Source: Rhodobacteraceae bacterium CG17_big_fil_post_rev_8_21_14_2_50_63_15 (GTDB lineage Bacteria > Pseudomonadota > Alphaproteobacteria > Rhodobacterales > Rhodobacteraceae). Taken from it: a DNA stretch of 64,000 nt. A program made the position numbers and the translations under genes. Location: assembly GCA_002783205.1 (NCBI GenBank), contig PFEY01000094.1, positions 962-64,961 of the forward strand, written 5' to 3'. The first letter of the stretch is position 1, and every line of letters starts with the position of its first letter. The notes below the pieces were generated by a model. The model did not search any database. It was not told the origin of the DNA and worked only from the letters and a program-made list of their open reading frames with translations. Positions 1 to 64,000 of the stretch are shown here, piece after piece.

Positions 1-36
1 GCTGGGCTCCTTGAATGAAAACCTTGAAGGGGAGAC

Positions 37-59
37 CCGGAGTCTTGAAAAGACTCCGG
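37..59. terminator. Hairpin downstream of serC
   Basis: Perfect inverted repeat CCGGAGTCTT-GAA-AAGACTCCGG lying 27 bp beyond the serC stop. It has no U-tract directly after it on the minus strand; the plus-strand side is followed by a moderately T-rich stretch. It may be a terminator, or an attenuating or mRNA-stabilising stem between serC and a gene outside the window (serA is a usual neighbour). The structure is certain; its role is inferred. Confidence 0.5.
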
Positions 60-85
60 ATCGATTTCTTTCCAAAAAATCGGGA

Positions 86-1240
86 TCAGGCCGCGACGGT
101 CTGTGCGGCGATCTCGGTCTCGAACGCCCATTGGATCCACGGCATGAGAGCGGCCACATCGGCGGTTTCCACCGTGCCACCGCACCAGATCCGCAGGCCC
201 GGCGGTGCGTCGCGATAGGCGCCGATGTCATAGGCGACACCGGCTGTTTCGAGCCGCTTGGCGACGGATTTGGCAAAGGCTGCGCCATCGGTGATCCGCG
301 CATCCTCAAAGGTCAAACACACCGAAGTATTCGACCGGATCGCCGGATCAGCCGCCAGAAAGGCGAGCCAATCGTTTTGCGCCACGAATTCCTCGACCGC
401 CACCAGATTGGCATCGGCGCGGGCCCGCAGACCCGGCAGACCACCAATGTCTGCCGCCCAGTCGAGTGCGACGAGGTAATCCTCGACTGCGAGCATCGAC
501 GGCGTGTTGATCGTCTCGCCCGTGAAAATGCCCTCGATCAGCTTGCCGCCCTTGGTCAGGCGGAAAATCTTTGGCATCGGCCAGGGCGGCGTATGGCTTT
601 CAAGCCGTTCTACCGCGCGGGGGCTGAGGATCAGCATGCCATGCGCCGCCTCGCCGCCCAGCACCTTTTGCCAGGAGAAGGTCGTCACATCGAGCTTGTC
701 CCAGGGCAGATCCTGCGCAAAGGCGGCAGAGGTGGCATCGCAGATCGTGAGACCCTGACGATCGGCCTTGATCCAGTCGCCGTTGGGGACGCGCACGCCT
801 GAGGTCGTGCCGTTCCAGGTAAAGACCACATCCTTGTCGGTATCGACGCCAGACAGATCGACGATCTGGCCATAATCGGCGGTCTTGACCACGGCATCGA
901 GCTTGAGTTGCTTGACCGCATCCGTAACCCAGCCTGCACCAAAGCTCTCCCAGGCGAGCATCTCGACCGGGCGGTCCCCCAGCAGAGACCACATCGCCAT
1001 TTCCACAGCGCCGGTGTCGGAGGCGGGCACGATGCCGATCCGGTAATCGACCGGAACGCCGAGGATGGCGCGGGTCTTGTCGATCGCAGCCTTGAGCCGG
1101 GCCTTGCCGACAGCGGCGCGGTGGCTGCGACCCAAGGGGGCGTCAGACAGCATGTCGAGCGTGAATGTGGGGATCTTGGCGCAGGGGCCAGAGGAAAAAC
1201 GCGGATTTCCCGGCCGCGTTGCCGGTGCTTCAATAGCCAT
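86..1240 (-). CDS. serC: Phosphoserine aminotransferase
   Basis: 384 aa PLP-dependent class V aminotransferase. It converts 3-phosphohydroxypyruvate and glutamate to 3-phosphoserine and 2-oxoglutarate, the second step of serine synthesis; the family also serves de novo PLP synthesis. The N-terminus ([16 protein letters not shown]) is typical of the alphaproteobacterial SerC type. The [16 protein letters not shown] stretch contains the PLP lysine, and the length is normal. The ATG follows AAAGGG at a good distance. It is divergent from serB, so two enzymes of one pathway share a promoter region. A structured leader precedes it and probably controls expression. Confidence 0.93.
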
Positions 1241-1246
1241 ATAGCT

Positions 1247-1300
1247 ACCCTTTCAGATAAGCGCCCCTCGTTGGGGAGGGGTGTCCCACGGACGGGATTA
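1247..1300 (-). promoter_or_regulatory. serC-motif-like structured leader RNA
   Basis: On the minus strand, directly upstream of serC, are two adjacent stems: UCCC-N6-GGGA (1284-1297) and CCCCUC-N6-GAGGGG (1264-1281). They are joined by two bases and followed by the AAGGG ribosome-binding site. The layout, two small GC stems just before the Shine-Dalgarno of an alphaproteobacterial serC, matches my memory of the serC leader RNA motif described by comparative genomics. I cannot run a covariance model. Its ligand, if any, is unknown to me. Confidence 0.55.
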
Positions 1301-1398
1301 CGGCCAAGCGGGGTCTTTCGCAAGTGCAGAAATGACGCTAAACCGCCGTTTGAGACAGAAATTGCGACACCGCGCGCCTACGATCGGAAACACGGCCC

Positions 1399-2274
1399 AT
1401 GTTCACAGTCAGTCTGATCGCCCCCCCCGGTGCTCTGGAGCCAGCTTTGGTTGACTCCTGGCGCAATGCATGGGGGGGCGGCGATGCGGTCTGGCTCGCC
1501 CCGGACGAGGCGGCGGAATTCCCGCTGCCGGAGGTGCCGGGCAATCGCTGGGAGGTCTGGGCACAGGCGCAGGCCCGCGGTGTCGATCTGGTGGTCCAGC
1601 CCACAGAGGGGCGGCGCAAGAAGATGCTGCTTGCGGATATGGACAGCACCATGATCGAACAGGAATGTATCGACGAACTGGCGGAGGTTGCGGGCGTGGG
1701 CGCGCATGTGCGCGCCATCACCGCGCGGGCGATGAATGGGGAGCTGGATTTCGAGGCCGCACTTCTGGAACGGGTAGCGCTGCTCGGCGGTCTGTCCGAA
1801 CGCGTGATCGCCGAGGTTCTGTCATGCCGGATCAGCTATATGCGGGGGGGTGCGGAACTGGTGGCGACGATGCGGGCCAACGGCGCCTATTGCGCGCTGG
1901 TGTCGGGGGGATTCACCGCCTTTACCCGGCCCGTCGCGGCCCGGCTGGGCTTTGACGAGAACCGGGCCAACACGCTTCTGACCGAGGATGGCCGATTGCT
2001 GGGGGATGTTGCGCGGCCCATTCTGGGGCGTGAGGCCAAGGTGCAGGCGCTGGCAGAGATCAGCGCACGGCTGGGGATCTCCGAGGCCGAAGTGATCGCC
2101 GTGGGCGACGGGGCCAATGATTTGGGAATGTTGGCGCGTGCGGGTTCCGGCGTGGCTCTGCACGCCAAGCCATCTGTCGCGGCACAATGCGATCTCCGCA
2201 TCAACCACGGCGATCTGACCGCGTTGCTTTATGTGCAGGGCTATGCGCGGGATGCATTTGCTGCGCCAGCCTGA
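1399..2274 (+). CDS. serB: Phosphoserine phosphatase
   Basis: 291 aa HAD-superfamily phosphatase that dephosphorylates O-phosphoserine to serine, the last step of the pathway. HAD motif I is DMDSTMIEQE (about residues 80-89, nucleophile Asp first), followed by CIDELAE typical of SerB. Motif II is VSGGFTAF and motif III/IV is AVGDGANDLGML. The N-terminal 75 residues are the smaller, less conserved regulatory-type region. It is divergent from serC. The ATG was chosen because the next methionine lies well inside the conserved part; no strong ribosome-binding site is visible. Confidence 0.95.
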   Translation: MFTVSLIAPPGALEPALVDSWRNAWGGGDAVWLAPDEAAEFPLPEVPGNRWEVWAQAQARGVDLVVQPTEGRRKKMLLADMDSTMIEQECIDELAEVAGVGAHVRAITARAMNGELDFEAALLERVALLGGLSERVIAEVLSCRISYMRGGAELVATMRANGAYCALVSGGFTAFTRPVAARLGFDENRANTLLTEDGRLLGDVARPILGREAKVQALAEISARLGISEAEVIAVGDGANDLGMLARAGSGVALHAKPSVAAQCDLRINHGDLTALLYVQGYARDAFAAPA

Positions 2275-2290
2275 GGCCTGATAGCGGGAG

Positions 2291-2318
2291 TCCGGGGCGA
2301 GCGCGCGCCTGCCCCGGA
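2291..2318. terminator. Hairpin between convergent serB and EF-hand gene
   Basis: Inverted repeat TCCGGGGC-N12-GCCCCGGA in the 51 bp between two converging genes. There is no clear U-tract on either side, so intrinsic termination is uncertain, but the position fits a shared bidirectional terminator. Confidence 0.45.
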
Positions 2319-2325
2319 TGATGCC

Positions 2326-2577
2326 CTATCCGTCGCTGGAGGGCAGCGTGCCCGCCTCTTGCGCGGAGGCCAGTTCCTCGGCGGTCAGAGCGCCATCAGC
2401 GTTGGTATCGGCGGCCATGAAGGCATCGCCCGGCGTCTCGGGCATGGCGGCCTGAAACTCTGACATCGTGATATAGCCATCGCCATTTACATCCATGCTG
2501 GCGAACTCCGCCGCCTGCGCCGTGACCGGCAGGGTGAGGACGATGGCAAGGCCAACTACCGTGACTCTCTTGGTCAT
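2326..2577 (-). CDS. Small secreted EF-hand protein
   Basis: 83 aa. A signal peptide (MTKRVTVVGLAIVLTL, cleavage probably after AQA) is followed by two canonical 12-residue EF-hand loops, DVNGDGYITMSE and DTNADGALTAEE, with Asp/Asn at positions 1, 3 and 5 and Glu at 12. It is therefore a periplasmic or exported calcium-binding protein of unknown partner. The start was set here because it begins the signal peptide and follows AAGGAAA; the frame stays open upstream but that part lacks features of a protein. The 282 bp between it and the asparaginase gene hold nothing I recognise. Confidence 0.8.
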   Translation of the reverse strand: MTKRVTVVGLAIVLTLPVTAQAAEFASMDVNGDGYITMSEFQAAMPETPGDAFMAADTNADGALTAEELASAQEAGTLPSSDG

Positions 2578-2859
2578 GTGGGATTTCCTTTCGTTTGTTT
2601 CCGGGACGGAGATACGCCGCCGTGATCTCAGGCTGTGCAATGCGCAGGGAAATGTCCCAACCCTTGCACGATACCTGCCCAATGGCGCGAAAACCGGCCA
2701 GATTGGGGGCAGCGTCTGCGCGGACCTACGCCGCCTGAAACTTGCGGGCGGGTGATCGCGCATCACCAAGGCAGCTTTGGGCGACGCATCGCCGGAGAAG
2801 ATGGCCTGTCGCAATCGGCATAATCACGCCGAGGCACAGGTTGCGCCCGGTGAGTCGGG

Positions 2860-3855
2860 TCAGGCGAGCGGTGCCGCCGGTTTGATCATCCCGGTTTCGA
2901 TCCCGCGCCAATTGACGATTGGTGCATTGCGAAACCTGCGCGCTGAGGGGTGTTCGGGATCGAGCACGCCCAAGCGCACGAGGATCGAGGCGATCGCGCA
3001 TTCCGCGCCGCGCGTGCCGCCGTCGATGATCTTGAGCGCCACGCCCAGTTTGCGGCGCGGCAGGATAGCGATGAAGAACGCCTCGGCTCCGGTCTTGAGC
3101 GCCACCGGCTCGGTGCAGGCGCGCATAAGCTCGGTGCAGGCACGGCCCTCGCCGGCGACCAGATCGGGATGTGCCACCATCGCCTGCCAGAGCCGCACCG
3201 CCGCGCGCTCAGAAGCGTTGCCGGTCTCCGAGGCTCCGGCAAACCAGGCCATGGCGCGGGCCATGCCGTGCAAGGTGCAGGCCGGATTGGGCGCAGAGCA
3301 GCCATCAATGCCGAAGAAGGGCGATGTTTCCCGCGTCACCGTATCAAAGGCCTCAAGCACCGCCTTCTGCACCGGGTGGTCTGGTGCGATATAGTCCGGC
3401 CCACCCTTGAGATGGCGGTTGAGGGTCAGGAAGCCGGAGTGTTTGCCGGAACAGTTATTGTGCATCTGGCACGGGGCCGTGTCGGAGCAGATCAGGGCCT
3501 TGTTGGCCTCCTTGTCCTGCGGGTAATGCGCGCCGCAGCGAAAGTCGTCATCCTCAAGACCAAGCGCGGCAAGCCAGGCCTGCACCCGGTCGGTGTGGAT
3601 CTTCGCCCCGTTATGCGACGCGCAGGCGAGCGCGAGATGCTCGGATGTCAGGCCATGAGCCTCCGCCGCGCCGCTTGTCACCAGCGGCAGCGCCTGAATC
3701 ATCTTGGACGACGAACGCGGCAGGATGATCTCGGACGGATTGCCCCAGGCCTCGACGATCCCGCCGCCTGCGTCACAGATCACGGCATGGCCCAGATGCA
3801 CGCTTTCGGGTTTCGGGCCACGCCAGATTTCAGTCAGGGGAACGGGTAATGTCAT
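2860..3855 (-). CDS. Asparaginase family protein (L-asparaginase II type)
   Basis: 331 aa, matching the PF06089 type of asparaginase described from Rhizobium, which is unrelated to AnsA/AnsB. Typical segments are SSSKMIQALPLVTSGAA, HNNCSGKHSGFLTL and GIDGCSAPNPA. It probably hydrolyses asparagine to aspartate and ammonia in the cytoplasm. The start MTLPVPLTEIW follows GGAGA at 7 bp; an upstream methionine in frame lacks a ribosome-binding site. It is divergent from ialB. Confidence 0.8.
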   Translation of the reverse strand: MTLPVPLTEIWRGPKPESVHLGHAVICDAGGGIVEAWGNPSEIILPRSSSKMIQALPLVTSGAAEAHGLTSEHLALACASHNGAKIHTDRVQAWLAALGLEDDDFRCGAHYPQDKEANKALICSDTAPCQMHNNCSGKHSGFLTLNRHLKGGPDYIAPDHPVQKAVLEAFDTVTRETSPFFGIDGCSAPNPACTLHGMARAMAWFAGASETGNASERAAVRLWQAMVAHPDLVAGEGRACTELMRACTEPVALKTGAEAFFIAILPRRKLGVALKIIDGGTRGAECAIASILVRLGVLDPEHPSARRFRNAPIVNWRGIETGMIKPAAPLA

Positions 3856-4045
3856 GGTCTTTCTCCGGTAGATCGGTTTGGCAGGCAGGGCGTGCGAAAA
3901 TCCGCCAATTGCGTCTTTCACTTCTCGCCTGTTTCAGGCTAATGTTGCAATGTCGAGACGGGACTGGCCGCACAATAAAAAATTCCGCGAAGGGATGCAG
4001 GCGGCCCACGAAATTGAGGCTCAGGACAGCTTGGAGGCTGGACAT

Positions 4046-4573
4046 ATGATATCACGATTTGGGGGCGTACTCGCCCTGGCTGTGACCTTGGTCACGTCAA
4101 CGGGAGTGGCTGCACAGCAAACCAGCACCAATCAGGTGGCCACCAGCACGGCATGGAGCGTGTTCGAGGACAAGGATCCGCGCGAATGCTGGGCGGTGTC
4201 GGCCCCTACTGAAACCGTCAATACCAAGGATGGGCGCGTGGTGGCGGTGAAACGTGGCGACATTCTGTTGATGACCTTTTTCCGCCCCGGAGCAGGAGTT
4301 CAGGGGCAGATCACCTTTACCGGCGGATACCCGTTTGCTGGCGGCTCGACCGTCGGCCTCGATGTCGGCGGCACCCGGTTCGAGCTGTTTACAGAAGGCG
4401 AATGGGCCTGGCCCGCGAGCACGGAGGATGATGCAAAGATCCTTGCTGCGATGAAACGCGGCACCGATGCGGTGCTGACCGCGCGCTCGGGTCGGGGCAC
4501 GCAAACCAAGGACACGTTTTCCCTGCTGGGTTACACGGCTGCGGTGGACGAGGCTCAAAAACGCTGCAAGTAG
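4046..4573 (+). CDS. Invasion-associated locus B (IalB) family protein
   Basis: 175 aa exported protein. A signal peptide (residues 1 to about 24, ending GVAAQQ) precedes a domain with the IalB pattern: SVFEDKDPRECWAVSAP near the start, a MTFFRPG strand, FELFTEGEWAWP, an MKRGTDAVLTA segment and a C-terminal Cys. IalB was named from Bartonella, but the family is widespread in free-living alphaproteobacteria, where its role is not established. The ATG follows TTGGAGG. An intrinsic terminator follows the gene. The name should not be read as evidence of pathogenicity. Confidence 0.8.
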   Translation: MISRFGGVLALAVTLVTSTGVAAQQTSTNQVATSTAWSVFEDKDPRECWAVSAPTETVNTKDGRVVAVKRGDILLMTFFRPGAGVQGQITFTGGYPFAGGSTVGLDVGGTRFELFTEGEWAWPASTEDDAKILAAMKRGTDAVLTARSGRGTQTKDTFSLLGYTAAVDEAQKRCK

Positions 4574-4596
4574 GGCGCAGGTGGTAACGCTTGACA

Positions 4597-4630
4597 GGCG
4601 GCAGGCCCGACGCGGCGCTGCCGCCTTTTC
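4597..4630 (+). terminator. Rho-independent terminator after the IalB gene
   Basis: Stem GGCGGCAG / CTGCCGCC (4597-4604 with 4618-4625), 13-nt loop, followed directly by TTTTC. It lies 24 bp after the IalB stop codon in a convergent gap. Confidence 0.75.
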
Positions 4631-4636
4631 ATGACA

Positions 4637-6253
4637 TCAGCGCAGAACCTTGTTTTCAGGCCAGGTCAGGCGGGTTTGCAACGCGATGGCACGACTCTGA
4701 CCGGCAGGCAGGTCGAACACCCATGCCAGAATGCCGCGTTGGCCGTCGACATCCTCCTCGCTTGCGGACGGCGTGGCCTGCCATGTGATCTTCAGATCCT
4801 GCTGTTCCGAGACCGGCACGCGGTCCAGCACCCGGAGTGGCCAGGCCTGATCGGTCAGGTTCTCGATCTTGATTTCGAGATTTTCGGTCATCTCGTTGGA
4901 CTTGGTGATCAGTCCCCGATCGCCCTCGTTGCGACTGGTCACGAGCCGCGTGAGGCGCAACCCGTCAATCGGCCCGAAAGAGAGATCAGCCTCGGCGCCA
5001 GCCGCGATCAGGTTCATCCAGCGTTGCCCGACATAGCGGCCATCAAGGTAAAAGCGCGCCTCGGCCGTGGGAAGCAGAATCTCGCCGGTGTCATTGGTGA
5101 CATGTGCCATCAGAAAGGCCGTCTGATCCAGCATCGGAACGGCCTGAGCGACAATCCCGGCGGTGATCTCGATTGGCCCCAACATCAGCCGGACCCGATC
5201 TGCGCCGCTTGCCACGCTGACCGGCGCAGGCGTGTGGTATGTAACCGACAGCCCGTCAAAACTGGCGGTTGCCACGTCGGCCTCGGCCGCCTCGACAGCC
5301 GGAGCGGCCATTGACATCATCCCGCTTTCCGCCTTGCGCGCGAGCGGCGAGATCGCATCGGGATCCTCGATGCGCGGCATCCATGGCCAGATCTGGCCGG
5401 GCTCGGTCTGTTCCGACGGCCGCAGGGTCGAGAGCGTGAGCGCCACATCCTGCCAGTTCTCGCCGGTGCTCTGCTGCACGAAGGCCCCCCGCTCGATCCT
5501 GAGCGCACCGCTACCGCGCGCAAGATGCAGGTCATAGAGCGGCTGCCATCCGGCATCCGGGATGGTATAGGTCACGCTGAGCGTGCCGGTCGTCGCGGCA
5601 TCGCTGGTGATCGCCACGGCCAACATGGCGCGCGCCTGGTCCTCGGGCACGAGCGCCGCGAGCGTCTGCAAAGCTCGCGCAAGTGCCTCGGTCTGGTCCT
5701 TGAGGGCGCGTTCGGCGGCCTCCGCGCGGCGGTTGGCCTCGGCCTCGGCCCGCCGGGCGTCCAGCGTTTCCGCCCCGATCATCCCCGAAAGGTCGCGCAA
5801 GCGATCGACCTCCAGCGCCGCCGCGCCGTCCCGCTGCCCGATCTGTCCGAGAAAGGCGATGCGGGCGCGCGCCGCCTCTGCCTCAAGACGGATATCCTCG
5901 ATCCCGGCTCGCGCCTCGCGCAGGGCCTGTTCCAGCCGCTCGACCTCGGCGCGGGCAGAAATCAGCGCCGGGCTGTCGGCTGCCTCACGCGGCGGCACAT
6001 AATCGCTACGGGTGGTGACGCCGCCGATCCGCGCCCCGCTGAGCGTCACGCGGACCGAGGCGAGCGGTGTGCCCTGCGGCAGATCGGCGAGGATCAGGTC
6101 ATGTTGACCGGCGGGGGCGCTAAAGGCCAGATCGCGGGTCACGGTGGCCCCTTGCGGGTAGAGCGTGACCGCGCTCACGCGGCTGGTGAGAGGAATGTCC
6201 GCAGCCCAAAGCGGAAGCGGGGCAAGGGCAAGGATGAGGGTCAGGGCACGCAT
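4637..6253 (-). CDS. Secreted DUF4139 / MuiA-like protein
   Basis: 538 aa with a signal peptide (MRALTLILALAPLPLWAA). The mature N-terminus (VSAVTLYPQGATVTRD) is typical of the DUF4140 domain. A long coiled-coil region follows (about residues 90-220, rich in Glu, Ala and Arg heptads), then the DUF4139 beta-rich domain with YTIPDAGWQPLYDL and the C-terminal WPLRVLDRVPVSEQ and QATP segments. Relatives are called mucoidy inhibitor MuiA; the molecular role is unknown. The chosen start gives a clean signal peptide behind GGAG; MESPMRAL four codons upstream is possible. Confidence 0.75.
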   Translation of the reverse strand: MRALTLILALAPLPLWAADIPLTSRVSAVTLYPQGATVTRDLAFSAPAGQHDLILADLPQGTPLASVRVTLSGARIGGVTTRSDYVPPREAADSPALISARAEVERLEQALREARAGIEDIRLEAEAARARIAFLGQIGQRDGAAALEVDRLRDLSGMIGAETLDARRAEAEANRRAEAAERALKDQTEALARALQTLAALVPEDQARAMLAVAITSDAATTGTLSVTYTIPDAGWQPLYDLHLARGSGALRIERGAFVQQSTGENWQDVALTLSTLRPSEQTEPGQIWPWMPRIEDPDAISPLARKAESGMMSMAAPAVEAAEADVATASFDGLSVTYHTPAPVSVASGADRVRLMLGPIEITAGIVAQAVPMLDQTAFLMAHVTNDTGEILLPTAEARFYLDGRYVGQRWMNLIAAGAEADLSFGPIDGLRLTRLVTSRNEGDRGLITKSNEMTENLEIKIENLTDQAWPLRVLDRVPVSEQQDLKITWQATPSASEEDVDGQRGILAWVFDLPAGQSRAIALQTRLTWPENKVLR

Positions 6254-6303
6254 CGGGCTCTCCATGTGGCAATCATCGCTGTGAAAGTGGGCAGGACAGG
6301 GCA

Positions 6304-6335
6304 CAAAAAACAAGGGGCGCCGTGACGCACCCCTT
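6304..6335 (-). terminator. Rho-independent terminator after asd
   Basis: Read on the minus strand: AAGGGG ... CCCCTT stem, extended inward to about 9 bp, then GTTTTTTG. It sits 26 bp beyond the asd stop codon. Confidence 0.8.
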
Positions 6336-6360
6336 GCAAAGCCCTGATCACAGGCGACAT

Positions 6361-7383
6361 TCAGCCTTTCTTTAGCACCCTTTTTCCGAGTGTTTCGGCG
6401 ATCTGCACCGCATTCAGTGCGGCCCCCTTGCGCAGATTGTCGGAGACGCACCAGAGGTTGATTCCGTTGTCGATTGTCGGATCCTGACGGATCCGGCTGA
6501 CGAAGGTGGCATAATCACCGACACACTCGATCGGCGTGACGTAGCCGCCATCCTCGCGCTTGTCGATCACCATGATGCCGGGCGCCTCACGCAGGATGTC
6601 GCGCGCCTCGGCTTCATCCAGATGATCCTCGAACTCGATGTTGATCGCCTCGGAATGGCCGACAAAGACCGGCACGCGCACGCAGGTGGCCGTGACCTTG
6701 ATCTTGGGATCAAGGATCTTCTTGGTCTCTGCGACCATCTTCCATTCTTCCTTGGTCTGGCCGTCCTCGAGAAACACGTCGATATGCGGGATCACGTTGA
6801 AGGCGATCTGCTTGGTGAATTTCTTGGGCGGCTTGTTGTCGGTCGGATTGTAGACCGCCTTGGTCTGATCCCAAAGCTCATCCATGCCTTCCTTGCCGGC
6901 GCCCGAAACCGACTGATAGGTCGCCACGACAACGCGCTTGATGCGGGCGCGATCATGCAGCGGCTTGAGCGCGACGACCATCTGCGCGGTCGAGCAGTTG
7001 GGATTGGCGATGATGTTCTTCTTGGCATAGCCTTCGACGGCTTGCGGGTTCACCTCTGGAACCACCAGCGGCACGTCGGGGTCATAGCGATAGAGTGACG
7101 AATTGTCGATCACGATACAGCCCGCCTTGGCCGCCCTGGGCGCATAGATCTTGGTCGCGTCCGATCCGATGGCAAAGAGCGCGATGTCCCAGCCGGTGAA
7201 ATCGAAACCGTCGAGATCGCGGGTCTTGAGGGTGCGATCGCCAAAGCTGACTTCGGTGCCGAGAGAGCGGCGGCTGGCCAGAGCCACGATCTCATCCACC
7301 GGAAACTCGCGTTCAGCGAGGATATTCAGCATTTCGCGGCCCACGTTGCCCGTGGCACCGACAACGGCGATTTTGTAACCCAT
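6361..7383 (-). CDS. asd: Aspartate-semialdehyde dehydrogenase
   Basis: 340 aa. Reduces aspartyl phosphate to aspartate semialdehyde with NADPH, feeding lysine/diaminopimelate, threonine and methionine synthesis. The NADP-binding GATGNVGREML is at the N-terminus and the catalytic cysteine lies in NPNCSTAQMV. The length is normal. MGYK was chosen as the start because GGAGG lies 10 bp upstream; a second ATG three codons earlier (7392) would put that site almost touching the start codon. A strong terminator follows, so it is probably a single-gene unit. Confidence 0.93.
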   Translation of the reverse strand: MGYKIAVVGATGNVGREMLNILAEREFPVDEIVALASRRSLGTEVSFGDRTLKTRDLDGFDFTGWDIALFAIGSDATKIYAPRAAKAGCIVIDNSSLYRYDPDVPLVVPEVNPQAVEGYAKKNIIANPNCSTAQMVVALKPLHDRARIKRVVVATYQSVSGAGKEGMDELWDQTKAVYNPTDNKPPKKFTKQIAFNVIPHIDVFLEDGQTKEEWKMVAETKKILDPKIKVTATCVRVPVFVGHSEAINIEFEDHLDEAEARDILREAPGIMVIDKREDGGYVTPIECVGDYATFVSRIRQDPTIDNGINLWCVSDNLRKGAALNAVQIAETLGKRVLKKG

Positions 7384-7455
7384 CAACTTCATGCCTCCAT
7401 TGCAGGATTTGCGAGGCGCGTCATACAGGGATTGCCGCCCCTGCGAAAGGGGGGG

Positions 7456-8628
7456 TCAGTTCATGCTGTCGCGACTGAAGAGATAGATCACAAGGCCGAA
7501 GAGCAGGGCAAAGCCGAAGAGTGCAAAGAGCGCGACATATCCCGCAAGCGCGGTTTGCGCGGCGGCAGAGGCAAAGAGCGGCCCGGAGACAAACTGCGCC
7601 ACCCCCACCCCGCCGATGCCAAAGAGATTGAGCAGCGTCACTCCCCGCCCCGCGAGATGGGCGGGAATGAAACTTCGGCCATGCGCGACGATGACCGGGA
7701 AGGAGGCGCCGAAAAAGCCGATGACGGCGAGCAGGGTGATGGAGAGCGCGAGGCTCTTGTCGGGCAGGGCCATGAGCGCAAGAGCGGCCGTCGCGCACAT
7801 GGCATTGCCGATAAAGATCACCCATTTCCGGCTGTTGCAAAGGCGATCGAGCGGACCGTAAACCAACGTGCCGGCAATCATCGCAAGTCCCATCACGAGC
7901 GTCGCCTGCCCGACCTGACCGGTATCAAGCGCGAAGATGTCGCGCAGATAGGGCCCGGCCCAGAGGCCGCGCAGCGCCGCTGCGGGCGCATAGGCCACGA
8001 ACATCAAGGGCAGGATTGCCCAGAGCTTGGGCATTCTCAGGAGATCGAATACCGAGCCGCGCGACGCGCCAGTCACCGCCTCGGGATCCCGCACCAGCAG
8101 GTGGATACCAAGCGCCACAACCGCTGAAAGGCCTGCCAGCCCCCAGAGTGCCGCGCGCCAGCCCATCGTTTCGGCGGCCAAGGCCATCGGGTAGGAGGCG
8201 ACAAGATTGCCAACCGAGCCGACCCCCAACATCAGTGCCGCCAATGTGGCAAACTGCGCCGGCGGAAACTGCCGCGCGAAAATGTAGTAGGAGGCCATCA
8301 GCACCGGCGAACACCCCACCCCGATCAGCGCCATGGCGAGGCTGATCTGCAAGGGCGTAGTCGCCATCGCAAAAAGCGCCGCCCCGCCGCCACCGCCGAC
8401 CAAGAGCAGGGCCGCCGTGGTGCGGCGCGGCCCAACCCGGTCAAGCGCCCATCCTACCGGCAACTGCATCGCCGCAAAAACCAGGAACCAGAGCCCGGAC
8501 GCAAAGGCCAGATCATCTGGCGTCGTGCCGATGTCGCGCGCCAGAACGCCGCTCAACACCGCCAGAAAGGCACGAAAGAACTGGCTCAGCACATAAGCGA
8601 GGCACAAGAGGGCTAGACCGACGCGCAT
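7456..8628 (-). CDS. MFS transporter
   Basis: 390 aa integral membrane protein with about 12 hydrophobic segments and a major-facilitator-type cytoplasmic motif between early helices (GWALDRVGPRRT, motif A-like). It begins directly with a membrane helix (MRVGLALLCLAYVLSQFFRAF). The substrate cannot be predicted from sequence. It is 23 bp downstream of the histone-deacetylase-like gene on the same strand, so the two may be co-transcribed. Confidence 0.8.
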   Translation of the reverse strand: MRVGLALLCLAYVLSQFFRAFLAVLSGVLARDIGTTPDDLAFASGLWFLVFAAMQLPVGWALDRVGPRRTTAALLLVGGGGGAALFAMATTPLQISLAMALIGVGCSPVLMASYYIFARQFPPAQFATLAALMLGVGSVGNLVASYPMALAAETMGWRAALWGLAGLSAVVALGIHLLVRDPEAVTGASRGSVFDLLRMPKLWAILPLMFVAYAPAAALRGLWAGPYLRDIFALDTGQVGQATLVMGLAMIAGTLVYGPLDRLCNSRKWVIFIGNAMCATAALALMALPDKSLALSITLLAVIGFFGASFPVIVAHGRSFIPAHLAGRGVTLLNLFGIGGVGVAQFVSGPLFASAAAQTALAGYVALFALFGFALLFGLVIYLFSRDSMN

Positions 8629-8651
8629 TCAGTTCTCCTTGCCCGACAAAG

Positions 8652-9581
8652 TCACGCCACACCACGCTTGATCAGGACATCGACATGCGCGGCCACGCTC
8701 GCCGCGAGGGCATCGAGATTGTAACCTCCTTCGAGACAGGACAGGATCCGCCCGCCACAGAGATCATCCGCCAGATCGCAGAGCCGTCCCGTGACCCAGG
8801 CAAAGTCCTCGGTGGTCAGCCTCAGATCGGCCAGCGGATCGTCGCGATGCGCGTCAAACCCGGCAGAAACGAGGATCAGGTCGGGTTTGAAGGCGCGGAC
8901 GCGGGGAAACACCTTGTCCTCATAGGCACGCCGGAACTCGACGCCACCAGAGCCGGGCGCCAGCGGAAGGTTGACGATCGTGTCATGCGGCCCGGTCTCG
9001 TCTGCGGCACCGGTGCCCGGCCAGAGCGGAAACTGATGCGACGAGACAAAGAGCGCGCGCGGTTCGTCCTCCAACAGATCTTGCGTGCCATTGCCGTGAT
9101 GCACGTCGAAATCCACCACGGCGATGCGGCCAATGCCATGATGAATCAGCGCGTGTTTTGCGGCCACTGCAACATTGCCAAAGAGGCAGAACCCCATGGT
9201 CGTCTCGCGCTCGGCGTGATGACCGGGCGGGCGCACGGCGACAAAGGCGTTGCGCACCTCGCCCGCAAGCACCAGATCAACGGCCCGCACCGCCCCGCCC
9301 ACCGCGCGATGTGCCGCAGCCAGCGTTCCCGGCGACATCCAGGTGTCGGCGTCCAGTTGCGCGAAACCAGTGGCCGGTGCGGCGGCACGAATTGACTCGA
9401 TCTGCCGCTTGGGATGAACGCGCAACAGATCATCCTCTGCCACCAGCGGCGCCGTCACGCGCATCAGGTCCTTCTCCGCAAGCGCTGCGAGAATGTACTC
9501 CAGCCGGGCGACCTGTTCGGGATGGCCGGGGGGTGTTTCGTGACCAAGGCACTCGGGGTGGGTGATCAGGGCTGTGGTCAT
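8652..9581 (-). CDS. Histone deacetylase family (acetoin-utilisation-like) amidohydrolase
   Basis: 309 aa zinc amidohydrolase of the HDAC/AcuC/acetylpolyamine amidohydrolase superfamily. Family motifs are present in order: the RPPGHHAE loop with the tandem His, GFCLFGNVAVAA, the zinc-site DFDVHHGNGTQ, and SAGFDAHRDDPLADL with the second metal Asp. In bacteria the substrate may be an acetylated polyamine or a protein; the sequence does not decide. Probably transcribed with the downstream MFS gene. Confidence 0.88.
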   Translation of the reverse strand: MTTALITHPECLGHETPPGHPEQVARLEYILAALAEKDLMRVTAPLVAEDDLLRVHPKRQIESIRAAAPATGFAQLDADTWMSPGTLAAAHRAVGGAVRAVDLVLAGEVRNAFVAVRPPGHHAERETTMGFCLFGNVAVAAKHALIHHGIGRIAVVDFDVHHGNGTQDLLEDEPRALFVSSHQFPLWPGTGAADETGPHDTIVNLPLAPGSGGVEFRRAYEDKVFPRVRAFKPDLILVSAGFDAHRDDPLADLRLTTEDFAWVTGRLCDLADDLCGGRILSCLEGGYNLDALAASVAAHVDVLIKRGVA

Positions 9582-9818
9582 GGGCGTCCTCCGTCTGTGG
9601 CTCGAACAGAACTGGAAATTCGGGGCTTGTCCAGTGCCGCTCCGGTGCCTTGCGGACCGTGGCGTTCATCTGTTTCCGTGAAGACCGTGTAAATTTGCAG
9701 CACAATCTCGCGCGATCGGACCAGACCCTATCGCGCTTCATTGAAAAGTCACGTCTCTCTTGCTACGTTCAAGGCATGCCCGGCACCGGGGCTTGGCGGT
9801 GCACAGCCAAGGAGGACG

Positions 9819-9878
9819 ATGTCCTGTCTTTCACGACCATTGCGGCTGGGGCCGCTGACCATGGGGCACTCTCGATGA
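9819..9878 (+). CDS. Possible 19-codon leader frame coupled to rsfS
   Basis: ATG at 9819 follows a full Shine-Dalgarno AAGGAGG (9809-9815) and opens a 19-codon frame (MSCLSRPLRLGPLTMGHSR). Its TGA (9876-9878) overlaps the likely rsfS start as ATGA. The ribosome-binding site is the best in the region while rsfS itself has only a weak one, so translational coupling is plausible. No homologue is known to me. The strong site could instead serve an unrecognised in-frame rsfS start, such as CTG at 9824. Confidence 0.35.
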   Translation: MSCLSRPLRLGPLTMGHSR

Positions 9879-10240
9879 TGCCCGTGATGACCGCAGACAG
9901 CGAAGCGCAGCTTGCGGCGATTCTCACCTCGCTTGACGACGACAAGGCCGAAGATGTCGTGCAGATTGATCTCCGCGGCAAGACCGCGATCGGAGATTAC
10001 ATGGTGATCTGCTCGGGTCGGTCCTCGCGTCAGGTAGCCGCGATCGCGGAAAATCTGGTGGACCGACTCAAGCAGGAGCACGGCGTTCAGGCCCGGACCG
10101 AGGGCAAGGAGACCGGCGATTGGGTGCTGATCGACACCGGCGATGTGATCGTCCATGTCTTTCGTCCCGAGGTGCGCGAGTTCTATCAGCTTGAGAAGAT
10201 GTGGCTGCCCACCGGAAAGTCAGCGGCGTCTCAAGCCTGA
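9875..10240 (+). CDS. rsfS: Ribosome silencing factor
   Basis: 121 aa from the ATG at 9875. RsfS (Iojap/YbeB family) binds ribosomal protein uL14 on the 50S subunit and blocks subunit joining under starvation. The conserved core is DDDKAEDVVQIDLRGK, GDYMVICSGRSSRQVAAIA, the GDWVLIDTGDVIVHVF block and the C-terminal REFYQLEKMW. The frame extends some 75 codons upstream, but those residues are not part of the family. ATG 9878 or 9887 are alternatives. It abuts rlmH, a very common pairing. Confidence 0.88.
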   Translation: MMPVMTADSEAQLAAILTSLDDDKAEDVVQIDLRGKTAIGDYMVICSGRSSRQVAAIAENLVDRLKQEHGVQARTEGKETGDWVLIDTGDVIVHVFRPEVREFYQLEKMWLPTGKSAASQA

Positions 10241-10711
10241 ATGCGGGTGCATATCTGCGCCGTGGGTCGGCTACGGACCGGCCCAGAACGCGCGTTGATC
10301 GACGACTATGTCACCCGGTTTGACCGGACAGGGCGCAGATTGGGCCTTGGACCGCTGAGCTTGCACGAAGTCGAGGACAGGAAGGGCGGCGGCAGATCCG
10401 CCGAGGCGGCCCTGCTGGAGCGCGTCCTGCCAGACGGCGCGATGCTGGTGATGCTCGATGAGCGGGGCGAGGTGATCAGTTCGCCCGATTTTGCAGACCG
10501 GCTCGCGGGGTGGCGCGACGCGGGGAGAGCAGACCTTGCCTTCCTGATCGGCGGCGCAGACGGGCTTGTGCCGGAGTTGCGCGCGCGGGCCGATTTCACA
10601 CTGTCCTTTGGCCGCATGGTCTGGCCGCATCTCCTCGTCCGGGTGATGCTGGCCGAGCAACTCTATCGCGCAGCGTCGATTCTGGCGGGCGGCCCCTATC
10701 ACAGGATCTGA
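10241..10711 (+). CDS. rlmH: 23S rRNA (pseudouridine1915-N3)-methyltransferase
   Basis: 156 aa SPOUT-fold methyltransferase that modifies pseudouridine 1915 of helix 69 in 23S rRNA within the assembled 70S ribosome. The SAM-binding knot shows LDERGEV, FLIGGADG and the C-terminal LAEQLYRAASILAGGPYHR, diagnostic for RlmH. The ATG directly follows the rsfS TGA, so the two are translationally linked. Length is normal. Confidence 0.95.
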   Translation: MRVHICAVGRLRTGPERALIDDYVTRFDRTGRRLGLGPLSLHEVEDRKGGGRSAEAALLERVLPDGAMLVMLDERGEVISSPDFADRLAGWRDAGRADLAFLIGGADGLVPELRARADFTLSFGRMVWPHLLVRVMLAEQLYRAASILAGGPYHRI

Positions 10712-10727
10712 GACCGCCCCGCGCCGA

Positions 10728-11141
10728 TCAACGCTTCAGCGAGTCGCGGATCTCCATCAGGACATCCAGCTCGGACGGGCCGGGTTCCGCGGCGGGGGCT
10801 TCGGGGATGACAACGCCCTTGGCACGATTGACCGCCTTGACCAGAAGGAACACTACCCAGGCCACGATCAGGAAATTGATCACCGCCATGATGAACCGGC
10901 CATAGGCAAAGACGGCGGCACCCGCCGCTTCGGCTGCGGCGATCGAGGGATAGTCGCCCGAGCCGAGCAGGATATAGAGGCCGGAGAAATCGATGCCACC
11001 GAGGAACAGGCTGATGATCGGGTTGATGAGATCGGCGACAAGTGAACTGACAATCGCCGTAAACGCCGCGCCGATGATGATACCCACGGCCATGTCCATG
11101 ACATTGCCCTTGGCGATGAACTCCTTGAATTCCTGAATCAT
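10728..11141 (-). CDS. mscL: Large-conductance mechanosensitive channel
   Basis: 137 aa inner-membrane protein that forms a homopentameric emergency valve against hypo-osmotic shock. The N-terminal helix ([13 protein letters not shown]) is followed by TM1 with the small-residue pattern [14 protein letters not shown], a periplasmic loop carrying an Ala-rich insertion, TM2 ([12 protein letters not shown]) and a charged C-terminal helix. It converges on rlmH with only 16 bp between the stops. Confidence 0.93.
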
Positions 11142-11356
11142 TTTCGTTCCTTCCTGCTAATGTGAACCGAGCTCTCGGACCCTTGCGCGGCGGCCTTAGC
11201 ACAGAACGCTGCTCATCAGGAAAGATTTCTCTGCCCGGCGACGGGGAAAAGCAGGCGCACCCTCCCCCGATTTTGCGAAATTCGGGCAGCAGGTGGCTTG
11301 CACCGGCCTGCGCCGCCGCTTAGCGTGCCTCGAAACCAGACGCGCGGGAGAGACCG

Positions 11357-12166
11357 ATGCACCTTGGCTTGAGCGAGTCCGACGGCCTCTTTTACCTCCA
11401 TCACGTGCCGACCCGCAAAGGGGCGGCAACCTTTGTCTTCGTCAACGCGCTGACCGGATCGACCGACGCCTGGGAGGCGGCGGTCGCTCCCGCCTTGCGG
11501 GCGCAGGGATTTGGCACGCTGAGCTACAATTTCCGAGGGCAGGTGGAGTCGCCCTTCGATCCGGCGCTGGAGTTGACGGACAAGGTGATCGTCGCGGATC
11601 TGGAGCGGCTTCTGGCGCATCTGCAACCCGCGCGGCCCATTCTGGTGGGCCTTTCGATCGGAGGGCTCTATGCCGCCCGCGCGGTGCTGGCGGGGGCGCA
11701 AGCCGAGGGATTGGTGCTCCTCAACACGCTGCGAGAGATCGGGCCGCGAATCGACTGGGTCAACACCGCGATGGCGCGGATCGTGGCGCATGGCGGCGTG
11801 GGGCTCTTTCTCGATGCGCTCTTTCCGCTCTTGGTCAATGGCGATTTCGCCGCCAAGGCGCGGCAGAATTTCCTCAGGTCGGATTACGCGCCGCTGCCGC
11901 CGGAACATGGCCACATGAACCTGATGCGCAATGCGGCGGCGACCGACTGGAACCTTGATTACAGCGCGCTTGCGCTTCCGGTTCTGGTGATCACCGGGCT
12001 TCAGGACCGCGTCTTTCTGGACCGCGACATCGTGGACCGGCTCTATGCCACCCTGCCCGACGCGCGGCGCGAGGACTGGGCCGAGGCTGGACATCTTCTG
12101 CCGCAGGAGGCGCCGGACCGGCTGGCGGCAAGTCTCGCCCGTTTCGGGATGGAGTTGGGCGCATGA
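11357..12166 (+). CDS. Alpha/beta hydrolase
   Basis: 269 aa alpha/beta-hydrolase-fold protein. The nucleophile elbow is GLSIGG (Ser at about residue 101), a late Asp lies in GLQDRVFLDRD and the catalytic His is probably in EAGHLLPQE. The YNFRGQVES stretch after strand 4 is usual for the fold. Substrate unknown. It overlaps the downstream transporter gene by 4 bp (ATGA), implying coupled translation and possibly a shared substrate. Confidence 0.8.
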   Translation: MHLGLSESDGLFYLHHVPTRKGAATFVFVNALTGSTDAWEAAVAPALRAQGFGTLSYNFRGQVESPFDPALELTDKVIVADLERLLAHLQPARPILVGLSIGGLYAARAVLAGAQAEGLVLLNTLREIGPRIDWVNTAMARIVAHGGVGLFLDALFPLLVNGDFAAKARQNFLRSDYAPLPPEHGHMNLMRNAAATDWNLDYSALALPVLVITGLQDRVFLDRDIVDRLYATLPDARREDWAEAGHLLPQEAPDRLAASLARFGMELGA

Positions 12167-13095
12167 ACATCCCCGAGAAATGGGCCTATCCGGCGGTCAT
12201 GGTGGGCGTAGCGGGTCATGCCAGCTCTGAATTCTTCGCCAAGCTGGGCGGCGTGGCCGGCCCCGAGACAAGCGTCTGGCGCTATCTGCTGGGCGGCTTT
12301 GGGCTCATCCTCTGGGCGCTCTGGGACCGTGACAGCCGCGATCTGCTCACCCCGCTGCGTCAGGAGGGGCTCAAGATCGTCTGGTTGTCGCTGATGGGCG
12401 TCACCGTGACTTATCTCTTTTTCCATTGGGCGCTCGACTATGCCACCGTCATTCAGGTGGCCACCGTCACCACGACCATCCCGGTCTTTGTCGCGCTGGC
12501 CAACTGGATGATCAACGGCGTTCATCCCGGCGCGGTCAAGATGGTGACGGGCCTTCTGGCGGTGCTGGGCATTGCGGTTCTTTTGACCGATGGCGCATTG
12601 GCGGCTCTGGCGGGCGAGGCAGGAACGCTGCCGGGGGTGCTGCTGGCCATGGCCTGCGCGGCGCTTGGATCCTTTTATGCGGTGCTGATCAAGCCGGTGA
12701 TGGGGCGCCACGGGGGGCTCAGGATCATCGCGCTGACAATGATGATCGGCGGCATCGGCCTCTGGCTTCTGGTGGGCGTGGCCTGGGGCAAATGGGTGAA
12801 CCCGGCGAGCATCGTCGAGAAGCCGGCACTCGCGGCCTGGTCGCTGGTGATCCTCGCGCTGTGGAACACCACGATCACGCAACTGATGTGGTTCGGCGGG
12901 TTGTCGGCGGCCCCCGACATCACCCGCGCCTCCTATCTCTTTTTCCTCAAGCCGATCATCGCGGCGGCGCTGGCGATCGTGATCCTCGGCTCGTTTCCCA
13001 CCCGATTGCAGGTGCTTGCGATCGTAATGGTTACCGGCTGCGTGCTGGTGGAACTGTTCTGGCCAAGGCTGCGCGCGCTTTTTGCCCGCGCCTGA
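12163..13095 (+). CDS. EamA/DMT-family transporter
   Basis: 310 aa membrane protein with about ten hydrophobic helices in two EamA repeats (the RhaT/YdcZ-type drug/metabolite transporter superfamily), ending in a short basic tail. Members export amino acids or other small metabolites; specificity cannot be read here. Its ATG overlaps the stop of the preceding hydrolase. It converges on the SDR gene with no gap. Confidence 0.8.
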   Translation: MNIPEKWAYPAVMVGVAGHASSEFFAKLGGVAGPETSVWRYLLGGFGLILWALWDRDSRDLLTPLRQEGLKIVWLSLMGVTVTYLFFHWALDYATVIQVATVTTTIPVFVALANWMINGVHPGAVKMVTGLLAVLGIAVLLTDGALAALAGEAGTLPGVLLAMACAALGSFYAVLIKPVMGRHGGLRIIALTMMIGGIGLWLLVGVAWGKWVNPASIVEKPALAAWSLVILALWNTTITQLMWFGGLSAAPDITRASYLFFLKPIIAAALAIVILGSFPTRLQVLAIVMVTGCVLVELFWPRLRALFARA

Positions 13096-13794
13096 TCAGA
13101 ACCGTTCGACCCAGGGGCGCAGGGTGATCTCGTCGCTCCAGGCGGATCGGTCCTGACGGATCAGGTCCAGATAGGCCCGCGCGATGGCATCGGGGTCGAG
13201 CATGGAGTCGGGTTTGTCCGGCGGCTCTGTCCGTCCCGGATTGCGGATCGCCCCGTCGATGTTGATCCAGGCCACATGGATGCCCTGCGGGTGCAACTCG
13301 CGCGCCATGCTCTGCGCCAGCCCGCGCTGCGCGAATTTCCCCATGGCAAAGGGCGCGGATTGGGCAAATCCCTTGACCCCCGCCGAGGCCCCGGTGAACA
13401 GGATCGTGCCACGCACGCCGCCCAGGGGCGCGGATGCCAGCATCCGCCGCGCTGCCGCCTGCCCCATGAAAAATGCCCCCAGGGTCGTGACCTCGACCGC
13501 CGCGCGCACCTCCTCCGGGTCCAGGTCCGCCACCGGGCCGCGCACCCGTCGCGACGGATTATAGACCGCTACGCGCGGGGCCTCGGGGAGGTCGTCAAAG
13601 AGCCGCGCCATCGCCGCCGGGTCGCGGGCATCCAGCGCCACGGTCCGCGCGCCGGTTTCCCGCGCCAGCGCATCGAGCTTGCCGGTGTCGCGCGCGGCAA
13701 GCGTGAGCGCATAGCCCTCTGTTGCGAGCAACCGAGCAAGAGAGGCCGAGAGGCCAGCGCCGACCCCCACGATCACGGCAATCGGTTTCGACAT
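13096..13794 (-). CDS. Short-chain dehydrogenase/reductase family protein
   Basis: 232 aa Rossmann-fold protein. The nucleotide-binding turn is VGVGAGLSASLARLLA (a variant of TGxxxGxG), with VAYNP-like VAVYNPS in place of NNAG. The catalytic region FTGASAGVKG...FAMGKFAQRGLA lacks the usual Tyr-x-x-x-Lys (the Tyr position appears to be Phe in PFAMGK). The fold is clear, but a standard SDR dehydrogenase mechanism is doubtful. It lies 3 bp from the DUF1285 gene and is probably co-transcribed with it. Confidence 0.75.
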   Translation of the reverse strand: MSKPIAVIVGVGAGLSASLARLLATEGYALTLAARDTGKLDALARETGARTVALDARDPAAMARLFDDLPEAPRVAVYNPSRRVRGPVADLDPEEVRAAVEVTTLGAFFMGQAAARRMLASAPLGGVRGTILFTGASAGVKGFAQSAPFAMGKFAQRGLAQSMARELHPQGIHVAWINIDGAIRNPGRTEPPDKPDSMLDPDAIARAYLDLIRQDRSAWSDEITLRPWVERF

Positions 13795-13797
13795 GTC

Positions 13798-14397
13798 TCA
13801 GCCCACCTGCAATTCACTCTCGGGGATGATGCGATAGAATTCGCCCCCTGACCAGAGGCCGAACCAGCCTTCATGGTGCTGTCCGATCTCTACGAGTCGA
13901 TAGAAGGTCTTGCGGTCGATGAGCGCTTCAAGGCCCGTCCGGATCATCACATAGGGCGATGGTTCCCCGGTTTCCGGAGCGCGCAAGATACGAATCGGGT
14001 GATCCGGCCCGGCATTCACCTGATCGCCGACATTGGTCTCGAATCGCAGCACCTGTTCGGCGCCGGAGCCCGACAATTCGAAATCGACCGCAACAAAGGG
14101 GGCATCATCGACGGTGATGCCTACCTTTTCCACCGGAGTGACCAGAAAATAGGCCTCCCCCTCGCGCCGCAGGATGCCCGAGAACAGCCGCACCAGTTCC
14201 ACCCGGCGGATCGGCGAGCCGAGATAGAACCATGTGCCGTCGCGGGCGATTCTGATATCGAGGTCGCCGCAAAAGGGCGGGTTCCACAAATGCACCGGTG
14301 GCAGTCCCCGTTTCGCTTGCCTCGCGGCACGGGCAGAAGCGGCAAGTCCCTCCGCTGACAGGGTTGTGAGAGGAGCGTCGCTCATTGCTTTTGCCAT
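13798..14397 (-). CDS. DUF1285 family protein
   Basis: 199 aa cytoplasmic protein of the DUF1285 family. Recognisable pieces are the PPVHLWNPPFCGDLDIRI opening, GTWFYLGSPI and PYVMIRTGLEALIDRKTFYRLVEIG. Solved relatives are two-domain beta proteins suggested to bind ligands in signalling; the function is unknown. The first ATG follows GATAGAGA; MSDAP, four codons in, is an alternative. It is divergent from moxR with 57 bp between. Confidence 0.8.
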   Translation of the reverse strand: MAKAMSDAPLTTLSAEGLAASARAARQAKRGLPPVHLWNPPFCGDLDIRIARDGTWFYLGSPIRRVELVRLFSGILRREGEAYFLVTPVEKVGITVDDAPFVAVDFELSGSGAEQVLRFETNVGDQVNAGPDHPIRILRAPETGEPSPYVMIRTGLEALIDRKTFYRLVEIGQHHEGWFGLWSGGEFYRIIPESELQVG

Positions 14398-14430
14398 TTC
14401 TCTATCGCGCTATACACTCTACCCTTAGGA

Positions 14431-14436
14431 TATAAT
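14431..14436 (+). promoter_or_regulatory. Possible -10 element upstream of moxR
   Basis: A consensus TATAAT lies 19 bp before the moxR ATG. No TTGACA-like -35 is seen at the right spacing, and a start 7 bp downstream would fall inside the AAGGGAG ribosome-binding site, so this may be chance. Confidence 0.25.
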
Positions 14437-14454
14437 CCGAAAGGGAGTTTTGCC

Positions 14455-15462
14455 ATGACCGACAACATTGATCTTCTGGCGGGGCTGGAGGCGCTGGAGG
14501 GCAAGTTGGCGCAGGCCCGCGCCTCGATCACCCGGCGGTTCATCGGACAGGAGCGGGTCGTCGATCTGTCACTCTCGGCGCTCTTGTGTGGCGGGCATGG
14601 CCTCTTGATCGGCCTGCCGGGTCTGGGCAAGACGCGGCTGGTCGAAACGCTGGGCACGGTGATGGGTCTGCATACGAACCGGGTGCAGTTCACCCCCGAT
14701 CTGATGCCCGCCGACATTCTGGGCAGCGAAGTTCTCGAAACCACGGAAGATGGCAAACGCGCCTTCAAGTTCATCGAAGGGCCGATCTTCTGCCAGCTTC
14801 TGATGGCCGACGAGATCAACCGCGCCAGCCCGCGCACGCAATCGGCACTGTTGCAGGCGATGCAGGAACGGCAGGTGACGGTGGCGGGGATAAACCGCCC
14901 CCTTGCCCCACCGTTTCACGTGTTGGCCACCCAGAACCCGATCGAACAAGAGGGCACCTATCCCTTGCCCGAGGCGCAACTTGATCGGTTTCTGGTGCAG
15001 ATCGAAGTGCCCTATCCCGACCGCGACACCGAACGCGCCATTCTGCTGGCCACCACGGGGGCCGAAGAAGAGGCCGCGCATACCGTTTTTACCCCGGCCG
15101 ACCTGATCGCCGCACAGCACATGCTGCGCCGGATGCCGGTCGGTGAAAAGGTGATGGAGGTTATCCTCGATCTCGTCCGCGCCTGCCGCCCCGAGGATGC
15201 AACCGCCACTGCCACGGTGCGCGAGAGCGTCGCCTGGGGGCCGGGTCCGCGTGCCGCGCAGGCGCTCATGCTTACCGTGCGGGCAAGGGCAATGCTGCAG
15301 GGCCGTCTTGCCCCAGACGCAAGCGACGTTGCAGCGATGGCACAGCCCGTGCTGGCACATCGCATGGCGCTCAATTTTGCCGCTCGGGCGCGGGGCGACA
15401 GTCTGAGAGAGTTGATCGCGCGCATGGTCGAGGATGTCACGCACATTCGGGCCGCCGCCTGA
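14455..15462 (+). CDS. MoxR-family AAA+ ATPase
   Basis: 335 aa AAA+ chaperone-like ATPase. Walker A is GLPGLGKTRL, Walker B is LLMADEINRASPRTQSALLQAMQE, followed by the sensor-1 region FHVLATQNPIEQEGTYPLPEAQLDRFL, all classic MoxR. Such ATPases are thought to help fold or assemble membrane-linked VWA/DUF58 partners. First gene of a four-gene operon: it ends one base before the DUF58 gene, and the next two genes overlap by 4 bp each. The AAGGGAG ribosome-binding site is well placed. Confidence 0.92.
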   Translation: MTDNIDLLAGLEALEGKLAQARASITRRFIGQERVVDLSLSALLCGGHGLLIGLPGLGKTRLVETLGTVMGLHTNRVQFTPDLMPADILGSEVLETTEDGKRAFKFIEGPIFCQLLMADEINRASPRTQSALLQAMQERQVTVAGINRPLAPPFHVLATQNPIEQEGTYPLPEAQLDRFLVQIEVPYPDRDTERAILLATTGAEEEAAHTVFTPADLIAAQHMLRRMPVGEKVMEVILDLVRACRPEDATATATVRESVAWGPGPRAAQALMLTVRARAMLQGRLAPDASDVAAMAQPVLAHRMALNFAARARGDSLRELIARMVEDVTHIRAAA

Positions 15463-15463
15463 G

Positions 15464-16345
15464 ATGTCCCTGCTTTCCGCACCCTTGCGCGCCCGCGCAG
15501 AGGCAGAGGCCGCCCGCCTGCCGCCGCTTCTGGCGAGGGCAGAGCATCTGGCCGGCACTGTTCTTCTAGGCGAGCATGGCCGAAGACGGGCAGGCCTTGG
15601 TGATGATTTCTGGCAATACCGACCGGTGCAGCCCGGCGACAGCCGACAGATGATCGACTGGCGGCGTTCGGCGCGGTCGGATGTGCAGTATGTGCGACAA
15701 CGCGAATGGCAGATCGCGCAGAGCGTCATGATCTGGGCCGATCCCGCCGCGTCGATGCGATTCGCCTCGGACAAGAACCTGCCCGAAAAGGCCGAGCGTG
15801 CGAGGCTTCTGGCGATGGCGATGGCAGTGCTGCTCTTGCGCGGCGGCGAACGTGTGGGGCTGACCGGAAGCAGCCTGCCGCCACGGCGCGGACAGGCACA
15901 ACTGGCCCGGTTGGCTCTGGCGCTGATGCAGGACAGTGAGGCGGATTATACCAGCCCCGATATGGGTGGCCTGGTGCCGCATGGCCGGGCGCTGCTGATT
16001 TCGGATTTCATGGGCGATCTCGCAGGTCTGCGCGGGGCGTTGACAGCTGCGGCGGATCGTGGTGTTCAAGGCATACTCTATCAGATCCTCGACCCAGCCG
16101 AAGAAGTGTTTCCTTACCGCGGGCGCACGATCTTCGAGAGCGTTGGCGGCACGCTGACGCATGAGACGCTGAAAGCCAATGACCTGCGCGCGAGGTATCT
16201 GGAACGGCTGGCAGAACGCAAGGTTGAGTTGGGCCGGCTTTGTGCCGCAACGGGCTGGCGGCTCGGCGTTCACCACACCAGCGAAAACGCACAATCGGCG
16301 CTTCTGTGGCTCTATCGAGCGATGGACGGGGGGACGATGGCATGA
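15464..16345 (+). CDS. DUF58 domain protein
   Basis: 293 aa protein of the DUF58 family, regular partner of MoxR ATPases. The signature DDFWQYRPVQPGDSRQMIDWRRSARSD (about residues 45-71) is the defining DUF58 block; the C-terminal half has a VWA-like alternation of strands and helices (ALLISDFMGD). There is no obvious membrane segment. The start was placed at MSLLSAP, just after the moxR stop; an upstream in-frame ATG would overlap moxR. Overlaps the next gene by ATGA. Confidence 0.88.
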   Translation: MSLLSAPLRARAEAEAARLPPLLARAEHLAGTVLLGEHGRRRAGLGDDFWQYRPVQPGDSRQMIDWRRSARSDVQYVRQREWQIAQSVMIWADPAASMRFASDKNLPEKAERARLLAMAMAVLLLRGGERVGLTGSSLPPRRGQAQLARLALALMQDSEADYTSPDMGGLVPHGRALLISDFMGDLAGLRGALTAAADRGVQGILYQILDPAEEVFPYRGRTIFESVGGTLTHETLKANDLRARYLERLAERKVELGRLCAATGWRLGVHHTSENAQSALLWLYRAMDGGTMA

Positions 16346-19101
16346 TCCTCGGACCCATCGGATTTACCACGCCGTGGCTATTGCTGACCCTCGTCGCGCT
16401 GCCAATCTTGTGGATTATCCTGCGCGCCGTGCCGCCGACGCCCATTCGGCGCCGGTTTCCCGGAGTGGCCCTGCTCTTGGGTCTCAAGGACGAGGATAGC
16501 GTGACAGACCGCACGCCGTGGTGGCTTTTGCTCTTGCGGACGATTGCAGTAGCGGCGGTGATCGCCGGCCTGGCCGGACCGGTTCTCAATCCGCGCGCCG
16601 AAGGCGAGGCGCGCGCGACCGGGCCGCTCTTGATCGTGACCGATGGCAGCTGGGCCTCGGCGCGCGACTGGCGTGAAAAGATCGCCGTGATCAATGGTCT
16701 GCTGGCCGAGGCAGGCCGCGCAGGGCGTCCGGTAGCCCTGATGCGTCTGAGCGATCCTGAGGAACTGGAATTTCAGGCTGCCGAGAGTTGGCGCAGCCGC
16801 CTGGCGGGCCTTGTCCCCGCACCTTGGGCGGTAACGCCCGCGATGATGGAGCGTGCCGCAGATCTGCTGGGCGAGGGCAGCTTTGAAACCCGCTGGCTCT
16901 CTGACGGGCTGGCCTATGACGGACGTGAGGACCTGCTGGTGGCGCTTGAGGCCCGTGGGCCGGTCACGGTGCATGAAAGTCCACGTCCGGTGCTGGCACT
17001 TCGCCCGGCCGCGATGACTGACGGTCAGATCGTACTTAGCGCGGCGCGCGCAACCGCGAACGGGCCGCGCGACATCATGGTGGCAGCGCATGGATTGGAC
17101 CCTGCGGGCGTGCTGCGGGTGCTTGCAACGCTGCCTCTGCAGTTTGACGCGACGGCGACAGAGGCGAGCGGGGCCCTGTCGTTGCCGCCTGAATTGCGTG
17201 CCCGCCTTACCTCCTTCGAGATCGCGGGCGAGGAAACCGCGGGGTCCGTGAGCCTCACCGATGACGGGCTCAAGCGACGCGAGGTTGCCCTGATTGCGGG
17301 CCGCGAGGATCGCGAAGGGCTCGAATTGCTGTCACCGCTGCATTATCTGCATCAGGCCTTTGCGCCATCCGCAGATATGCTCGACGGCGCGCTGATGGAT
17401 GTTCTGCCCGCCAACCCGGACGTGATCGTGCTTGCCGATGTGGCGACGCTCTCGGGGGCAGAGGAGGCGGCGTTGCTTGACTGGGTGAACGGCGGTGGGA
17501 TGCTGTTGCGGTTTGCCGGGCCAAGGGTGGCGGCAAGTGACGTGTCGCGCGGGGAAGAGGCGCCGCTCATGCCGGTGCGGCTGCGCGCCGGGGGGCGCAC
17601 CGTGGGCGGCGCGATGAGTTGGGGCGAGCCCAAGACGTTGGCGACGTTTCCAGAAGGTAGCCCGTTTCAGGGCCTCGTCATTCCCGGCGATGTGACGGTC
17701 AGCGCTCAGGTCATGGCGCAGCCCGATCCAACGCTTGCCGAAAGGGTCATTGCGCAACTGACGGATGGCACGCCGCTTGTCACCCGCAAACGGATCGGTG
17801 CTGGGCAGGTTGTGCTCTTTCACGTCACCGCGAATGCGGAATGGTCCACGCTACCGCTGTCGGGTCTTTTCGTGCAGATGCTGGAACGCCTGGCCGTTGC
17901 ATCAAGCGTGACGCCCCCCGATGCGACCGAACTGGCGGGCAGCACATGGCAACCGGTCGAGGTGCTCGACGGCTTTGGCAAGCTGATGGATGCCGGCGCC
18001 CGACCGGGTGTTGCAGGAGAGAGGCTGCTTGCCGAAGCGCTTGGTCCCGATCTTTTGCCGGGGCTCTACGAGGGGCCGGAGCGGCGCGTGGCGCGCAACG
18101 TGATCGCGCGGGACGACATGCTGGCACCTGTGGCATGGCCCGAGCGCATCCCGGTCGAGGGGCTGGAACGCGCCGCCGAGATGCCGCTCGGTGGCTGGCT
18201 TCTGGCCGCTGCCGCATTGCTCTTGACGGTGGATATTCTGGCCGCGCTGGCGCTGTCGGGACGGCTCTGGCCGATGCGCACAGCAATTGGCCTGCTGCTT
18301 GCTGTGCTCAGCCTCGGCACCCCCGATCGGGTCATGGCGCAGGATGATACCCGGGCCATTGCGGCGACAGCTGAAGTGGTGCTGGCGCATGTCATTACAG
18401 GCAATTCAGCCCTTGATGATACCGCGCATTCCGGGCTGATCGGACTTGGTCAGGTTCTCAGTTTTCGCACCTCGGTTGAGCCGGCAGAACCGATTGCCGT
18501 CGATCTGGAAACCGACGAGTTGGCGTTTTACCCGATCCTCTACTGGCCGATCAGCCCGGATCAGCCGACGCCCTCTGCCGAAGCGTATGTGCGCCTCAAC
18601 GCCTATCTGCGCGGCGGCGGTTTGATCCTGTTTGATACGCGCGATGCGGATGTGGCAGGCTTTGGGGCGGCTTCAACCAATGGCGCGCGGCTGCAACGGC
18701 TGGCCGCGCCGCTCGACATTCCGCCGCTCGAGCCGGTGCCCGAGGATCATGTGCTCACACGCACCTTCTATCTGCTCAGCGATTTTCCAGGCCGATATAC
18801 CGGGCGCCCGGTCTGGGTCGAGTCGGCCCCCCCGGATGCGGAGCGAATCGAGGGAATGCCGTTTCGCAACCTGAATGACGGCGTGACTCCGGTGGTGATC
18901 GGCGGCAATGACTGGGCCGCGGCCTGGGCCGTAAACGATCGCGGTGATTTCCTGTTTCCGGTGGGGCGTGGCTATACCGGCGAGCGGCAGCGCGAATTGG
19001 CCTACCGGTTCGGCATCAACCTAGTGATGCATGTTCTGACCGGCAATTACAAATCCGATCAGGTGCATGTGCCCGCGCTCCTCGAGAGGTTGGGCCAATG
19101 A
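16342..19101 (+). CDS. Large membrane protein with BatA-type N-terminus and DUF4159 domain
   Basis: 919 aa. The N-terminus (TTPWLLLTLVALPILW, then RTIAVAAVIAGLAGPVL) has the two helices of the Aerotolerance/BatA region. A long, probably periplasmic section follows with glutamine-amidotransferase-like pieces. A third hydrophobic stretch at about residues 615-660 precedes a C-terminal DUF4159 domain (FYPILYWPIS, LRGGGLILFDTRDAD, YTGRPVWVES). The start is fixed by the ATGA overlap with the DUF58 stop; it overlaps the next gene the same way. Likely an assembly or surveillance partner of MoxR and DUF58, but its client is unknown. Confidence 0.85.
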   Translation: MILGPIGFTTPWLLLTLVALPILWIILRAVPPTPIRRRFPGVALLLGLKDEDSVTDRTPWWLLLLRTIAVAAVIAGLAGPVLNPRAEGEARATGPLLIVTDGSWASARDWREKIAVINGLLAEAGRAGRPVALMRLSDPEELEFQAAESWRSRLAGLVPAPWAVTPAMMERAADLLGEGSFETRWLSDGLAYDGREDLLVALEARGPVTVHESPRPVLALRPAAMTDGQIVLSAARATANGPRDIMVAAHGLDPAGVLRVLATLPLQFDATATEASGALSLPPELRARLTSFEIAGEETAGSVSLTDDGLKRREVALIAGREDREGLELLSPLHYLHQAFAPSADMLDGALMDVLPANPDVIVLADVATLSGAEEAALLDWVNGGGMLLRFAGPRVAASDVSRGEEAPLMPVRLRAGGRTVGGAMSWGEPKTLATFPEGSPFQGLVIPGDVTVSAQVMAQPDPTLAERVIAQLTDGTPLVTRKRIGAGQVVLFHVTANAEWSTLPLSGLFVQMLERLAVASSVTPPDATELAGSTWQPVEVLDGFGKLMDAGARPGVAGERLLAEALGPDLLPGLYEGPERRVARNVIARDDMLAPVAWPERIPVEGLERAAEMPLGGWLLAAAALLLTVDILAALALSGRLWPMRTAIGLLLAVLSLGTPDRVMAQDDTRAIAATAEVVLAHVITGNSALDDTAHSGLIGLGQVLSFRTSVEPAEPIAVDLETDELAFYPILYWPISPDQPTPSAEAYVRLNAYLRGGGLILFDTRDADVAGFGAASTNGARLQRLAAPLDIPPLEPVPEDHVLTRTFYLLSDFPGRYTGRPVWVESAPPDAERIEGMPFRNLNDGVTPVVIGGNDWAAAWAVNDRGDFLFPVGRGYTGERQRELAYRFGINLVMHVLTGNYKSDQVHVPALLERLGQ

Positions 19102-21146
19102 CAAGCAGTGTGATCTTCGCGCCGATACTGCCGGAATGGGTGATTGCCGGGCTGGCGGTCCTTGTGCTGGCTGGGCTGGGCTTGGCGGTGTGGCGCGGTC
19201 TTTCGGGGTGGGCCTATCGGGCCGGTGCGGGGGTTGCGATCCTTGCCGCCCTGCTCGGACCTTCCTATCAGCAGGAGGAGCGCACGCCGCTCAGCGACAT
19301 CGTGCTGATCGTCGAAGATCAGAGCGCCAGCCAAAAGCTGGGAGCGCGCGCGGAAGCCACGGCGCAGGCAGCGGAGACACTCGTCGCCAGGCTCGCAGCG
19401 CGCCCGAACACGGAAGTGCACCGCGTGAGCGTGCCGGACGCGCCCGAAAACGGCGGCACATTGGCGATGACTGCGCTCGCACAGGCCGTGGCCGAAGTGC
19501 CGCAGGGACGAATCGCAGGAGTAATCCTGCTCTCAGACGGGCGTGTGCATGACGCCGAGCGTGCGCCCGATCTGCCTGCACCGGCGCATCTCTTGCACAG
19601 CGGGCGCACAGACGACTGGGACCGGCGCTTGCGGATCGACAACGCGCCCGCCTTTGCCATTCTGGGCGAGGAGGTCCGGTTGACGCTGACCGTGACCGAC
19701 GAGGGGGCAGCGCCTGAAGGCGTCACGACAGTGCCGCTCGACATCTCGGTCGATGGGGCAGAGCCGCGACGGTTCGAGGTGCCTTTGGGGGAGTCGATCA
19801 CGCTGCCACTCAAGCTGCCGCACGGCGGCCGCAACGTGTTGGAATTCAGCACCCCCCGAGACCCCGGAGAGCTAACCGACCGCAACAATACCGCCCTCGT
19901 GCAGATCAACGGCGTGCGTGACCGGCTGAGCGTGCTTCTGGTTTCGGGTCAACCGCATCCGGGCACACGAACCTGGCGCAACCTGCTGAAATCTGACAGT
20001 TCGGTCGATCTTGTGCATTTTACCATCTTGCGGCCGCCCGACAAACAAGACGGCGTACCGGTGCGGGAACTGTCGCTGATTGCCTTTCCGACGCGCGAGT
20101 TGTTTCTGGAAAAAGTCGATGATTTCGACCTGATCATCTTTGACCGCTACCGCAGACGGGGAATTTTGCCCACGGTCTATCTGGAAAACATCCGCCAATA
20201 TGTCGAAAACGGTGGCGCCGTGCTGTTTGCCGCTGGCCCGGATTTTGCCGGAGCCGAGAGCATCTATCGGGGGCCGTTCGAGGCCATCGTGCCTGCGCGG
20301 CCCACCGCGCGCGTGGTGGAGGAAGGCTATCTTCCCAAGGTCACGGATCTGGGACAGCGGCATCCTGTGACAGCCGGGCTGGAACAGGAATTTGCCGGGC
20401 ATTGGGGCCGCTGGCTGAGGCAGGTCGAGGTTACGCAAAGCAGTGGTGACGTGGTGATGTCCGGTGCGGGCGACAGGCCACTCTTGTTGTTGGACCGGGT
20501 TGGAGAAGGGCGCGTGGCCCTTCTGACTTCGGATCATGCCTGGCTCTGGGGGCGAGGGTTCGAGGGCGGCGGGCCGCAACTGGAACTGCTGCGGCGGCTG
20601 GCACACTGGATGATGAAGGAACCGGAACTGGAAGAAGAGGCGCTCTGGGCCGAGGCCACCGGCCAACAGATGCGCGTGATCCGCCGTTCGCTCAGCGCGG
20701 AAGTCGGACCAGTCACAATCACCATGCCGTCTGGCATGGTGGTGGAACGCGATCTTGAAGAGGTCTCGCCGGGGCGGTTCGAGACGCTCTTCGACGGCCC
20801 GGATATCGGTCTCTACCGGCTCGAGAACGGCGAGCAGAGTGCGGTGATCGGTCTTGGGCCGGCGGCGCCTGTGGAATTCGAGCAGACCATCGCCAGTGCC
20901 GAGGCGCTGCAACCGATGATCGACGCCACCCGGGGCGGGGTGCGGGCGATTGAGGACGGAGTGCCCGAAATCCGCGAGGTGCGCGCGGGCCGCCCCGCCG
21001 CCGGGCGCGGCTGGATCGGGATCACCCCGCGCGGGGCCTATGAGACGCAATCTGTCCGCCAGATGGCGCTTTTGCCGCCCTGGCTGGTGCTGATGCTGGT
21101 CTCCGGGATGATCCTCGCGGGATGGTTGCGCGAAGGACGACGCTGA
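19098..21146 (+). CDS. Membrane protein of the moxR operon, amidotransferase-like
   Basis: 682 aa, last gene of the moxR operon. Two N-terminal helices (residues about 10-30 and 40-58) and a C-terminal helix (PPWLVLMLVSGMILAGWL) flank a large extracytoplasmic region. That region holds a VWA-like start (DIVLIVEDQSAS, GVILLSDGRVHDAE) and a class-I glutamine-amidotransferase-like fold (LLVSGQPHPGTRTWRNLL, GGAVLFAAGPDF), in which I do not see a convincing catalytic Cys triad. Such proteins regularly accompany MoxR/DUF58/DUF4159. Function unknown. Confidence 0.78.
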   Translation: MTSSVIFAPILPEWVIAGLAVLVLAGLGLAVWRGLSGWAYRAGAGVAILAALLGPSYQQEERTPLSDIVLIVEDQSASQKLGARAEATAQAAETLVARLAARPNTEVHRVSVPDAPENGGTLAMTALAQAVAEVPQGRIAGVILLSDGRVHDAERAPDLPAPAHLLHSGRTDDWDRRLRIDNAPAFAILGEEVRLTLTVTDEGAAPEGVTTVPLDISVDGAEPRRFEVPLGESITLPLKLPHGGRNVLEFSTPRDPGELTDRNNTALVQINGVRDRLSVLLVSGQPHPGTRTWRNLLKSDSSVDLVHFTILRPPDKQDGVPVRELSLIAFPTRELFLEKVDDFDLIIFDRYRRRGILPTVYLENIRQYVENGGAVLFAAGPDFAGAESIYRGPFEAIVPARPTARVVEEGYLPKVTDLGQRHPVTAGLEQEFAGHWGRWLRQVEVTQSSGDVVMSGAGDRPLLLLDRVGEGRVALLTSDHAWLWGRGFEGGGPQLELLRRLAHWMMKEPELEEEALWAEATGQQMRVIRRSLSAEVGPVTITMPSGMVVERDLEEVSPGRFETLFDGPDIGLYRLENGEQSAVIGLGPAAPVEFEQTIASAEALQPMIDATRGGVRAIEDGVPEIREVRAGRPAAGRGWIGITPRGAYETQSVRQMALLPPWLVLMLVSGMILAGWLREGRR

Positions 21147-21197
21147 CAGCACCGTTTCACACCTTCGTCCACCCCCCTTTCAGATGTCCCGGCCCGC

Positions 21198-21557
21198 TCA
21201 CGGCCCGAGGCTGACGCGCAACGCCTCTGATGACCATCCATCCACCGAGCAATGCGCCCTGATGAAGATCTCGCGCGTTCCCTCGGGCAGGTCGAGATCT
21301 TCGAGCGAGCGCGTGAAAGGCTGTTCGTTGACATGCGGGTGGTGCAGCAGACGATAGCCAAGCCGGTTGCCGTCCTTGTCCTGCACTTCCCAGCCGTCAA
21401 CGTAATGATCCCAACCAGTATCGGGATGCTGCACTGTGACATCCACGCGCCAGGAGGTGCCGGGTTGCCTTACCGCCGCGTCCAGTATGTCCGGCTCATC
21501 CGCGGCACCGGCTGACCCCAGGAGGCAGCTTGCAAGCATCAGGAACAAAGATCTCAT
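21198..21557 (-). CDS. Small secreted protein of unknown function
   Basis: 119 aa with a signal peptide (MRSLFLMLASCLLGSAGA). The mature part has WRVDVTVQHPDTGWDHYVDGW and LGYRLLHHPHVNEQPFTRSL, a pattern I have seen in conserved Rhodobacteraceae hypotheticals, and is likely all-beta. An internal Cys near the end of the signal peptide (SC-LLG) is not a clear lipobox. It lies 35 bp downstream of the DUF599 gene and may be co-transcribed with it. Confidence 0.65.
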   Translation of the reverse strand: MRSLFLMLASCLLGSAGAADEPDILDAAVRQPGTSWRVDVTVQHPDTGWDHYVDGWEVQDKDGNRLGYRLLHHPHVNEQPFTRSLEDLDLPEGTREIFIRAHCSVDGWSSEALRVSLGP

Positions 21558-21592
21558 GCGGCAATCCTATTTCTTTGCAACACAGTTTGCAC

Positions 21593-22312
21593 TCAACTCT
21601 TCGTGGGGTCTTGTGCCTCGTCCTGAGTGAGCAGGACAGCGCGGGATTGCGATGCAAATTCTCGCCGCAAGAGCACGATGACCGTCGTCCCTGTGGCGAC
21701 GATCAGGGGCCATGGCCCCAGCAGCCAGGCCACTGTCGCCAAGGCGAAATAGAGCGATCGCAGACCTCGGTTGAAGCCGCGCGCGGCGGTGATGTTGATC
21801 TCACCGGCCTTGCGCGCCCGACCAAGCGAGAGGGGATCATCCGCCGCATTGGGCACCGCCGCCATCAGCACGGCGCAATAGCCGAACAGACGGTTCGACC
21901 AGACGAACTTCAGAAACGCATTGGCCAGAAAAACGAGAATGACAAGGATCTTGAATTCCCAGACAACCTGCGGCTCTTGCCCCGGCGTGAGATCTCCGGC
22001 GATGCCGATCACGCGGTCCAGATCCCCCAAGAGCGCAAGGGCCCCGCCCATGGCAATCAGCGTGGCAGAGGCGAAAAACGAGGTTCCCTGCCGCAACGTG
22101 GCCAAAATCTGCGCGTCAAAGATCCGCGGATCACGGGCCACCATCTGCACCATCCATTCCCGCCGGTACTGCGCCATCAAAACAGAGACCGAGGGGCGAT
22201 TTCTGGGAGGATTATCAATGATGAAACCAAGCAGAAGCGAGGCGCCTACCAAGACCACCAAGCTGGCGAAATCACGAGGATCGAAATGTGTGAGTTGATC
22301 TGCCCAAGTCAT
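21593..22312 (-). CDS. DUF599 family membrane protein
   Basis: 239 aa integral membrane protein of the DUF599 family, with four to five hydrophobic segments. One lies near the N-terminus (FASLVVLVGASLLLGFII); the central FFASATLIAMGGALALLGD follows the soluble segment REWMVQMVARDPRIFDAQI that is characteristic of the family. Function unknown. Divergent from glcD across 82 bp. Confidence 0.8.
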   Translation of the reverse strand: MTWADQLTHFDPRDFASLVVLVGASLLLGFIIDNPPRNRPSVSVLMAQYRREWMVQMVARDPRIFDAQILATLRQGTSFFASATLIAMGGALALLGDLDRVIGIAGDLTPGQEPQVVWEFKILVILVFLANAFLKFVWSNRLFGYCAVLMAAVPNAADDPLSLGRARKAGEINITAARGFNRGLRSLYFALATVAWLLGPWPLIVATGTTVIVLLRREFASQSRAVLLTQDEAQDPTKS

Positions 22313-22336
22313 TGCGTCAAGCTAACGCCAAGAAGT

Positions 22337-22379
22337 TTGACTTGCCAGATGCTAAAATTGGTTATATTTATTTACCAAT
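22337..22379 (+). promoter_or_regulatory. Putative glcDEF promoter with inverted-repeat operator
   Basis: TTGACT at 22337-22342 could be a -35 element, with AT-rich TTATAT about 19 bp on. Overlapping the -10 area is a perfect inverted repeat ATTGGT-N11-ACCAAT (22357-22379). The half-sites resemble those of FadR-type GntR regulators such as PdhR, LldR and GlcC, but those normally have a 3-bp spacer. A repressor or glycolate sensor is plausible; no regulator gene is adjacent. Confidence 0.4.
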
Positions 22380-22394
22380 AAAGGGGAGCGACTC

Positions 22395-23828
22395 ATGGAC
22401 ATGCCCATACCACGGCCTGAGATTCTGGCGCGGAAAGCAGAGTTGATAAAAAGGTTACAAAAGGTTCTGCCCTCGGATGCGGTGATTTCAGATCCGTCAG
22501 AAACGCGCGCCTATGAGTGCGACGCCCTCACCGCCTATAAATGCGCGCCCTTGCTCGCGATCCTTCCGGCGAGCACCCAGGAAGTGTCAGATGCGCTTGC
22601 GATCTGTCACGACATGGGGGTGCCGGTGGTGCCGCGCGGCTCTGGTACGTCACTGGCAGGCGGCGCATTGCCGACGGCGGACAGCGTGATCCTTGGTGTG
22701 GCTCGGCTGAATGCGGTGCTGGAAACAGATTATGAGAACCGATTCATCAAGGTGCAGACCGGGCGCACCAACCTGAGCGTCACCGGCGCCGTGGAAGAGC
22801 ACGGTTTCTTCTACGCGCCCGACCCGTCCAGCCAGCTGGCCTGTGCCATCGCGGGCAATATCGCGATGAACTCGGGCGGCGCGCATTGCCTCAAATATGG
22901 TGTCACCACGAACAACCTGATGGGTGTCACCCTGGTGCTGATGGATGGCACAGTGGTGGAACTGGGCGGGGCGCATCTGGAGGCCGAGGGCTATGATCTT
23001 CTGGGCCTCATCTGTGGCTCCGAGGGACAATTGGGCGTGGTGACGGAGGCGACGCTGCGCATCCTGCGCAAACCCGAGGGCGCGCGCCCGGTGCTGGTCG
23101 GTTTCGACTCGAACGAGGTGGCGGGTGCCTGCGTCAGCGACATCATCAAGGCAGGCGTTCTGCCGGTGGCGATCGAATTCATGGACCGGCCCTGCATCGA
23201 GGCCACCGAGGCCTTTGCCAAGGCCGGTTATCCGATGTGCGAGGCGCTGCTCATCATCGAGGTCGAGGGGTCAGAGGCCGAGATCGACGAACAACTGGCG
23301 CTGATCGAAGCGATCGCGCGGCGGCACAATCCGGTCGAATTGCGCCAGAGCCGATCCCCGGAGGAGAGCGCCCGGATCTGGCTGGGCCGCAAATCGGCCT
23401 TTGGTGCGATGGGGCAGATCAACGATTACATGTGCCTTGACGGCACCATCCCGGTGAGCCAGCTGCCTCTGGTGCTGCGGCGGATCCGGGAGATGAGCGG
23501 CGAGTTTGGCCTCGACGTGGCAAATGTGTTTCACGCAGGCGACGGCAACATGCACCCGCTGATCCTGTTTGATGCCAACAAGCCGGGCGATCTGGAACTC
23601 TGCGAAACTTTTGGTGCTGAGATCCTCAAGCTCTGTGTCGAGGTCGGTGGATGCCTGACCGGCGAGCATGGTGTGGGGATCGAAAAGCGCGATCTCATGC
23701 CCCATCAATACGCACCCGCCGATCTGGAGGCGCAGATGAACATCAAGGATGTGTTCGATCCGAAATGGCTGCTCAACCCGGCCAAGGTCTTTCCGCTCGC
23801 CACCTCCGAGGCGCGGCGCGCGGCCTGA
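22395..23828 (+). CDS. glcD: Glycolate oxidase subunit GlcD (FAD-binding)
   Basis: 477 aa flavoprotein subunit of glycolate dehydrogenase, oxidising glycolate (and often D-lactate) to glyoxylate with electrons passed to the quinone pool through GlcE and GlcF. The FAD_binding_4 motif is VPRGSGTSLAGGALP, followed by NIAMNSGGAHCLKYGVT; the FAD-oxidase C domain has NVFHAGDGNMHPLIL and GGCLTGEHGVGIEKRD with metal and substrate His residues. Normal length, good ribosome-binding site (AGGGGAG). First gene of glcDEF. Glycolate is a major phytoplankton exudate, which fits a marine heterotroph. Confidence 0.94.
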   Translation: MDMPIPRPEILARKAELIKRLQKVLPSDAVISDPSETRAYECDALTAYKCAPLLAILPASTQEVSDALAICHDMGVPVVPRGSGTSLAGGALPTADSVILGVARLNAVLETDYENRFIKVQTGRTNLSVTGAVEEHGFFYAPDPSSQLACAIAGNIAMNSGGAHCLKYGVTTNNLMGVTLVLMDGTVVELGGAHLEAEGYDLLGLICGSEGQLGVVTEATLRILRKPEGARPVLVGFDSNEVAGACVSDIIKAGVLPVAIEFMDRPCIEATEAFAKAGYPMCEALLIIEVEGSEAEIDEQLALIEAIARRHNPVELRQSRSPEESARIWLGRKSAFGAMGQINDYMCLDGTIPVSQLPLVLRRIREMSGEFGLDVANVFHAGDGNMHPLILFDANKPGDLELCETFGAEILKLCVEVGGCLTGEHGVGIEKRDLMPHQYAPADLEAQMNIKDVFDPKWLLNPAKVFPLATSEARRAA

Positions 23829-23837
23829 GCCATCGCA

Positions 23838-23887
23838 CCGGGGGCGCCGCCCCCGGACCCCCGGGATATTTTAAGCCAGAAGAAGCA
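23838..23887 (+). repeat. Rhodobacteraceae-type intergenic repeat in the glcD-glcE gap
   Basis: The whole 61-bp gap is filled by a GC-rich palindrome CCGGGGGC-GCC-GCCCCCGG (23838-23856) and then ACCCCCGGGATATTTTAAGC-CAGAAGAAGCA. This palindrome plus A/T-rich GATATTTT plus gAAGAAG layout is a pattern I recall at many Rhodobacteraceae gene ends. It reaches to within 3 bp of the glcE ATG and probably supplies its ribosome-binding region. It could reduce transcription or stabilise the upstream mRNA. Confidence 0.6.
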
Positions 23888-23889
23888 GT

Positions 23890-25035
23890 ATGACACCGAA
23901 CACCGAGGCGGACCTCGCCGCGATCATTGCAGGAGCGGACGGCCCCTTGCGCATCTTGGGCGGCGGCACCCGCCCCATCGGAGCACCCTCAAATTGCGCG
24001 CCGCTCAGCACGTCGGGTCTGAGCGGCATTACGCTTTATGAGCCGGGCGCGCTGACCATCGTGGCGCAAGCGGGCACACCGCTGGCTGAAATCGAGGCGG
24101 TTCTTGCAACCGAGGGGCAGCGACTTGCCTTTGAGCCGATGGACCATCGCGGACTGTTGGGAACGATGGGGACCCCCACGATCGGTGGAGTGGTGGCCGT
24201 CAATGTCAGCGGGCCGCGCCGGATTCAGGCCGGGGCGTGCCGTGATTTCCTGCTCGGCGTGCGGTTTGTCGACGGGCGCGGCACGATCGTCAAGAACGGC
24301 GGGCGGGTGATGAAGAATGTCACGGGCTATGATCTGGTCAAACTGATGGCGGGCAGTTATGGCACGCTCGGCGTATTGACCGAGGTGGCGCTCAAGGTGC
24401 TGCCCTGCCCGCGCAGCATCGGCATGGTGCGGATCGAGGGGCTGAGCGATGAAAGGGCCGTTTCTGCGCTCGCGCAGGTTCTCGGATCGCCTTATGAAAT
24501 CACCGGGGCCGCACATCTGCCCAAGGCGACGGCAGGCACACCCGTCACGATGATCCGGCTGGAGGGATTTGAGGCTTCAGTGCTCTATCGCGCCGGGGAA
24601 TTGAAGAGGCTTCTGGCCGAATTTGGCGATGTGATCATTGACACCGATCAAGACAGGACCATCGACGCGTGGCGTCAGATCCGTGATGTGACGCCGTTTC
24701 ATGGCCGTGACGGCGATGTCTGGCGGCTGTCGGTCAAGCCTGGCGATGCGCCGGGTGTGGTGGCGTCGCTCGCAGGCGTGGAGGCGCTCTATGATTGGGG
24801 TGGCGGGCTGATCTGGCTGCTGGCCCCGGTGGGGTCGGGCGTGACCGGGCGGCAGATCCGTCGCGCGGTGGCAGAGCGCGGCGGTCATGCCCTGCTGATT
24901 CGGGGCGACCGGACAGAGGGTGCCTTTCCGCCGCTGCCCGCGCCTCTGGCCGCGTTGCAGCAGGGCTTACGGCAGAAGTTCGACCCGAGACAGATTCTCA
25001 ACCCCGGCCTGATGGCCACGGGCGAGCCTGTATAA
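23890..25035 (+). CDS. glcE: Glycolate oxidase subunit GlcE (FAD-binding)
   Basis: 381 aa second flavin-type subunit of glycolate dehydrogenase, a shortened FAD_binding_4 protein. Motifs are ILGGGTRPIG near the N-terminus, MDHRGLLGTMGTPTIGGVVAVNVSGPRRI and NGGRVMKNVTGYDLVKLMAGSYGTLGVLTEV. It ends LRQKFDPRQILNPG, as in the family. Placed between glcD and glcF. The ribosome-binding site is weak (AGAAGAAG), coming from the intergenic repeat. Confidence 0.92.
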   Translation: MTPNTEADLAAIIAGADGPLRILGGGTRPIGAPSNCAPLSTSGLSGITLYEPGALTIVAQAGTPLAEIEAVLATEGQRLAFEPMDHRGLLGTMGTPTIGGVVAVNVSGPRRIQAGACRDFLLGVRFVDGRGTIVKNGGRVMKNVTGYDLVKLMAGSYGTLGVLTEVALKVLPCPRSIGMVRIEGLSDERAVSALAQVLGSPYEITGAAHLPKATAGTPVTMIRLEGFEASVLYRAGELKRLLAEFGDVIIDTDQDRTIDAWRQIRDVTPFHGRDGDVWRLSVKPGDAPGVVASLAGVEALYDWGGGLIWLLAPVGSGVTGRQIRRAVAERGGHALLIRGDRTEGAFPPLPAPLAALQQGLRQKFDPRQILNPGLMATGEPV

Positions 25036-25057
25036 CCGGCAGGGAAAGACCAGATCC

Positions 25058-26380
25058 ATGAAAACCGACTTCACCGCGGAACAACTGGCTGATCCCAAGA
25101 TCGCGCGCGCCAACGAGATCCTGCGCTCTTGCGTCCATTGCGGATTTTGCACTGCCACCTGTCCCACCTATCAGGTCCTGGGCGATGAACTGGACAGCCC
25201 GCGGGGACGCATCTATCTCATCAAGGACATGCTGGAGAAGAACCGCGTGCCGGATGCCAACACCGTCAAGCATATCGACCGCTGTCTCTCCTGTCTGGCC
25301 TGTATGACGACCTGTCCGTCGGGCGTGCATTACATGCATCTGGTGGATCAGGCGCGCGAATACATCGAGGAACGCTACAAGCGGCCGATTGGCGAACATG
25401 CCCTGCGCTGGATCCTGGCGCGCATCCTGCCCTATCCGATGCGGTTTCGTCTGGCGTTGCTCGGGGCCAAGATCGGACGCCCCTTTGCACGGCTGATGCC
25501 AGACGCCCGCCTGCGCGCGATGCTCGAGATGGCACCACGGCAGATCCCTCCCGTCAGCCGCAATGACGACCCTCAGACATTCGCGGCGCAGGGCCCGCGC
25601 CGAAAGCGCGTGGCGCTGATGACGGGCTGTGCGCAGAAGGCGCTCAATACCGATATCAACGATGCCACGATCCGGCTCCTGACGCGGCTAGGCTGCGAGG
25701 TGGTGGTGGCGGAGGGCGCGGGCTGCTGCGGCGCGCTCACCCATCACATGGGCAAGACCGCCGAGAGCCATGCCACGGCCGCGCGCAACATCCGTGCCTG
25801 GACGCGCGAGATGGATCGGGGCGGGTTGGACGCCGTGGTGATCAACACCTCGGGCTGCGGCACGACGGTCAAGGATTACGGCTACATGTTCCGGCATGAG
25901 GCCTTGGCCGGGGATGCCGCTCGGGTCAGTGCCATCGCGATGGATGTGAGCGAACTTCTGATGCAGCTTGATCTGCCCGAAGGCGGGGCGCAGCCGATGA
26001 CGGTGGCCTATCATGCCGCCTGCTCGCTCCAGCACGGGCAGAAGATCAAGACCTATCCCAAGGATCTGCTGAAACGCGCCGGGTTCAGCGTTGTGGAACC
26101 TGCCGACAGTCACCTCTGTTGTGGGTCCGCAGGCACCTACAACCTGATGCAGCCGGAGATTTCCAAACAGCTGAAGGCGCGCAAGGTGCGCACGCTCGAG
26201 GCAAAGAACCCGGATGTGATCGCGGCCGGAAACATCGGCTGCATGATGCAGATCGGATCAGGCAGCGGCCTTCCGGTGGTGCATACGGTAGAACTTCTGG
26301 ACTGGGCCACAGGGGGCCCGCAACCGCCCGCGTTGGGGCGGGCGGCGCAGGGGATAACCGGGGTTCCGATCCTGCGTTGA
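25058..26380 (+). CDS. glcF: Glycolate oxidase iron-sulfur subunit GlcF
   Basis: 440 aa subunit with two [4Fe-4S] ferredoxin-type clusters near the N-terminus, CVHCGFCTATCPTY (about residues 26-39) and CLSCLACMTTCPSG (about 76-89), then two cysteine-rich CCG domains (GAGCCGALTHHMGK and SHLCCGSAGTYNLMQ). It carries electrons from GlcDE to quinone. Normal length. It starts 22 bp after glcE, in the same operon. Confidence 0.94.
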   Translation: MKTDFTAEQLADPKIARANEILRSCVHCGFCTATCPTYQVLGDELDSPRGRIYLIKDMLEKNRVPDANTVKHIDRCLSCLACMTTCPSGVHYMHLVDQAREYIEERYKRPIGEHALRWILARILPYPMRFRLALLGAKIGRPFARLMPDARLRAMLEMAPRQIPPVSRNDDPQTFAAQGPRRKRVALMTGCAQKALNTDINDATIRLLTRLGCEVVVAEGAGCCGALTHHMGKTAESHATAARNIRAWTREMDRGGLDAVVINTSGCGTTVKDYGYMFRHEALAGDAARVSAIAMDVSELLMQLDLPEGGAQPMTVAYHAACSLQHGQKIKTYPKDLLKRAGFSVVEPADSHLCCGSAGTYNLMQPEISKQLKARKVRTLEAKNPDVIAAGNIGCMMQIGSGSGLPVVHTVELLDWATGGPQPPALGRAAQGITGVPILR

Positions 26381-26441
26381 TGGTCATAATCTGGCCCCGA
26401 ACGCCTGTTATCGAACCTGTGTTGCGTGTTCTGGAGGCCCT

Positions 26442-27245
26442 ATGCTGCGCTTTCTCTTTCTGGTCCTGGCCGGTGCTCTGTCTGGCCCCGCGCAGGCGCA
26501 GGACAGCCGTCTGCACAAGCTCGAAGTCGGAGACGAGGCGCGCCAATGGGAGGCGGTGGGGCGGCTCGATCTTGGCGGGCGCGGGTTCTGCACGGGTGCT
26601 CTGGTCGCGCCCAATCTGGTGCTGACGGCGGCGCATTGCCTCTATGACAAGGCCACCGGCGCGCGACTTGATCCTGCGCGGATCGAGTTCCTTGCCGGCT
26701 GGCGCAACGGGCGGGCCGCAGCGACGCGATCGGTGCGGCGCGCGGTGAGCCATCCCGACTACGATTATGGCAATCGCGTCACGGCCGAGCGCGTGCGCAA
26801 CGATCTCGCGTTGCTCGAACTTTATCATCCGATCAACAACACGACCATAACCCCGTTCGAGACGGATGAGCGCCCCCGCAAGGGTCAGAAGATCGGCGTT
26901 GTCAGCTATGGCAAGGACCGGGCCGAGGCGCCATCGCTGCAAAACATCTGCGAGGTTCTGGCGCGTCAGGACGAGGTTCTGGTGATGTCCTGCGATGTCG
27001 ATTTCGGATCGAGCGGGTCCCCCGTCTTCAGCTTTGAGGGTGGCGTGCCGCGTATCGTCTCAGTCGTGTCGGCGATGGCCGAGGTCGAGGGGCGCAAGGT
27101 CTCGCTTGGCACCCGGCTGATTGACCCCCTACAGGTGCTGCGCGCAGCCCTTGACGCGGGCGAGGGCGTGTTTCAGGACGCTGCGCCGAAGATGTTCACC
27201 ACCGGTACCCGCCGCGAAACCGGTGCGAAATTCGCGAAGCCATGA
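26442..27245 (+). CDS. Secreted trypsin-like serine protease (first of a tandem pair)
   Basis: 267 aa S1-family protease with signal peptide (MLRFLFLVLAGALSGPAQA). The catalytic triad is visible: His in VLTAAHCLYD, Asp in RNDLALLEL and Ser in DFGSSGSPVF. The GSSGSP variant of GDSGGP is common in bacterial glutamyl-endopeptidase-like and HtrA-less S1 proteins. It overlaps the second protease gene by ATGA, and the two share clear similarity, so this is a tandem duplication. There is no obvious long propeptide. Substrate unknown. Confidence 0.85.
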   Translation: MLRFLFLVLAGALSGPAQAQDSRLHKLEVGDEARQWEAVGRLDLGGRGFCTGALVAPNLVLTAAHCLYDKATGARLDPARIEFLAGWRNGRAAATRSVRRAVSHPDYDYGNRVTAERVRNDLALLELYHPINNTTITPFETDERPRKGQKIGVVSYGKDRAEAPSLQNICEVLARQDEVLVMSCDVDFGSSGSPVFSFEGGVPRIVSVVSAMAEVEGRKVSLGTRLIDPLQVLRAALDAGEGVFQDAAPKMFTTGTRRETGAKFAKP

Positions 27246-28060
27246 TCCGGTTGCGTCATTTCCTGACTGCGTTTGGCCTCTGTGCCGCGATGAGTGGCCC
27301 TGGCCTGACCGAGCCGAGTGGCCTGATCCGGCTTACCGATCGGGACGATCTCTTTGGCTGGGAGGCCGTCGGTCGCGTCGATATCGGTGACTCGGGCTTT
27401 TGCACGGGCGTGCTCATCGCGCCCGATCAGGTGCTGACCGCCGCGCATTGCCTTTTTGATTCTGCCGGACAGCCGGTGCCTGCGGACACGATCCGCTTCC
27501 GGGCCGGGTTGCGCGACGGGGTGGCCATCGCCGAGGCCGATGTCGCACGCTACGTGGCCGCACGCAGCTATGATCCGGCGGCGGGCATGCAGGCGGACAA
27601 TGTCCGTCAGGATGCGGCGCTCCTGCATCTTGGTACGCCGATCCAGAGTGGGCTTGCTGCACCCTTTCGCCTGCATGAGGCACCGCGCGAGGGCCAGCGG
27701 GTGAGCGTTGTGTCCTATGGCCAGAACCGCGACAGCGCCCCCTCGTGGCAGCGCGACTGCGGGCTTTTGTGGCGGTCAGAAGGGCTGATGGCCTTCGATT
27801 GCAACGTCATCTTCGGATCCTCCGGCGCCCCGGTCTTTGCCAGGGACGGCCAACGCGCGCGCATCATCTCCCTGATCAGTGGCGGAAACTGGGAGAATGC
27901 CGAAAAACGCGCCATCGGCATGGATCTGCCCGCCCTCGTCGCCAGCCTCAAGCGGGATTTAATGACCATGCCTTCGGCTAGCATCGGCAACAGCGGATTT
28001 CGGCGGATGCCGGTGGGGGATGGCGCGCGCGCCTCGGGCGCCAAATTTGCTCGGCCCTGA
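27242..28060 (+). CDS. Secreted trypsin-like serine protease (second of a tandem pair)
   Basis: 272 aa paralogue of the preceding gene. It has a short signal peptide (MIRLRHFLTAFGLCAAMSGPGL), then the same order of blocks: FGWEAVGRVDIGDSGFCTGVLIAP, catalytic His in VLTAAHCLFD, Asp in RQDAALLHL, Ser in IFGSSGAPVF. Both copies end with a similar RRxxxGAKFA tail, in line with recent tandem duplication. Translationally coupled to the first copy through ATGA. Expected in the periplasm or medium. Confidence 0.83.
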   Translation: MIRLRHFLTAFGLCAAMSGPGLTEPSGLIRLTDRDDLFGWEAVGRVDIGDSGFCTGVLIAPDQVLTAAHCLFDSAGQPVPADTIRFRAGLRDGVAIAEADVARYVAARSYDPAAGMQADNVRQDAALLHLGTPIQSGLAAPFRLHEAPREGQRVSVVSYGQNRDSAPSWQRDCGLLWRSEGLMAFDCNVIFGSSGAPVFARDGQRARIISLISGGNWENAEKRAIGMDLPALVASLKRDLMTMPSASIGNSGFRRMPVGDGARASGAKFARP

Positions 28061-28074
28061 CCAGCGGCGCGGGA

Positions 28075-28104
28075 CTTGACAAGGCACGTCGCACTTCCCA
28101 AATT
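28075..28104 (+). promoter_or_regulatory. Possible RpoH-type heat-shock promoter for hsp20
   Basis: CTTGAC (28075-28080) and CCCAAATT (28097-28104) are separated by 16 bp, resembling the alphaproteobacterial sigma-32 pattern (CTTG ... CCxxATxT). They lie about 100 bp before the small heat-shock gene. Only a loose match, supported by context. Confidence 0.35.
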
Positions 28105-28200
28105 CGGGATGCTCCGGTGCCAGATCACGGGCCGGACGCATCGACGCCTGTCCCCGCGGGGAGGGCATGACATCAGGTATCGCTCAATGGAGGATGACCC

Positions 28201-28668
28201 ATGCGCAACTTTGATCTTGCACCGCTTTATCGTGCAACCGTCGGCTTTGACCAGATTGCCGACCTTCTGGATCGGGTAATGGCCAGCGATGTGCCGCAAC
28301 CCACATACCCACCCTACAACATCGAGAAAACCGCCGACGATGCCTATCGCATCTCGATCGCCGTCGCGGGCTTTGCCGCAGGAGATCTCACAGTCGAGGT
28401 TAAAGAGGGCGCGGTGGTGGTATCGGCCACCAAGGCGGAGGATGACGGCAACCGCACCTATCTGCACCGTGGCATCGCGACCCGCGCCTTCGAGCGGCGC
28501 TTTCAGCTCGCCGATCATGTGAAGGTCACGGGGGCAAGCCATGTCGATGGCATGCTGCATATCGACCTGCAGCGTGAAGTGCCCGAGGCGCTCAAGCCAC
28601 GCCGCATCGCGATTGCCAATGGCGAAACCGGGGTAAAAGATGTGATCGAGGCCCAGAAGGTCAACTGA
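28201..28668 (+). CDS. Small heat-shock protein (Hsp20/IbpA family)
   Basis: 155 aa cytoplasmic holdase with an alpha-crystallin domain. The N-terminal part (FDLAPLYRATVGFDQIADLLDR) and PPYNIEKTADDAYRISIAVAGF are typical of alphaproteobacterial IbpA-like Hsp20. The YLHRGIATRAFERRFQLADHVKV block and the C-terminal IEIDLxxE-PEALKPRRI region close the domain. It keeps unfolding proteins soluble during heat or oxidative stress. Single gene, preceded by GGAGG and followed by a strong hairpin. The 140 bp leader could hold a thermosensor, but I did not resolve one. Confidence 0.9.
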   Translation: MRNFDLAPLYRATVGFDQIADLLDRVMASDVPQPTYPPYNIEKTADDAYRISIAVAGFAAGDLTVEVKEGAVVVSATKAEDDGNRTYLHRGIATRAFERRFQLADHVKVTGASHVDGMLHIDLQREVPEALKPRRIAIANGETGVKDVIEAQKVN

Positions 28669-28688
28669 TAGACCGCTATTGCGACGTC

Positions 28689-28722
28689 TTGCCCGGTCAG
28701 ATCGCTCTGGTCGGGCAATTTG
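28689..28722 (+). terminator. Hairpin terminator after hsp20
   Basis: A 13-bp stem with a four-base TCGC loop, TTGCCCGGTCAGA / TCTGGTCGGGCAA (28689-28718; two G-U pairs), followed by TTTG. It lies between convergent genes. Confidence 0.7.
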
Positions 28723-28726
28723 CGTC

Positions 28727-29968
28727 TCAAAGACGGCGGGCCTCGATCAGCACCTCATCCGCTTGGCCACCGATCAACTGGAGCGTGCCGTTTTCGGTGA
28801 CATCAAACCGCGTCACTTGTTCCAAGGCATCTAGCATCCTTCGTTCCTGCTCCATCAGAGGCTCGGGGCAGGCCATCATCGTGCTGCCCATTGCGCCAAA
28901 ATGCAACCCTTCCCCCGTCAGGCTGAACCCGCCGACCAGACGGTTGCACCCGCCACTGCCGGCTACACGGCCGGGCGCGATAAAATTGAGCGACAGGCGC
29001 TCCACTTCGATCAGGTCTGCAGATCCCATGGCGGTGATCTGCCAGGGCGATCCGATCAGAAGGTCCGACGGATCGCCGCCACAACCGCGCAGGATCCGGG
29101 TGCCCAAGACCAGTTCGGCACTATCCGGATAAGGCATTCCGGTCGCATCATCATGGCAGAGCGACTCGCGGATGCTGAGGCGCGCATCTATCGAGGGCAT
29201 GTCGAGCAGATAGGCCGCATCAATGACCTTCACTTTGGGGCGCGGCACAGAGTGGGTGATCGCGCCATAATCGGCGGTAATCTCGGCCGTGGTTTCGTTG
29301 AGTACCACAGCCCAGCCCGGCTCGTTCCCACGCGCACGATAGGGGCCAGCGTCCGGTGAAGGTGCCTTGACGCATAATGGCAGATCGCGCCCCTCAAGGC
29401 GGATCGTCATCTCTTCGCCCTTGTTCCATACACTCGTTTCGGGATCATTGATCCCTTCATACCGCGCGCCCGAGGCCGCCACGACTTGCCTGAGCGGGAT
29501 ATCCCGCCCTTCGGCCCGCAGCACCATCTCTTCGTTCAGAATGCCGATAGAGACAGTAAGGTCGCCGCAGACGAAATCGGTCACAAATGCCATCGGCGTC
29601 ACCGGTTCGAGAACCAGGTTGCCGAGATCAAGCGCATCCGCACCGGCGTCAAGCAGCACGTCCCGAAGAATCCATCGCACTTGTCCCTGAACGCGGATTA
29701 CCGCGCTCAGACGTCCAGCCAGACCTCTCGGGATCTCCATCGCGAAGGGGAGCGGCACCTGCAGGCCATCGGCCGTTAGATGGGTTTCCGCCAGAAGGCT
29801 GCCAAAACGCCCTTCAACGGCAACAATCGCCTGAGCGTCAGGTGGCAGCGCGATCCGCTGCAAATAGCCGACCGCACCCGACACCTTGCGTTTGCCGCTC
29901 TCCTGCGCTGTCGCTGAAAGCGATGCTGACAACACAAGCAGTCCGGTCAGAATGACGGAGCGGAGCAT
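28727..29968 (-). CDS. Secreted four-domain protein: YbaY, MliC-like, COG3650-like and META
   Basis: 413 aa with a signal peptide (MLRSVILTGLLVLSASLSATAQ). Reading along it: a YbaY/YscW-type lipoprotein domain (about 25-115, VSGAVGYLQRIALPPDA), an MliC-type lysozyme-inhibitor-like domain (about 130-205; FVCGDLTVSI, SASGARYEG equivalent, VWNKGEEMTI), a COG3650-like segment (about 208-300; RARGNEPGWAV, CHDDATGMPYPDSAEL, RGCGGDP) and a META/HslJ domain (about 303-413; GSGGCNRLVGGFSL). There is no lipobox, so probably periplasmic. The start follows GGGAGA; an upstream in-frame start lacks support. Envelope stress or lysozyme defence is a guess from the MliC and HslJ relatives. Confidence 0.75.
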   Translation of the reverse strand: MLRSVILTGLLVLSASLSATAQESGKRKVSGAVGYLQRIALPPDAQAIVAVEGRFGSLLAETHLTADGLQVPLPFAMEIPRGLAGRLSAVIRVQGQVRWILRDVLLDAGADALDLGNLVLEPVTPMAFVTDFVCGDLTVSIGILNEEMVLRAEGRDIPLRQVVAASGARYEGINDPETSVWNKGEEMTIRLEGRDLPLCVKAPSPDAGPYRARGNEPGWAVVLNETTAEITADYGAITHSVPRPKVKVIDAAYLLDMPSIDARLSIRESLCHDDATGMPYPDSAELVLGTRILRGCGGDPSDLLIGSPWQITAMGSADLIEVERLSLNFIAPGRVAGSGGCNRLVGGFSLTGEGLHFGAMGSTMMACPEPLMEQERRMLDALEQVTRFDVTENGTLQLIGGQADEVLIEARRL

Positions 29969-30041
29969 TGGTGGTCTCCCTTGCCAAGTCGGAACTGCAC
30001 GTAGTCTAGCCATTGCTCTGGCAGAGGTCGAGGGTCGAATG

Positions 30042-31514
30042 TCAGACGCTCATGCAGATATATTTCATCTCCACAAATTCCTCGATTCCGTGGTGGCTAC
30101 CTTCGCGCCCGAGTCCCGATTGCTTGACCCCGCCGAAGGGCGCGAGTTCGGTCGAGATAATGCCGGTATTTACGCCGACAATCCCGTATTCCAGCGCCTC
30201 GGCCACCTTGTACACACGGCTGAGATCGCCCGCGTAGAAATAGCTCGCGAGACCAAAGATCGTGTCATTGGCCATTGCGATCACATCATCGACGGTGTCG
30301 AACTTGAAGAGCGGGGCGAGCGGGCCAAAGGTCTCTTCCGTGGCAAAGGTCATGTCCTGCGTCGCACCGGTCACAATCGTGGGGGGCAGGAAATAGCCCG
30401 CGCCTTGCACCGGTGTGCCGCCGCCAAGAATCACCTTGGCCCCCTTGGCGGTGGCGTCGGCCAAATGGTCCCGGACCTTGGTGATCGCATCGCCATTGAT
30501 CAGCGGGCCAAGCGTCACGCCTTCCTCCATCCCGTCGCCCATCCTGAGCTTTTCCACCGCCGTTTTCAGCTTGGCTGCAAAGGCGTCATAGACACCGGCC
30601 TGAACATAGATGCGGTTGGCACAAACGCAGGTCTGGCCATTGTTGCGGAACTTGCACAGGATCGCGCCTTCGACGGCAGCATCGAGATCGGCATCGTCGA
30701 ACACGATGAAGGGTGCGTTGCCGCCCAGTTCCATCGAACATTTCATCACCTGATCGGCGGCCTGGCGCAAGAGGATGCGGCCGACCTCGGTCGATCCGGT
30801 AAAGGTAAGCTTGCGCACGCCCGGGTTCTCGCAGAATTCCTTGCCGACTTCGCTCGAGCGCGACGATGTGACAATATTGAACACGCCTGCCGGAACCCCC
30901 GCGCGTTCGGCCAGAATACCCATCACCGTCGCCGAGAGCGGCGTCTCGGCAGCGGGGCGCCCGACAAAGGCGCAGCCTGCAGCGAGTGCCGGGGCCGCCT
31001 TGCGGGTGATCATCGCGTTGGGAAAGTTCCATGGCGTGATCGAGCCGACAACGCCGATCGGCTGTTTGATCACCATGATCCGCTTGTCGCGTTGATGTCC
31101 GGGGATAGTCTCGCCATAGATGCGCTTGGCCTGCTCACCGAAAAACTCGATGAAGGACGCCCCATAGGCCACCTCGCCTTTTGCCTCGGCCAGTGGTTTG
31201 CCCTGTTCAGAGGTCAGGATCACGCCCAGATCGTGCTGATTCTCCATCATCAGATCGAAGAAGCGGCGCAGCACATTGGCGCGTTCCTTGCCGGTCCATT
31301 TCGCCCATTCCTTCTGCGCCGCCTCAGCAGAGGCGATGGCGCGGGCCACCTGCGCGCGGCTGAGATCGGCGACATGCGCGATGACCTCGCCTCGGGCCGG
31401 GTTGGTGACTGCAAAGGTGCCGTTGTCGCCATCCACCCATTCGCCGTTGATATAGGCCCGTTCGCAGAGCAGGCTGGGATCCTTCAGCATGGATTTCAGA
31501 TCGGTCTTGGACAT
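30042..31514 (-). CDS. gabD: NAD(P)-dependent succinate-semialdehyde dehydrogenase
   Basis: 490 aa aldehyde dehydrogenase superfamily member. The N-terminus (LLCERAYINGEWVDGDNGTFAVTNPA) and the ITPWNFPNAMITRK and FTGSTEVGRILLRQAADQVMKCSMELGGNAPFIVF blocks match GabD. The catalytic Glu is in MELGGN and the Cys in NNGQTCVCANR. It oxidises succinate semialdehyde to succinate at the end of the GABA shunt. Oxidation of 2-oxoglutarate semialdehyde cannot be excluded and would matter for the hydroxyproline pathway 20 kb away. No gabT is next to it. Confidence 0.87.
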   Translation of the reverse strand: MSKTDLKSMLKDPSLLCERAYINGEWVDGDNGTFAVTNPARGEVIAHVADLSRAQVARAIASAEAAQKEWAKWTGKERANVLRRFFDLMMENQHDLGVILTSEQGKPLAEAKGEVAYGASFIEFFGEQAKRIYGETIPGHQRDKRIMVIKQPIGVVGSITPWNFPNAMITRKAAPALAAGCAFVGRPAAETPLSATVMGILAERAGVPAGVFNIVTSSRSSEVGKEFCENPGVRKLTFTGSTEVGRILLRQAADQVMKCSMELGGNAPFIVFDDADLDAAVEGAILCKFRNNGQTCVCANRIYVQAGVYDAFAAKLKTAVEKLRMGDGMEEGVTLGPLINGDAITKVRDHLADATAKGAKVILGGGTPVQGAGYFLPPTIVTGATQDMTFATEETFGPLAPLFKFDTVDDVIAMANDTIFGLASYFYAGDLSRVYKVAEALEYGIVGVNTGIISTELAPFGGVKQSGLGREGSHHGIEEFVEMKYICMSV

Positions 31515-31605
31515 CGCATTCCCCTTTTCGGCATGTCATTTGGTCTCGCAAAGGCAAACCAGCTTGGGCTAGGAATGTCTAGGGCCAGATACTGGAGAAA
31601 ACACA

Positions 31606-32394
31606 ATGGAACTGGATGATGCCTATGCCAACGTCCCTCATATTCCAGGTGGCGCCCAATATCCGGCGCGTTGGATGGTCGCGGCGGAGACGTTTCGTGC
31701 CCGGTTGAGCAATGCGCGCCGGGCAGAGCTTGGCCGACCTTACGGCGATAGCGCACGTCAGGTGTTCGATCTCTTTCACCCGACGGGCACGGCGCGGGGG
31801 CTCTGCGTCTTTGTGCATGGTGGCTACTGGCTGCGGTTTGACCGATCCTATTGGTCGCATCTGGCGGCAGGACCGCTGGCGCGGGGATGGGCGGTCATGA
31901 TGCCGTCCTATGACCTTTGCCCCGAGGTACGGATCGCCGACATCACCCGCCAGACCGCACAAGCGGTCTGCGTTCTGGCGGCGCGGAACGAGGGGCCGAT
32001 TGCGCTCGTGGGTCATTCGGCGGGCGGACATCTGGTGGCGCGCATGGCGGTGCCGGGTGTCTTGCCCGGCGATGTGGCGGCACGGCTGAGCCACGTCATG
32101 CCAATCTCACCGGTCTCGGATCTGCGGCCGCTTCTGCAGACCTCGATGAACGAACAATTCGGCCTCGACATGGAGGCGGCCAAGGCCGAGAGCCCGGTTT
32201 TGATGCGGCCCTTGCCTGTTGCGGTCACCGTCTGGGTTGGGGCGAACGAGCGGCCAGCATTTCTGGATCAGGCCCGATGGCTGGCCGAGGCGTGGAACGC
32301 AGGCCATGAGATTGCCGAAGGTCGGCACCATTTCGACGTGATCGCGGCGCTTGAGGACCCAGACAGCCGGATGGTAGAGCAATTGCTGGGATAG
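31606..32394 (+). CDS. Alpha/beta hydrolase, arylformamidase (KynB-like) type
   Basis: 262 aa alpha/beta hydrolase. The HGGYW oxyanion motif (FVHGGYWLRFD) and nucleophile elbow GHSAGGHL resemble the eukaryotic-type kynurenine formamidase/esterase group. The late VWVGANERPAF Asp region and GRHHFDVI catalytic His fit. It may deformylate N-formylkynurenine, but no kynurenine genes are nearby, so the substrate remains open. Divergent from gabD. Confidence 0.75.
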   Translation: MELDDAYANVPHIPGGAQYPARWMVAAETFRARLSNARRAELGRPYGDSARQVFDLFHPTGTARGLCVFVHGGYWLRFDRSYWSHLAAGPLARGWAVMMPSYDLCPEVRIADITRQTAQAVCVLAARNEGPIALVGHSAGGHLVARMAVPGVLPGDVAARLSHVMPISPVSDLRPLLQTSMNEQFGLDMEAAKAESPVLMRPLPVAVTVWVGANERPAFLDQARWLAEAWNAGHEIAEGRHHFDVIAALEDPDSRMVEQLLG

Positions 32395-32550
32395 GCTGGC
32401 CGATCTGACATGGGGTGGACCTTGATGTCTGGCCGCAATGTGCAGTCCGATGGCCAAAGGCTGTTGCGCAGGGGCCATCCGCAAGACCGGGCTCCGGGAT
32501 GACCCGTCCCCAGAACGTTGATTTGGCACAGTTTCGACCCGAGTGGCCCA

Positions 32551-32916
32551 TCAACTTCTTCTGAGATAGCCCGAGTCTACTGCGCGGATCAGCCTGCGTT
32601 CCAGCACCCGCAGCACCGCGCGCAGATCATGGCCTCGTTTCAACACACGGCCATCCATGCCGATCACCGCATATTGCCCCTGCTTGCCGTGCAGCCCCGG
32701 CCGCTTTTCGATACGGTAGAGCGGATGTTCCGCCGTGCGGCGAAAGATCGAAAATACCGCCGTCTCGCGCAGGCAGGAAATCCCGTAGTCGCGCCATTCG
32801 CCCGCTGCCACCATACGCCCGTAGATCGACAGGATGACGGCCAGTTCCGGGCGTTGGAACGCCACCTGCTCGGCCCCTTGGGTCTGTGTGAACGGGTATG
32901 GCGGTTGCGCGTTCAT
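32551..32916 (-). CDS. DUF2794 family protein
   Basis: 121 aa conserved alphaproteobacterial protein of the DUF2794 family. Typical segments are VAFQRPELAVILSIYGRMVAAGEWRDY, FSIFRRTAEHPLYRIEK and GQYAVIGMDGRVLKRGHDL. No signal peptide or membrane segment. Function unknown. The 156 bp on the left, between it and the convergent hydrolase gene, contain no feature I can name. Confidence 0.8.
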   Translation of the reverse strand: MNAQPPYPFTQTQGAEQVAFQRPELAVILSIYGRMVAAGEWRDYGISCLRETAVFSIFRRTAEHPLYRIEKRPGLHGKQGQYAVIGMDGRVLKRGHDLRAVLRVLERRLIRAVDSGYLRRS

Positions 32917-32985
32917 GGGATGAGCGTCACCCGTATCGGCCCGGAAATCAAGCGGTTTCAGGCACCCGCGCCGCGCCTCCGGCCC

Positions 32986-33426
32986 TCATGCCCGATGTTC
33001 GGTTGGCACCCAATCGGCGGGATCGCGGTTCCAGAATCGGTTGGGATTGTCCTCGTCCATGCCGCGCCGGTGACGACAGCGCCGCGCGGGCACGAGGTGG
33101 ATCACCGGTTCCTCATAGGGATGGGCGCCGTAGATCGCGTGGATCAGCGCCTCAAGCACCGCGCCCTCGGCGGTGGTGAAGATCTGCCATTCGACGCAGG
33201 GCACCTGCATTGTCTCCTCGGTGGCCCGATTGCGTCCGCCGCCGCGCGACCGGAACCTCTGCAGCCCAGTCGAGCTGTGAAACGACACCCGGTCGTAATC
33301 GCCATGGGCCAACGGATCACATTCCAGCACGGCCGCCTCGATCCGTGGCAGCGCCTCGGCAGGACATTGGACCAGGATGCGCAGCCCGCTTTCGATCCGA
33401 TAGCGATCCGGTTCACGGTCACCCAT
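32986..33426 (-). CDS. NIF3/YqfO-type domain protein
   Basis: 146 aa. The C-terminal half carries LIHAIYGAHPYEEPVIHLVPA, the signature of the CutA-like domain inserted in NIF3/YqfO proteins, here as a stand-alone protein. The N-terminal half (LRILVQCPAEALPRIEAAVLECDPLAHGDYDRVSF) supplies the matching ferredoxin-like strands. Probably a small trimeric metal- or ligand-binding protein; function unknown. It overlaps the end of the upstream regulator gene by 8 bp. Confidence 0.7.
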   Translation of the reverse strand: MGDREPDRYRIESGLRILVQCPAEALPRIEAAVLECDPLAHGDYDRVSFHSSTGLQRFRSRGGGRNRATEETMQVPCVEWQIFTTAEGAVLEALIHAIYGAHPYEEPVIHLVPARRCRHRRGMDEDNPNRFWNRDPADWVPTEHRA

Positions 33427-34105
33427 GGGCCGGCACCTGCGGATCGTTCCCGATCACCGCGGCAAACGCGCACCTTCCCCGCTCGCTCATCTGCAGGCCG
33501 CGCCGGGGCCCTGCGGGATGCACCCAACCCTCGGCCAGGGCGTGATCGAGAATTGCCCGGCCCAGCACCCCGCCGAGGTGCTCGCGACGCTCGGACCAGT
33601 CGAGACAGGGCTTTGCCACGACCATGCCCACCCCGTCTGGAAAGACCACGCCGAGCGTGCTCCAGACAGGCGAGCGCTGCGCCACCATTCCTTCGCCCTC
33701 ATGCCGGAGCGCGCCCCGGCCGATCAGCGCATCGCAGAGCGCGACGGCAACGGCACCGCCAAGATGGTTGTAGCAGCATCGAAGCAGGGCAAGGTCTGCC
33801 GCCCTTGCCCGCTGCGCACGCACCAAATGATCGAAAGGGGCAAGCCCCGAGACATGCTCCAGCATCGCCGCCACCTCTGGCCCCGCGATCCGGTGATAGA
33901 GACAACGCCCGCTGCGCCGCTGCGTGATCAGCCCCGCCTCTTCGAGATGGCGCAGATGCACGCTTGCGGTCTGAGCGGTGATGCCAGCATCGGCAGCCAG
34001 TTCCTTGTTCGTCCAGGCGCGCCCGTCCATCATCGCACAAAGCATCCGGGCGCGGCTTGCATTGGCAAGGGCATGGCCCGTGATATCCAGTCTCGGCATC
34101 GTCAT
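33419..34105 (-). CDS. ArsR-family winged-helix transcriptional regulator
   Basis: 228 aa. The N-terminal winged helix-turn-helix (about residues 5-80: ALANASRARMLCAMMDG, TNKELAADAGITAQTASVHLRHLEEAGLI, GRCLYHRI) is of ArsR type. A longer C-terminal region with a CCYNHLGG motif and WVHPAGPRRGLQMSERG is shared by a subgroup of ArsR proteins. The Cys pair could sense metal or oxidants. The ATG at 34105 was preferred over a TTG 14 codons upstream; ATG 34099 is also possible. It overlaps the NIF3-like gene. Confidence 0.75.
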   Translation of the reverse strand: MTMPRLDITGHALANASRARMLCAMMDGRAWTNKELAADAGITAQTASVHLRHLEEAGLITQRRSGRCLYHRIAGPEVAAMLEHVSGLAPFDHLVRAQRARAADLALLRCCYNHLGGAVAVALCDALIGRGALRHEGEGMVAQRSPVWSTLGVVFPDGVGMVVAKPCLDWSERREHLGGVLGRAILDHALAEGWVHPAGPRRGLQMSERGRCAFAAVIGNDPQVPAHG

Positions 34106-34192
34106 GTCGACAGTCTGCGTCGGAGTGCGGGCAAGGTCCAGCGCCAACGCTTCGCTCGGTGACTGAGGATCAGTACCTGTGCATCCGGGGCC

Positions 34193-35839
34193 TCAGCCAA
34201 AGCGCCCCTGACAGAACCAGCCACCCGAGATCTGCGCCCCATGCGCCTGGAAAAGCCAGAGCCGCTCGCCGCGTGTCGTGACCACCTGCCAGTAATCGCG
34301 CAGCCCCGTGCGCCAGTCGGGATCCTCCAGCCACCATTCCGGCGCGATCCGCTCCGGCCCGAGGGCCCCGGCCACCTCATGCGACCGCCCGCGCCAGTGA
34401 AAGAGGTGAAGCGGGGAGTTGCCCGGCACATCGCGCAACCGTTCGGGCCGCCACAGCAGCAGCGGACGCGGCAGGGGGGGCACCGGCCAGGGCGCCGGGG
34501 CCGGCTCGGACCAGGCGGCGGGCAGGATCAGCGCCGATTTCTCGGGGATCAGGCTTTCGGCCGGGTGGCGGCGGGTGATCGCCTCGAGCCCGATGCGCAT
34601 GCCGAGACGGGTGATCAGATCGGCCAGCGCACCGCTCTCATCGTCCACCCTGCGCAGGGTCTCGAAACGGGTCTCGCTCTGCTGCGGCGGAACCGGATCG
34701 GTTGCAACCGCTTCGAGCCGCAGCCGGTCGATGCCAAAGCCCGCCTCGATCGCCTCTAGTCGCATCGCAAAGAGCGGCAGAAGGCTCTCGGGCCTGTCCG
34801 CCGGACGCGCAAGACGCAGATCGACCGCCTGATGGCTGCCATCAGTGCGAAACACCTCGAATCGCAGATGCCGCGCGCCCTGCCCCCTGTCGCGCAACAT
34901 CCGGCAGAGCCGGGTTGCCAGACGCTCCAGTCCCGCGCGCAGATCGTCCTGCAACCCGATCGGCTCGGGCAGGCTCAGACGGGTAGCAAAGCAAGGCTGC
35001 GGGGCCGCGGGCGAGACCGGTTCGGGAACAAGGCCAAGCGCCTGATCGAGCCGCAGCATGACCTCGGGACCGAACCGCCGCCCCAGAGCGGCACGCGGCT
35101 GTCCCATCAGATCGCCGATCCGTCGCAGCCCGAGACGGCCCAGATCCTGCACCACGGTCTCTGGCAGGCGCAAGGCCGCCACCGGCAAGGGGGCAAGCAC
35201 GCTGTGCAACTGGCCTTCGGGCGCGATCTGTCCGGCCTCTGTCCTGCCCTGCGCCATCGGGGGAATGCCGCCGCGCTCCCAGGGCCTGCGCCGCGCGGCG
35301 CGCGAGCGGGTGGCGCGGGCCTCCTGCTCGATCGCGTCACCCGGCCGGCCCGGCCCGGCCTCCTGCCCGGCAAAGCGCGCCAGGGCCCAGGCCGCGCCCA
35401 CCGTATCGGCCAGCCCGCACCGCGCGCTCAGCCCCAGCCCGGCGGCCTCTTGCCCGACCATCCGCAGCACCCCCGCCTCGCCGCCAAAAAGATGCGCGCA
35501 ACCGGTGATGTCGAGCATCAGCCCAGCCTCGCCGTCGATCCCCACCAGCGGCGAGAACCGTTCCGCCCAGCGGCCAAGCACGCGCAGGAAGGCCGCCTCG
35601 GCAGCCCGGTCCTGTGGCCAGGTCCGCAGATCGGGACAGAGCGCGCGCGCCTCGCGCAGGGGCTGGCCACGCCGCAACCCCGCCGCCTCGGCCTCTGCCG
35701 AAAGCGACGCCAGAACCGGTCGCGCCCCATCCTCGGCCACCGTCGCAAAGGGCTGCGTGGCGATATCCCCCGCCCGCCGCAAAAGACGCTCGGCCGCAAG
35801 CCGGGGAAACCAGACAGAGAGCAGACAACGAGGCGGCAT
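34193..35839 (-). CDS. imuB: ImuB, catalytically inactive Y-family polymerase homologue
   Basis: 548 aa. ImuB is the hub of the ImuA-ImuB-DnaE2 mutasome for SOS translesion synthesis, binding the beta clamp and DnaE2. The N-terminal sequence (CLLSVWFPRLAAERL) aligns with the Y-polymerase start but lacks the catalytic Asp, and the palm motif is GEAGLMLDITGCAHLFGG, as expected for a non-catalytic ImuB. Helix-hairpin-helix pieces (LGLRRIGDLMGQPRAALGRRFG) follow. No imuA lies upstream and no dnaE2 downstream, unlike the usual cassette. An SOS box lies 10 bp before the start. Confidence 0.87.
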   Translation of the reverse strand: MPPRCLLSVWFPRLAAERLLRRAGDIATQPFATVAEDGARPVLASLSAEAEAAGLRRGQPLREARALCPDLRTWPQDRAAEAAFLRVLGRWAERFSPLVGIDGEAGLMLDITGCAHLFGGEAGVLRMVGQEAAGLGLSARCGLADTVGAAWALARFAGQEAGPGRPGDAIEQEARATRSRAARRRPWERGGIPPMAQGRTEAGQIAPEGQLHSVLAPLPVAALRLPETVVQDLGRLGLRRIGDLMGQPRAALGRRFGPEVMLRLDQALGLVPEPVSPAAPQPCFATRLSLPEPIGLQDDLRAGLERLATRLCRMLRDRGQGARHLRFEVFRTDGSHQAVDLRLARPADRPESLLPLFAMRLEAIEAGFGIDRLRLEAVATDPVPPQQSETRFETLRRVDDESGALADLITRLGMRIGLEAITRRHPAESLIPEKSALILPAAWSEPAPAPWPVPPLPRPLLLWRPERLRDVPGNSPLHLFHWRGRSHEVAGALGPERIAPEWWLEDPDWRTGLRDYWQVVTTRGERLWLFQAHGAQISGGWFCQGRFG

Positions 35840-35848
35840 GGCAGGCTT

Positions 35849-35863
35849 GTTCTTTTTTTGTTC
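35849..35863 (-). promoter_or_regulatory. LexA (SOS) box upstream of imuB
   Basis: Exact GTTC-N7-GTTC direct repeat, with N7 a run of T (GAAC-A7-GAAC on the coding strand of imuB). This is the established LexA site of alphaproteobacteria. It ends 10 bp before the imuB ATG, so LexA binding would cover the start or leader region. Confidence 0.8.
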
Positions 35864-35933
35864 CTGTTTCTAGGTCGGGGGAAGGCGGGAGTCGAGTCCG
35901 TTCGTCGGCGGACCAAAGGGAGACTGGCGGGTC

Positions 35934-35999
35934 TGAGTATTTGAAGGAACAGTGAAAGACGGGCGCGCGTTTCCTCTTTCAGCGTTCTGCAAATACTCA
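35934..35999. repeat. Two inverted copies of an intergenic repeat
   Basis: Plus-strand copy: TGAGTATTTG then AAGGAACAGTGAAAGA (from 35934). Minus-strand copy, read from 35999: TGAGTATTTG then CAGAACGCTGAAAGAGG. The first ten bases are identical, and the next 16 or so nearly so, making a convergent pair that nearly meets in GGGCGCGCG. This TGAGTATTTG-GAAC-TGAAAG element resembles short repeats I associate with Rhodobacteraceae intergenic regions. It occupies the gap between imuB and adhC (35840-36100), which holds no gene. Confidence 0.65.
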
Positions 36000-36100
36000 T
36001 ATCGCGCCCACCACCGGGCAGATCGCGGTTGCGGGCGGGATTGCAAAGCCAGGCACATTCCCGCACAGTCCGGCCAAACCCAGAGCAAGAGGACGGATCA

Positions 36101-37213
36101 ATGCGCACAAGAGCCGCGGTCGCCGTGGAGGCTGGCAAACCGATGGAAATCATGGAGGTCAATCTCGACGGCCCGAAGGCGGGCGAGGTTCTGGTCGAGA
36201 TCAAGGCCACGGGCCTCTGCCACACCGATGATTTCACGCTCTCGGGGGCGGATTCCGAGGGCGCGTTTCCGGCCATTCTGGGGCATGAGGGGGCGGGCGT
36301 CGTGCTGGAGGTGGGCCCGGGCGTGACCAGCCTCGAACCCGGGGATCATGTGATTCCCCTCTACACGCCGGAATGCCGCGAATGTGAGTATTGCCTCAAC
36401 CCGAAAACCAATCTCTGTCAGGCGATCCGCTCGACCCAAGGCCAAGGCGTGATGCCCGATGGCACCTCGCGCTTCTCGATGCTCGATGGCACGCCGATCC
36501 TGCATTACATGGGGTGTTCTACCTTCAGCAATCACACCGTCCTGCCCGAGATCGCGCTGGCCAAGGTGCGCAAGGACGCGCCGTTCGACAAGATCTGCTA
36601 TATTGGCTGCGGCGTGACCACTGGCATTGGCGCGGTGATCAACACCGCCAAGGTCGAGATCGGCAGTCGTGCCATCGTCTTTGGTCTGGGCGGCATCGGT
36701 CTCAACGTCATTCAGGGCCTTCGACTGGCCGGAGCGGATCAGATCGTGGGGGTTGATCTCAACCCCGGCAGGGTCGAGATGGCCACTCGCTTTGGCATGA
36801 CCGATTTCGTCAACCCCAGGGAGGTCAGCGGCGATCTGGTCGCGCATCTGGTGGCGCTCACCGGGGGCGGCGCGGATTACACATTCGATGCCACCGGCAA
36901 TGTGCAGGTGATGCGCACGGCGCTCGAGGCCGCGCACAAGGGCTGGGGCGAAAGCATCATCATCGGCGTCGCGCCGGCGGGGGCCGAGATCTCGACCCGT
37001 CCCTTCCAGTTGGTGACGGGGCGGTCGTGGCGGGGCACGGCCTTTGGCGGCGCGCGCGGGCGCACCGACGTGCCGAAGATCGTGGACTGGTACATGCAGG
37101 GCAAGATCGAGATCGACCCGATGATCACTCACCGCCTGACGCTCGACGAAATCAACAAGGGATTCGAGTTGATGCATGCCGGCGAGAGCATCCGCAGCGT
37201 CGTGGTCTATTGA
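36101..37213 (+). CDS. S-(hydroxymethyl)glutathione dehydrogenase / class III alcohol dehydrogenase
   Basis: 370 aa zinc alcohol dehydrogenase. It oxidises S-hydroxymethylglutathione, formed from formaldehyde and glutathione, to S-formylglutathione, and also reduces S-nitrosoglutathione. Catalytic-zinc ligands are in GLCHTDDFTLSG and LGHEGAGVV; the structural zinc site is CRECEYC...NLC; GLGGIGLNVIQG binds NAD; TGRSWRGTAFGG is typical of class III. AGAGGA precedes the ATG. An esterase gene (fghA) that often follows is absent; a glutathione-dependent YghU comes next. Confidence 0.93.
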   Translation: MRTRAAVAVEAGKPMEIMEVNLDGPKAGEVLVEIKATGLCHTDDFTLSGADSEGAFPAILGHEGAGVVLEVGPGVTSLEPGDHVIPLYTPECRECEYCLNPKTNLCQAIRSTQGQGVMPDGTSRFSMLDGTPILHYMGCSTFSNHTVLPEIALAKVRKDAPFDKICYIGCGVTTGIGAVINTAKVEIGSRAIVFGLGGIGLNVIQGLRLAGADQIVGVDLNPGRVEMATRFGMTDFVNPREVSGDLVAHLVALTGGGADYTFDATGNVQVMRTALEAAHKGWGESIIIGVAPAGAEISTRPFQLVTGRSWRGTAFGGARGRTDVPKIVDWYMQGKIEIDPMITHRLTLDEINKGFELMHAGESIRSVVVY

Positions 37214-37245
37214 GAAACCGCCGCTGATGCAAAACTTGCAACGCC

Positions 37246-37261
37246 GCACAGCCCGCTGTGC
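37246..37261. terminator. Short hairpin after the formaldehyde dehydrogenase gene
   Basis: Perfect GCACAG-CCCG-CTGTGC stem-loop 33 bp after the stop codon. There is no T-tract directly behind it, so it is only a candidate terminator or 3' stabilising stem. Confidence 0.4.
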
Positions 37262-37330
37262 AGCGTTTCGCATTGCGGTCCCGGCGTGAGGGCTTAAACT
37301 CTGATCAAACTCCGGCAAAGGATCATACAG

Positions 37331-38203
37331 ATGAGCGACAGCGCCTATATCCCGCCCGAAGTCTGGAGGTGGGAACAACCCTCAGGCGGGCAATTCGCCT
37401 CGATCAACCGGCCGATTGCGGGCGCGACCCATGACCGAGACCTGCCGGTGGGCAAGCATCCTTTCCAGCTCTACTCACTCGCCACGCCCAACGGAGTCAA
37501 GGTCACGGTGATGTTCGAGGAACTGCTCGCGGCGGGCCATGACGCGGAATATGACGCCTGGATGATCGAGATCGGTGCGGGCGATCAGTTCGGTTCCGGC
37601 TTTGTCGAGATCAACCCCAACTCTAAGATCCCCGCGCTGATGGATCGTTCCGGCGCCGCGCCGGTGCGGGTCTTCGAGAGCGGCTCGATCCTGCTTCATC
37701 TGGCCGAGAAATTCGGGGCCTTCCTGCCCGCCTCGGGCCCGGCGCGCACCGAAACGCTCAACTGGCTGTTCTGGCAGATGGGCAGCGCGCCCTATCTGGG
37801 CGGCGGTTTCGGCCATTTCTACGCCTATGCGCCCGAGAAATGGCAATATCCCATCGACCGTTTTTCGATGGAGACCAAGCGGCAGCTTGACGTGCTTGAT
37901 CGGCAACTGGCGGAACGGCCCTATATCGCGGGCGAGGAATATACCATCGCCGACATGGCGATCTGGCCGTGGTATGGCAACCTTGCGCTGCACCGGCAAT
38001 ATGGCGATGCCGGGCGGTTCCTGAGTGTGGACAGCTACACGCATCTTGTTGCCTGGGCGAAACGGATCGACGCCCGTCCGGCGGTTCAACGCGGACGGAA
38101 GGTCAACCGTAACTGGGGCGAGCCGCAGATGCAGTTGCACGAACGCCATGACGCCTCGGATTTCGAGACGCGAACGCAGGACAGGATCGGCGCGACCGCC
38201 TGA
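37331..38203 (+). CDS. yghU: YghU-type glutathione S-transferase (disulfide-bond oxidoreductase)
   Basis: 290 aa. The long N-terminal extension (YIPPEVWRWEQPSGGQFASINRPIAGAT) before the thioredoxin-like domain is diagnostic of the YghU/YfcG nu-class, which reduces organic disulfides and hydroperoxides with two bound glutathiones. The N-terminal domain has SLATPNGVKVTVMFEEL and the NPNSKIPALMD motif; the all-helical C-terminal domain has LDRQLAERPYIAGEEYTIADMAIWPW. Its neighbour also uses glutathione. Confidence 0.88.
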   Translation: MSDSAYIPPEVWRWEQPSGGQFASINRPIAGATHDRDLPVGKHPFQLYSLATPNGVKVTVMFEELLAAGHDAEYDAWMIEIGAGDQFGSGFVEINPNSKIPALMDRSGAAPVRVFESGSILLHLAEKFGAFLPASGPARTETLNWLFWQMGSAPYLGGGFGHFYAYAPEKWQYPIDRFSMETKRQLDVLDRQLAERPYIAGEEYTIADMAIWPWYGNLALHRQYGDAGRFLSVDSYTHLVAWAKRIDARPAVQRGRKVNRNWGEPQMQLHERHDASDFETRTQDRIGATA

Positions 38204-38268
38204 CTTCCGCGCAAGGGGGTTTCACCCGGCATCGGGATCGGGCATGAAAGGCACAAAGGAGACCGCTC

Positions 38269-38988
38269 ATGTCAGATCCCCGCTCGCCGCTCCTGGCTGT
38301 CCTGATTGACGCGGACAATGTTCCGGCAAAGTACGCCCGCGCGATCCTGAAGGAAGTGACCAGCTATGGCGAGCCTGCCTTGCGCCGGGTCTATGGCGAC
38401 TGGTCGAGCCAGCAACTGTCAGGCTGGACCCGGACGGCGCAGGAACTGGGCCTTGTCCAGCATCAGCAGACCGCAAATACCAAGGGCAAGAATGCAAGCG
38501 ACATCGGGTTGGTGATCGACGCCATGGACATTCTGCATGCCGGGCATTTCAACGGCTTCGTTCTGGTCTCGTCGGACAGCGATTTCACCCGGCTGGCCAG
38601 CCGCATCCGCGAACAGGGCCTGACAGTGATCGGCATCGGCGAGGCCAAGGCGCCAGACGCGCTCAAGAACGCCTGCAACCGTTTTGTTGCCATCGAGAAC
38701 ATCTGGCAGGGGTCCGAGGATGCCCCACGCGATGCGCCGGTGGAAAAGCTGGATACCAAGACTGTCACAGCGGCACAGCGGTTGTTTTTTGACGCGATGG
38801 AAAAGATCGATCAGGAGGATGAATGGTTTCCTCTGGGGCGTCTTGGACAGCAGATCCAGGCCGACAAGCCGGATTTCGACACCCGCAGTTATGGCAAGAA
38901 AAAACTGAGCGATCTGGTCAAGGAATTGAAGGTTTTCGAGACCAAGATCGGCCCCGGCAATCAGCTTCTTGTGCGACGACTGGACTGA
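38269..38988 (+). CDS. NYN-domain nuclease-like protein with C-terminal OST-HTH/LOTUS domain
   Basis: 239 aa. The N-terminal NYN (PIN-like) domain (about 7-145) shows the acidic residues expected of a metal-dependent RNase: LIDADNVP, KNASDIGLVIDAMD and VLVSSDSDFTRLASRIRE. The C-terminal section (about 160-239; FFDAMEKIDQEDEWFPLGRLGQQI, FDTRSYGKKKLSDLVKEL) is an OST-HTH/LOTUS domain, which binds RNA. Likely an RNA-processing or defence-type nuclease; target unknown. Its 3' end overlaps the converging CoA-transferase gene by 28 bp. Confidence 0.85.
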   Translation: MSDPRSPLLAVLIDADNVPAKYARAILKEVTSYGEPALRRVYGDWSSQQLSGWTRTAQELGLVQHQQTANTKGKNASDIGLVIDAMDILHAGHFNGFVLVSSDSDFTRLASRIREQGLTVIGIGEAKAPDALKNACNRFVAIENIWQGSEDAPRDAPVEKLDTKTVTAAQRLFFDAMEKIDQEDEWFPLGRLGQQIQADKPDFDTRSYGKKKLSDLVKELKVFETKIGPGNQLLVRRLD

Positions 38989-40064
38989 TCCGGCAGTTCG
39001 GCGCGAATCTCGACGGAATCTGCGCCGCGCTCGCGCGGTGGGGCGATCTCGCGGACCTGCCCGTCAAAGCGCGGGGCGGGGGCGGGGGCGAGATGTCCCG
39101 CTTCGCAGCGCCACACGCCACGCGCCTGCATATGCGGATCCTCTGCGGCCTCGTCCGGGCGCAGGACGGCGGCAACGCAGGCTTCCGATCCGGCAAAAAC
39201 CTCCGTCCAGTGGGTGAGCGGATGTCGCAGGAACAGCGCCTCCAGCGCCGCTGATTGCCGGGGCCATGCGGCACGGTCATGCTGGTCCGCAAAGCGCGGG
39301 TCGCCTGTCAGACCCATCCGGCGCAGGAACTCCGCATAGAACTGCGGCTCTAGGCATTGCACACTGAGATGGCCGCCGCAACGGCAGCGATAGACCCGGC
39401 TCCAGTGTGGTCCGTCCAGCAGGCTCTGGCCGCGCGCCATCGACAGGTTGCCCGAGGGCATCATCGACATCAGGAGCGCCATCATATGCGCCGATCCGTC
39501 CACGATCGCGGCGTCCACCACACAGCCGGACCCGCCGCGCGCGACCCGGATCAGACCGGCCAGAACCCCCGCCACCAGATAGAGCGCCCCGCCGCCCACG
39601 TCCCCTACCAGGGTCGGCGGTGTCACCGGCGCCGTGCCGGGCGCACCGGCATACCAGAGCGCGCCGGAGGTGGCGATGTAATTGAGGTCATGTCCGGCGG
39701 TCTGCGCGCGCGGGCCGTCCTGACCCCAGCCGGTTATGCGCCCGTAGACAAGGCGGGGATTGGCGCTGTGCATCGCGTCTGGCCCGAGCCCCAGCCGTTC
39801 CATCACCCCGGGACGAAAGCCCTCGATCAGCGCATCGGCGCGCACGATCAGCGCCCGCGCCACCGCAAGATCGTCGGCATCCTTCAGGTCGAGGATGATC
39901 GACCGTTTTCCGCGATCCATCAGGTTGCGCGCGCCCGCCACGGCGTTGCCCTTGCCGGGACGATGGATCACGATCACCTCGGCCCCCAGTTCGGCAAGCA
40001 TCATCGCGGCAAAGGGCGCCGGCCCCAGCCCCTCGATCTCGATCACGCGCAGGCCCTTGAGCAT
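38961..40064 (-). CDS. CaiB/BaiF-family CoA-transferase (alpha-methylacyl-CoA racemase-like)
   Basis: 367 aa family III CoA-transferase. The opening LKGLRVIEIEGLGPAPFAAMMLAELGAEVI and the RSIILDLKDADD and LIEGFRPGVMERLGLGPDA blocks are characteristic. ARGQSLLDG and the late GSEACVAAVLRPDEAAEDPHMQARGV align with alpha-methylacyl-CoA racemases, which epimerise 2-methyl-branched acyl-CoAs. The catalytic His/Asp pair of the racemases lies in the central AGHDLNYIATSGAL region. CoA-transfer cannot be excluded. Confidence 0.85.
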   Translation of the reverse strand: MLKGLRVIEIEGLGPAPFAAMMLAELGAEVIVIHRPGKGNAVAGARNLMDRGKRSIILDLKDADDLAVARALIVRADALIEGFRPGVMERLGLGPDAMHSANPRLVYGRITGWGQDGPRAQTAGHDLNYIATSGALWYAGAPGTAPVTPPTLVGDVGGGALYLVAGVLAGLIRVARGGSGCVVDAAIVDGSAHMMALLMSMMPSGNLSMARGQSLLDGPHWSRVYRCRCGGHLSVQCLEPQFYAEFLRRMGLTGDPRFADQHDRAAWPRQSAALEALFLRHPLTHWTEVFAGSEACVAAVLRPDEAAEDPHMQARGVWRCEAGHLAPAPAPRFDGQVREIAPPRERGADSVEIRAELPDQSSRRTRS

Positions 40065-40214
40065 GTCCGATCTCCCGATGACAGTGACGCCAGCCTAGGA
40101 GGTTGCAAGCCACGATGCCAGACTGTTGAAGCGCGCGCCTCCTTCTGCGCTCTTGGCGACGGCACTGGCCTGCGTTAGGCTCTGCCGCAAGGGCGCGGGA
40201 GAAGGAAATCACAG

Positions 40215-40724
40215 ATGAAGATGAGCGATGCACGCGATATCAAGGCGGATCGGGCGACGGTTTGGGCGGCCCTGCTCAGCCCAGACGTGTTGAAGGAATG
40301 CGTGCCCGGTGCGCAGGAGGTCATCGGCACAGCAGACGAAGGATTCGAAGCCACGGTGGTGCAGAAAGTCGGCCCCGTGAAGGCGACGTTCAAGGGCATG
40401 GTGACAGTGTCGAACATCGTCGAGATGGAGAGCCTGACCCTGACCGGCGAGGGCAAGGGAGGCGCCGCAGGCTATGCCAAGGGCGGCGCCAATGTCCGGC
40501 TCGAAGATTGCGAGGCCGGCACGCGGCTGATCTACGACGTCGAGGCCAATGTCGGCGGCAAGCTGGCACAACTCGGCAGCCGGATCGTGGACGGCTTTGC
40601 CAAGAAGATGGCCGATCAGTTCTTTACCCGGTTCGAGGAGGTCGTTGGCGCCCCCAATGCGGATGACCCCGCGCCGGAGCCAGAGGCCGAAAAGAAGGGC
40701 TGGCTGAAGCGGCTCATCCGTTAG
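40215..40724 (+). CDS. CoxG / SRPBCC-family protein
   Basis: 169 aa. SRPBCC-fold protein of the carbon monoxide dehydrogenase subunit G (CoxG) family: ADRATVWAALLSPDVLKECVPGAQEV, GPVKATFKGMVTV and the C-terminal QLGSRIVDGFAKKMADQFF. In CO-dehydrogenase operons CoxG helps anchor the enzyme to the membrane, but stand-alone copies are frequent and no cox genes are present here. The extended basic/acidic tail (PEPEAEKKGWLKRLIR) could be a membrane-binding segment. Confidence 0.83.
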   Translation: MKMSDARDIKADRATVWAALLSPDVLKECVPGAQEVIGTADEGFEATVVQKVGPVKATFKGMVTVSNIVEMESLTLTGEGKGGAAGYAKGGANVRLEDCEAGTRLIYDVEANVGGKLAQLGSRIVDGFAKKMADQFFTRFEEVVGAPNADDPAPEPEAEKKGWLKRLIR

Positions 40725-40838
40725 GACTTGGAGGACCGATTCTGCCTCTGACATATTTCTCGCCGGGCTGTGATTTGTCGGCGGCACGCCGAGCCTATAG
40801 CCATTTCATACCGAAAACGAATGCTCGGAGGCGAGCTA

Positions 40839-41309
40839 TTGGACAGAGATCATCTTTCACCGCAAGACAGGCTCGACGGGCTGGCGCTTCTGATCCTGCG
40901 GCTGGGTCTGGCGTGGTTCATCTTTCTCTGGGCGGCGCACAAGATCATCACGCCCGCGCAGTATCAGGACCTCGCGCGCAATATCGACGGCGTCGAGGTG
41001 AGCCTTGCACAGGTCTATCTGGCGGGGGGGGTGCAGATCGCGCTCTGCCTCATGGTGGCGTTGGGAATGTTTCGCTACATCTCCTATGGCAGCCTGCTGG
41101 TGATGCACTTCTTTACCGTGCTGCGGCGGCTTGACGGGTTTTTCGATCCTTTCGCGGTGAATGCACGAGGATTTCCGGTCAACCGCAATCAGGTGATCGA
41201 TCTGGCGGTCCTCGCGGCATTCATCGCTTTGGTTCTATTGATCCGACGAGATCACTTCAGCATCGGCGGCTGGCTCGCGCGGCACGACTTGCCACGCTGG
41301 TGGATGTAG
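40839..41309 (+). CDS. Small integral membrane protein (DoxX-like)
   Basis: 156 aa from the TTG at 40839, chosen because GGAGG lies 7 bp upstream (40827-40831); an ATG at 40821 in the same frame has no ribosome-binding site. Four hydrophobic segments: LALLILRLGLAWFIFLWAAH, VYLAGGVQIALCLMVALGMF, SLLVMHFFTV and VIDLAVLAAFIALVLLI. This fits the DoxX-like four-helix topology. Function unknown. Confidence 0.65.
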   Translation: MDRDHLSPQDRLDGLALLILRLGLAWFIFLWAAHKIITPAQYQDLARNIDGVEVSLAQVYLAGGVQIALCLMVALGMFRYISYGSLLVMHFFTVLRRLDGFFDPFAVNARGFPVNRNQVIDLAVLAAFIALVLLIRRDHFSIGGWLARHDLPRWWM

Positions 41310-41378
41310 CATTTGGCTCTGGCGCAGCGATGAAACGCTGCCTAGAAGAAACTAACGGCAACAGAAAGGACCTGACCC

Positions 41379-41747
41379 ATGCAGGACATCACCCGCCACC
41401 ATACCGGCCCCCGGATGAGCCAGATCGTCACCTATAACGGCACCGTCTATCTGGCGGGGCAAGTGGGCCATCCCGGTGACAGCGTGACCGAACAGACCAA
41501 GACCTGTCTGGCGCAGGTCGAGGCCCTGCTGGCCGAGGCAGGCAGCGACAAGACACGCATCCTGCAAACCATCGTCTGGCTCGCCGACATCAAGGATTTC
41601 GCAGCGATGAACGAGGTCTGGGATGCCTGGGTCGCGCCCGGCCATACCCCGGTGCGCGCCTGTGGCGAAGCAAAGCTTGCGACGCCAGACTATCTGGTTG
41701 AGTTCATCGTGACTGCGGCGCAGCGCGTACCCGGCTCCGACCGCTGA
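41379..41747 (+). CDS. RidA family protein
   Basis: 122 aa YjgF/YER057c/UK114-type protein. Family members hydrolyse reactive enamines and imines made by PLP enzymes; this one is of the less-characterised RidA-subfamily form ([27 protein letters not shown]). The active-site Arg lies in [24 protein letters not shown] (the HT-VRA-C- pattern). The AAAGGA ribosome-binding site is well placed. Single gene. Confidence 0.88.
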
Positions 41748-41817
41748 TCGAGACCGTGGACGACGGTGCCGGCCCAAGCTATCAGGCGGCACGATCCGAT
41801 CCATGAAAGGCGCGCAC

Positions 41818-43164
41818 ATGTCCGCACACGGCACCCCGATTCCGATGACCTCGCAGCGATCCGGCCCGCTTTCCGGGCAGGCGGATGTGCCGGGGGACAA
41901 ATCGATCAGCCACCGGGCGCTGATCCTGGGCGCGCTTTGCGTGGGCGAGACGGTGATCACCGGCCTGCTGGAAGGCGATGACGTGCTCGATACTGCCAAG
42001 GCGATGCGGGCCTTTGGAGCCGAGGTGACGCGCGACGCGTCAGGCATATGGCATGTGCATGGCGTGGGTGTGGGCGGCTTTGCCGAGCCGAATCAGGTGA
42101 TTGATTGCGGCAATTCCGGTACTGGTGTGCGGCTCATCATGGGGGCCATGGCAACCTCGCCGATTACCGCGACCTTCACCGGAGACGCGAGCCTGAACAA
42201 GCGGCCAATGGCGCGGGTGACAGATCCTCTGGCGCTTTTCGGGGCGCAGGCGGTGGGGCGCGCGGGTGGGCGGCTGCCGATGACGATTGTCGGCGCAGCA
42301 GAACCAGTGCCAGTGCGCTATACGGTGCCCGTTGCGTCCGCGCAGGTGAAATCCGCGGTGCTGCTCGCGGGGCTCAACGCGCCGGGGCAGACGGTGGTGA
42401 TCGAGCGCGAGGCGACGCGCGATCACAGCGAGCGGATGCTGGCGGGATTCGGGGCCGAGATTGTCACCGAAGAGACCGCCGAAGGCCGGGTGATCACGCT
42501 GACCGGACAGCCGGAACTGGTGCCTCAGAGGATCACCGTGCCGCGCGATCCCTCTTCGGCGGCGTTTCCGGTCTGTGCGGCGCTGATCGTGCCCGGATCG
42601 GATGTGCTGGTGCCCAATATCGGGCTCAACCCGACGCGTGCGGGGCTCTTTACCACGCTGCGAGAGATGGGGGCCGATCTGACCTACGAGAACCTGCGCG
42701 AGGAGGGCGGCGAGCCGGTGGCCGATCTGCGCGCGCGTTTCTCGCCCGATCTGAAGGGCATCGAGGTGCCGCCAGAGCGCGCGGCCTCGATGATCGACGA
42801 GTATCCGGTTCTGTCGGTGGTAGCGGTCTTTGCCCAAGGGGCCACGGTGATGCGCGGGGTCAAGGAGTTGCGCGTCAAGGAAAGCGACCGGATCGCAGCG
42901 ATGACTGCGGGTCTGCGCGCCGGTGGCGTGACAATCGAGGACGGCCCGGACTGGTGGATTGTGCAGGGTCTTGGCCATGGCAAGGTGCCCGGCGGGCAGA
43001 CCTGCGCCAGCCATCTTGATCACCGGATCGCCATGTCATTCCTCGTGATGGGCATGGCCACGCAAGCCCCGGTCAGCGTCGATGACGGCAGCCCGATCGC
43101 CACGTCCTTCCCGGTCTTCGAGGCGCTGATGGCCGGTCTTGGGGCCGATATCCGGCGTGGGTGA
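41818..43164 (+). CDS. aroA: 3-phosphoshikimate 1-carboxyvinyltransferase (EPSP synthase)
   Basis: 448 aa. Sixth step of the shikimate pathway, joining shikimate-3-phosphate and PEP. Characteristic blocks are [15 protein letters not shown] near residue 25, [23 protein letters not shown], and [19 protein letters not shown]. The LIMG and [10 protein letters not shown] forms resemble the class II (glyphosate-tolerant, Agrobacterium-like) enzymes more than the E. coli type. MSAHG was chosen as the start since AAAGG lies 8 bp upstream; an ATG 5 codons earlier lacks a site. Confidence 0.94.
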
Positions 43165-43182
43165 CGACGGGGTTGCCCAACC

Positions 43183-43902
43183 TCAGCCCCGCCCGATGAA
43201 CGGCATCTTGGTGGCCATCAGGGTCATGAACTGAACGTTGGCTTCGATCGGCAAGTCTGCCATGTGCAGCACCGCGCGACCGACATGCGCTACGTCCATG
43301 GTGGGCGGAGGACTGTCCGGGTTGGTGGCGATGATCCCCTCCAGTAACTCGGTGCGCGCATTGCCGATGTCGATCTGCCCGCAGGCGATGTCATAGGCGC
43401 GACCGTCGAGGCTGAGCGTCCTTGTAAGACCCGTTATGGCGTGTTTTGTGGTGGTATAGGCGACCGATCCCATACGTGGCACGTGGGCCGAGATCGAGCC
43501 GTTGTTGATGATCCTCCCGCCCATCGGCACCTGCCGCCGCATCTGGCCAAAGGCCGCCTGCGCGCAGAGAAACATGCCGTGCAGGTTGACCTCCACGACT
43601 TGCCGCCACTCGTCATAGCCAAGCTCGTCGATCATCGCTGCGCGGCCAAAGCTGCCGGCATTGTTGAAGAGCACATCGAGGCGCCCCACCTGAGCGGCGA
43701 ATACGGCAAAGCAGCGCTCCACATCCTCGGGCGAGGTCACATCGCCGGGCAGGATCACCGCCTTGGGGTGGCCATCGGCCGCCGTCCGCAATGCCTCGGC
43801 GCGTCGTGCCATCAGACCCACCTGCCAGCCTGCGGTCAAAAACGCCCGTGCGCAGGCCGCGCCTATCCCGGCGCTCGCCCCGGTGATCAGAACCGTTTTC
43901 AT
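43183..43902 (-). CDS. Short-chain dehydrogenase/reductase
   Basis: 239 aa classical SDR. Nucleotide-binding TGASAGIGAACARAF at the N-terminus, NNAGSFG after strand 4, catalytic Ser in NNGSISAHVPRMGSVAYTTTKHAI with Tyr and Lys of the YxxxK motif. Substrate not predictable; SDRs of this form act on 3-hydroxy acids or alcohols. Starts at MKTVLITG behind GGAAGAG and overlaps the upstream helicase stop by ATGA. Confidence 0.87.
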   Translation of the reverse strand: MKTVLITGASAGIGAACARAFLTAGWQVGLMARRAEALRTAADGHPKAVILPGDVTSPEDVERCFAVFAAQVGRLDVLFNNAGSFGRAAMIDELGYDEWRQVVEVNLHGMFLCAQAAFGQMRRQVPMGGRIINNGSISAHVPRMGSVAYTTTKHAITGLTRTLSLDGRAYDIACGQIDIGNARTELLEGIIATNPDSPPPTMDVAHVGRAVLHMADLPIEANVQFMTLMATKMPFIGRG

Positions 43903-45422
43903 TGCTCTTCCTCCAGTTCCAGTGCTACAGGTCTGGCGCGCAGATCTTCCACCGTCAGCGGCACCGTAGGCTTTGAGAGCCGGTTGCGCACCACCCAGTG
44001 CAGGCGCTCTTCGGCCCGCGTGATCGCCACATAGGCGAGCCGCTTCCACAAGGGTTGTCCGGCCTCGATGCGCCCCATGCGGGCGGCGACATCGATGTCG
44101 GGGGCAAAGACCTGGACCGCGCGCCACTGGCTGCCCTGCGCCTTGTGAATCGTCACCGCCGCGCCATGCAGAAAGGTCGCACCCATGTTGGCGGCAAAGG
44201 GAATGAAGGGCTCTGCCTCATCGGGTTTCTCGATTTTCACGATGGAGGCGGCGCTGACCTGCGGATCCTCGGCGCCGATCACATGCAAGCGCGAGAATCC
44301 CGGTCGATTGCCCGGCCCGAGATAGACCACCTGCGCGCCCTTGATCAGCCCGCGCGCTTCGAGATCGATCCGTTTCTTGCGATGCTTGAGCGGAAGTTCG
44401 ATTCCGTCGCAGATGAGCGGTTCACCGGGTAGGAGTTCGGTCTCGGGGGCGCCATGCACCGCGCGAAACGCATGGATGAGGCGGATGCGTGTGGCGTTGC
44501 GCCAGACAAGGACGGGGGAGCGCGCCATCAGGTCCACCTCGACGCGCTCGGCCCATCTGACGCGTTCGTCGCGCCGCGCGGCCTCCTCGACCATCGCCTC
44601 GAACTGTGGAAAATCCAGAGCCGGATCGGCCAGTGCATGTGCCAGATCAAGGATCGGGTTGCCGGCATCCTGTCGGTGCACCCGGCTCAGCGTCAGCTTG
44701 GCGGGTGCAGGCAGCGCCTCGAACACCATGCCGCCAGTGGATTTGACGGGCGGCAATTGCGCCGGATCGCCAAAGAGCAGAAGGGTGGGAAAAATCTCCC
44801 TGAGATCGGTCAGCTGCTGCGCATCAAGCATACTCGCCTCATCGACAAACCCGATATCGAGCGGCTCCTCGCGGCGTTTCCAGCCGGTGATGAAATCGGA
44901 TCCCCGCAGCCCTGCCACCGCCAGAGCGCCGGGGATGGATCTGGTCGTCTGGTAAAAGGCCAGCGCCCGGTCGAGCGCGAGATCCGTGAGCCCTTCGATG
45001 GCAGGCCGGGTGCCCTGGCCCGCCAGCCATTCGGCGATCTTCTCATATTCCGGGTGATAGACGGGGGTATAGAGGATGCGGTGGATGGTCGTCGCCGGAA
45101 CCCCGCGCAGGCGCAGGACGCTCGCCGCCTTGTTGGTCGGCGCAAGGATCGCCAGGGTGCGCCGATCGCGCCGTTTGCGCCCTTCATAATCGCCCGAGAC
45201 GATCTCGAGCCCCGCCTCCGTCAATGCGTGATAGAGTGCGGCCAGCAGCAGCGTCTTGCCCGATCCAGCCTTGCCGACGACGGCCATCACGGCCGATTTG
45301 CCGTCGCGCGGCGGGGTGAGCGCGCCCTCATCCAGATCGACGCCCACGCCTCGCAGCATCTCGACGATGCGGTCATGCGCCTCGGCCTGATCGGGGGAAA
45401 ATGTGAGCGCGGTCTCGGACAT
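43899..45422 (-). CDS. RecD-like / Dda-type ATP-dependent DNA helicase
   Basis: 507 aa superfamily 1 helicase. Walker A is VVGKAGSGKTLLL (about residues 48-60), motif Ia PTNKAASVLR, motif II LDIGFVDEASMLDA, motif III LLLFGDPAQLPPV, motif IV region SRVHRQDAGNP, and the UvrD-like C-terminal IHKAQGSQW and AYVAITRAEERLHWV. It lacks RecB/RecC partners nearby and is much shorter than RecD2, resembling stand-alone Dda-like helicases common in alphaproteobacteria. Translationally coupled to the downstream SDR; divergent from mipZ. Confidence 0.85.
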   Translation of the reverse strand: MSETALTFSPDQAEAHDRIVEMLRGVGVDLDEGALTPPRDGKSAVMAVVGKAGSGKTLLLAALYHALTEAGLEIVSGDYEGRKRRDRRTLAILAPTNKAASVLRLRGVPATTIHRILYTPVYHPEYEKIAEWLAGQGTRPAIEGLTDLALDRALAFYQTTRSIPGALAVAGLRGSDFITGWKRREEPLDIGFVDEASMLDAQQLTDLREIFPTLLLFGDPAQLPPVKSTGGMVFEALPAPAKLTLSRVHRQDAGNPILDLAHALADPALDFPQFEAMVEEAARRDERVRWAERVEVDLMARSPVLVWRNATRIRLIHAFRAVHGAPETELLPGEPLICDGIELPLKHRKKRIDLEARGLIKGAQVVYLGPGNRPGFSRLHVIGAEDPQVSAASIVKIEKPDEAEPFIPFAANMGATFLHGAAVTIHKAQGSQWRAVQVFAPDIDVAARMGRIEAGQPLWKRLAYVAITRAEERLHWVVRNRLSKPTVPLTVEDLRARPVALELEEEQ

Positions 45423-45458
45423 GGGCGCGACCCTAACGCCGCGGCCGGTCAGGTGCCA

Positions 45459-45517
45459 GCAAAAGCCGCGTCTTTAGGCGATCTGCAAAAGGTGCAACAC
45501 CTTGTCTGCAAAGACGC
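45459..45517. promoter_or_regulatory. Nested inverted and direct repeats between helicase and mipZ genes
   Basis: Outer inverted repeat GCGTCTTT (45468-45475) with AAAGACGC (45510-45517). Inside it is a perfect AAGGTG-CAA-CACCTT palindrome (45489-45503). GCAAAAG or GCAAAGA recurs at 45459, 45485 and 45508. It sits in the 189 bp divergent region and could be a protein-binding site or a folded RNA leader. Confidence 0.4.
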
Positions 45518-45611
45518 TTGACCAGCCCTCGCACCCTTCCCTATTGCAGCGCCAGACGATACTGTTTCGCAAAAATATCGCGGCTGCCCGCGACCCGAGG
45601 GGAAAGTGATC

Positions 45612-46421
45612 ATGGCGCATATCATCGTCGTCGGCAATGAAAAGGGCGGTGCGGGCAAGTCCACCGTCTCGATGCATGTGGCCACGGCACTTGCCCGCCT
45701 TGGCCACAAGACCAGCGCACTCGATCTTGACCTGCGCCAGCGCACCTTCGGGCGCTATGCCGACAACCGAGCAAAGTTCATGAAGAAATCCGGGCTCAAC
45801 TTGCCCAGCCCCCGCTTTCACGACCTGCCCGATGTGGCCAACGATCAGCTGCGCCCCGGTGAAAACGTCTATGACCGCCGCCTCTCCGCTGCTGTCGCCG
45901 CGTTGGAACCCGACAGCGATTTCATCGTCATTGACTGCCCTGGTTCGCATACCCGCCTGAGCCAGGTCGCGCACAGTCTTGCCGACACTCTGATCACACC
46001 GCTGAACGACAGCTTCATCGACTTTGATCTTCTCGCTCATATCGACAGCGACGGGCGCAAGATCCTCGGCCCCTCGGTCTATTCCGAAATGGTCTGGAAT
46101 GCCCGTCAACTGCGCGCGCAGGCGGGTCTGCGCGCCATCGACTGGATCGTCGTGCGCAACCGTATGGGGGCGCAGCAGATGGTCAACAAGCAGAAGATGG
46201 GAGATGCGATCGAGGCGCTGTCGAAACGGATCGGCTTTCGGATCGCGCCCGGCTTCAACGAGCGGGTGATCTTTCGCGAACTGTTTCCACGTGGACTGAC
46301 GCTCCTCGATCTCAAGGATATCGGGGTCAAGGGGCTCAACATCTCCAACATCGCCGCCCGTCAGGAGCTGCGCGACCTCATGAAGGCCCTGAACCTGCCC
46401 GGTGTCACGGTCAATTTCTAA
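45612..46421 (+). CDS. mipZ: Division-plane positioning ATPase MipZ
   Basis: 269 aa ParA/MinD-type ATPase of alphaproteobacteria. MipZ binds ParB at the origins, forms a gradient from the poles and inhibits FtsZ, placing the division site mid-cell. The deviant Walker A is GNEKGGAGKST with the signature Lys, followed by the MipZ-typical LDLDLRQRTFGRYADNR, the Walker B region FIVIDCPGSHTRLS and NRMGAQQMVNKQKM. The ATG was preferred to a GTG two codons upstream, which overlaps the GGGGAAAG site. The stop overlaps the convergent cyclo-ligase stop. Confidence 0.93.
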   Translation: MAHIIVVGNEKGGAGKSTVSMHVATALARLGHKTSALDLDLRQRTFGRYADNRAKFMKKSGLNLPSPRFHDLPDVANDQLRPGENVYDRRLSAAVAALEPDSDFIVIDCPGSHTRLSQVAHSLADTLITPLNDSFIDFDLLAHIDSDGRKILGPSVYSEMVWNARQLRAQAGLRAIDWIVVRNRMGAQQMVNKQKMGDAIEALSKRIGFRIAPGFNERVIFRELFPRGLTLLDLKDIGVKGLNISNIAARQELRDLMKALNLPGVTVNF

Positions 46422-47056
46422 GGCGCGAGCCCGAGGACGATACGGTCCATCGGAATATCCCAAGGCTGCGGAAAGATCGTGACGATCTCGCAAAAGCTGT
46501 GACCAACGCCGATCGTGCGCGGGCGCGGGACGAGGGCTGCAAGCGCCATGTCGTAATAGCCCCCGCCATTGCCAAGCCGGTAGTTTTGGGCGTCCACCCC
46601 CAAGAGCGGCACGATCACCAGATCCGGGCGCAAAACCTCGGCCGTGGCGGGTACCGGGATGTTCCAGAACCCCCGCGTCATGGCGCATCCGGGATGCCAG
46701 CGGTGAAAAGCGACCGGCGCACCCTTGGCTGTGACCACAGGCAGGGCGACCTCAGCGCCGCGCAATGTCAGATCGCCGAGGAAGGACCGAAGGTCCATCT
46801 CTCCCCGTATCGGCCAATAGCCCGCGATGATGCGCCCCTTGGGATCGCCGATCTCATCGCTGAGCGCACCCATGACGCTGTCAGACTCGGCGCGCAATTC
46901 TTCCTGCGACAGGGTGCGCCGCGCCGCATAGAGACGCGCGCGCTCGGCCTTGCGAAAGCGGTTGACGTCGCGCCAGGTGGCGGCATCGACGACATGACCG
47001 CCGACAAGGTGATGGGCAAAACAGGGCGCCTCGCCTGGTGTATCGTCTTGGGTCAT
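46418..47056 (-). CDS. 5-formyltetrahydrofolate cyclo-ligase
   Basis: 212 aa. Converts 5-formyl-THF to 5,10-methenyl-THF with ATP. The family signature is IVPLLGVDAQNYRLGNGGGYYDMAL, with the N-terminal RLYAARRTLSQEELR region carrying basic ATP-binding residues. An N-terminal extension (PCFAHHLVGGHVVDAATWRDVNRFRKAER) is found in alphaproteobacterial members. It lies 10 bp from the DMT transporter gene and is probably in one unit with it. Confidence 0.88.
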   Translation of the reverse strand: MTQDDTPGEAPCFAHHLVGGHVVDAATWRDVNRFRKAERARLYAARRTLSQEELRAESDSVMGALSDEIGDPKGRIIAGYWPIRGEMDLRSFLGDLTLRGAEVALPVVTAKGAPVAFHRWHPGCAMTRGFWNIPVPATAEVLRPDLVIVPLLGVDAQNYRLGNGGGYYDMALAALVPRPRTIGVGHSFCEIVTIFPQPWDIPMDRIVLGLAP

Positions 47057-47066
47057 GGCACTCCTT

Positions 47067-47966
47067 TCAAACAGGCGGGCCGGTACGTGGGTGCGGCCGG
47101 TTGCGCAGGCGGTGCTGATAGATCAGCGCCCAGAGGTTGGAGGCGAAGAGCGCTCCGATAACAACCGTCCCGCCCAGCACGGTCCAGCCGCCTGGATCCT
47201 CGCCGATCACAGCCCAGACGAGAAGCGGGGCCAGCACGGATTCGAGCAGGATCAGCAAGGCCACCTCCGCCGAGGAAATATAGCGCGGCCCCAGAGTTAA
47301 CAGGCAGGTCGAGACGCTGATGAACGCGCCATGCGCCAGAATGAGCGGCCAGTTCTGCGCCCAGATCCTCATTGGCTCTGCCAGCGGCCAGATCGCCAGC
47401 GACGCGCCCAGAAATGCAAGCGGAATGGCCGGGATCATCGACACGGCACGCAACTGCCGCGCCGCCGTCATCGCGGCGGCAAAATTGGCAGAGACGCCCA
47501 CGGCGACCAGATCGCCGCTCCAGTGTGCGCCCTGTGTCTCTCCCGATCCCCAGGCGATGATCCCAAGCCCCACGAACACCCCCAGCATGGTCCAAACCAT
47601 CCTTCGGCTGATCGCCTCGCCGAGAAACACCCGGCTGAATAGCGCGGCAAAGACTGGCATCGACGCCAAGATAAAGACCACATTCGCCACGCTCGTCCAA
47701 CTGATCGCCAGCACGAATCCGGGGGCCGTGATCGCAATCAGCACCGTATAGATCAGTCCGGGCCTTCCCGTTCGCGCCACGGATTGAAACCCGCGCAGCC
47801 CATGCGTCATCAGCACGCCCACAAGGATCACGCTGCCCGCCGTGAGCCCGCGCCAGAACGAGATCGACGCCGGATCGCCGTCAATCAGGCGCACAAACAA
47901 CGAATCCGGCACCACGAAGAGCACACCCAGACCGGTGATCAGCACGCCCTTGAGATGCTCATGCAT
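47067..47966 (-). CDS. EamA/DMT-family transporter
   Basis: 299 aa inner-membrane protein with about ten helices in two EamA repeats; FLGEAISRRMVWTMLGVFVGL and LESVLAPLLVWAVIGEDPGGWTVLGG close the two halves, the conserved places in this superfamily. A second, only distantly similar DMT gene lies at 12163. Substrate unknown. Runs between the VOC gene (3 bp upstream) and the cyclo-ligase gene, so a three-gene unit is likely. Confidence 0.82.
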   Translation of the reverse strand: MHEHLKGVLITGLGVLFVVPDSLFVRLIDGDPASISFWRGLTAGSVILVGVLMTHGLRGFQSVARTGRPGLIYTVLIAITAPGFVLAISWTSVANVVFILASMPVFAALFSRVFLGEAISRRMVWTMLGVFVGLGIIAWGSGETQGAHWSGDLVAVGVSANFAAAMTAARQLRAVSMIPAIPLAFLGASLAIWPLAEPMRIWAQNWPLILAHGAFISVSTCLLTLGPRYISSAEVALLILLESVLAPLLVWAVIGEDPGGWTVLGGTVVIGALFASNLWALIYQHRLRNRPHPRTGPPV

Positions 47967-47969
47967 GGC

Positions 47970-48377
47970 TCATGTCGTCTTTTGATGAACTTCGATCACG
48001 TTGCCATCGGGATCATAGAAGAAAATCTGGTGCCAGCCCGCAACCGCGCGGTTGCCCCAGTCGGAATAGGGCACACCCTTGGCGTCGAGATGCGCCATGA
48101 CCGCCGCGATGTCATCGGTGCGATAGGCAATGTGACCCTGCGCCACCGGGTTGACGATCTGTCCGGCGCGAAATCCGGCCTGTGCGTCGCGCCGCGCCAG
48201 ATGAGTCTGGATCGCCCCATCCCAGACAAACGCCACATCGCCGGCGTAACCCTTGTTCTTTTCCAGAACCGGAATATCGGTCTGTGGCACCTCCAGCCCA
48301 AGCACATCGCGGTAGAATGCTTCCATGTCCTCGACCCTGTCGGTCGCGAGATTGATGTGATGCAGCACCAGTTTCAT
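47970..48377 (-). CDS. VOC (glyoxalase/bleomycin-resistance) family protein
   Basis: 135 aa. Two beta-alpha-beta-beta-beta modules of the vicinal-oxygen-chelate fold. The start LVLHHINLATDRVEDMEAFYRDVLGL supplies the first metal His; GHIAYRTDDIAAVMAHLDAKGV and the closing HQIFFYDPDGNVIEVHQ supply the others. The reaction is not predictable. The start follows AGGGAGG; an upstream extension of the frame lacks support. Confidence 0.83.
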   Translation of the reverse strand: MKLVLHHINLATDRVEDMEAFYRDVLGLEVPQTDIPVLEKNKGYAGDVAFVWDGAIQTHLARRDAQAGFRAGQIVNPVAQGHIAYRTDDIAAVMAHLDAKGVPYSDWGNRAVAGWHQIFFYDPDGNVIEVHQKTT

Positions 48378-48507
48378 GCGTCCGTTCCTCCCTTGACGTT
48401 GACTAAACGACCTGCCGGCAAAGGGCGAGCGAAAGATCACGCGCCCCCTCGCCAACCCTGTTGCGGCCGGTCTATGCTGAGGCAAGCCGCCAAGAAGGAG
48501 ACCCACC

Positions 48508-49278
48508 ATGCCCGCTCCCGAAAACCTGTTCAAGTCCGCCCTCGCGCGGGGGGACCGGCTCTATGGCTGCTGGGCAGGCTTTGCCGATGCCTATGCCACG
48601 GAGATTCTGGCCAGCGCCGGGTTTGACTGGCTGGTGATCGATGCCGAACATGCCCCAAACGACCTGCGGACGATCTCGGCGCAACTCGCCGTGCTTGCCG
48701 GCAAGCACAGCCAGCCAGTGGTGCGCCTGCCGATGGGAGAGGTCTGGGCGATCAAGCAGGTGCTCGACGCGGGCGCGCAGACGTTGCTCATCCCGATGGT
48801 CGAAAGCGCGGATCAGGCCCGCGCTCTGGTGCGCGCGATGCGCTATCCGCCCGACGGCCTGCGCGGCTCCGGCGCGGCTCTGGCGCGCGCCTCGCAGTTC
48901 TCCGGCGTCGCCGATTACATCCCCACCGCCAACGCGCAGATGTGCCTTTTGGTGCAGGTCGAGACGCGGGCGGGCCTCAACGCGCTCGAGGATATCCTGA
49001 CGGTCGAGGGCGTCGATGGCGTCTTTATCGGGCCGTCCGATCTGGCCGCAGACATGGGGTATCTCGGCGACAGCAGCGCCGCGCCAGTGCAGGTGGCGAT
49101 CAGGTCCGCGCTTGCCCGCATCGCCGCGTCGCAGAAGGCGGCAGGCATTCTCGCGCTCGACCGCACCACCGCGCTGACCTACCGCGACTGGGGCGCGCAG
49201 TTTCTGGCCGTGGGGATCGACGTGGTGATGCTGGCCCAGAGCGCGCGTGCCACGGTCGCCCGCTGGCGCGATGGCTGA
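48508..49278 (+). CDS. HpcH/HpaI-family aldolase
   Basis: 256 aa TIM-barrel class II aldolase related to 4-hydroxy-2-oxoheptanedioate and 2-keto-3-deoxy-L-rhamnonate aldolases. Motifs: GCWAGFADAYATEILASAGFDWLVIDAEHAPND with the substrate and metal region, LVQVETRAGLNALEDIL with the metal Glu, and VFIGPSDLAADMG. It cleaves 2-keto-3-deoxy acids to pyruvate and an aldehyde. It overlaps the glucokinase gene by 8 bp, suggesting a joint role in sugar or sugar-acid use. Confidence 0.87.
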   Translation: MPAPENLFKSALARGDRLYGCWAGFADAYATEILASAGFDWLVIDAEHAPNDLRTISAQLAVLAGKHSQPVVRLPMGEVWAIKQVLDAGAQTLLIPMVESADQARALVRAMRYPPDGLRGSGAALARASQFSGVADYIPTANAQMCLLVQVETRAGLNALEDILTVEGVDGVFIGPSDLAADMGYLGDSSAAPVQVAIRSALARIAASQKAAGILALDRTTALTYRDWGAQFLAVGIDVVMLAQSARATVARWRDG

Positions 49279-50215
49279 GTGGCTGCTGGCCGATGTCGGG
49301 GCATCCCACACGCGGGTTGCGCTTGCCACGCCTGCCGGACTGGTGCCCGGCACAGCACAAACATTCCAGAATGCTGGTTTTCCGGGGCTGGCGCCCTTGC
49401 TCGCCGACTATCTCGCGGCCCGGGAAGCCCTCCCCACGACCCTCTGCGCCGGGGTCGCCGGCCCGGTTTCCAGCGGCACCGCGCAACTGACCAATCTCGA
49501 CTGGTTCATTGACAGCCGCGTGTTGCGCAACGCGACCGGCGTTTCGGAGGTACATCTGCTCAACGACCTTCAGGCGCAGGCCTGGGCGCTTGACGATCTG
49601 GCGCCGGAGTCGGTCTTGCAGCTCGTTTCCGGCGCGCCGGACCCTTTGGGCCCGCGCCTGGTCATGGGTCTTGGCACCGGCAGCAACATCGCCGTGGCGC
49701 ATCGCCTTGGCCCGCGCCCGTTCGTCCCCCCTTCGGAGGCCGGGCATTCCAGCCTGCCACATATGGATGAGGCCACCAACGCCCTCATCTCGGCGCTTGC
49801 AACGGACATTCCCCACAAACCCTATGAGGCGCTGCTGTCGGGCCCGGGTCTGACCCGCCTGCACCGCCTGCGGACCGGCACCGTCCTGCCGCCGCCGGAA
49901 ATCGTCAACGCCCATGTCAGAGGCGAAGCCGCGGCAACCGCAACGCTCAGGGTCTTTGCGCGGCTTCTCGGCACGGTTCTGGGCAATCTTGCGCTGAGCC
50001 ATATGGCGACAGGTGGCGTCTTTCTGATCGGCGGCACGGCCCGCACCCTTGCAGCGCATCTCCTCTCGCTCGGGATGCGAGACTGTTTCACCGCAAAAGG
50101 CCCATACACAGAGATCCTGCTGGCCATGCCGCTCACGCTCATCATCGACGATCATGCCGCAGTCACCGGCTGCGCGCACTATCTCCGGCAGGGCACGAGG
50201 CCAGAGACAAGGTGA
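49271..50215 (+). CDS. glk: Glucokinase
   Basis: 314 aa ROK-unrelated bacterial glucokinase (Glk family). The phosphate-binding LLADVGASHTRVALA is at the N-terminus, FIDSRVLRNATG and VHLLNDLQAQAWAL follow, with GLGTGSNIAVA as the ADENOSINE-type loop, SEAGHSSLPHMD near the substrate site and ATGGVFLIGGTA. It makes glucose 6-phosphate for the Entner-Doudoroff route used by this group. Start at MAEWLLADVG inside the aldolase gene end (8 bp overlap). Confidence 0.9.
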   Translation: MAEWLLADVGASHTRVALATPAGLVPGTAQTFQNAGFPGLAPLLADYLAAREALPTTLCAGVAGPVSSGTAQLTNLDWFIDSRVLRNATGVSEVHLLNDLQAQAWALDDLAPESVLQLVSGAPDPLGPRLVMGLGTGSNIAVAHRLGPRPFVPPSEAGHSSLPHMDEATNALISALATDIPHKPYEALLSGPGLTRLHRLRTGTVLPPPEIVNAHVRGEAAATATLRVFARLLGTVLGNLALSHMATGGVFLIGGTARTLAAHLLSLGMRDCFTAKGPYTEILLAMPLTLIIDDHAAVTGCAHYLRQGTRPETR

Positions 50216-50242
50216 TGGCGAGGCGCGCAGGACGATCCCGTC

Positions 50243-51268
50243 TCAAGCGCCCCAGGTGTCGCTCAACCGATAACCCAGCGGCCAGGGATCGTCGGGATCG
50301 AGCATGTGCTGGTGAATGCCGGTGATCCATGCCCGGCCGCTGATCTCGGGGATGACCGCCGGTCTGCCGCCGACGCGCGCGCTGCCAACAATCCGTCCCG
50401 TGAACGTCGAGGCGATGATTGAACTTGCTTCGAAAATCTGAGCCTCGGTGATCTGGCCCCTGGCTGCCATCACGGCGAGGCGCGCCGAGAGGGCGGTACC
50501 GGTTGGCGAGCGATCCACCTTGCCGGGGCGCACCGCCACCGCAGAGCGGCCGAGCAGCCGATTGCCCTCGACCGTAACCGGACCACAGAAAGCACAGAAG
50601 GAAATGTGATCCCACGCCGGGTTCTCGGGATGCACAAAGCCAAGCTGTTCGTTCGCGGCGCGCGTGATGCGCATCCCCATGCGGGCAATATCGCCCGCCT
50701 CGTCGGCGGTGATGGCAAAGCCCGCATCCCGCGCCTCGACCATGACGAAACTGTCGCCGCCATAGGCGGTATCGACCTTCAGTGTTCCCAGACCCTCAAC
50801 CTCCAGCGGCACCGCCAGTCGATCGGCAAAGCTGGGGACGTTGCGCACATGGATGCGTTCGGCCTTGCCGTTCCGACAGTCCGCCCGGACGCGCACCAGC
50901 CCGCCCGGTGCCTCGAGCACCAGATTGGTCACTGGCTCGGTCATCGGGATCAATCCGCCATCGAGAAGAACCGTCGCGACACAGATCGAGTTCGACCCGG
51001 ACATCGGCGGCGTATCGGCGGGCTCCATGATGATGAAAGCGGCCTCGGCCTCGGGGTTTTTCGGCGGCACCAGCAGATTGACATGCCGGAACACCCCGCC
51101 GCGCGGCTCGTTCAGTACGAAATTGCGCAAGGATTCGTCCTCGGCAACAAACGTCCGCTGTTCCCAGATCGTGGCCCCGGGGGGCGGCAGGACGCCGCCG
51201 ACGATGACATCGCCCACCTCGCCTTCGGCATGGGCGGAGATGACGTGAATGGTCTTGATGCTGCGCAT
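50243..51268 (-). CDS. Proline racemase superfamily protein, probable trans-3-hydroxy-L-proline dehydratase
   Basis: 341 aa. The proline-racemase fold is clear, but the two catalytic positions are Ser90 ([10 protein letters not shown]) and Thr256 (DRSPTGTAL), where racemases and 4-hydroxyproline epimerases have Cys and Cys. Replacement of the second Cys by Thr is the known mark of trans-3-hydroxy-L-proline dehydratases, which form pyrroline-2-carboxylate. Ser at the first site may make this a distinct subtype. Last gene of the hydroxyproline operon, 9 bp after the enolase-type dehydratase. Confidence 0.75.
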
Positions 51269-51277
51269 GTCCGTTCC

Positions 51278-52381
51278 TCAGGTGTAGCGTGCGACAGGAT
51301 TGCCGAGGGCGTCGTAAATCGGCGTGATCCCCAGTCCGGGACGATCCGCTGCCGTCATCCGGCCGTTGATCCGGCGCGGCGCACCTTCGGCGATGTCCTT
51401 CGTCCCGTAGCTGTTGAAGTCGGTCGCCGAGAAGGTGAAATCCGACGGTGTCGAGCGCGCCAGATGGGCGATCGCCGCCGTCGTGATGTCGCCGCCCCAG
51501 GTGTCCTCGATCGTCATCGGGATGCCCTGCTCAACGCAGAGATCGCGCATGAGTTTCGCGCGGCTGAGCCCGCCTACCTTGGAGATCTTGAGGTTGATCA
51601 CGTCCATCGCATCCTCGGCCAGACCTCGCACCAGCATCCCAGTGCCGTCGATCACCTCGTCGAGCACGAAAGGCAGGGCGGTGCGGCGGCGAATCGAGAC
51701 GCATTCCTCATAGGTCAGGCAGGGCTGCTCGATATAGACATCGAGTCCAGAGACCGCGCCGACCACGCGCGCCGCCTCGTGCCGGGTCCAGCCGGTATTG
51801 GCGTCCGCGACCAGCAGGTCCGACGGCTTGAGCACCGCGCGCGTGGCATGGATGCGCGCGATATCCTCGTTGGCGTCGCCGCCGACCTTGAGCTGGAACT
51901 TGGTATAGCCCTCGGCGGCATAGCCCTCGATCTTCTTGGCCATGATCTCGGGTGCCTCCTGACTGATCGCGCGGTAGAGCACCACATCCTCCTGCGCGGC
52001 GCCGCCCAGCAGCGTATAGACGGGCTGACCGGTCGCCTTGCCCAGAAGATCCCAGCAGGCAATGTCGATCGGCGCCTTGGCATAGGGATGACCGCGCAGT
52101 GCTGCATCCATCACCCGGTTGACCTGACCGATGTTGCGCGGATCAAGACCGATCAGATGTGGGGCGAGTTCGGCGAGCCCCGCGCGCACACCCAGTGCGA
52201 AGGAGGGCAGATAGGCAGATCCCAATGGGCAGCATTCGGCATGTCCGCTCAGCCCCTCATCGGTTACGATTTCCACCACGGTGCTGTCGAACACTTCGAC
52301 GAAATTGCCGTTCGACCAGCTGTAGCGACCCTCCTTGAGCGGCAGGTCCACCTGATAGACGGTGATGGCGGTGATCTTCAT
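51278..52381 (-). CDS. Enolase-superfamily cis-3-hydroxy-L-proline dehydratase
   Basis: 367 aa mandelate-racemase/muconate-lactonising type enzyme. Metal ligands Asp193 (LVADANTGW), Glu218 (YIEQP) and Asp241 (LDEVID); general bases Lys165 (KFQLKVGG) and Lys265 (NLKISKVGG) on opposite faces, the Lys/Lys pair of the proline-derivative-acting subgroup. The N-terminus [15 protein letters not shown] and context fit cis-3-hydroxy-L-proline dehydratase rather than 4-hydroxyproline-betaine epimerase, but both belong to this subgroup. Product: pyrroline-2-carboxylate. Confidence 0.8.
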
Positions 52382-52393
52382 GGGTCGGTCCTT

Positions 52394-53650
52394 TCAGAAG
52401 CGGTTTGCGGAAAACGGGGTCAGATCGATTGGCGCAGGAATGTCGCGGGCAAGGGCCGCAACGATCTCCCCCGTCGCCGCCGCCTGTGTCAGGCCGAGAT
52501 GGCCATGCCCAAAGGCATGGATCACGCGGGCGCAGTGGGGCGAACGGCCGATGATCGGCAAGCTGTCGGGAAGCGAGGGGCGAAAGCCCATCCATTCTGT
52601 GCCTCCCTCGGTCCGCAGCCCCGGCAGAAAGCGTGCGGCCTTGGCCAGCAGCACCTGCGATCGCCTGAAATCGGGGGGGCGGCGGAGGCCGCCAAGTTCG
52701 ACTGCGCCCCCCACACGCACCCCGCCATTGATGCGCGAGACGACAAAGCCATGATCGGAAAAGGTCAGATGGGTGCGCAGGTCAAAGGCGCCCTCGGGCA
52801 GCGTCGTGTTGTAGCCGCGCTCGGTTTCGAGCGGAATCCTGTCGCCGAGCGTGCGCGCCAGATGATGCGACCACGCCCCCGCCGCCACGATTACCTGCCG
52901 TGCAGATTGAACCTCTCTCCCCGACAACCTCAGGTGAACGCTGTTTTCTTCTGCCTTCAGGGCTACCACCTCGGCCCGTTCAATGCGGCCGCCGCGCTGC
53001 CGGAATGTCTCGGCCAGATGCGCAAGCCAAGCCGCTGGATCGCAGGTATTGAGCCAATCCGGGGTAAAGCCCGCATGTTTGAAACGCGGGTCGAGACCGG
53101 GTTGAAGTTTGGCAAGGGCGTCGGCGCCGTGCAGAAGATCGAACCGGATCCCATGGCGCGCGCGTTCCTCCCAGACAGGAAGACTGGCGCGGAATGTCTG
53201 CTCGGAGTCGAAGATCTGCAACTGCCCCTCGCGTAACAGCAGATGTCCGGCATCAACGTTTGCCACCTGCCGCTCCAGCGCCTCCCGTGACAGCGTCATC
53301 AGCGCGGCCTGCGCCGCAAGCCCTGCGGCGTAGCGGTCTGGCAGGCTCGCGCGGAAGAAGCGCAGCAGCCACGGCAGGAGCGGCAAAGCGTAGGACGGCG
53401 GAATGCTGAGCGGCCCAAGCGGGTCGAGAAGCCAGCGCGGCGCGCGCCACAAAACGCCCGGTGTCGCCAGCGGCACGATATCGCTGAAGGCAAACGCTCC
53501 GGCATTGCTCTGCGAGGCCTCGGCCCCCACGCCCGTGCGATCGAAGACAAGAACGTCGGCCCCATGTCTTTGCAGGGCGAGAGCCACGTTAATGCCGATG
53601 ATCCCGGCACCGATCACAACGATATCCTGAACCTGTTCATCCCGCAGCAT
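52394..53650 (-). CDS. FAD-dependent D-amino-acid dehydrogenase (cis-4-hydroxy-D-proline dehydrogenase type)
   Basis: 418 aa DadA-family flavoprotein. The dinucleotide fold VVIGAGIIGINVALALQRHGADVLVFDR starts near residue 11; the closing block GFRPSLPDSLPIIGRSPHCARVIHAFGHGHLGLTQAAATG is typical. In hydroxyproline operons this single-subunit enzyme oxidises cis-4-hydroxy-D-proline, the product of the epimerase, to pyrroline-4-hydroxy-2-carboxylate, giving electrons to the respiratory chain. It follows the epimerase gene by 24 bp. Confidence 0.85.
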   Translation of the reverse strand: MLRDEQVQDIVVIGAGIIGINVALALQRHGADVLVFDRTGVGAEASQSNAGAFAFSDIVPLATPGVLWRAPRWLLDPLGPLSIPPSYALPLLPWLLRFFRASLPDRYAAGLAAQAALMTLSREALERQVANVDAGHLLLREGQLQIFDSEQTFRASLPVWEERARHGIRFDLLHGADALAKLQPGLDPRFKHAGFTPDWLNTCDPAAWLAHLAETFRQRGGRIERAEVVALKAEENSVHLRLSGREVQSARQVIVAAGAWSHHLARTLGDRIPLETERGYNTTLPEGAFDLRTHLTFSDHGFVVSRINGGVRVGGAVELGGLRRPPDFRRSQVLLAKAARFLPGLRTEGGTEWMGFRPSLPDSLPIIGRSPHCARVIHAFGHGHLGLTQAAATGEIVAALARDIPAPIDLTPFSANRF

Positions 53651-53674
53651 GGTTTGGTCCGTTCCTAGTCGCTC

Positions 53675-54607
53675 TCAAAGGCGAATGCCCTTTGCGTATG
53701 GGTCTGCCGGGTCAAAGATCAGATCTGCCTCACCGGTGACAAAGGCTTGGCCTGTAATGGTTGGAATGACGCCGCCATTCGCTCCGGGTTGGTAGCTCAG
53801 GCGATAGGTGCTGCCAATGATGCTCTCCTGCACCCAGTCCTCTCCGGGCGCGAGCACGCCGTCGGCCGCAAGACAGGCGAGTTTTGCCGAGGATCCGGTG
53901 CCGCAGGGCGACCTGTCATAGGCGCCGCCCGGGCAGAGCACGAAATTGCGCCCGTTGGCGGCGGGATCAGCGGGCGGGCCGAAGAGCTCGATATGGTCGA
54001 TCCAGGCACCATTGCGCCCGGTGATCCCGGCCTCATCGAGCGCCGCGCGAATGCGCAAGGTGAGATCAGTCAGCGCCGCGATGTTCGACGAGTTGAGCGC
54101 GATCGGGCTCTGCTTGACCAGAAAGAACCAGTTGCCGCCCCAGGCGACATCGCCCGTGACCGGCCCCACGCCCGGAACGTCCACGGTGACGGCATGGAAG
54201 AGCCGGTCGCTCTCGACATTGACGACCGAGACGGTATGCGCGTCGTGCAGCGTGACCTCGACCACGCCCACCGGGGTTTCAAAGCGGTGCCGCCCCGGAC
54301 CAATCCGCCCCAGATGCGCCAGCGTCACCGCCAGACCAATGGTGGCATGGCCACACATGCCGAGATTGGCGATGGGGTTGAAATAGATCACCCCCGTGAC
54401 GCAATCCGGCGCCGAGGGCGACACCAGAAGGGCACCCACCATCGCATCATTGCCGCGCGGCTCGAGCAGGACAGCCTTGCACAGATCGCCATGCTCCGAC
54501 TGAAGCTGCGCCGCGCGCAAAGGCAGCGGGCCCGCGCCAAGATCGGGGCCGCCCGCCACGATCACCCGCGTCGGCTCGCCACCGGTATGGCTGTCGATCA
54601 CGCGCAT
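53675..54607 (-). CDS. 4-hydroxyproline 2-epimerase
   Basis: 310 aa proline-racemase superfamily member with both catalytic cysteines: Cys85 in GMCGHATIG and Cys235 in DRSPCGTGSS. N-terminal MRVIDSHTGGEPTRVI is characteristic of hydroxyproline epimerases. It interconverts trans-4-hydroxy-L-proline and cis-4-hydroxy-D-proline, the entry step of the 4-hydroxyproline pathway. The start lies within the end of the deaminase gene (10 bp overlap); the frame is open far upstream but in the deaminase's shadow. Confidence 0.92.
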   Translation of the reverse strand: MRVIDSHTGGEPTRVIVAGGPDLGAGPLPLRAAQLQSEHGDLCKAVLLEPRGNDAMVGALLVSPSAPDCVTGVIYFNPIANLGMCGHATIGLAVTLAHLGRIGPGRHRFETPVGVVEVTLHDAHTVSVVNVESDRLFHAVTVDVPGVGPVTGDVAWGGNWFFLVKQSPIALNSSNIAALTDLTLRIRAALDEAGITGRNGAWIDHIELFGPPADPAANGRNFVLCPGGAYDRSPCGTGSSAKLACLAADGVLAPGEDWVQESIIGSTYRLSYQPGANGGVIPTITGQAFVTGEADLIFDPADPYAKGIRL

Positions 54608-55557
54608 TGCGCAATCACCCCGCCCTGCCGCGACCAGTCGGCATACCAGGCGCGAAAGAGGGCGTATTGCCGCTCGACATAGCCTTGCTGCGACGGCGAG
54701 AGTCGGTCGCTCTCGTTGAAATGCAGCCGGTAAGCCTCTTCGCCTTTCAGCACCATCATGTGCTTGAAATAGAGCACCAGATCGGGGCCCTCGTCGAAAC
54801 TCGACAGCACCGCCATCGCCTCGTCCAGTTCGCGGGCGCGCTGCCGCGCCTCGGCATCGCCTTTGGCCGCGCGTTGGCAGAGCGCCACCAGATGCAGCAC
54901 CTCGCGCGGCAGGACGTTGCCGATGCCGGTGATCGCCCCCGTCGCCCCGCAATTGACAAACCCGTGATAGACGGCGGTGTCCACGCCGATCATCAGCGTC
55001 ACATCGGCGTCCTGCGAGGTGATGTTTTCGGCCGCATAACGCAGATCGTCGAAGCCGCCGAATTCTTTGAATCCGACCAGATTTGGATGTGCCGCACGCA
55101 AGGCATAGAACAGGTCCGCCCGCGTGGAAAAGCCGTAATAGGGACTGTTGTAGATCACCGAAGGCAGGGTTGGCGCGGCGGACAGGATCGCCTCGAAATG
55201 CGCCTTCTGCGCGGCAATCGACGGGCCGCGCGACAGCACTCGCGGGATCACCATCAACCCCAGTGCACCGACCTCCGCCGCATGGCGCGCATGGGCCACC
55301 GCCACGCTTGTATTGACGGCCCCGGTCCCCACCACCACCGGCACGCCGGCGGCGCAGAGCCGCGCCACGCCTTCCATCCGCTCGGCATCGGTCAGCAGGG
55401 GCCAGTCGCCCATCGAGCCGCAATAGATCACCGCAGACATGCCGAGCCCGACCAACTCTTGCCCCTTGGCGACGAGCTTGTCGTAATCCGGTTTGCGATC
55501 GGGCGTGCAGGGTGTCAGTAAGGCCGGCATACAGCCCGTGAAAACATTCTTCGTCAT
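54598..55557 (-). CDS. DHDPS-family 1-pyrroline-4-hydroxy-2-carboxylate deaminase
   Basis: 319 aa class I aldolase-fold protein of the dihydrodipicolinate synthase/N-acetylneuraminate lyase family. Schiff-base Lys164 (LVGFKEFGG), Tyr136 (VIYNSPYYG) and the 2-oxo-acid-binding GSMGDWPLL are present. In hydroxyproline operons this family dehydrates and deaminates pyrroline-4-hydroxy-2-carboxylate to 2-oxoglutarate semialdehyde. A 10-bp overlap with the epimerase gene supports this. MTKNV was chosen because AAGGAGGAGAAGG lies just upstream. Confidence 0.87.
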   Translation of the reverse strand: MTKNVFTGCMPALLTPCTPDRKPDYDKLVAKGQELVGLGMSAVIYCGSMGDWPLLTDAERMEGVARLCAAGVPVVVGTGAVNTSVAVAHARHAAEVGALGLMVIPRVLSRGPSIAAQKAHFEAILSAAPTLPSVIYNSPYYGFSTRADLFYALRAAHPNLVGFKEFGGFDDLRYAAENITSQDADVTLMIGVDTAVYHGFVNCGATGAITGIGNVLPREVLHLVALCQRAAKGDAEARQRARELDEAMAVLSSFDEGPDLVLYFKHMMVLKGEEAYRLHFNESDRLSPSQQGYVERQYALFRAWYADWSRQGGVIAQCA

Positions 55558-55634
55558 GTCCTTCTCCTCCTTCTGAGCCGACGCCATGCGGGGCCGACCG
55601 TGGTGTGCAATGCGGGTCTGTCGGTCTGACCGGG

Positions 55635-56366
55635 TCAGCGAACCTTGGCCAGAAACTTGCGGGTCAACTCCGAGCGGGGTGCGCCAAAAATCTGCGTGGG
55701 CGGCCCGATCTCCGCGATCACGCCCTCGTGGAAATAGGCCACCCGATCCGAGACATCGCGGGCAAAGCCCATCTCATGCGTGACGCATATCATCGTCATG
55801 CCCTCTTCGGCCAGCACCCGCATGGTATCGAGCACCTCGCCCACCAGTTCCGGATCAAGCGCCGAGGTCGCCTCGTCGAACAGCATGTAGTCGGGCTCCA
55901 TCGCCAGCGCCCGCGCAATTGCCAGCCGCTGCTGTTGTCCGCCCGAGAGCGCGTTGGGATAGGCGTTCAGCTTGTCGCCCAAACCAACATGCTGGAGTTG
56001 ATAGGCCGCGATCTCGCGTGCTTCGGCCCGCGATTTACCCTTCACGATCCGCGGCGCCAACGCCACGTTTTCAAGAGCCGTCAGATGCGGAAAGCTGTTC
56101 CATTGCTGAAATACCATGCCCATGCGTTGCCGCAGCTTGTTGAGATTGGTTCCCTTGGCGTGAACGTCAGTGCCGTCCACCCGGATCGCGCCCTTCTGGA
56201 TCGGCTCGAGCCCGTTGATGCAGTAAAGCAGCGTGGATTTGCCCGATCCCGATGCCCCGATGACCGACAGAACCTCGCCCTTTGGCACGTCAAGGTCGAT
56301 GCCTCTGAGGACATGAAGCGCGCCGAAATACTTGTGCAGGCCGCGGATTTCGATCATTGGACCCAC
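55635..56366 (-). CDS. Amino-acid ABC transporter, ATP-binding protein
   Basis: 243 aa ABC ATPase of the polar-amino-acid (GlnQ/HisP) type. Walker [20 protein letters not shown]-loop [13 protein letters not shown], signature [15 protein letters not shown], Walker [20 protein letters not shown] and switch His in [12 protein letters not shown]. It powers the two permeases encoded immediately upstream, overlapping the nearer one by 13 bp. Proposed cargo is hydroxyproline or a related imino acid. Confidence 0.92.
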
Positions 56367-57016
56367 CTCTTTTCAACTTTGGCTGCATAGCGAGAGATCG
56401 GATAGGACAGGGCAAAATAGAACGCCCCGGCAATCGAGATGATCAAGAGCGGTTCCTGCGTGCGGGTGATCAGGATCTGGCTGGCGCGCAACAGTTCGAC
56501 GTATCCCAGCACCGACACCAGCGCGCTGTCCTTCATCACGCCGAGCGCCACCCCCACCCAGGAGGGAAAGACCGCGCGCGCGCCGATCGGAAAGACCACA
56601 TAGCGCAAATCCTGCCAGTAGCTCATTCCCAGACTGCGCGCCGCCCGCCGCATCGGCACGCCGACCGCCTGCATCCCGCCCTGCGCCACATTAGCGACCA
56701 GCGCCGCCGTGTAGAGCGTGAGGACGATGACACCCGACGCAAAGGGATCGAGGTTGAGCCCGATGATCGGTGCGAAATTGTAGAACAGCACCAACTGGAT
56801 AATCAGCGGAACCGAGCGGAAGGCATCAAGCAGCGGAGCGAGCAGCACTGCGGCCAAGATCCGCCCCTCGTGCAGCAGCCAGCCGCAAATCACGCCAAGG
56901 AGCGTGCCAAGCGCGATGGAAACCGCAGAGATCATCAGCGTGCGCCACGCGGCCTGAGCCATGAACCAGATGTCATTTGTCCCGAAGCTGGTAAAGACGT
57001 TGATGCCACTCTGCAT
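56354..57016 (-). CDS. Amino-acid ABC transporter, permease
   Basis: 220 aa inner-membrane permease of the HisM/GlnP family. About five hydrophobic helices; the cytoplasmic ATPase-contacting EAA-like loop is in [27 protein letters not shown]. Forms a heterodimer with the permease encoded 10 bp upstream. Its 3' end overlaps the ATPase gene. Confidence 0.9.
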
Positions 57017-57026
57017 TGGGGGCGCC

Positions 57027-57689
57027 TCAGTATCGAAACAGCCGCACGGCCAGCAGCCGCGACGCCAGAAGGATGAGCTTGACCAGCACGTAGTAAATCA
57101 CTGCCGTCACCGCGAAATACTCGAAGATGCGATAGGTCCGGCTGGCAAAGAACTGGGTCTCGCCCGAAAGCTCGCGAAAGCCCACCAGCATCCCCAGCGA
57201 GGACATCAGCACCGCCCAGACAAGCTGATTGGTGAGCGGGTGATAAACGATGCGAAAGACCTGCGGGATGAGGATGCGAGTATAGACCTGCCAGGAGGTC
57301 ATGCCAAGGCTGAGCCCGGCGCGGCGCTGCGTATCCGGCACCGCCTGAAAGCCGCCGCGAAAGTTTTCCGCCAGATAGCCCGCGCAATTGAAGCTGAGCC
57401 CGGCCAGAACGATCGTGTAGGGCGTCAGATGCAGCCCAAAGGCACCCAGCCCGAAGCCGAAGAAGAACAGCTGAAACAGCGCGGGCGTGTTGCGCGCCAG
57501 TTCCACCCAGGAGGTGGCAAACCAGTAGAGCGGCCCGCGCATGTTCATGCGGATCACCGCCAGGCCAAGACCGATCACGATGCCGATGAGCATCGACAAA
57601 ATCGCAACCTGAAGGGTCAAAAGACCTGCATCGAGCAGATCCGGAACGCTCTTGAACACCGGGCGCCAATGGAAATTGTAGTCGAACAT
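57027..57689 (-). CDS. Amino-acid ABC transporter, permease
   Basis: 220 aa partner permease of the HisQ/GlnP family. The N-terminal DLLDAGLLTLQVAILSMLIGIVIGLGLAV, the ELARNTPALFQLFFFGFG segment and the EAA loop FQAVPDTQRRAGLSLGMTSWQVYTRILIPQ are standard for polar-amino-acid importers. Starts at MFDYNFHW behind GAGAGG; an upstream in-frame start would lie in the intergenic hairpin. Confidence 0.9.
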   Translation of the reverse strand: MFDYNFHWRPVFKSVPDLLDAGLLTLQVAILSMLIGIVIGLGLAVIRMNMRGPLYWFATSWVELARNTPALFQLFFFGFGLGAFGLHLTPYTIVLAGLSFNCAGYLAENFRGGFQAVPDTQRRAGLSLGMTSWQVYTRILIPQVFRIVYHPLTNQLVWAVLMSSLGMLVGFRELSGETQFFASRTYRIFEYFAVTAVIYYVLVKLILLASRLLAVRLFRY

Positions 57690-57706
57690 CAGCGCCTCTC
57701 GTGATG

Positions 57707-57733
57707 TGGCCCGCCCGCCGGGCGAGCGGGCCA
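57707..57733 (-). other. Intercistronic stem-loop between binding-protein and permease genes
   Basis: TGGCCCGC / GCGGGCCA arms (57707-57714 and 57726-57733) around an 11-base GC-rich loop. It lies in the 58-bp gap after the binding-protein gene. Such stems in ABC operons commonly protect the binding-protein mRNA or attenuate the downstream genes, giving excess binding protein. Confidence 0.65.
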
Positions 57734-57747
57734 TGACGATGTGCGGA

Positions 57748-58548
57748 TCAGTACATCACACCGGGGATGCGCAATTCGGGGGCCTCGCCGCCGACATACT
57801 TGCCCCAGAGTTCCTGATAGCGGCCAGAGCGCACCTGATGGGTGACAAAGAGGTTGAGGTAGTTCAACCAGGACACATCCTCGCGCTTGGCGACAACCGA
57901 GGTGTAATCGGTCGTCCAGGGCATCCGCGGTCCCGCCACCACGTTGTCATACTGATCCGTAATCGGCTTGACGGCGGTATTGGTGGTGATACCGATATCG
58001 GCCTTGCCCTGTGCCACGGCCAGAAACACCTCGTTCTCGGACTGATAGCCCTGATAGAGGTTCTCCTCGCCCCATTCCTTGGCGATCTTGAGCCATTCCT
58101 GTTCCGGCACGGTGCCCAGACCCGCCGCGACGCGCTTGCCGCGGATATCCTCGAAATTCACGATGCCGCTGTCCTTGCCTATCACGCCTTGCGCATAATA
58201 GATCGCATAGGGAATGGAAAAGCCCACGGTCTTGGCCCGCGCCAGACTGTCAGAGGTGGCACCGAACACGACATCCGCGCGCCCCGTGACAATGACCGGC
58301 AGTCGTTCGGCCCAGGTCAGGGGAAGGATCTCGAGTTCGACCTCGAGCGCGGCGGCCATGTCCTTGCAGTAATCCACGTCAAAGCCGGCAGGCTCGTTGT
58401 TCGCGTCCCGATATCCGATCGGCGGAAAATCCAGAACCACTCCACACCGCAGGGTGCCGCGGTCGATCACATCATCCAGCGTGTCCGCCGAGACCGGCAT
58501 CGCCATCGTCAACAACAGCGCCCCGGTCGCAATACTCCGTTTCAACAT
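57748..58548 (-). CDS. Amino-acid ABC transporter, periplasmic substrate-binding protein
   Basis: 266 aa with signal peptide (MLKRSIATGALLLTMAMPVSA). SBP_bac_3-type protein: LRCGVVLDFPPIGYRDANNEPAGFDVDYCKDMAAAL at the start, LTWAERLPVIVTGRADVVFGATSDSLARAKTVGFSIPY in the middle, as in the polar-amino-acid binding proteins. It would hand hydroxyprolines or related compounds to the permease pair. First gene of the nine-gene minus-strand operon; divergent from the GntR regulator. Confidence 0.9.
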   Translation of the reverse strand: MLKRSIATGALLLTMAMPVSADTLDDVIDRGTLRCGVVLDFPPIGYRDANNEPAGFDVDYCKDMAAALEVELEILPLTWAERLPVIVTGRADVVFGATSDSLARAKTVGFSIPYAIYYAQGVIGKDSGIVNFEDIRGKRVAAGLGTVPEQEWLKIAKEWGEENLYQGYQSENEVFLAVAQGKADIGITTNTAVKPITDQYDNVVAGPRMPWTTDYTSVVAKREDVSWLNYLNLFVTHQVRSGRYQELWGKYVGGEAPELRIPGVMY

Positions 58549-58598
58549 CTTTCTCTCCTGTTGTGAGATTCTTTTTTATCGTAGACCCACAGAGTAGA

Positions 58599-58621
58599 AT
58601 ATTGGATACAATATGCAATAT
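58599..58621. promoter_or_regulatory. Operator for the FCD-GntR regulator
   Basis: Perfect palindrome ATATTG-GATA-CAATAT (58599-58614) followed after one base by another half-site CAATAT (58616-58621). The core TTGGATACAA resembles FCD-type GntR operators (TTGTATACAA-like). It sits between the divergent binding-protein and regulator genes, 51 bp before the transporter start. Confidence 0.6.
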
Positions 58622-58684
58622 GGAAATCTCCCTCTTTCCCTCCAACTTGCCATGTTTTACCAAAGCGCGACTCAGGAACCCGAA

Positions 58685-59344
58685 ATGAATCTGAAATCCA
58701 TAGATATTTCCGAGATGGCCTCGGCATCGACCATCGTGTTCGACATGCTGCGCAAGGCGATAATCGAGGGCGATCTGACCGAGGGTGAGCCGCTGCGCCA
58801 GGAAGAGATCGCGCGCATCTTCAACACCAGTCGGATCCCGGTGCGCGAGGCAATCTCGCGGTTGCAGGAACAGGGCCTTGTCAAGACGCAACGCTACAAG
58901 GGGGCTGTCGTCGCCAGCCTCTCGGCGACCGAAGCCGCAGAAATCTTTGACTTTCGCGCTCTCATCGAACCCGAAATCGTGCGCGACGCCACATCGCGCA
59001 TGACAGACGACAGCCTTCTGGCCGCTGAAAGGGCCTGCATTGCCTTCTCGGCCTGCACCACTCCGATGGACTGGGGCAATCTCAATCGCGCGTTCCACGC
59101 CGCTCTCTACAGCCCGAGCGCGCTGAAATACTTCATCGAGGTCTCGCACAAGGCGATGGACCGGGTCGAGCGGTATGTCCGGGCGCAATTGGTGATGAGC
59201 AACGGAATGGGGCGTGCAAATGAAGAGCATTTCGCGATTCTGAACGCTTGCAAAGCTGGAAATGCAGATGCTGCGGCGGCGCTGACCAAAAGCCACATCT
59301 GCGGCGCCAAGGACTCGCTCTTGCGGTATTTTCCGAAGGTGTGA
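58685..59344 (+). CDS. GntR-family (FCD/FadR subfamily) transcriptional regulator
   Basis: 219 aa. The N-terminal winged helix-turn-helix (about 12-75: GDLTEGEPLRQEEIARIFNTSRIPVREAISRLQEQGLV) is classic GntR. The C-terminal all-helical FCD domain (AAEIFDFRALIEPEIV, FHAALYSPSALKYF, EEHFAILNACKAGNADAAAAL) typically binds an acid ligand through metal-coordinating Asp/His. Likely the local regulator of the hydroxyproline operon. The start was placed at MNLKSID, where AGGAA precedes; an upstream start in frame would overlap the operator. Confidence 0.87.
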   Translation: MNLKSIDISEMASASTIVFDMLRKAIIEGDLTEGEPLRQEEIARIFNTSRIPVREAISRLQEQGLVKTQRYKGAVVASLSATEAAEIFDFRALIEPEIVRDATSRMTDDSLLAAERACIAFSACTTPMDWGNLNRAFHAALYSPSALKYFIEVSHKAMDRVERYVRAQLVMSNGMGRANEEHFAILNACKAGNADAAAALTKSHICGAKDSLLRYFPKV

Positions 59345-59525
59345 GCGCCCGCAGAGAGCATCGGACGCTTCAATCGGACTGCACAGCGACGGCGGTGCGG
59401 TGCCCGGCGATCTGCCTCGGGTGACAGCAACCCGGTTCTGCCAGCCGCAGGCTCTGGCAATTCGCCCTCGCACCTCTGGACCAACTCTCTTATAACCTCT
59501 GCGAACCATGGGGGGAGTCGTTGTC

Positions 59526-60314
59526 ATGTCCGGAGAATTGTCACCCATCGACAAAGCCAAGTTCGTCGCGGCAAAGCGCTCGGTCGATTTCGTCGAGGAC
59601 GGGATGCGCGTGGGCCTCGGGACCGGTTCGACGGCCGCCTGGATGGTGCGCTGCCTGGGCGAGTTGGTGCGCGAGGACGGGCTGCGGATCAAGGGCGTGC
59701 CCACTTCCACCCGCACGGCGGATCTCGCGCGCGAGGTCGGAATAGAGGTGATCAGCCTTGATGAGGCAAAATGGCTCGACCTGACGATTGATGGCGCCGA
59801 TGAGTTCGACAGGAATCTCAATCTGATCAAGGGCGGCGGCGGGGCGCTCTTGCAGGAAAAGATCGTGGCCACGGCCTCGGACCAGATGATCGTCATCGCA
59901 GACGCTGCCAAGGAGGTCGAGACGCTGGGAGCCTTTCCGCTTCCTGTCGAGGTCATTCCTTTTGGCTGGCAGACCACGAAGTCGCTGATCGAAGAGTTGC
60001 TGATCAACATGGATGTTATGGGCCGTGATGCCTCCCTCAGGATGAATGGCGGGCGGGCCTTTATGACCGATGAGGGCAATTACATCCTTGATCTGCATCT
60101 CAACCGGATCGGCAATGCGCATCGTCTTTCCATGGCTCTCAATCAAGTACCAGGCCTCGTGGAGAACGGGCTGTTCCTCGATGTGTGCGATGTGGTGATC
60201 GTGGGACATGGTGATGGTCGCGTCGAGACGCGCAACATCAACGAAGGCACTGTCGAACAGGACCGCCTCGATTTCGTCGAGGCTGACAACCTCTTTACCG
60301 ATCTGAACGACTGA
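59526..60314 (+). CDS. rpiA: Ribose-5-phosphate isomerase A
   Basis: 262 aa. Interconverts ribose 5-phosphate and ribulose 5-phosphate in the pentose phosphate pathway. Motifs: VGLGTGSTAAWMV near the N-terminus, LTIDGADEFDRNLNLIKGGGGALLQEKIVA with the catalytic Asp and Glu-Lys. The ATG at 59526 was chosen since GGGGAG lies 8 bp upstream; an ATG at 59508 is possible. It lies 13 bp before gor. The 181 bp upstream hold no element I can identify. Confidence 0.94.
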   Translation: MSGELSPIDKAKFVAAKRSVDFVEDGMRVGLGTGSTAAWMVRCLGELVREDGLRIKGVPTSTRTADLAREVGIEVISLDEAKWLDLTIDGADEFDRNLNLIKGGGGALLQEKIVATASDQMIVIADAAKEVETLGAFPLPVEVIPFGWQTTKSLIEELLINMDVMGRDASLRMNGGRAFMTDEGNYILDLHLNRIGNAHRLSMALNQVPGLVENGLFLDVCDVVIVGHGDGRVETRNINEGTVEQDRLDFVEADNLFTDLND

Positions 60315-60327
60315 GGCTGGGGCAGGC

Positions 60328-61683
60328 ATGACATTCGACTATGATCTTTTCGTGATTGGCGGCGGCTCTGGCGGGGTGCGCGCGGCGCGTGTGGCGGCGC
60401 AGGGCGGCGCGCGCGTGGCACTGGCCGAAGAGGACCGCTATGGCGGCACCTGCGTGATCCGGGGCTGTGTGCCTAAGAAACTGATGGTCTTTGCATCCGA
60501 ATATCCAACTGCAATGGCCGAGGCACAGGCCTATGGCTGGGCGGTTCAAACGGGTGCATTTGACTGGGATAGGTTCCGGAAGAAACTGCATATGGAACTC
60601 GACCGGCTGGAAGGCGTCTATCGCGGTGTTCTCCAGACCAACGGGGTCGAGACCTTTGACGCCCGAGCGCGGCTTGTGGATCCGCATACCGTTGAACTGC
60701 CCGATGGCACCAGAAAATGCGCCAAGCATATCCTGATCGCGACGGGCGGGCGGCCGGAGAAACCTGGCCTGCCAGGGGCGGAACACGGGATAACCTCGAA
60801 TGATATCTTTCATCTCGACTCGCTGCCCAAATCCATCCTGATCATCGGCGGCGGCTATATCGCCTGCGAATTCGCTTGTATTCTCAACGGTCTGGGCGTT
60901 CAGGTGACACAGTATTACCGCGGCGCGCAGATCCTGCGCGGCTTTGACGACGAGGCGCGTGGGCTGGTCTCTGACGAAATGATCCAATCGGGCGTCACCC
61001 TGCATCTGGGCACCAACATCCTGTCGATCGAGCCCGCCCCCGGTGGCTATCGCGTCAAGGCCACCAATGGCAGAGAGGCGGTTTTCGAAAAGGTGATGTT
61101 CGCCACCGGTCGCGCCCCCAATACAGAAGATCTCGGGCTGCAAGCGGCAGGCGTGGCCGTGGGTCGCAAGGGTGAGATCGTGGTCGACCGCTACAGCCAG
61201 ACCGGTGTGCCGTCGATCTACGCGATCGGCGACGTGACCGACCGGGTCAACCTTACGCCGGTAGCGATCCGTGACGGCATGGCCTTTGTCGAAACTGTGT
61301 TCAAGGGCAACCCGACTCCGGTCGATCATGTCCTGATCCCGACCGCAATCTTCACCCAGCCCGAGATGGGCACCGTGGGTCTGAGCGAGGAAGAGGCCCG
61401 TGACCGCGAGCCGATCGAAGTCTATGCCACGTCTTTTCGCCCGATGAAGAGCGCCTTTGCAGGCTGTCCGGACCGGGTGCTGATGAAACTGATCGTCAGC
61501 CAGACAACGCGAAAGGTTCTGGGCTGTCATATCGTTGCCCCCGGTGCGGGCGAATTGATCCAACTGGCGGGAATTGCGATCAAGATGGGCGCTGACAAAG
61601 AGGATTTCGACCGCACCGTGGCGGTGCATCCCACGATGTCCGAAGAACTTGTAACGATGAAAACCCCGGTGCGCGCGGGTTGA
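60328..61683 (+). CDS. gor: Glutathione-disulfide reductase
   Basis: 451 aa FAD flavoprotein of the pyridine nucleotide-disulfide oxidoreductase family. FAD-binding GGGSGGVRAARVAA, redox disulfide YGGTCVIRGCVPKKLM, NADPH-binding IIGGGYIACEFACI with an alanine-type GxGxxx variant, and active-site HPTMSEEL at the C-terminus. It keeps glutathione reduced for the several glutathione-dependent enzymes in the window. Operon with rpiA is likely, as in many alphaproteobacteria. Confidence 0.93.
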   Translation: MTFDYDLFVIGGGSGGVRAARVAAQGGARVALAEEDRYGGTCVIRGCVPKKLMVFASEYPTAMAEAQAYGWAVQTGAFDWDRFRKKLHMELDRLEGVYRGVLQTNGVETFDARARLVDPHTVELPDGTRKCAKHILIATGGRPEKPGLPGAEHGITSNDIFHLDSLPKSILIIGGGYIACEFACILNGLGVQVTQYYRGAQILRGFDDEARGLVSDEMIQSGVTLHLGTNILSIEPAPGGYRVKATNGREAVFEKVMFATGRAPNTEDLGLQAAGVAVGRKGEIVVDRYSQTGVPSIYAIGDVTDRVNLTPVAIRDGMAFVETVFKGNPTPVDHVLIPTAIFTQPEMGTVGLSEEEARDREPIEVYATSFRPMKSAFAGCPDRVLMKLIVSQTTRKVLGCHIVAPGAGELIQLAGIAIKMGADKEDFDRTVAVHPTMSEELVTMKTPVRAG

Positions 61684-61690
61684 TTTTTTG

Positions 61691-61705
61691 CCTGTGCTGC
61701 ACAGG
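61691..61705. repeat. Short palindrome between gor and hflK
   Basis: Perfect CCTGTG-CTG-CACAGG, 8 bp after the gor stop. A T6 run precedes rather than follows it on the plus strand, so it does not look like a gor terminator. A protein-binding site for hflK expression is possible. Confidence 0.35.
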
Positions 61706-61754
61706 TTAGTGAACAACAGCGTCAGAGTCGGGATAGAAGGGAAAGACAAAGCTT

Positions 61755-62903
61755 ATGGCAGGAAATTCTGGTGGCCCATGGGGCGGCGGCGGCAACTCTG
61801 GCGGCGGCGATGACCGCGACCGAAACACCGGTGGCGGAAGACGCCCGCCGGAAGGTGGCCCGCAACTGCCCGAGATCGACGAACTGGTGCGCAGAGGCCA
61901 AGACCGACTGCGCGTCCTGATGGGCGGGCGTGGCGGCGGCAACAGGGGCGGTGGTAACGCTGGCAGCGAAGGCCCACAATTAGGCAAGGGCACGATCGGG
62001 CTGGCCGTGCTTGGAGCGGTGGCGCTCTGGGCATTTGCCAGCGTCTACACGGTCAAACCGGAAGAACAGTCTGTCGAACTGTTCCTCGGCAAGTATTACA
62101 AGACCGGCAATCCCGGTTTGAACTTTGCGCCCTGGCCAGTGGTCACAGCCGAAGTGATGAATGTGACGTCGGAACGCACCGAGACGATCGGCAACCGGCA
62201 AGGCTCCAGCAATGACGGTCTGATGCTGACGACGGACGCCAATATCGTGGACATCAATTTTCAGGTGGTCTGGAACATTTCCGACCCGTCAAAGGCGCTG
62301 TTCAATATCCGTGATCCGCAACTAACCGTGCAGGCGGTCTCGGAATCGGTGATGCGCGAGATCATTGCCGCCTCGAACCTGTCGCCGATCCTCAACCGGG
62401 ACCGGGGCATCATTGCAGATACGGCCATGCAGAACATCCAGGAAACGATGGATGATTATGACAGCGGCATCCGTATCGTCCGGGTCAACCTCGACAAGGC
62501 CGATCCGCCACGCGACGTGATCGACAGCTTCCGCGAGGTGCAGGCCGCCGAGCAGGAACGCGACCGGCTGCAACGGCAGGCCGATGCCTATGCCAACCGC
62601 GTTCTTGCCGAAGCCCGCGGTCAGGCCGCGCAGATCCTCGAAGACTCCGAGGGATTTCGGGCGCGCGTGGTCAATGAGGCTTCGGGCGATGCAAGTCGCT
62701 TCACGTCTGTTCTCACAGAATATTCCAAGGCCCCTGAAGTGACGCGAAAGCGTCTTTATCTTGAAACCATGGAGCGGGTTCTGGGCGGCATCGACAAGAC
62801 CATTCTCGACGGCTCGGTCGTCGGCGGTGAGGGCGGCAGTAATGTCGTGCCTTATCTGCCGCTGAATGAGCTGCGTCGCAACACCACCGGAGAGGGGAAC
62901 TGA
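61755..62903 (+). CDS. hflK: HflK, SPFH-domain modulator of FtsH
   Basis: 382 aa. Bitopic membrane protein: a Gly/Arg/Asp-rich cytoplasmic head (about residues 1-75), one membrane helix (IGLAVLGAVALWAFASVYTV), then the periplasmic SPFH/Band-7 domain (EEQSVELFLGKYYKTGNPGLNFAPWP...) and a long amphipathic helix (VQAAEQERDRLQRQADAYANRV). HflK and HflC form a cage around FtsH hexamers and limit its proteolysis of membrane proteins. hflC follows at 4 bp. Confidence 0.94.
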   Translation: MAGNSGGPWGGGGNSGGGDDRDRNTGGGRRPPEGGPQLPEIDELVRRGQDRLRVLMGGRGGGNRGGGNAGSEGPQLGKGTIGLAVLGAVALWAFASVYTVKPEEQSVELFLGKYYKTGNPGLNFAPWPVVTAEVMNVTSERTETIGNRQGSSNDGLMLTTDANIVDINFQVVWNISDPSKALFNIRDPQLTVQAVSESVMREIIAASNLSPILNRDRGIIADTAMQNIQETMDDYDSGIRIVRVNLDKADPPRDVIDSFREVQAAEQERDRLQRQADAYANRVLAEARGQAAQILEDSEGFRARVVNEASGDASRFTSVLTEYSKAPEVTRKRLYLETMERVLGGIDKTILDGSVVGGEGGSNVVPYLPLNELRRNTTGEGN

Positions 62904-62907
62904 GATC

Positions 62908-63786
62908 ATGGGCAAGGCAAAGATTTTCATCCCTTTTGTGGTCGTGATCCTGTTTCTGGGTTTGTCCTCGGTTTTCGTGGTCGATGAACGCGAGAAGGCT
63001 TTGGTGTTGCAATTCGGCCAGATCAAGGCGGTCAAGGAAGACCCGGGCCTGTCGTTCAAGATACCCTTCATTCAGGAGGTCGTGCGCTATGACGCCCGCA
63101 TCCTGTCGCTTGACACCGACACGATCGAAGTGACGCCCTCGGACGATCGCCGGCTGGTGGTCGATGCCTTTGCCCGCTACCGGATCCGGGACGTGGTTCA
63201 GTTCCGTCAGGCCGTGGGTATCGGAGGCCTCCGGGTCGCCGAGGACCGGCTTTCCTCGATCCTCAACGCCCAGATCCGCGAGGTGTTGGGGGCTGATCAG
63301 GTCACGTCGGATACGATCCTGTCGCAAGATCGCCGCGAGCTGATGCGACGCATTCAGAGGCAGTCACAGCGCAGCGCCGAAGGCCTTGGCCTTGATGTGG
63401 TGGACGTGCGTCTGAAACAGACCAACCTGCCCGACCAGAACCTCGAGGCCACCTTTGCCCGGATGCGGGCCGAACGCGAGCGCGAAGCGGCCGACGAGAT
63501 CGCCCGCGGCAACGAGGCCGCGCAGCGTGTCCGGGCGCTCGCCGACCGCACGGTGACCGAGACGCTGTCGGATGCCGAACGGCAGGCGCAGGTGGTCCGG
63601 GGCGAGGCCGATGCCGAACGCAACGCGATCTTTGCCGAGGCCTTTGGCGCCGATCCCGAATTCTTCGCCTTCTACCGCTCGCTTCAGGCGTATGAAAATG
63701 CATTGCAGTCCGGAAATTCCTCGATCGTGATGACGCAGGACAGCGAATTCTTCGACTACATGCGCTCGGGCAATGCTCCGGAATGA
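62908..63786 (+). CDS. hflC: HflC, SPFH-domain modulator of FtsH
   Basis: 292 aa partner of HflK. An N-terminal membrane helix (FIPFVVVILFLGLSSVFVV) leads into the SPFH domain (DEREKALVLQFGQIKAVKEDPGLSFKIPF) and helices rich in Glu, Arg and Ala (MRAEREREAADEIARGNEAAQRVRALAD), ending MTQDSEFFDYMRSG as in the family. The start was placed 5 bp after the hflK stop; an ATG upstream in frame would overlap hflK. Overlaps the next gene by ATGA. Confidence 0.94.
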   Translation: MGKAKIFIPFVVVILFLGLSSVFVVDEREKALVLQFGQIKAVKEDPGLSFKIPFIQEVVRYDARILSLDTDTIEVTPSDDRRLVVDAFARYRIRDVVQFRQAVGIGGLRVAEDRLSSILNAQIREVLGADQVTSDTILSQDRRELMRRIQRQSQRSAEGLGLDVVDVRLKQTNLPDQNLEATFARMRAEREREAADEIARGNEAAQRVRALADRTVTETLSDAERQAQVVRGEADAERNAIFAEAFGADPEFFAFYRSLQAYENALQSGNSSIVMTQDSEFFDYMRSGNAPE

Positions 63787-63980
63787 TTGAAACTGCGCTT
63801 CTGGCCCTAGGGCTGGTGCTGATCGTCGAGGGGCTGGTCTATGCACTGGCCCCTTCGCTTGTCGATCAGATGCTCGTGGCGCTTGCGGCACTCCCGCCCG
63901 AGGCCCGCCGCCTGATGGGTCTTCTTGCACTGGTGCTCGGGCTGGCAATGGTCTGGGGGGCCAAGAGCCTTGGGGCCTGA
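63783..63980 (+). CDS. DUF2065 small membrane protein
   Basis: 65 aa with two hydrophobic helices (ALLALGLVLIVEGLVYALAP and LMGLLALVLGLAMVWG) separated by a short Pro/Arg loop: the DUF2065 (YjeT-like) family. In many proteobacteria such a gene follows hflKC; function unknown. The ATG overlaps the hflC TGA. In related genomes a degP-type protease follows, which would be just outside the window. Confidence 0.85.
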   Translation: MIETALLALGLVLIVEGLVYALAPSLVDQMLVALAALPPEARRLMGLLALVLGLAMVWGAKSLGA

Positions 63981-64000
63981 TCGCCAAGGCTCTTGCCTTC

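Follow-up and report, generated by a model that had tools for sequence, protein, structure and literature searches.

The error-prone repair machinery of this genome is distributed over four separate loci, namely imuA, imuB, the body of dnaE2 and a standalone OB-fold gene, each accompanied by a predicted LexA-type box. This arrangement is best read as a scattered SOS mutasome regulon, which extends over some 45 genera, derives from one main ancestral event and uses the separate OB protein in trans in place of a domain of DnaE2; the probability of this reading is roughly three in four. The first component, imuB, lies in the window (the whole stretch of 64,000 nucleotides that was analysed), together with its control element and neighbours:

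32551-32916, minus strand: DUF2794 gene, a neighbour outside the system.
33419-34147, minus strand: ArsR/SmtB-type regulator, a neighbour outside the system.
34193-35839, minus strand: imuB, 548 aa, predicted inactive Y-family polymerase homologue with an ImuB-type C-terminus.
35849-35863, no strand assigned: LexA (SOS) box GTTCTTTTTTTGTTC, a perfect GTTC-N7-GTTC match 9 bp before the imuB ATG.
36101-37213, plus strand: frmA/adhC, S-(hydroxymethyl)glutathione dehydrogenase (TIGR02818 above cut-off), a neighbour outside the system.

In profile searches, the imuB reading frame scores above the cut-offs of both Pfam IMS and IMS_C. It matches the ImuB proteins of annotated imuA-imuB-dnaE2 cassettes at 42-44% over the full length, and the alignment reaches their C-termini, so that the ImuB-C extension is present. 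The region of DinB Asp8 is WFPRL-like in all 29 aligned ImuB relatives, while the Asp103/Glu104 columns are variable. The loss of these acidic Y-family residues predicts a non-catalytic protein. The initial annotation of a lone, non-catalytic imuB under a perfect GTTC-N7-GTTC box is therefore upheld, with a distance of 9 bp to the ATG in place of the 10 bp given there. It had also named an intact cassette elsewhere, which would make this a second imuB, as a finding that would speak against it; a search of the whole assembly returned a single imuB and no intact imuA-imuB-dnaE2 cassette.

The gene adjacency of the canonical one-unit cassette is absent, with frmA and the ArsR gene flanking imuB, imuA on contig C81 and dnaE2 on contig C112. 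The surroundings are conserved to different degrees: frmA/adhC lies within 1.5 kb of imuB in 17 of 29 other genera and the DUF2794 gene in 13 of 29, and the ArsR/SmtB-type regulator is rarely conserved (1 of 29). The ArsR-type regulator and small genes described downstream of imuB are indeed present. The upstream gap of 261 bp had been called filled with repeats, which is too strong, as it contains no direct repeat and, of inverted ones, three pairs that are short and imperfect. An imperfect inverted repeat, TGAGTATTTGAAG / CTGCAAATACTCA, is located between imuB and frmA (window positions 35934-35999), and the longer motif is unique within the window.

Taken alone, the single box in the window is weak evidence, because chance alone would yield 1.3 matches to the GTTC-N7-GTTC motif in 64 kb. 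The box of imuB, which reads GAACAAAAAAAGAAC on the coding strand, is taken as real because 28 of 30 imuB loci have a perfect upstream box at a constant place and in a constant orientation, compared with 1 of 30 for the reversed-pattern control. Across the family, perfect boxes are likewise found at 30 of 30 imuA loci and 29 of 30 OB loci, with reversed-pattern controls of 0-1 in 30. The perfect boxes of the standalone OB genes are all in the GTTC orientation, and those of imuB and imuA all in the GAAC orientation. In nearly all split genomes, the dnaE2 box is either perfect or GAACAAAANNNGAAT, that is, GAACAAAA-NNN-GAAT. Since recA of the same genome also has a perfect box, this motif is a plausible form for the functional SOS box of the organism. 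The conservation of these boxes near promoters in the relatives defines a predicted SOS regulon.

The other three components are found on other contigs of the same genome:

C81, 6938-7555: imuA, with a perfect box 8 bp before the ATG.
C112, 21148-22327: 5' part of dnaE2, with the one-mismatch box GAACAAAACGGGAAT upstream; the gene is cut by the contig end.
C63, 35701-36204: standalone OB gene of 167 codons, with the perfect box GTTCTATTTTTGTTC 2 bp before the ATG.

The imuA gene was identified using ImuA of the annotated D. shibae plasmid cassette as query (43%), the NCBIfam ImuA model NF033429 being too weak for this purpose; in this genome the model gives only matches below cut-off, to recA on C82 and to imuA on C81. 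The readable part of DnaE2 scores 332 bits against NF004225 (positions 4-384) and extends to residue 393, where C112 ends; 10 relatives in the genus serve to predict its 3' end. ImuA, ImuB and DnaE2 are thus all encoded in this genome. The proposal that the cassette had been split with the SOS box kept on imuB is borne out, while the two further suggestions, that imuA had been lost and that SOS control persisted on imuB alone, do not hold: imuA is present under its own perfect box, and dnaE2 is boxed too, with one mismatch as opposed to the perfect matches at imuA, imuB and OB.

These results bear on an alternative, suggested in part by the initial annotation, in which the gene in the window is a functionless relic, an orphan of a decaying cassette. 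Such decay would fit the isolation of imuB in the window and its complete absence from 3 of 20 genomes of the genus. However, the gene is full length, its box is kept at nearly all loci compared, and imuA, dnaE2 and OB are found elsewhere in the same genome, each with its own box, making a relic highly improbable.

The box of imuB appears older than the scattering. Of the intact cassettes of the family (L261-L273), 13 of 13 carry a perfect box, mostly GAACAAATCAGGAAC, in the last part of the imuA reading frame, directly upstream of imuB, and no perfect box occurs within 300 bp upstream of imuA in these cassettes. Because the intact cassettes already carry this element, imuB would have owned a box before the cassette broke up.

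In most, though not all, DnaE2 proteins, the polymerase chain itself includes a C-terminal OB domain. The C63 gene is this C-terminal OB domain without the polymerase part. The best NCBIfam match of its product is the DnaE2 model NF004225, at positions 944-1040 (2e-32), and the Pfam OB fold PF01336 is matched at 9e-14. The AlphaFold model is confident over approximately residues 10-110, and its Foldseek matches are OB-fold proteins. A sequence search against solved structures gives weak matches only, the best being E. coli Pol III alpha. Comparison with congeners yields dN/dS values of 0.07-0.30 for the OB genes, indicating purifying selection, and 28 residues are invariant across an alignment of 45 sequences. 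One and the same ferredoxin gene adjoins OB in 29 of 29 family loci and 12 of 12 further loci (41 of 41), as well as in a D. shibae-like genome; in the own genus this is the case in 9 of 12 loci.

In 45 genomes the corresponding DnaE2 bodies terminate near model position 938, with a short tail of variable sequence following the motif HPxALLRxxLTP, while in full-length DnaE2 the same residues run on into the OB domain. The PHP-Pol3-(HhH)2 core is preserved, with both polymerase Asp motifs retained in 44 of 44 split bodies of the relatives. In none of the 45 genera and 10 congeners is the OB domain part of the same chain, all of these proteins ending at the linker; in the ten congeners, the dnaE2 stop likewise follows shortly after HPxALLRxxLTP. 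A few split-body tails (G114, L216; G059, L257) end in HPRxxRxF, similar to the extreme C-terminus of full-length DnaE2, which gives the impression of an OB domain excised from inside the protein.

An apparent dispersal and truncation of this kind could also be mimicked by contig breaks and frameshifts, and the present assembly, with 114 contigs and a dnaE2 gene cut at a contig end, would invite such an explanation. It is nevertheless the least probable of those considered. Closed or nearly closed genomes (e.g., G040, G012, G029 and G096) are organised in the same way, their mutasome genes being separated by hundreds of kb, and so is G030, which in addition to the scattered set on its chromosome holds an intact cassette on another contig. 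Furthermore, the DnaE2 bodies end at one place with differing stop codons, and imuB, imuA and OB of the present genome are internal to their contigs and have their own boxes.

The extent of the scattered state was assessed in a family sample of one genome per genus, covering 121 genera. A split DnaE2 occurs in 45 of these; it is accompanied by a standalone OB gene in 43, and in the other two, G039 and G059, no OB was detected. The present genome aside, as its dnaE2 is cut, OB is found in the company of no split dnaE2 in just two others, G046 and G056. The co-occurrence corresponds to a Fisher value of 5e-28 over the 121 genera, a figure not corrected for shared ancestry. The imuB gene is adjacent to dnaE2 in 59 of 66 genomes with the full-length form and in 2 of 45 with the split form. 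The other finding that the initial annotation had named as speaking against it, a split order shared by the relatives, thus largely applies: the scattered order is common to about 45 of 121 genera, and within this clade there is nothing unusual in an imuB that stands alone.

Within the genus, OB accompanies all 10 split-dnaE2 genomes and none of the 9 others. In the ten split genomes, a B-type imuB is located away from dnaE2, at a distance of 24-64 kb in five of them; some genes are cut or interrupted in G124 and G138. Of the remainder, four have neither a complete dnaE2 nor OB, and five (G123, G128, G133, G137 and G139) lack a standalone OB and have imuB adjoining a full-length dnaE2, which suggests that an acquired cassette replaced the scattered set in these congeners.

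The pattern of co-occurrence also bears on the chief competing explanation, according to which DnaE2 simply dispenses with its OB domain, the freed OB protein serving as an independent SOS-induced ssDNA-binding or regulatory factor, acting for instance on RecA or at gaps. The constant position of OB beside the ferredoxin gene, away from dnaE2, is in line with such independence, as are the genomes in which one partner occurs without the other (OB without dnaE2 in G046, split dnaE2 without OB in G039 and G059; exceptions for which the main reading has to account) and the existence of C-family polymerases without OB domains (PMC3919608). An independent role would, however, leave unexplained why OB is kept with split DnaE2 in all but two of the 45 genera and is missing from every genus genome without split dnaE2, and the DnaE2 OB sequence has been retained under purifying selection instead of drifting away. 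Independence of the OB protein is therefore considered unlikely, although it is the most serious of the alternatives. As for G046 itself (L284, L285), imuA, imuB and OB are kept and dnaE2 was not found in its 7 contigs, which are rated 100% complete.

In a class-wide sample of 289 genomes, nearly all OB matches lie inside full-length DnaE2. Standalone-looking matches in G085, G089, G192, G382, G383, G330 and G346, mostly near contig edges, were left uncounted; the one in G085 proved to be the terminal part of an unsplit dnaE2. Outside the family, short OB frames are present in G387 (C2:472555-472842, L376) and G392 (C1:3792722-3793087, L377), with no perfect SOS box nearby. Both end in the DnaE2 C-terminal motif SRDF[HR] and may be dnaE2 remnants.

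Phylogenetic analysis of the DnaE2 bodies unites all split sequences and Oceanicella actignis in one group with an IQ-TREE bootstrap of 100. Within this group, 43 split sequences (all except G077, with the long branch of G084 included) cluster at a bootstrap of 76, and FastTree joins 42 of them (without G084 and G077) with a support of 0.995. The OB tree recovers the same grouping, with the exception of the fast-evolving G084. As far as sequences can tell, the agreement of the two trees indicates one main origin of the split state. In the sister lineage Oceanicella actignis, as well as in G004, the next one outside, dnaE2 is boxed and stands apart from imuA/imuB with its OB domain still attached. 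Since these lineages possess a solitary, SOS-boxed dnaE2 with OB, scattering probably came first and was followed by the split of DnaE2 from OB at the domain linker. In G077 (L276, L260), OB is contained in a 400-aa frame with a long N-terminal part and a box near the frame start, and the ferredoxin neighbour is lacking; this may represent a second, independent split.

The scattered regulon would operate as follows. Upon DNA damage, activated RecA would promote LexA cleavage and thereby the joint derepression of the four promoters. ImuA would bind ImuB, and the inactive ImuB would recruit the complex to the primer terminus and the clamp, where the DnaE2 body would copy past the lesion in an error-prone manner. 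For the way in which these three proteins come together, the known mutasome (PMC10421592, PMC6511836) serves as the model. The separate OB protein would stand in, in trans, for the template (ssDNA)-binding domain of the DnaE2 C-terminus, an action that we infer. A more demanding version, in which DnaE2 works only with the small OB subunit in trans and the SOS response controls mutagenesis through the assembly of an enzyme of four parts, each expressed from an unlinked promoter of its own, has about even chances of being correct.

The usual picture of damage-induced mutagenesis is that of a single operon producing a single complex. In a large group of Rhodobacteraceae, the operon has been dismantled, predicted LexA control is placed on each piece, and the polymerase has been cut at a domain boundary. 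These bacteria offer a natural experiment on the role of the DnaE2 OB domain, which, being encoded separately, is open to deletion or titration, and equally on co-regulation in place of linkage. Surveys that seek contiguous cassettes, or that label DnaE2 as OB-less, misjudge such genomes.

With the canonical LexA-controlled imuA-imuB-dnaE2 cassette, for example that of D. shibae pDSHI03 (a plasmid cassette named in PMC9426580), the present system shares the same three proteins and the same type of LexA box. Unlike in that cassette, imuA, imuB and dnaE2 lie here at separate loci with one box each, and the OB domain of DnaE2 forms a fourth gene. The mycobacterial split into imuA'-imuB and dnaE2 (PMC10421592, PMC6511836) likewise involves more than one locus, all damage-induced, a property predicted here from the boxes; mycobacteria, however, have two loci as opposed to four, and their DnaE2 is not described as split. 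Standalone ImuB-C variants (PMC6511836, PMC12926913) resemble the present case in that one mutasome domain has become a gene of its own by modular fission. In those variants ImuB-C is freed and ImuA is missing, whereas here ImuA is present, the ImuB C-terminus is kept and the freed domain is the OB of DnaE2. DnaE2 proteins without OB were already noted in 2013 (PMC3919608); they are likewise truncated bodies and may include some of the present ones. A separate OB gene was not found mentioned there, whereas the present genomes have one, which carries an SOS box and is inherited together with the split body. The literature searched yielded no account of a DnaE2 OB domain encoded as a gene or protein apart, and a split polymerase with a separately SOS-controlled OB domain appears to be undescribed. 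The machine itself is of a known type, and its four-locus form, with the polymerase split, seems to be a hitherto unreported variant.
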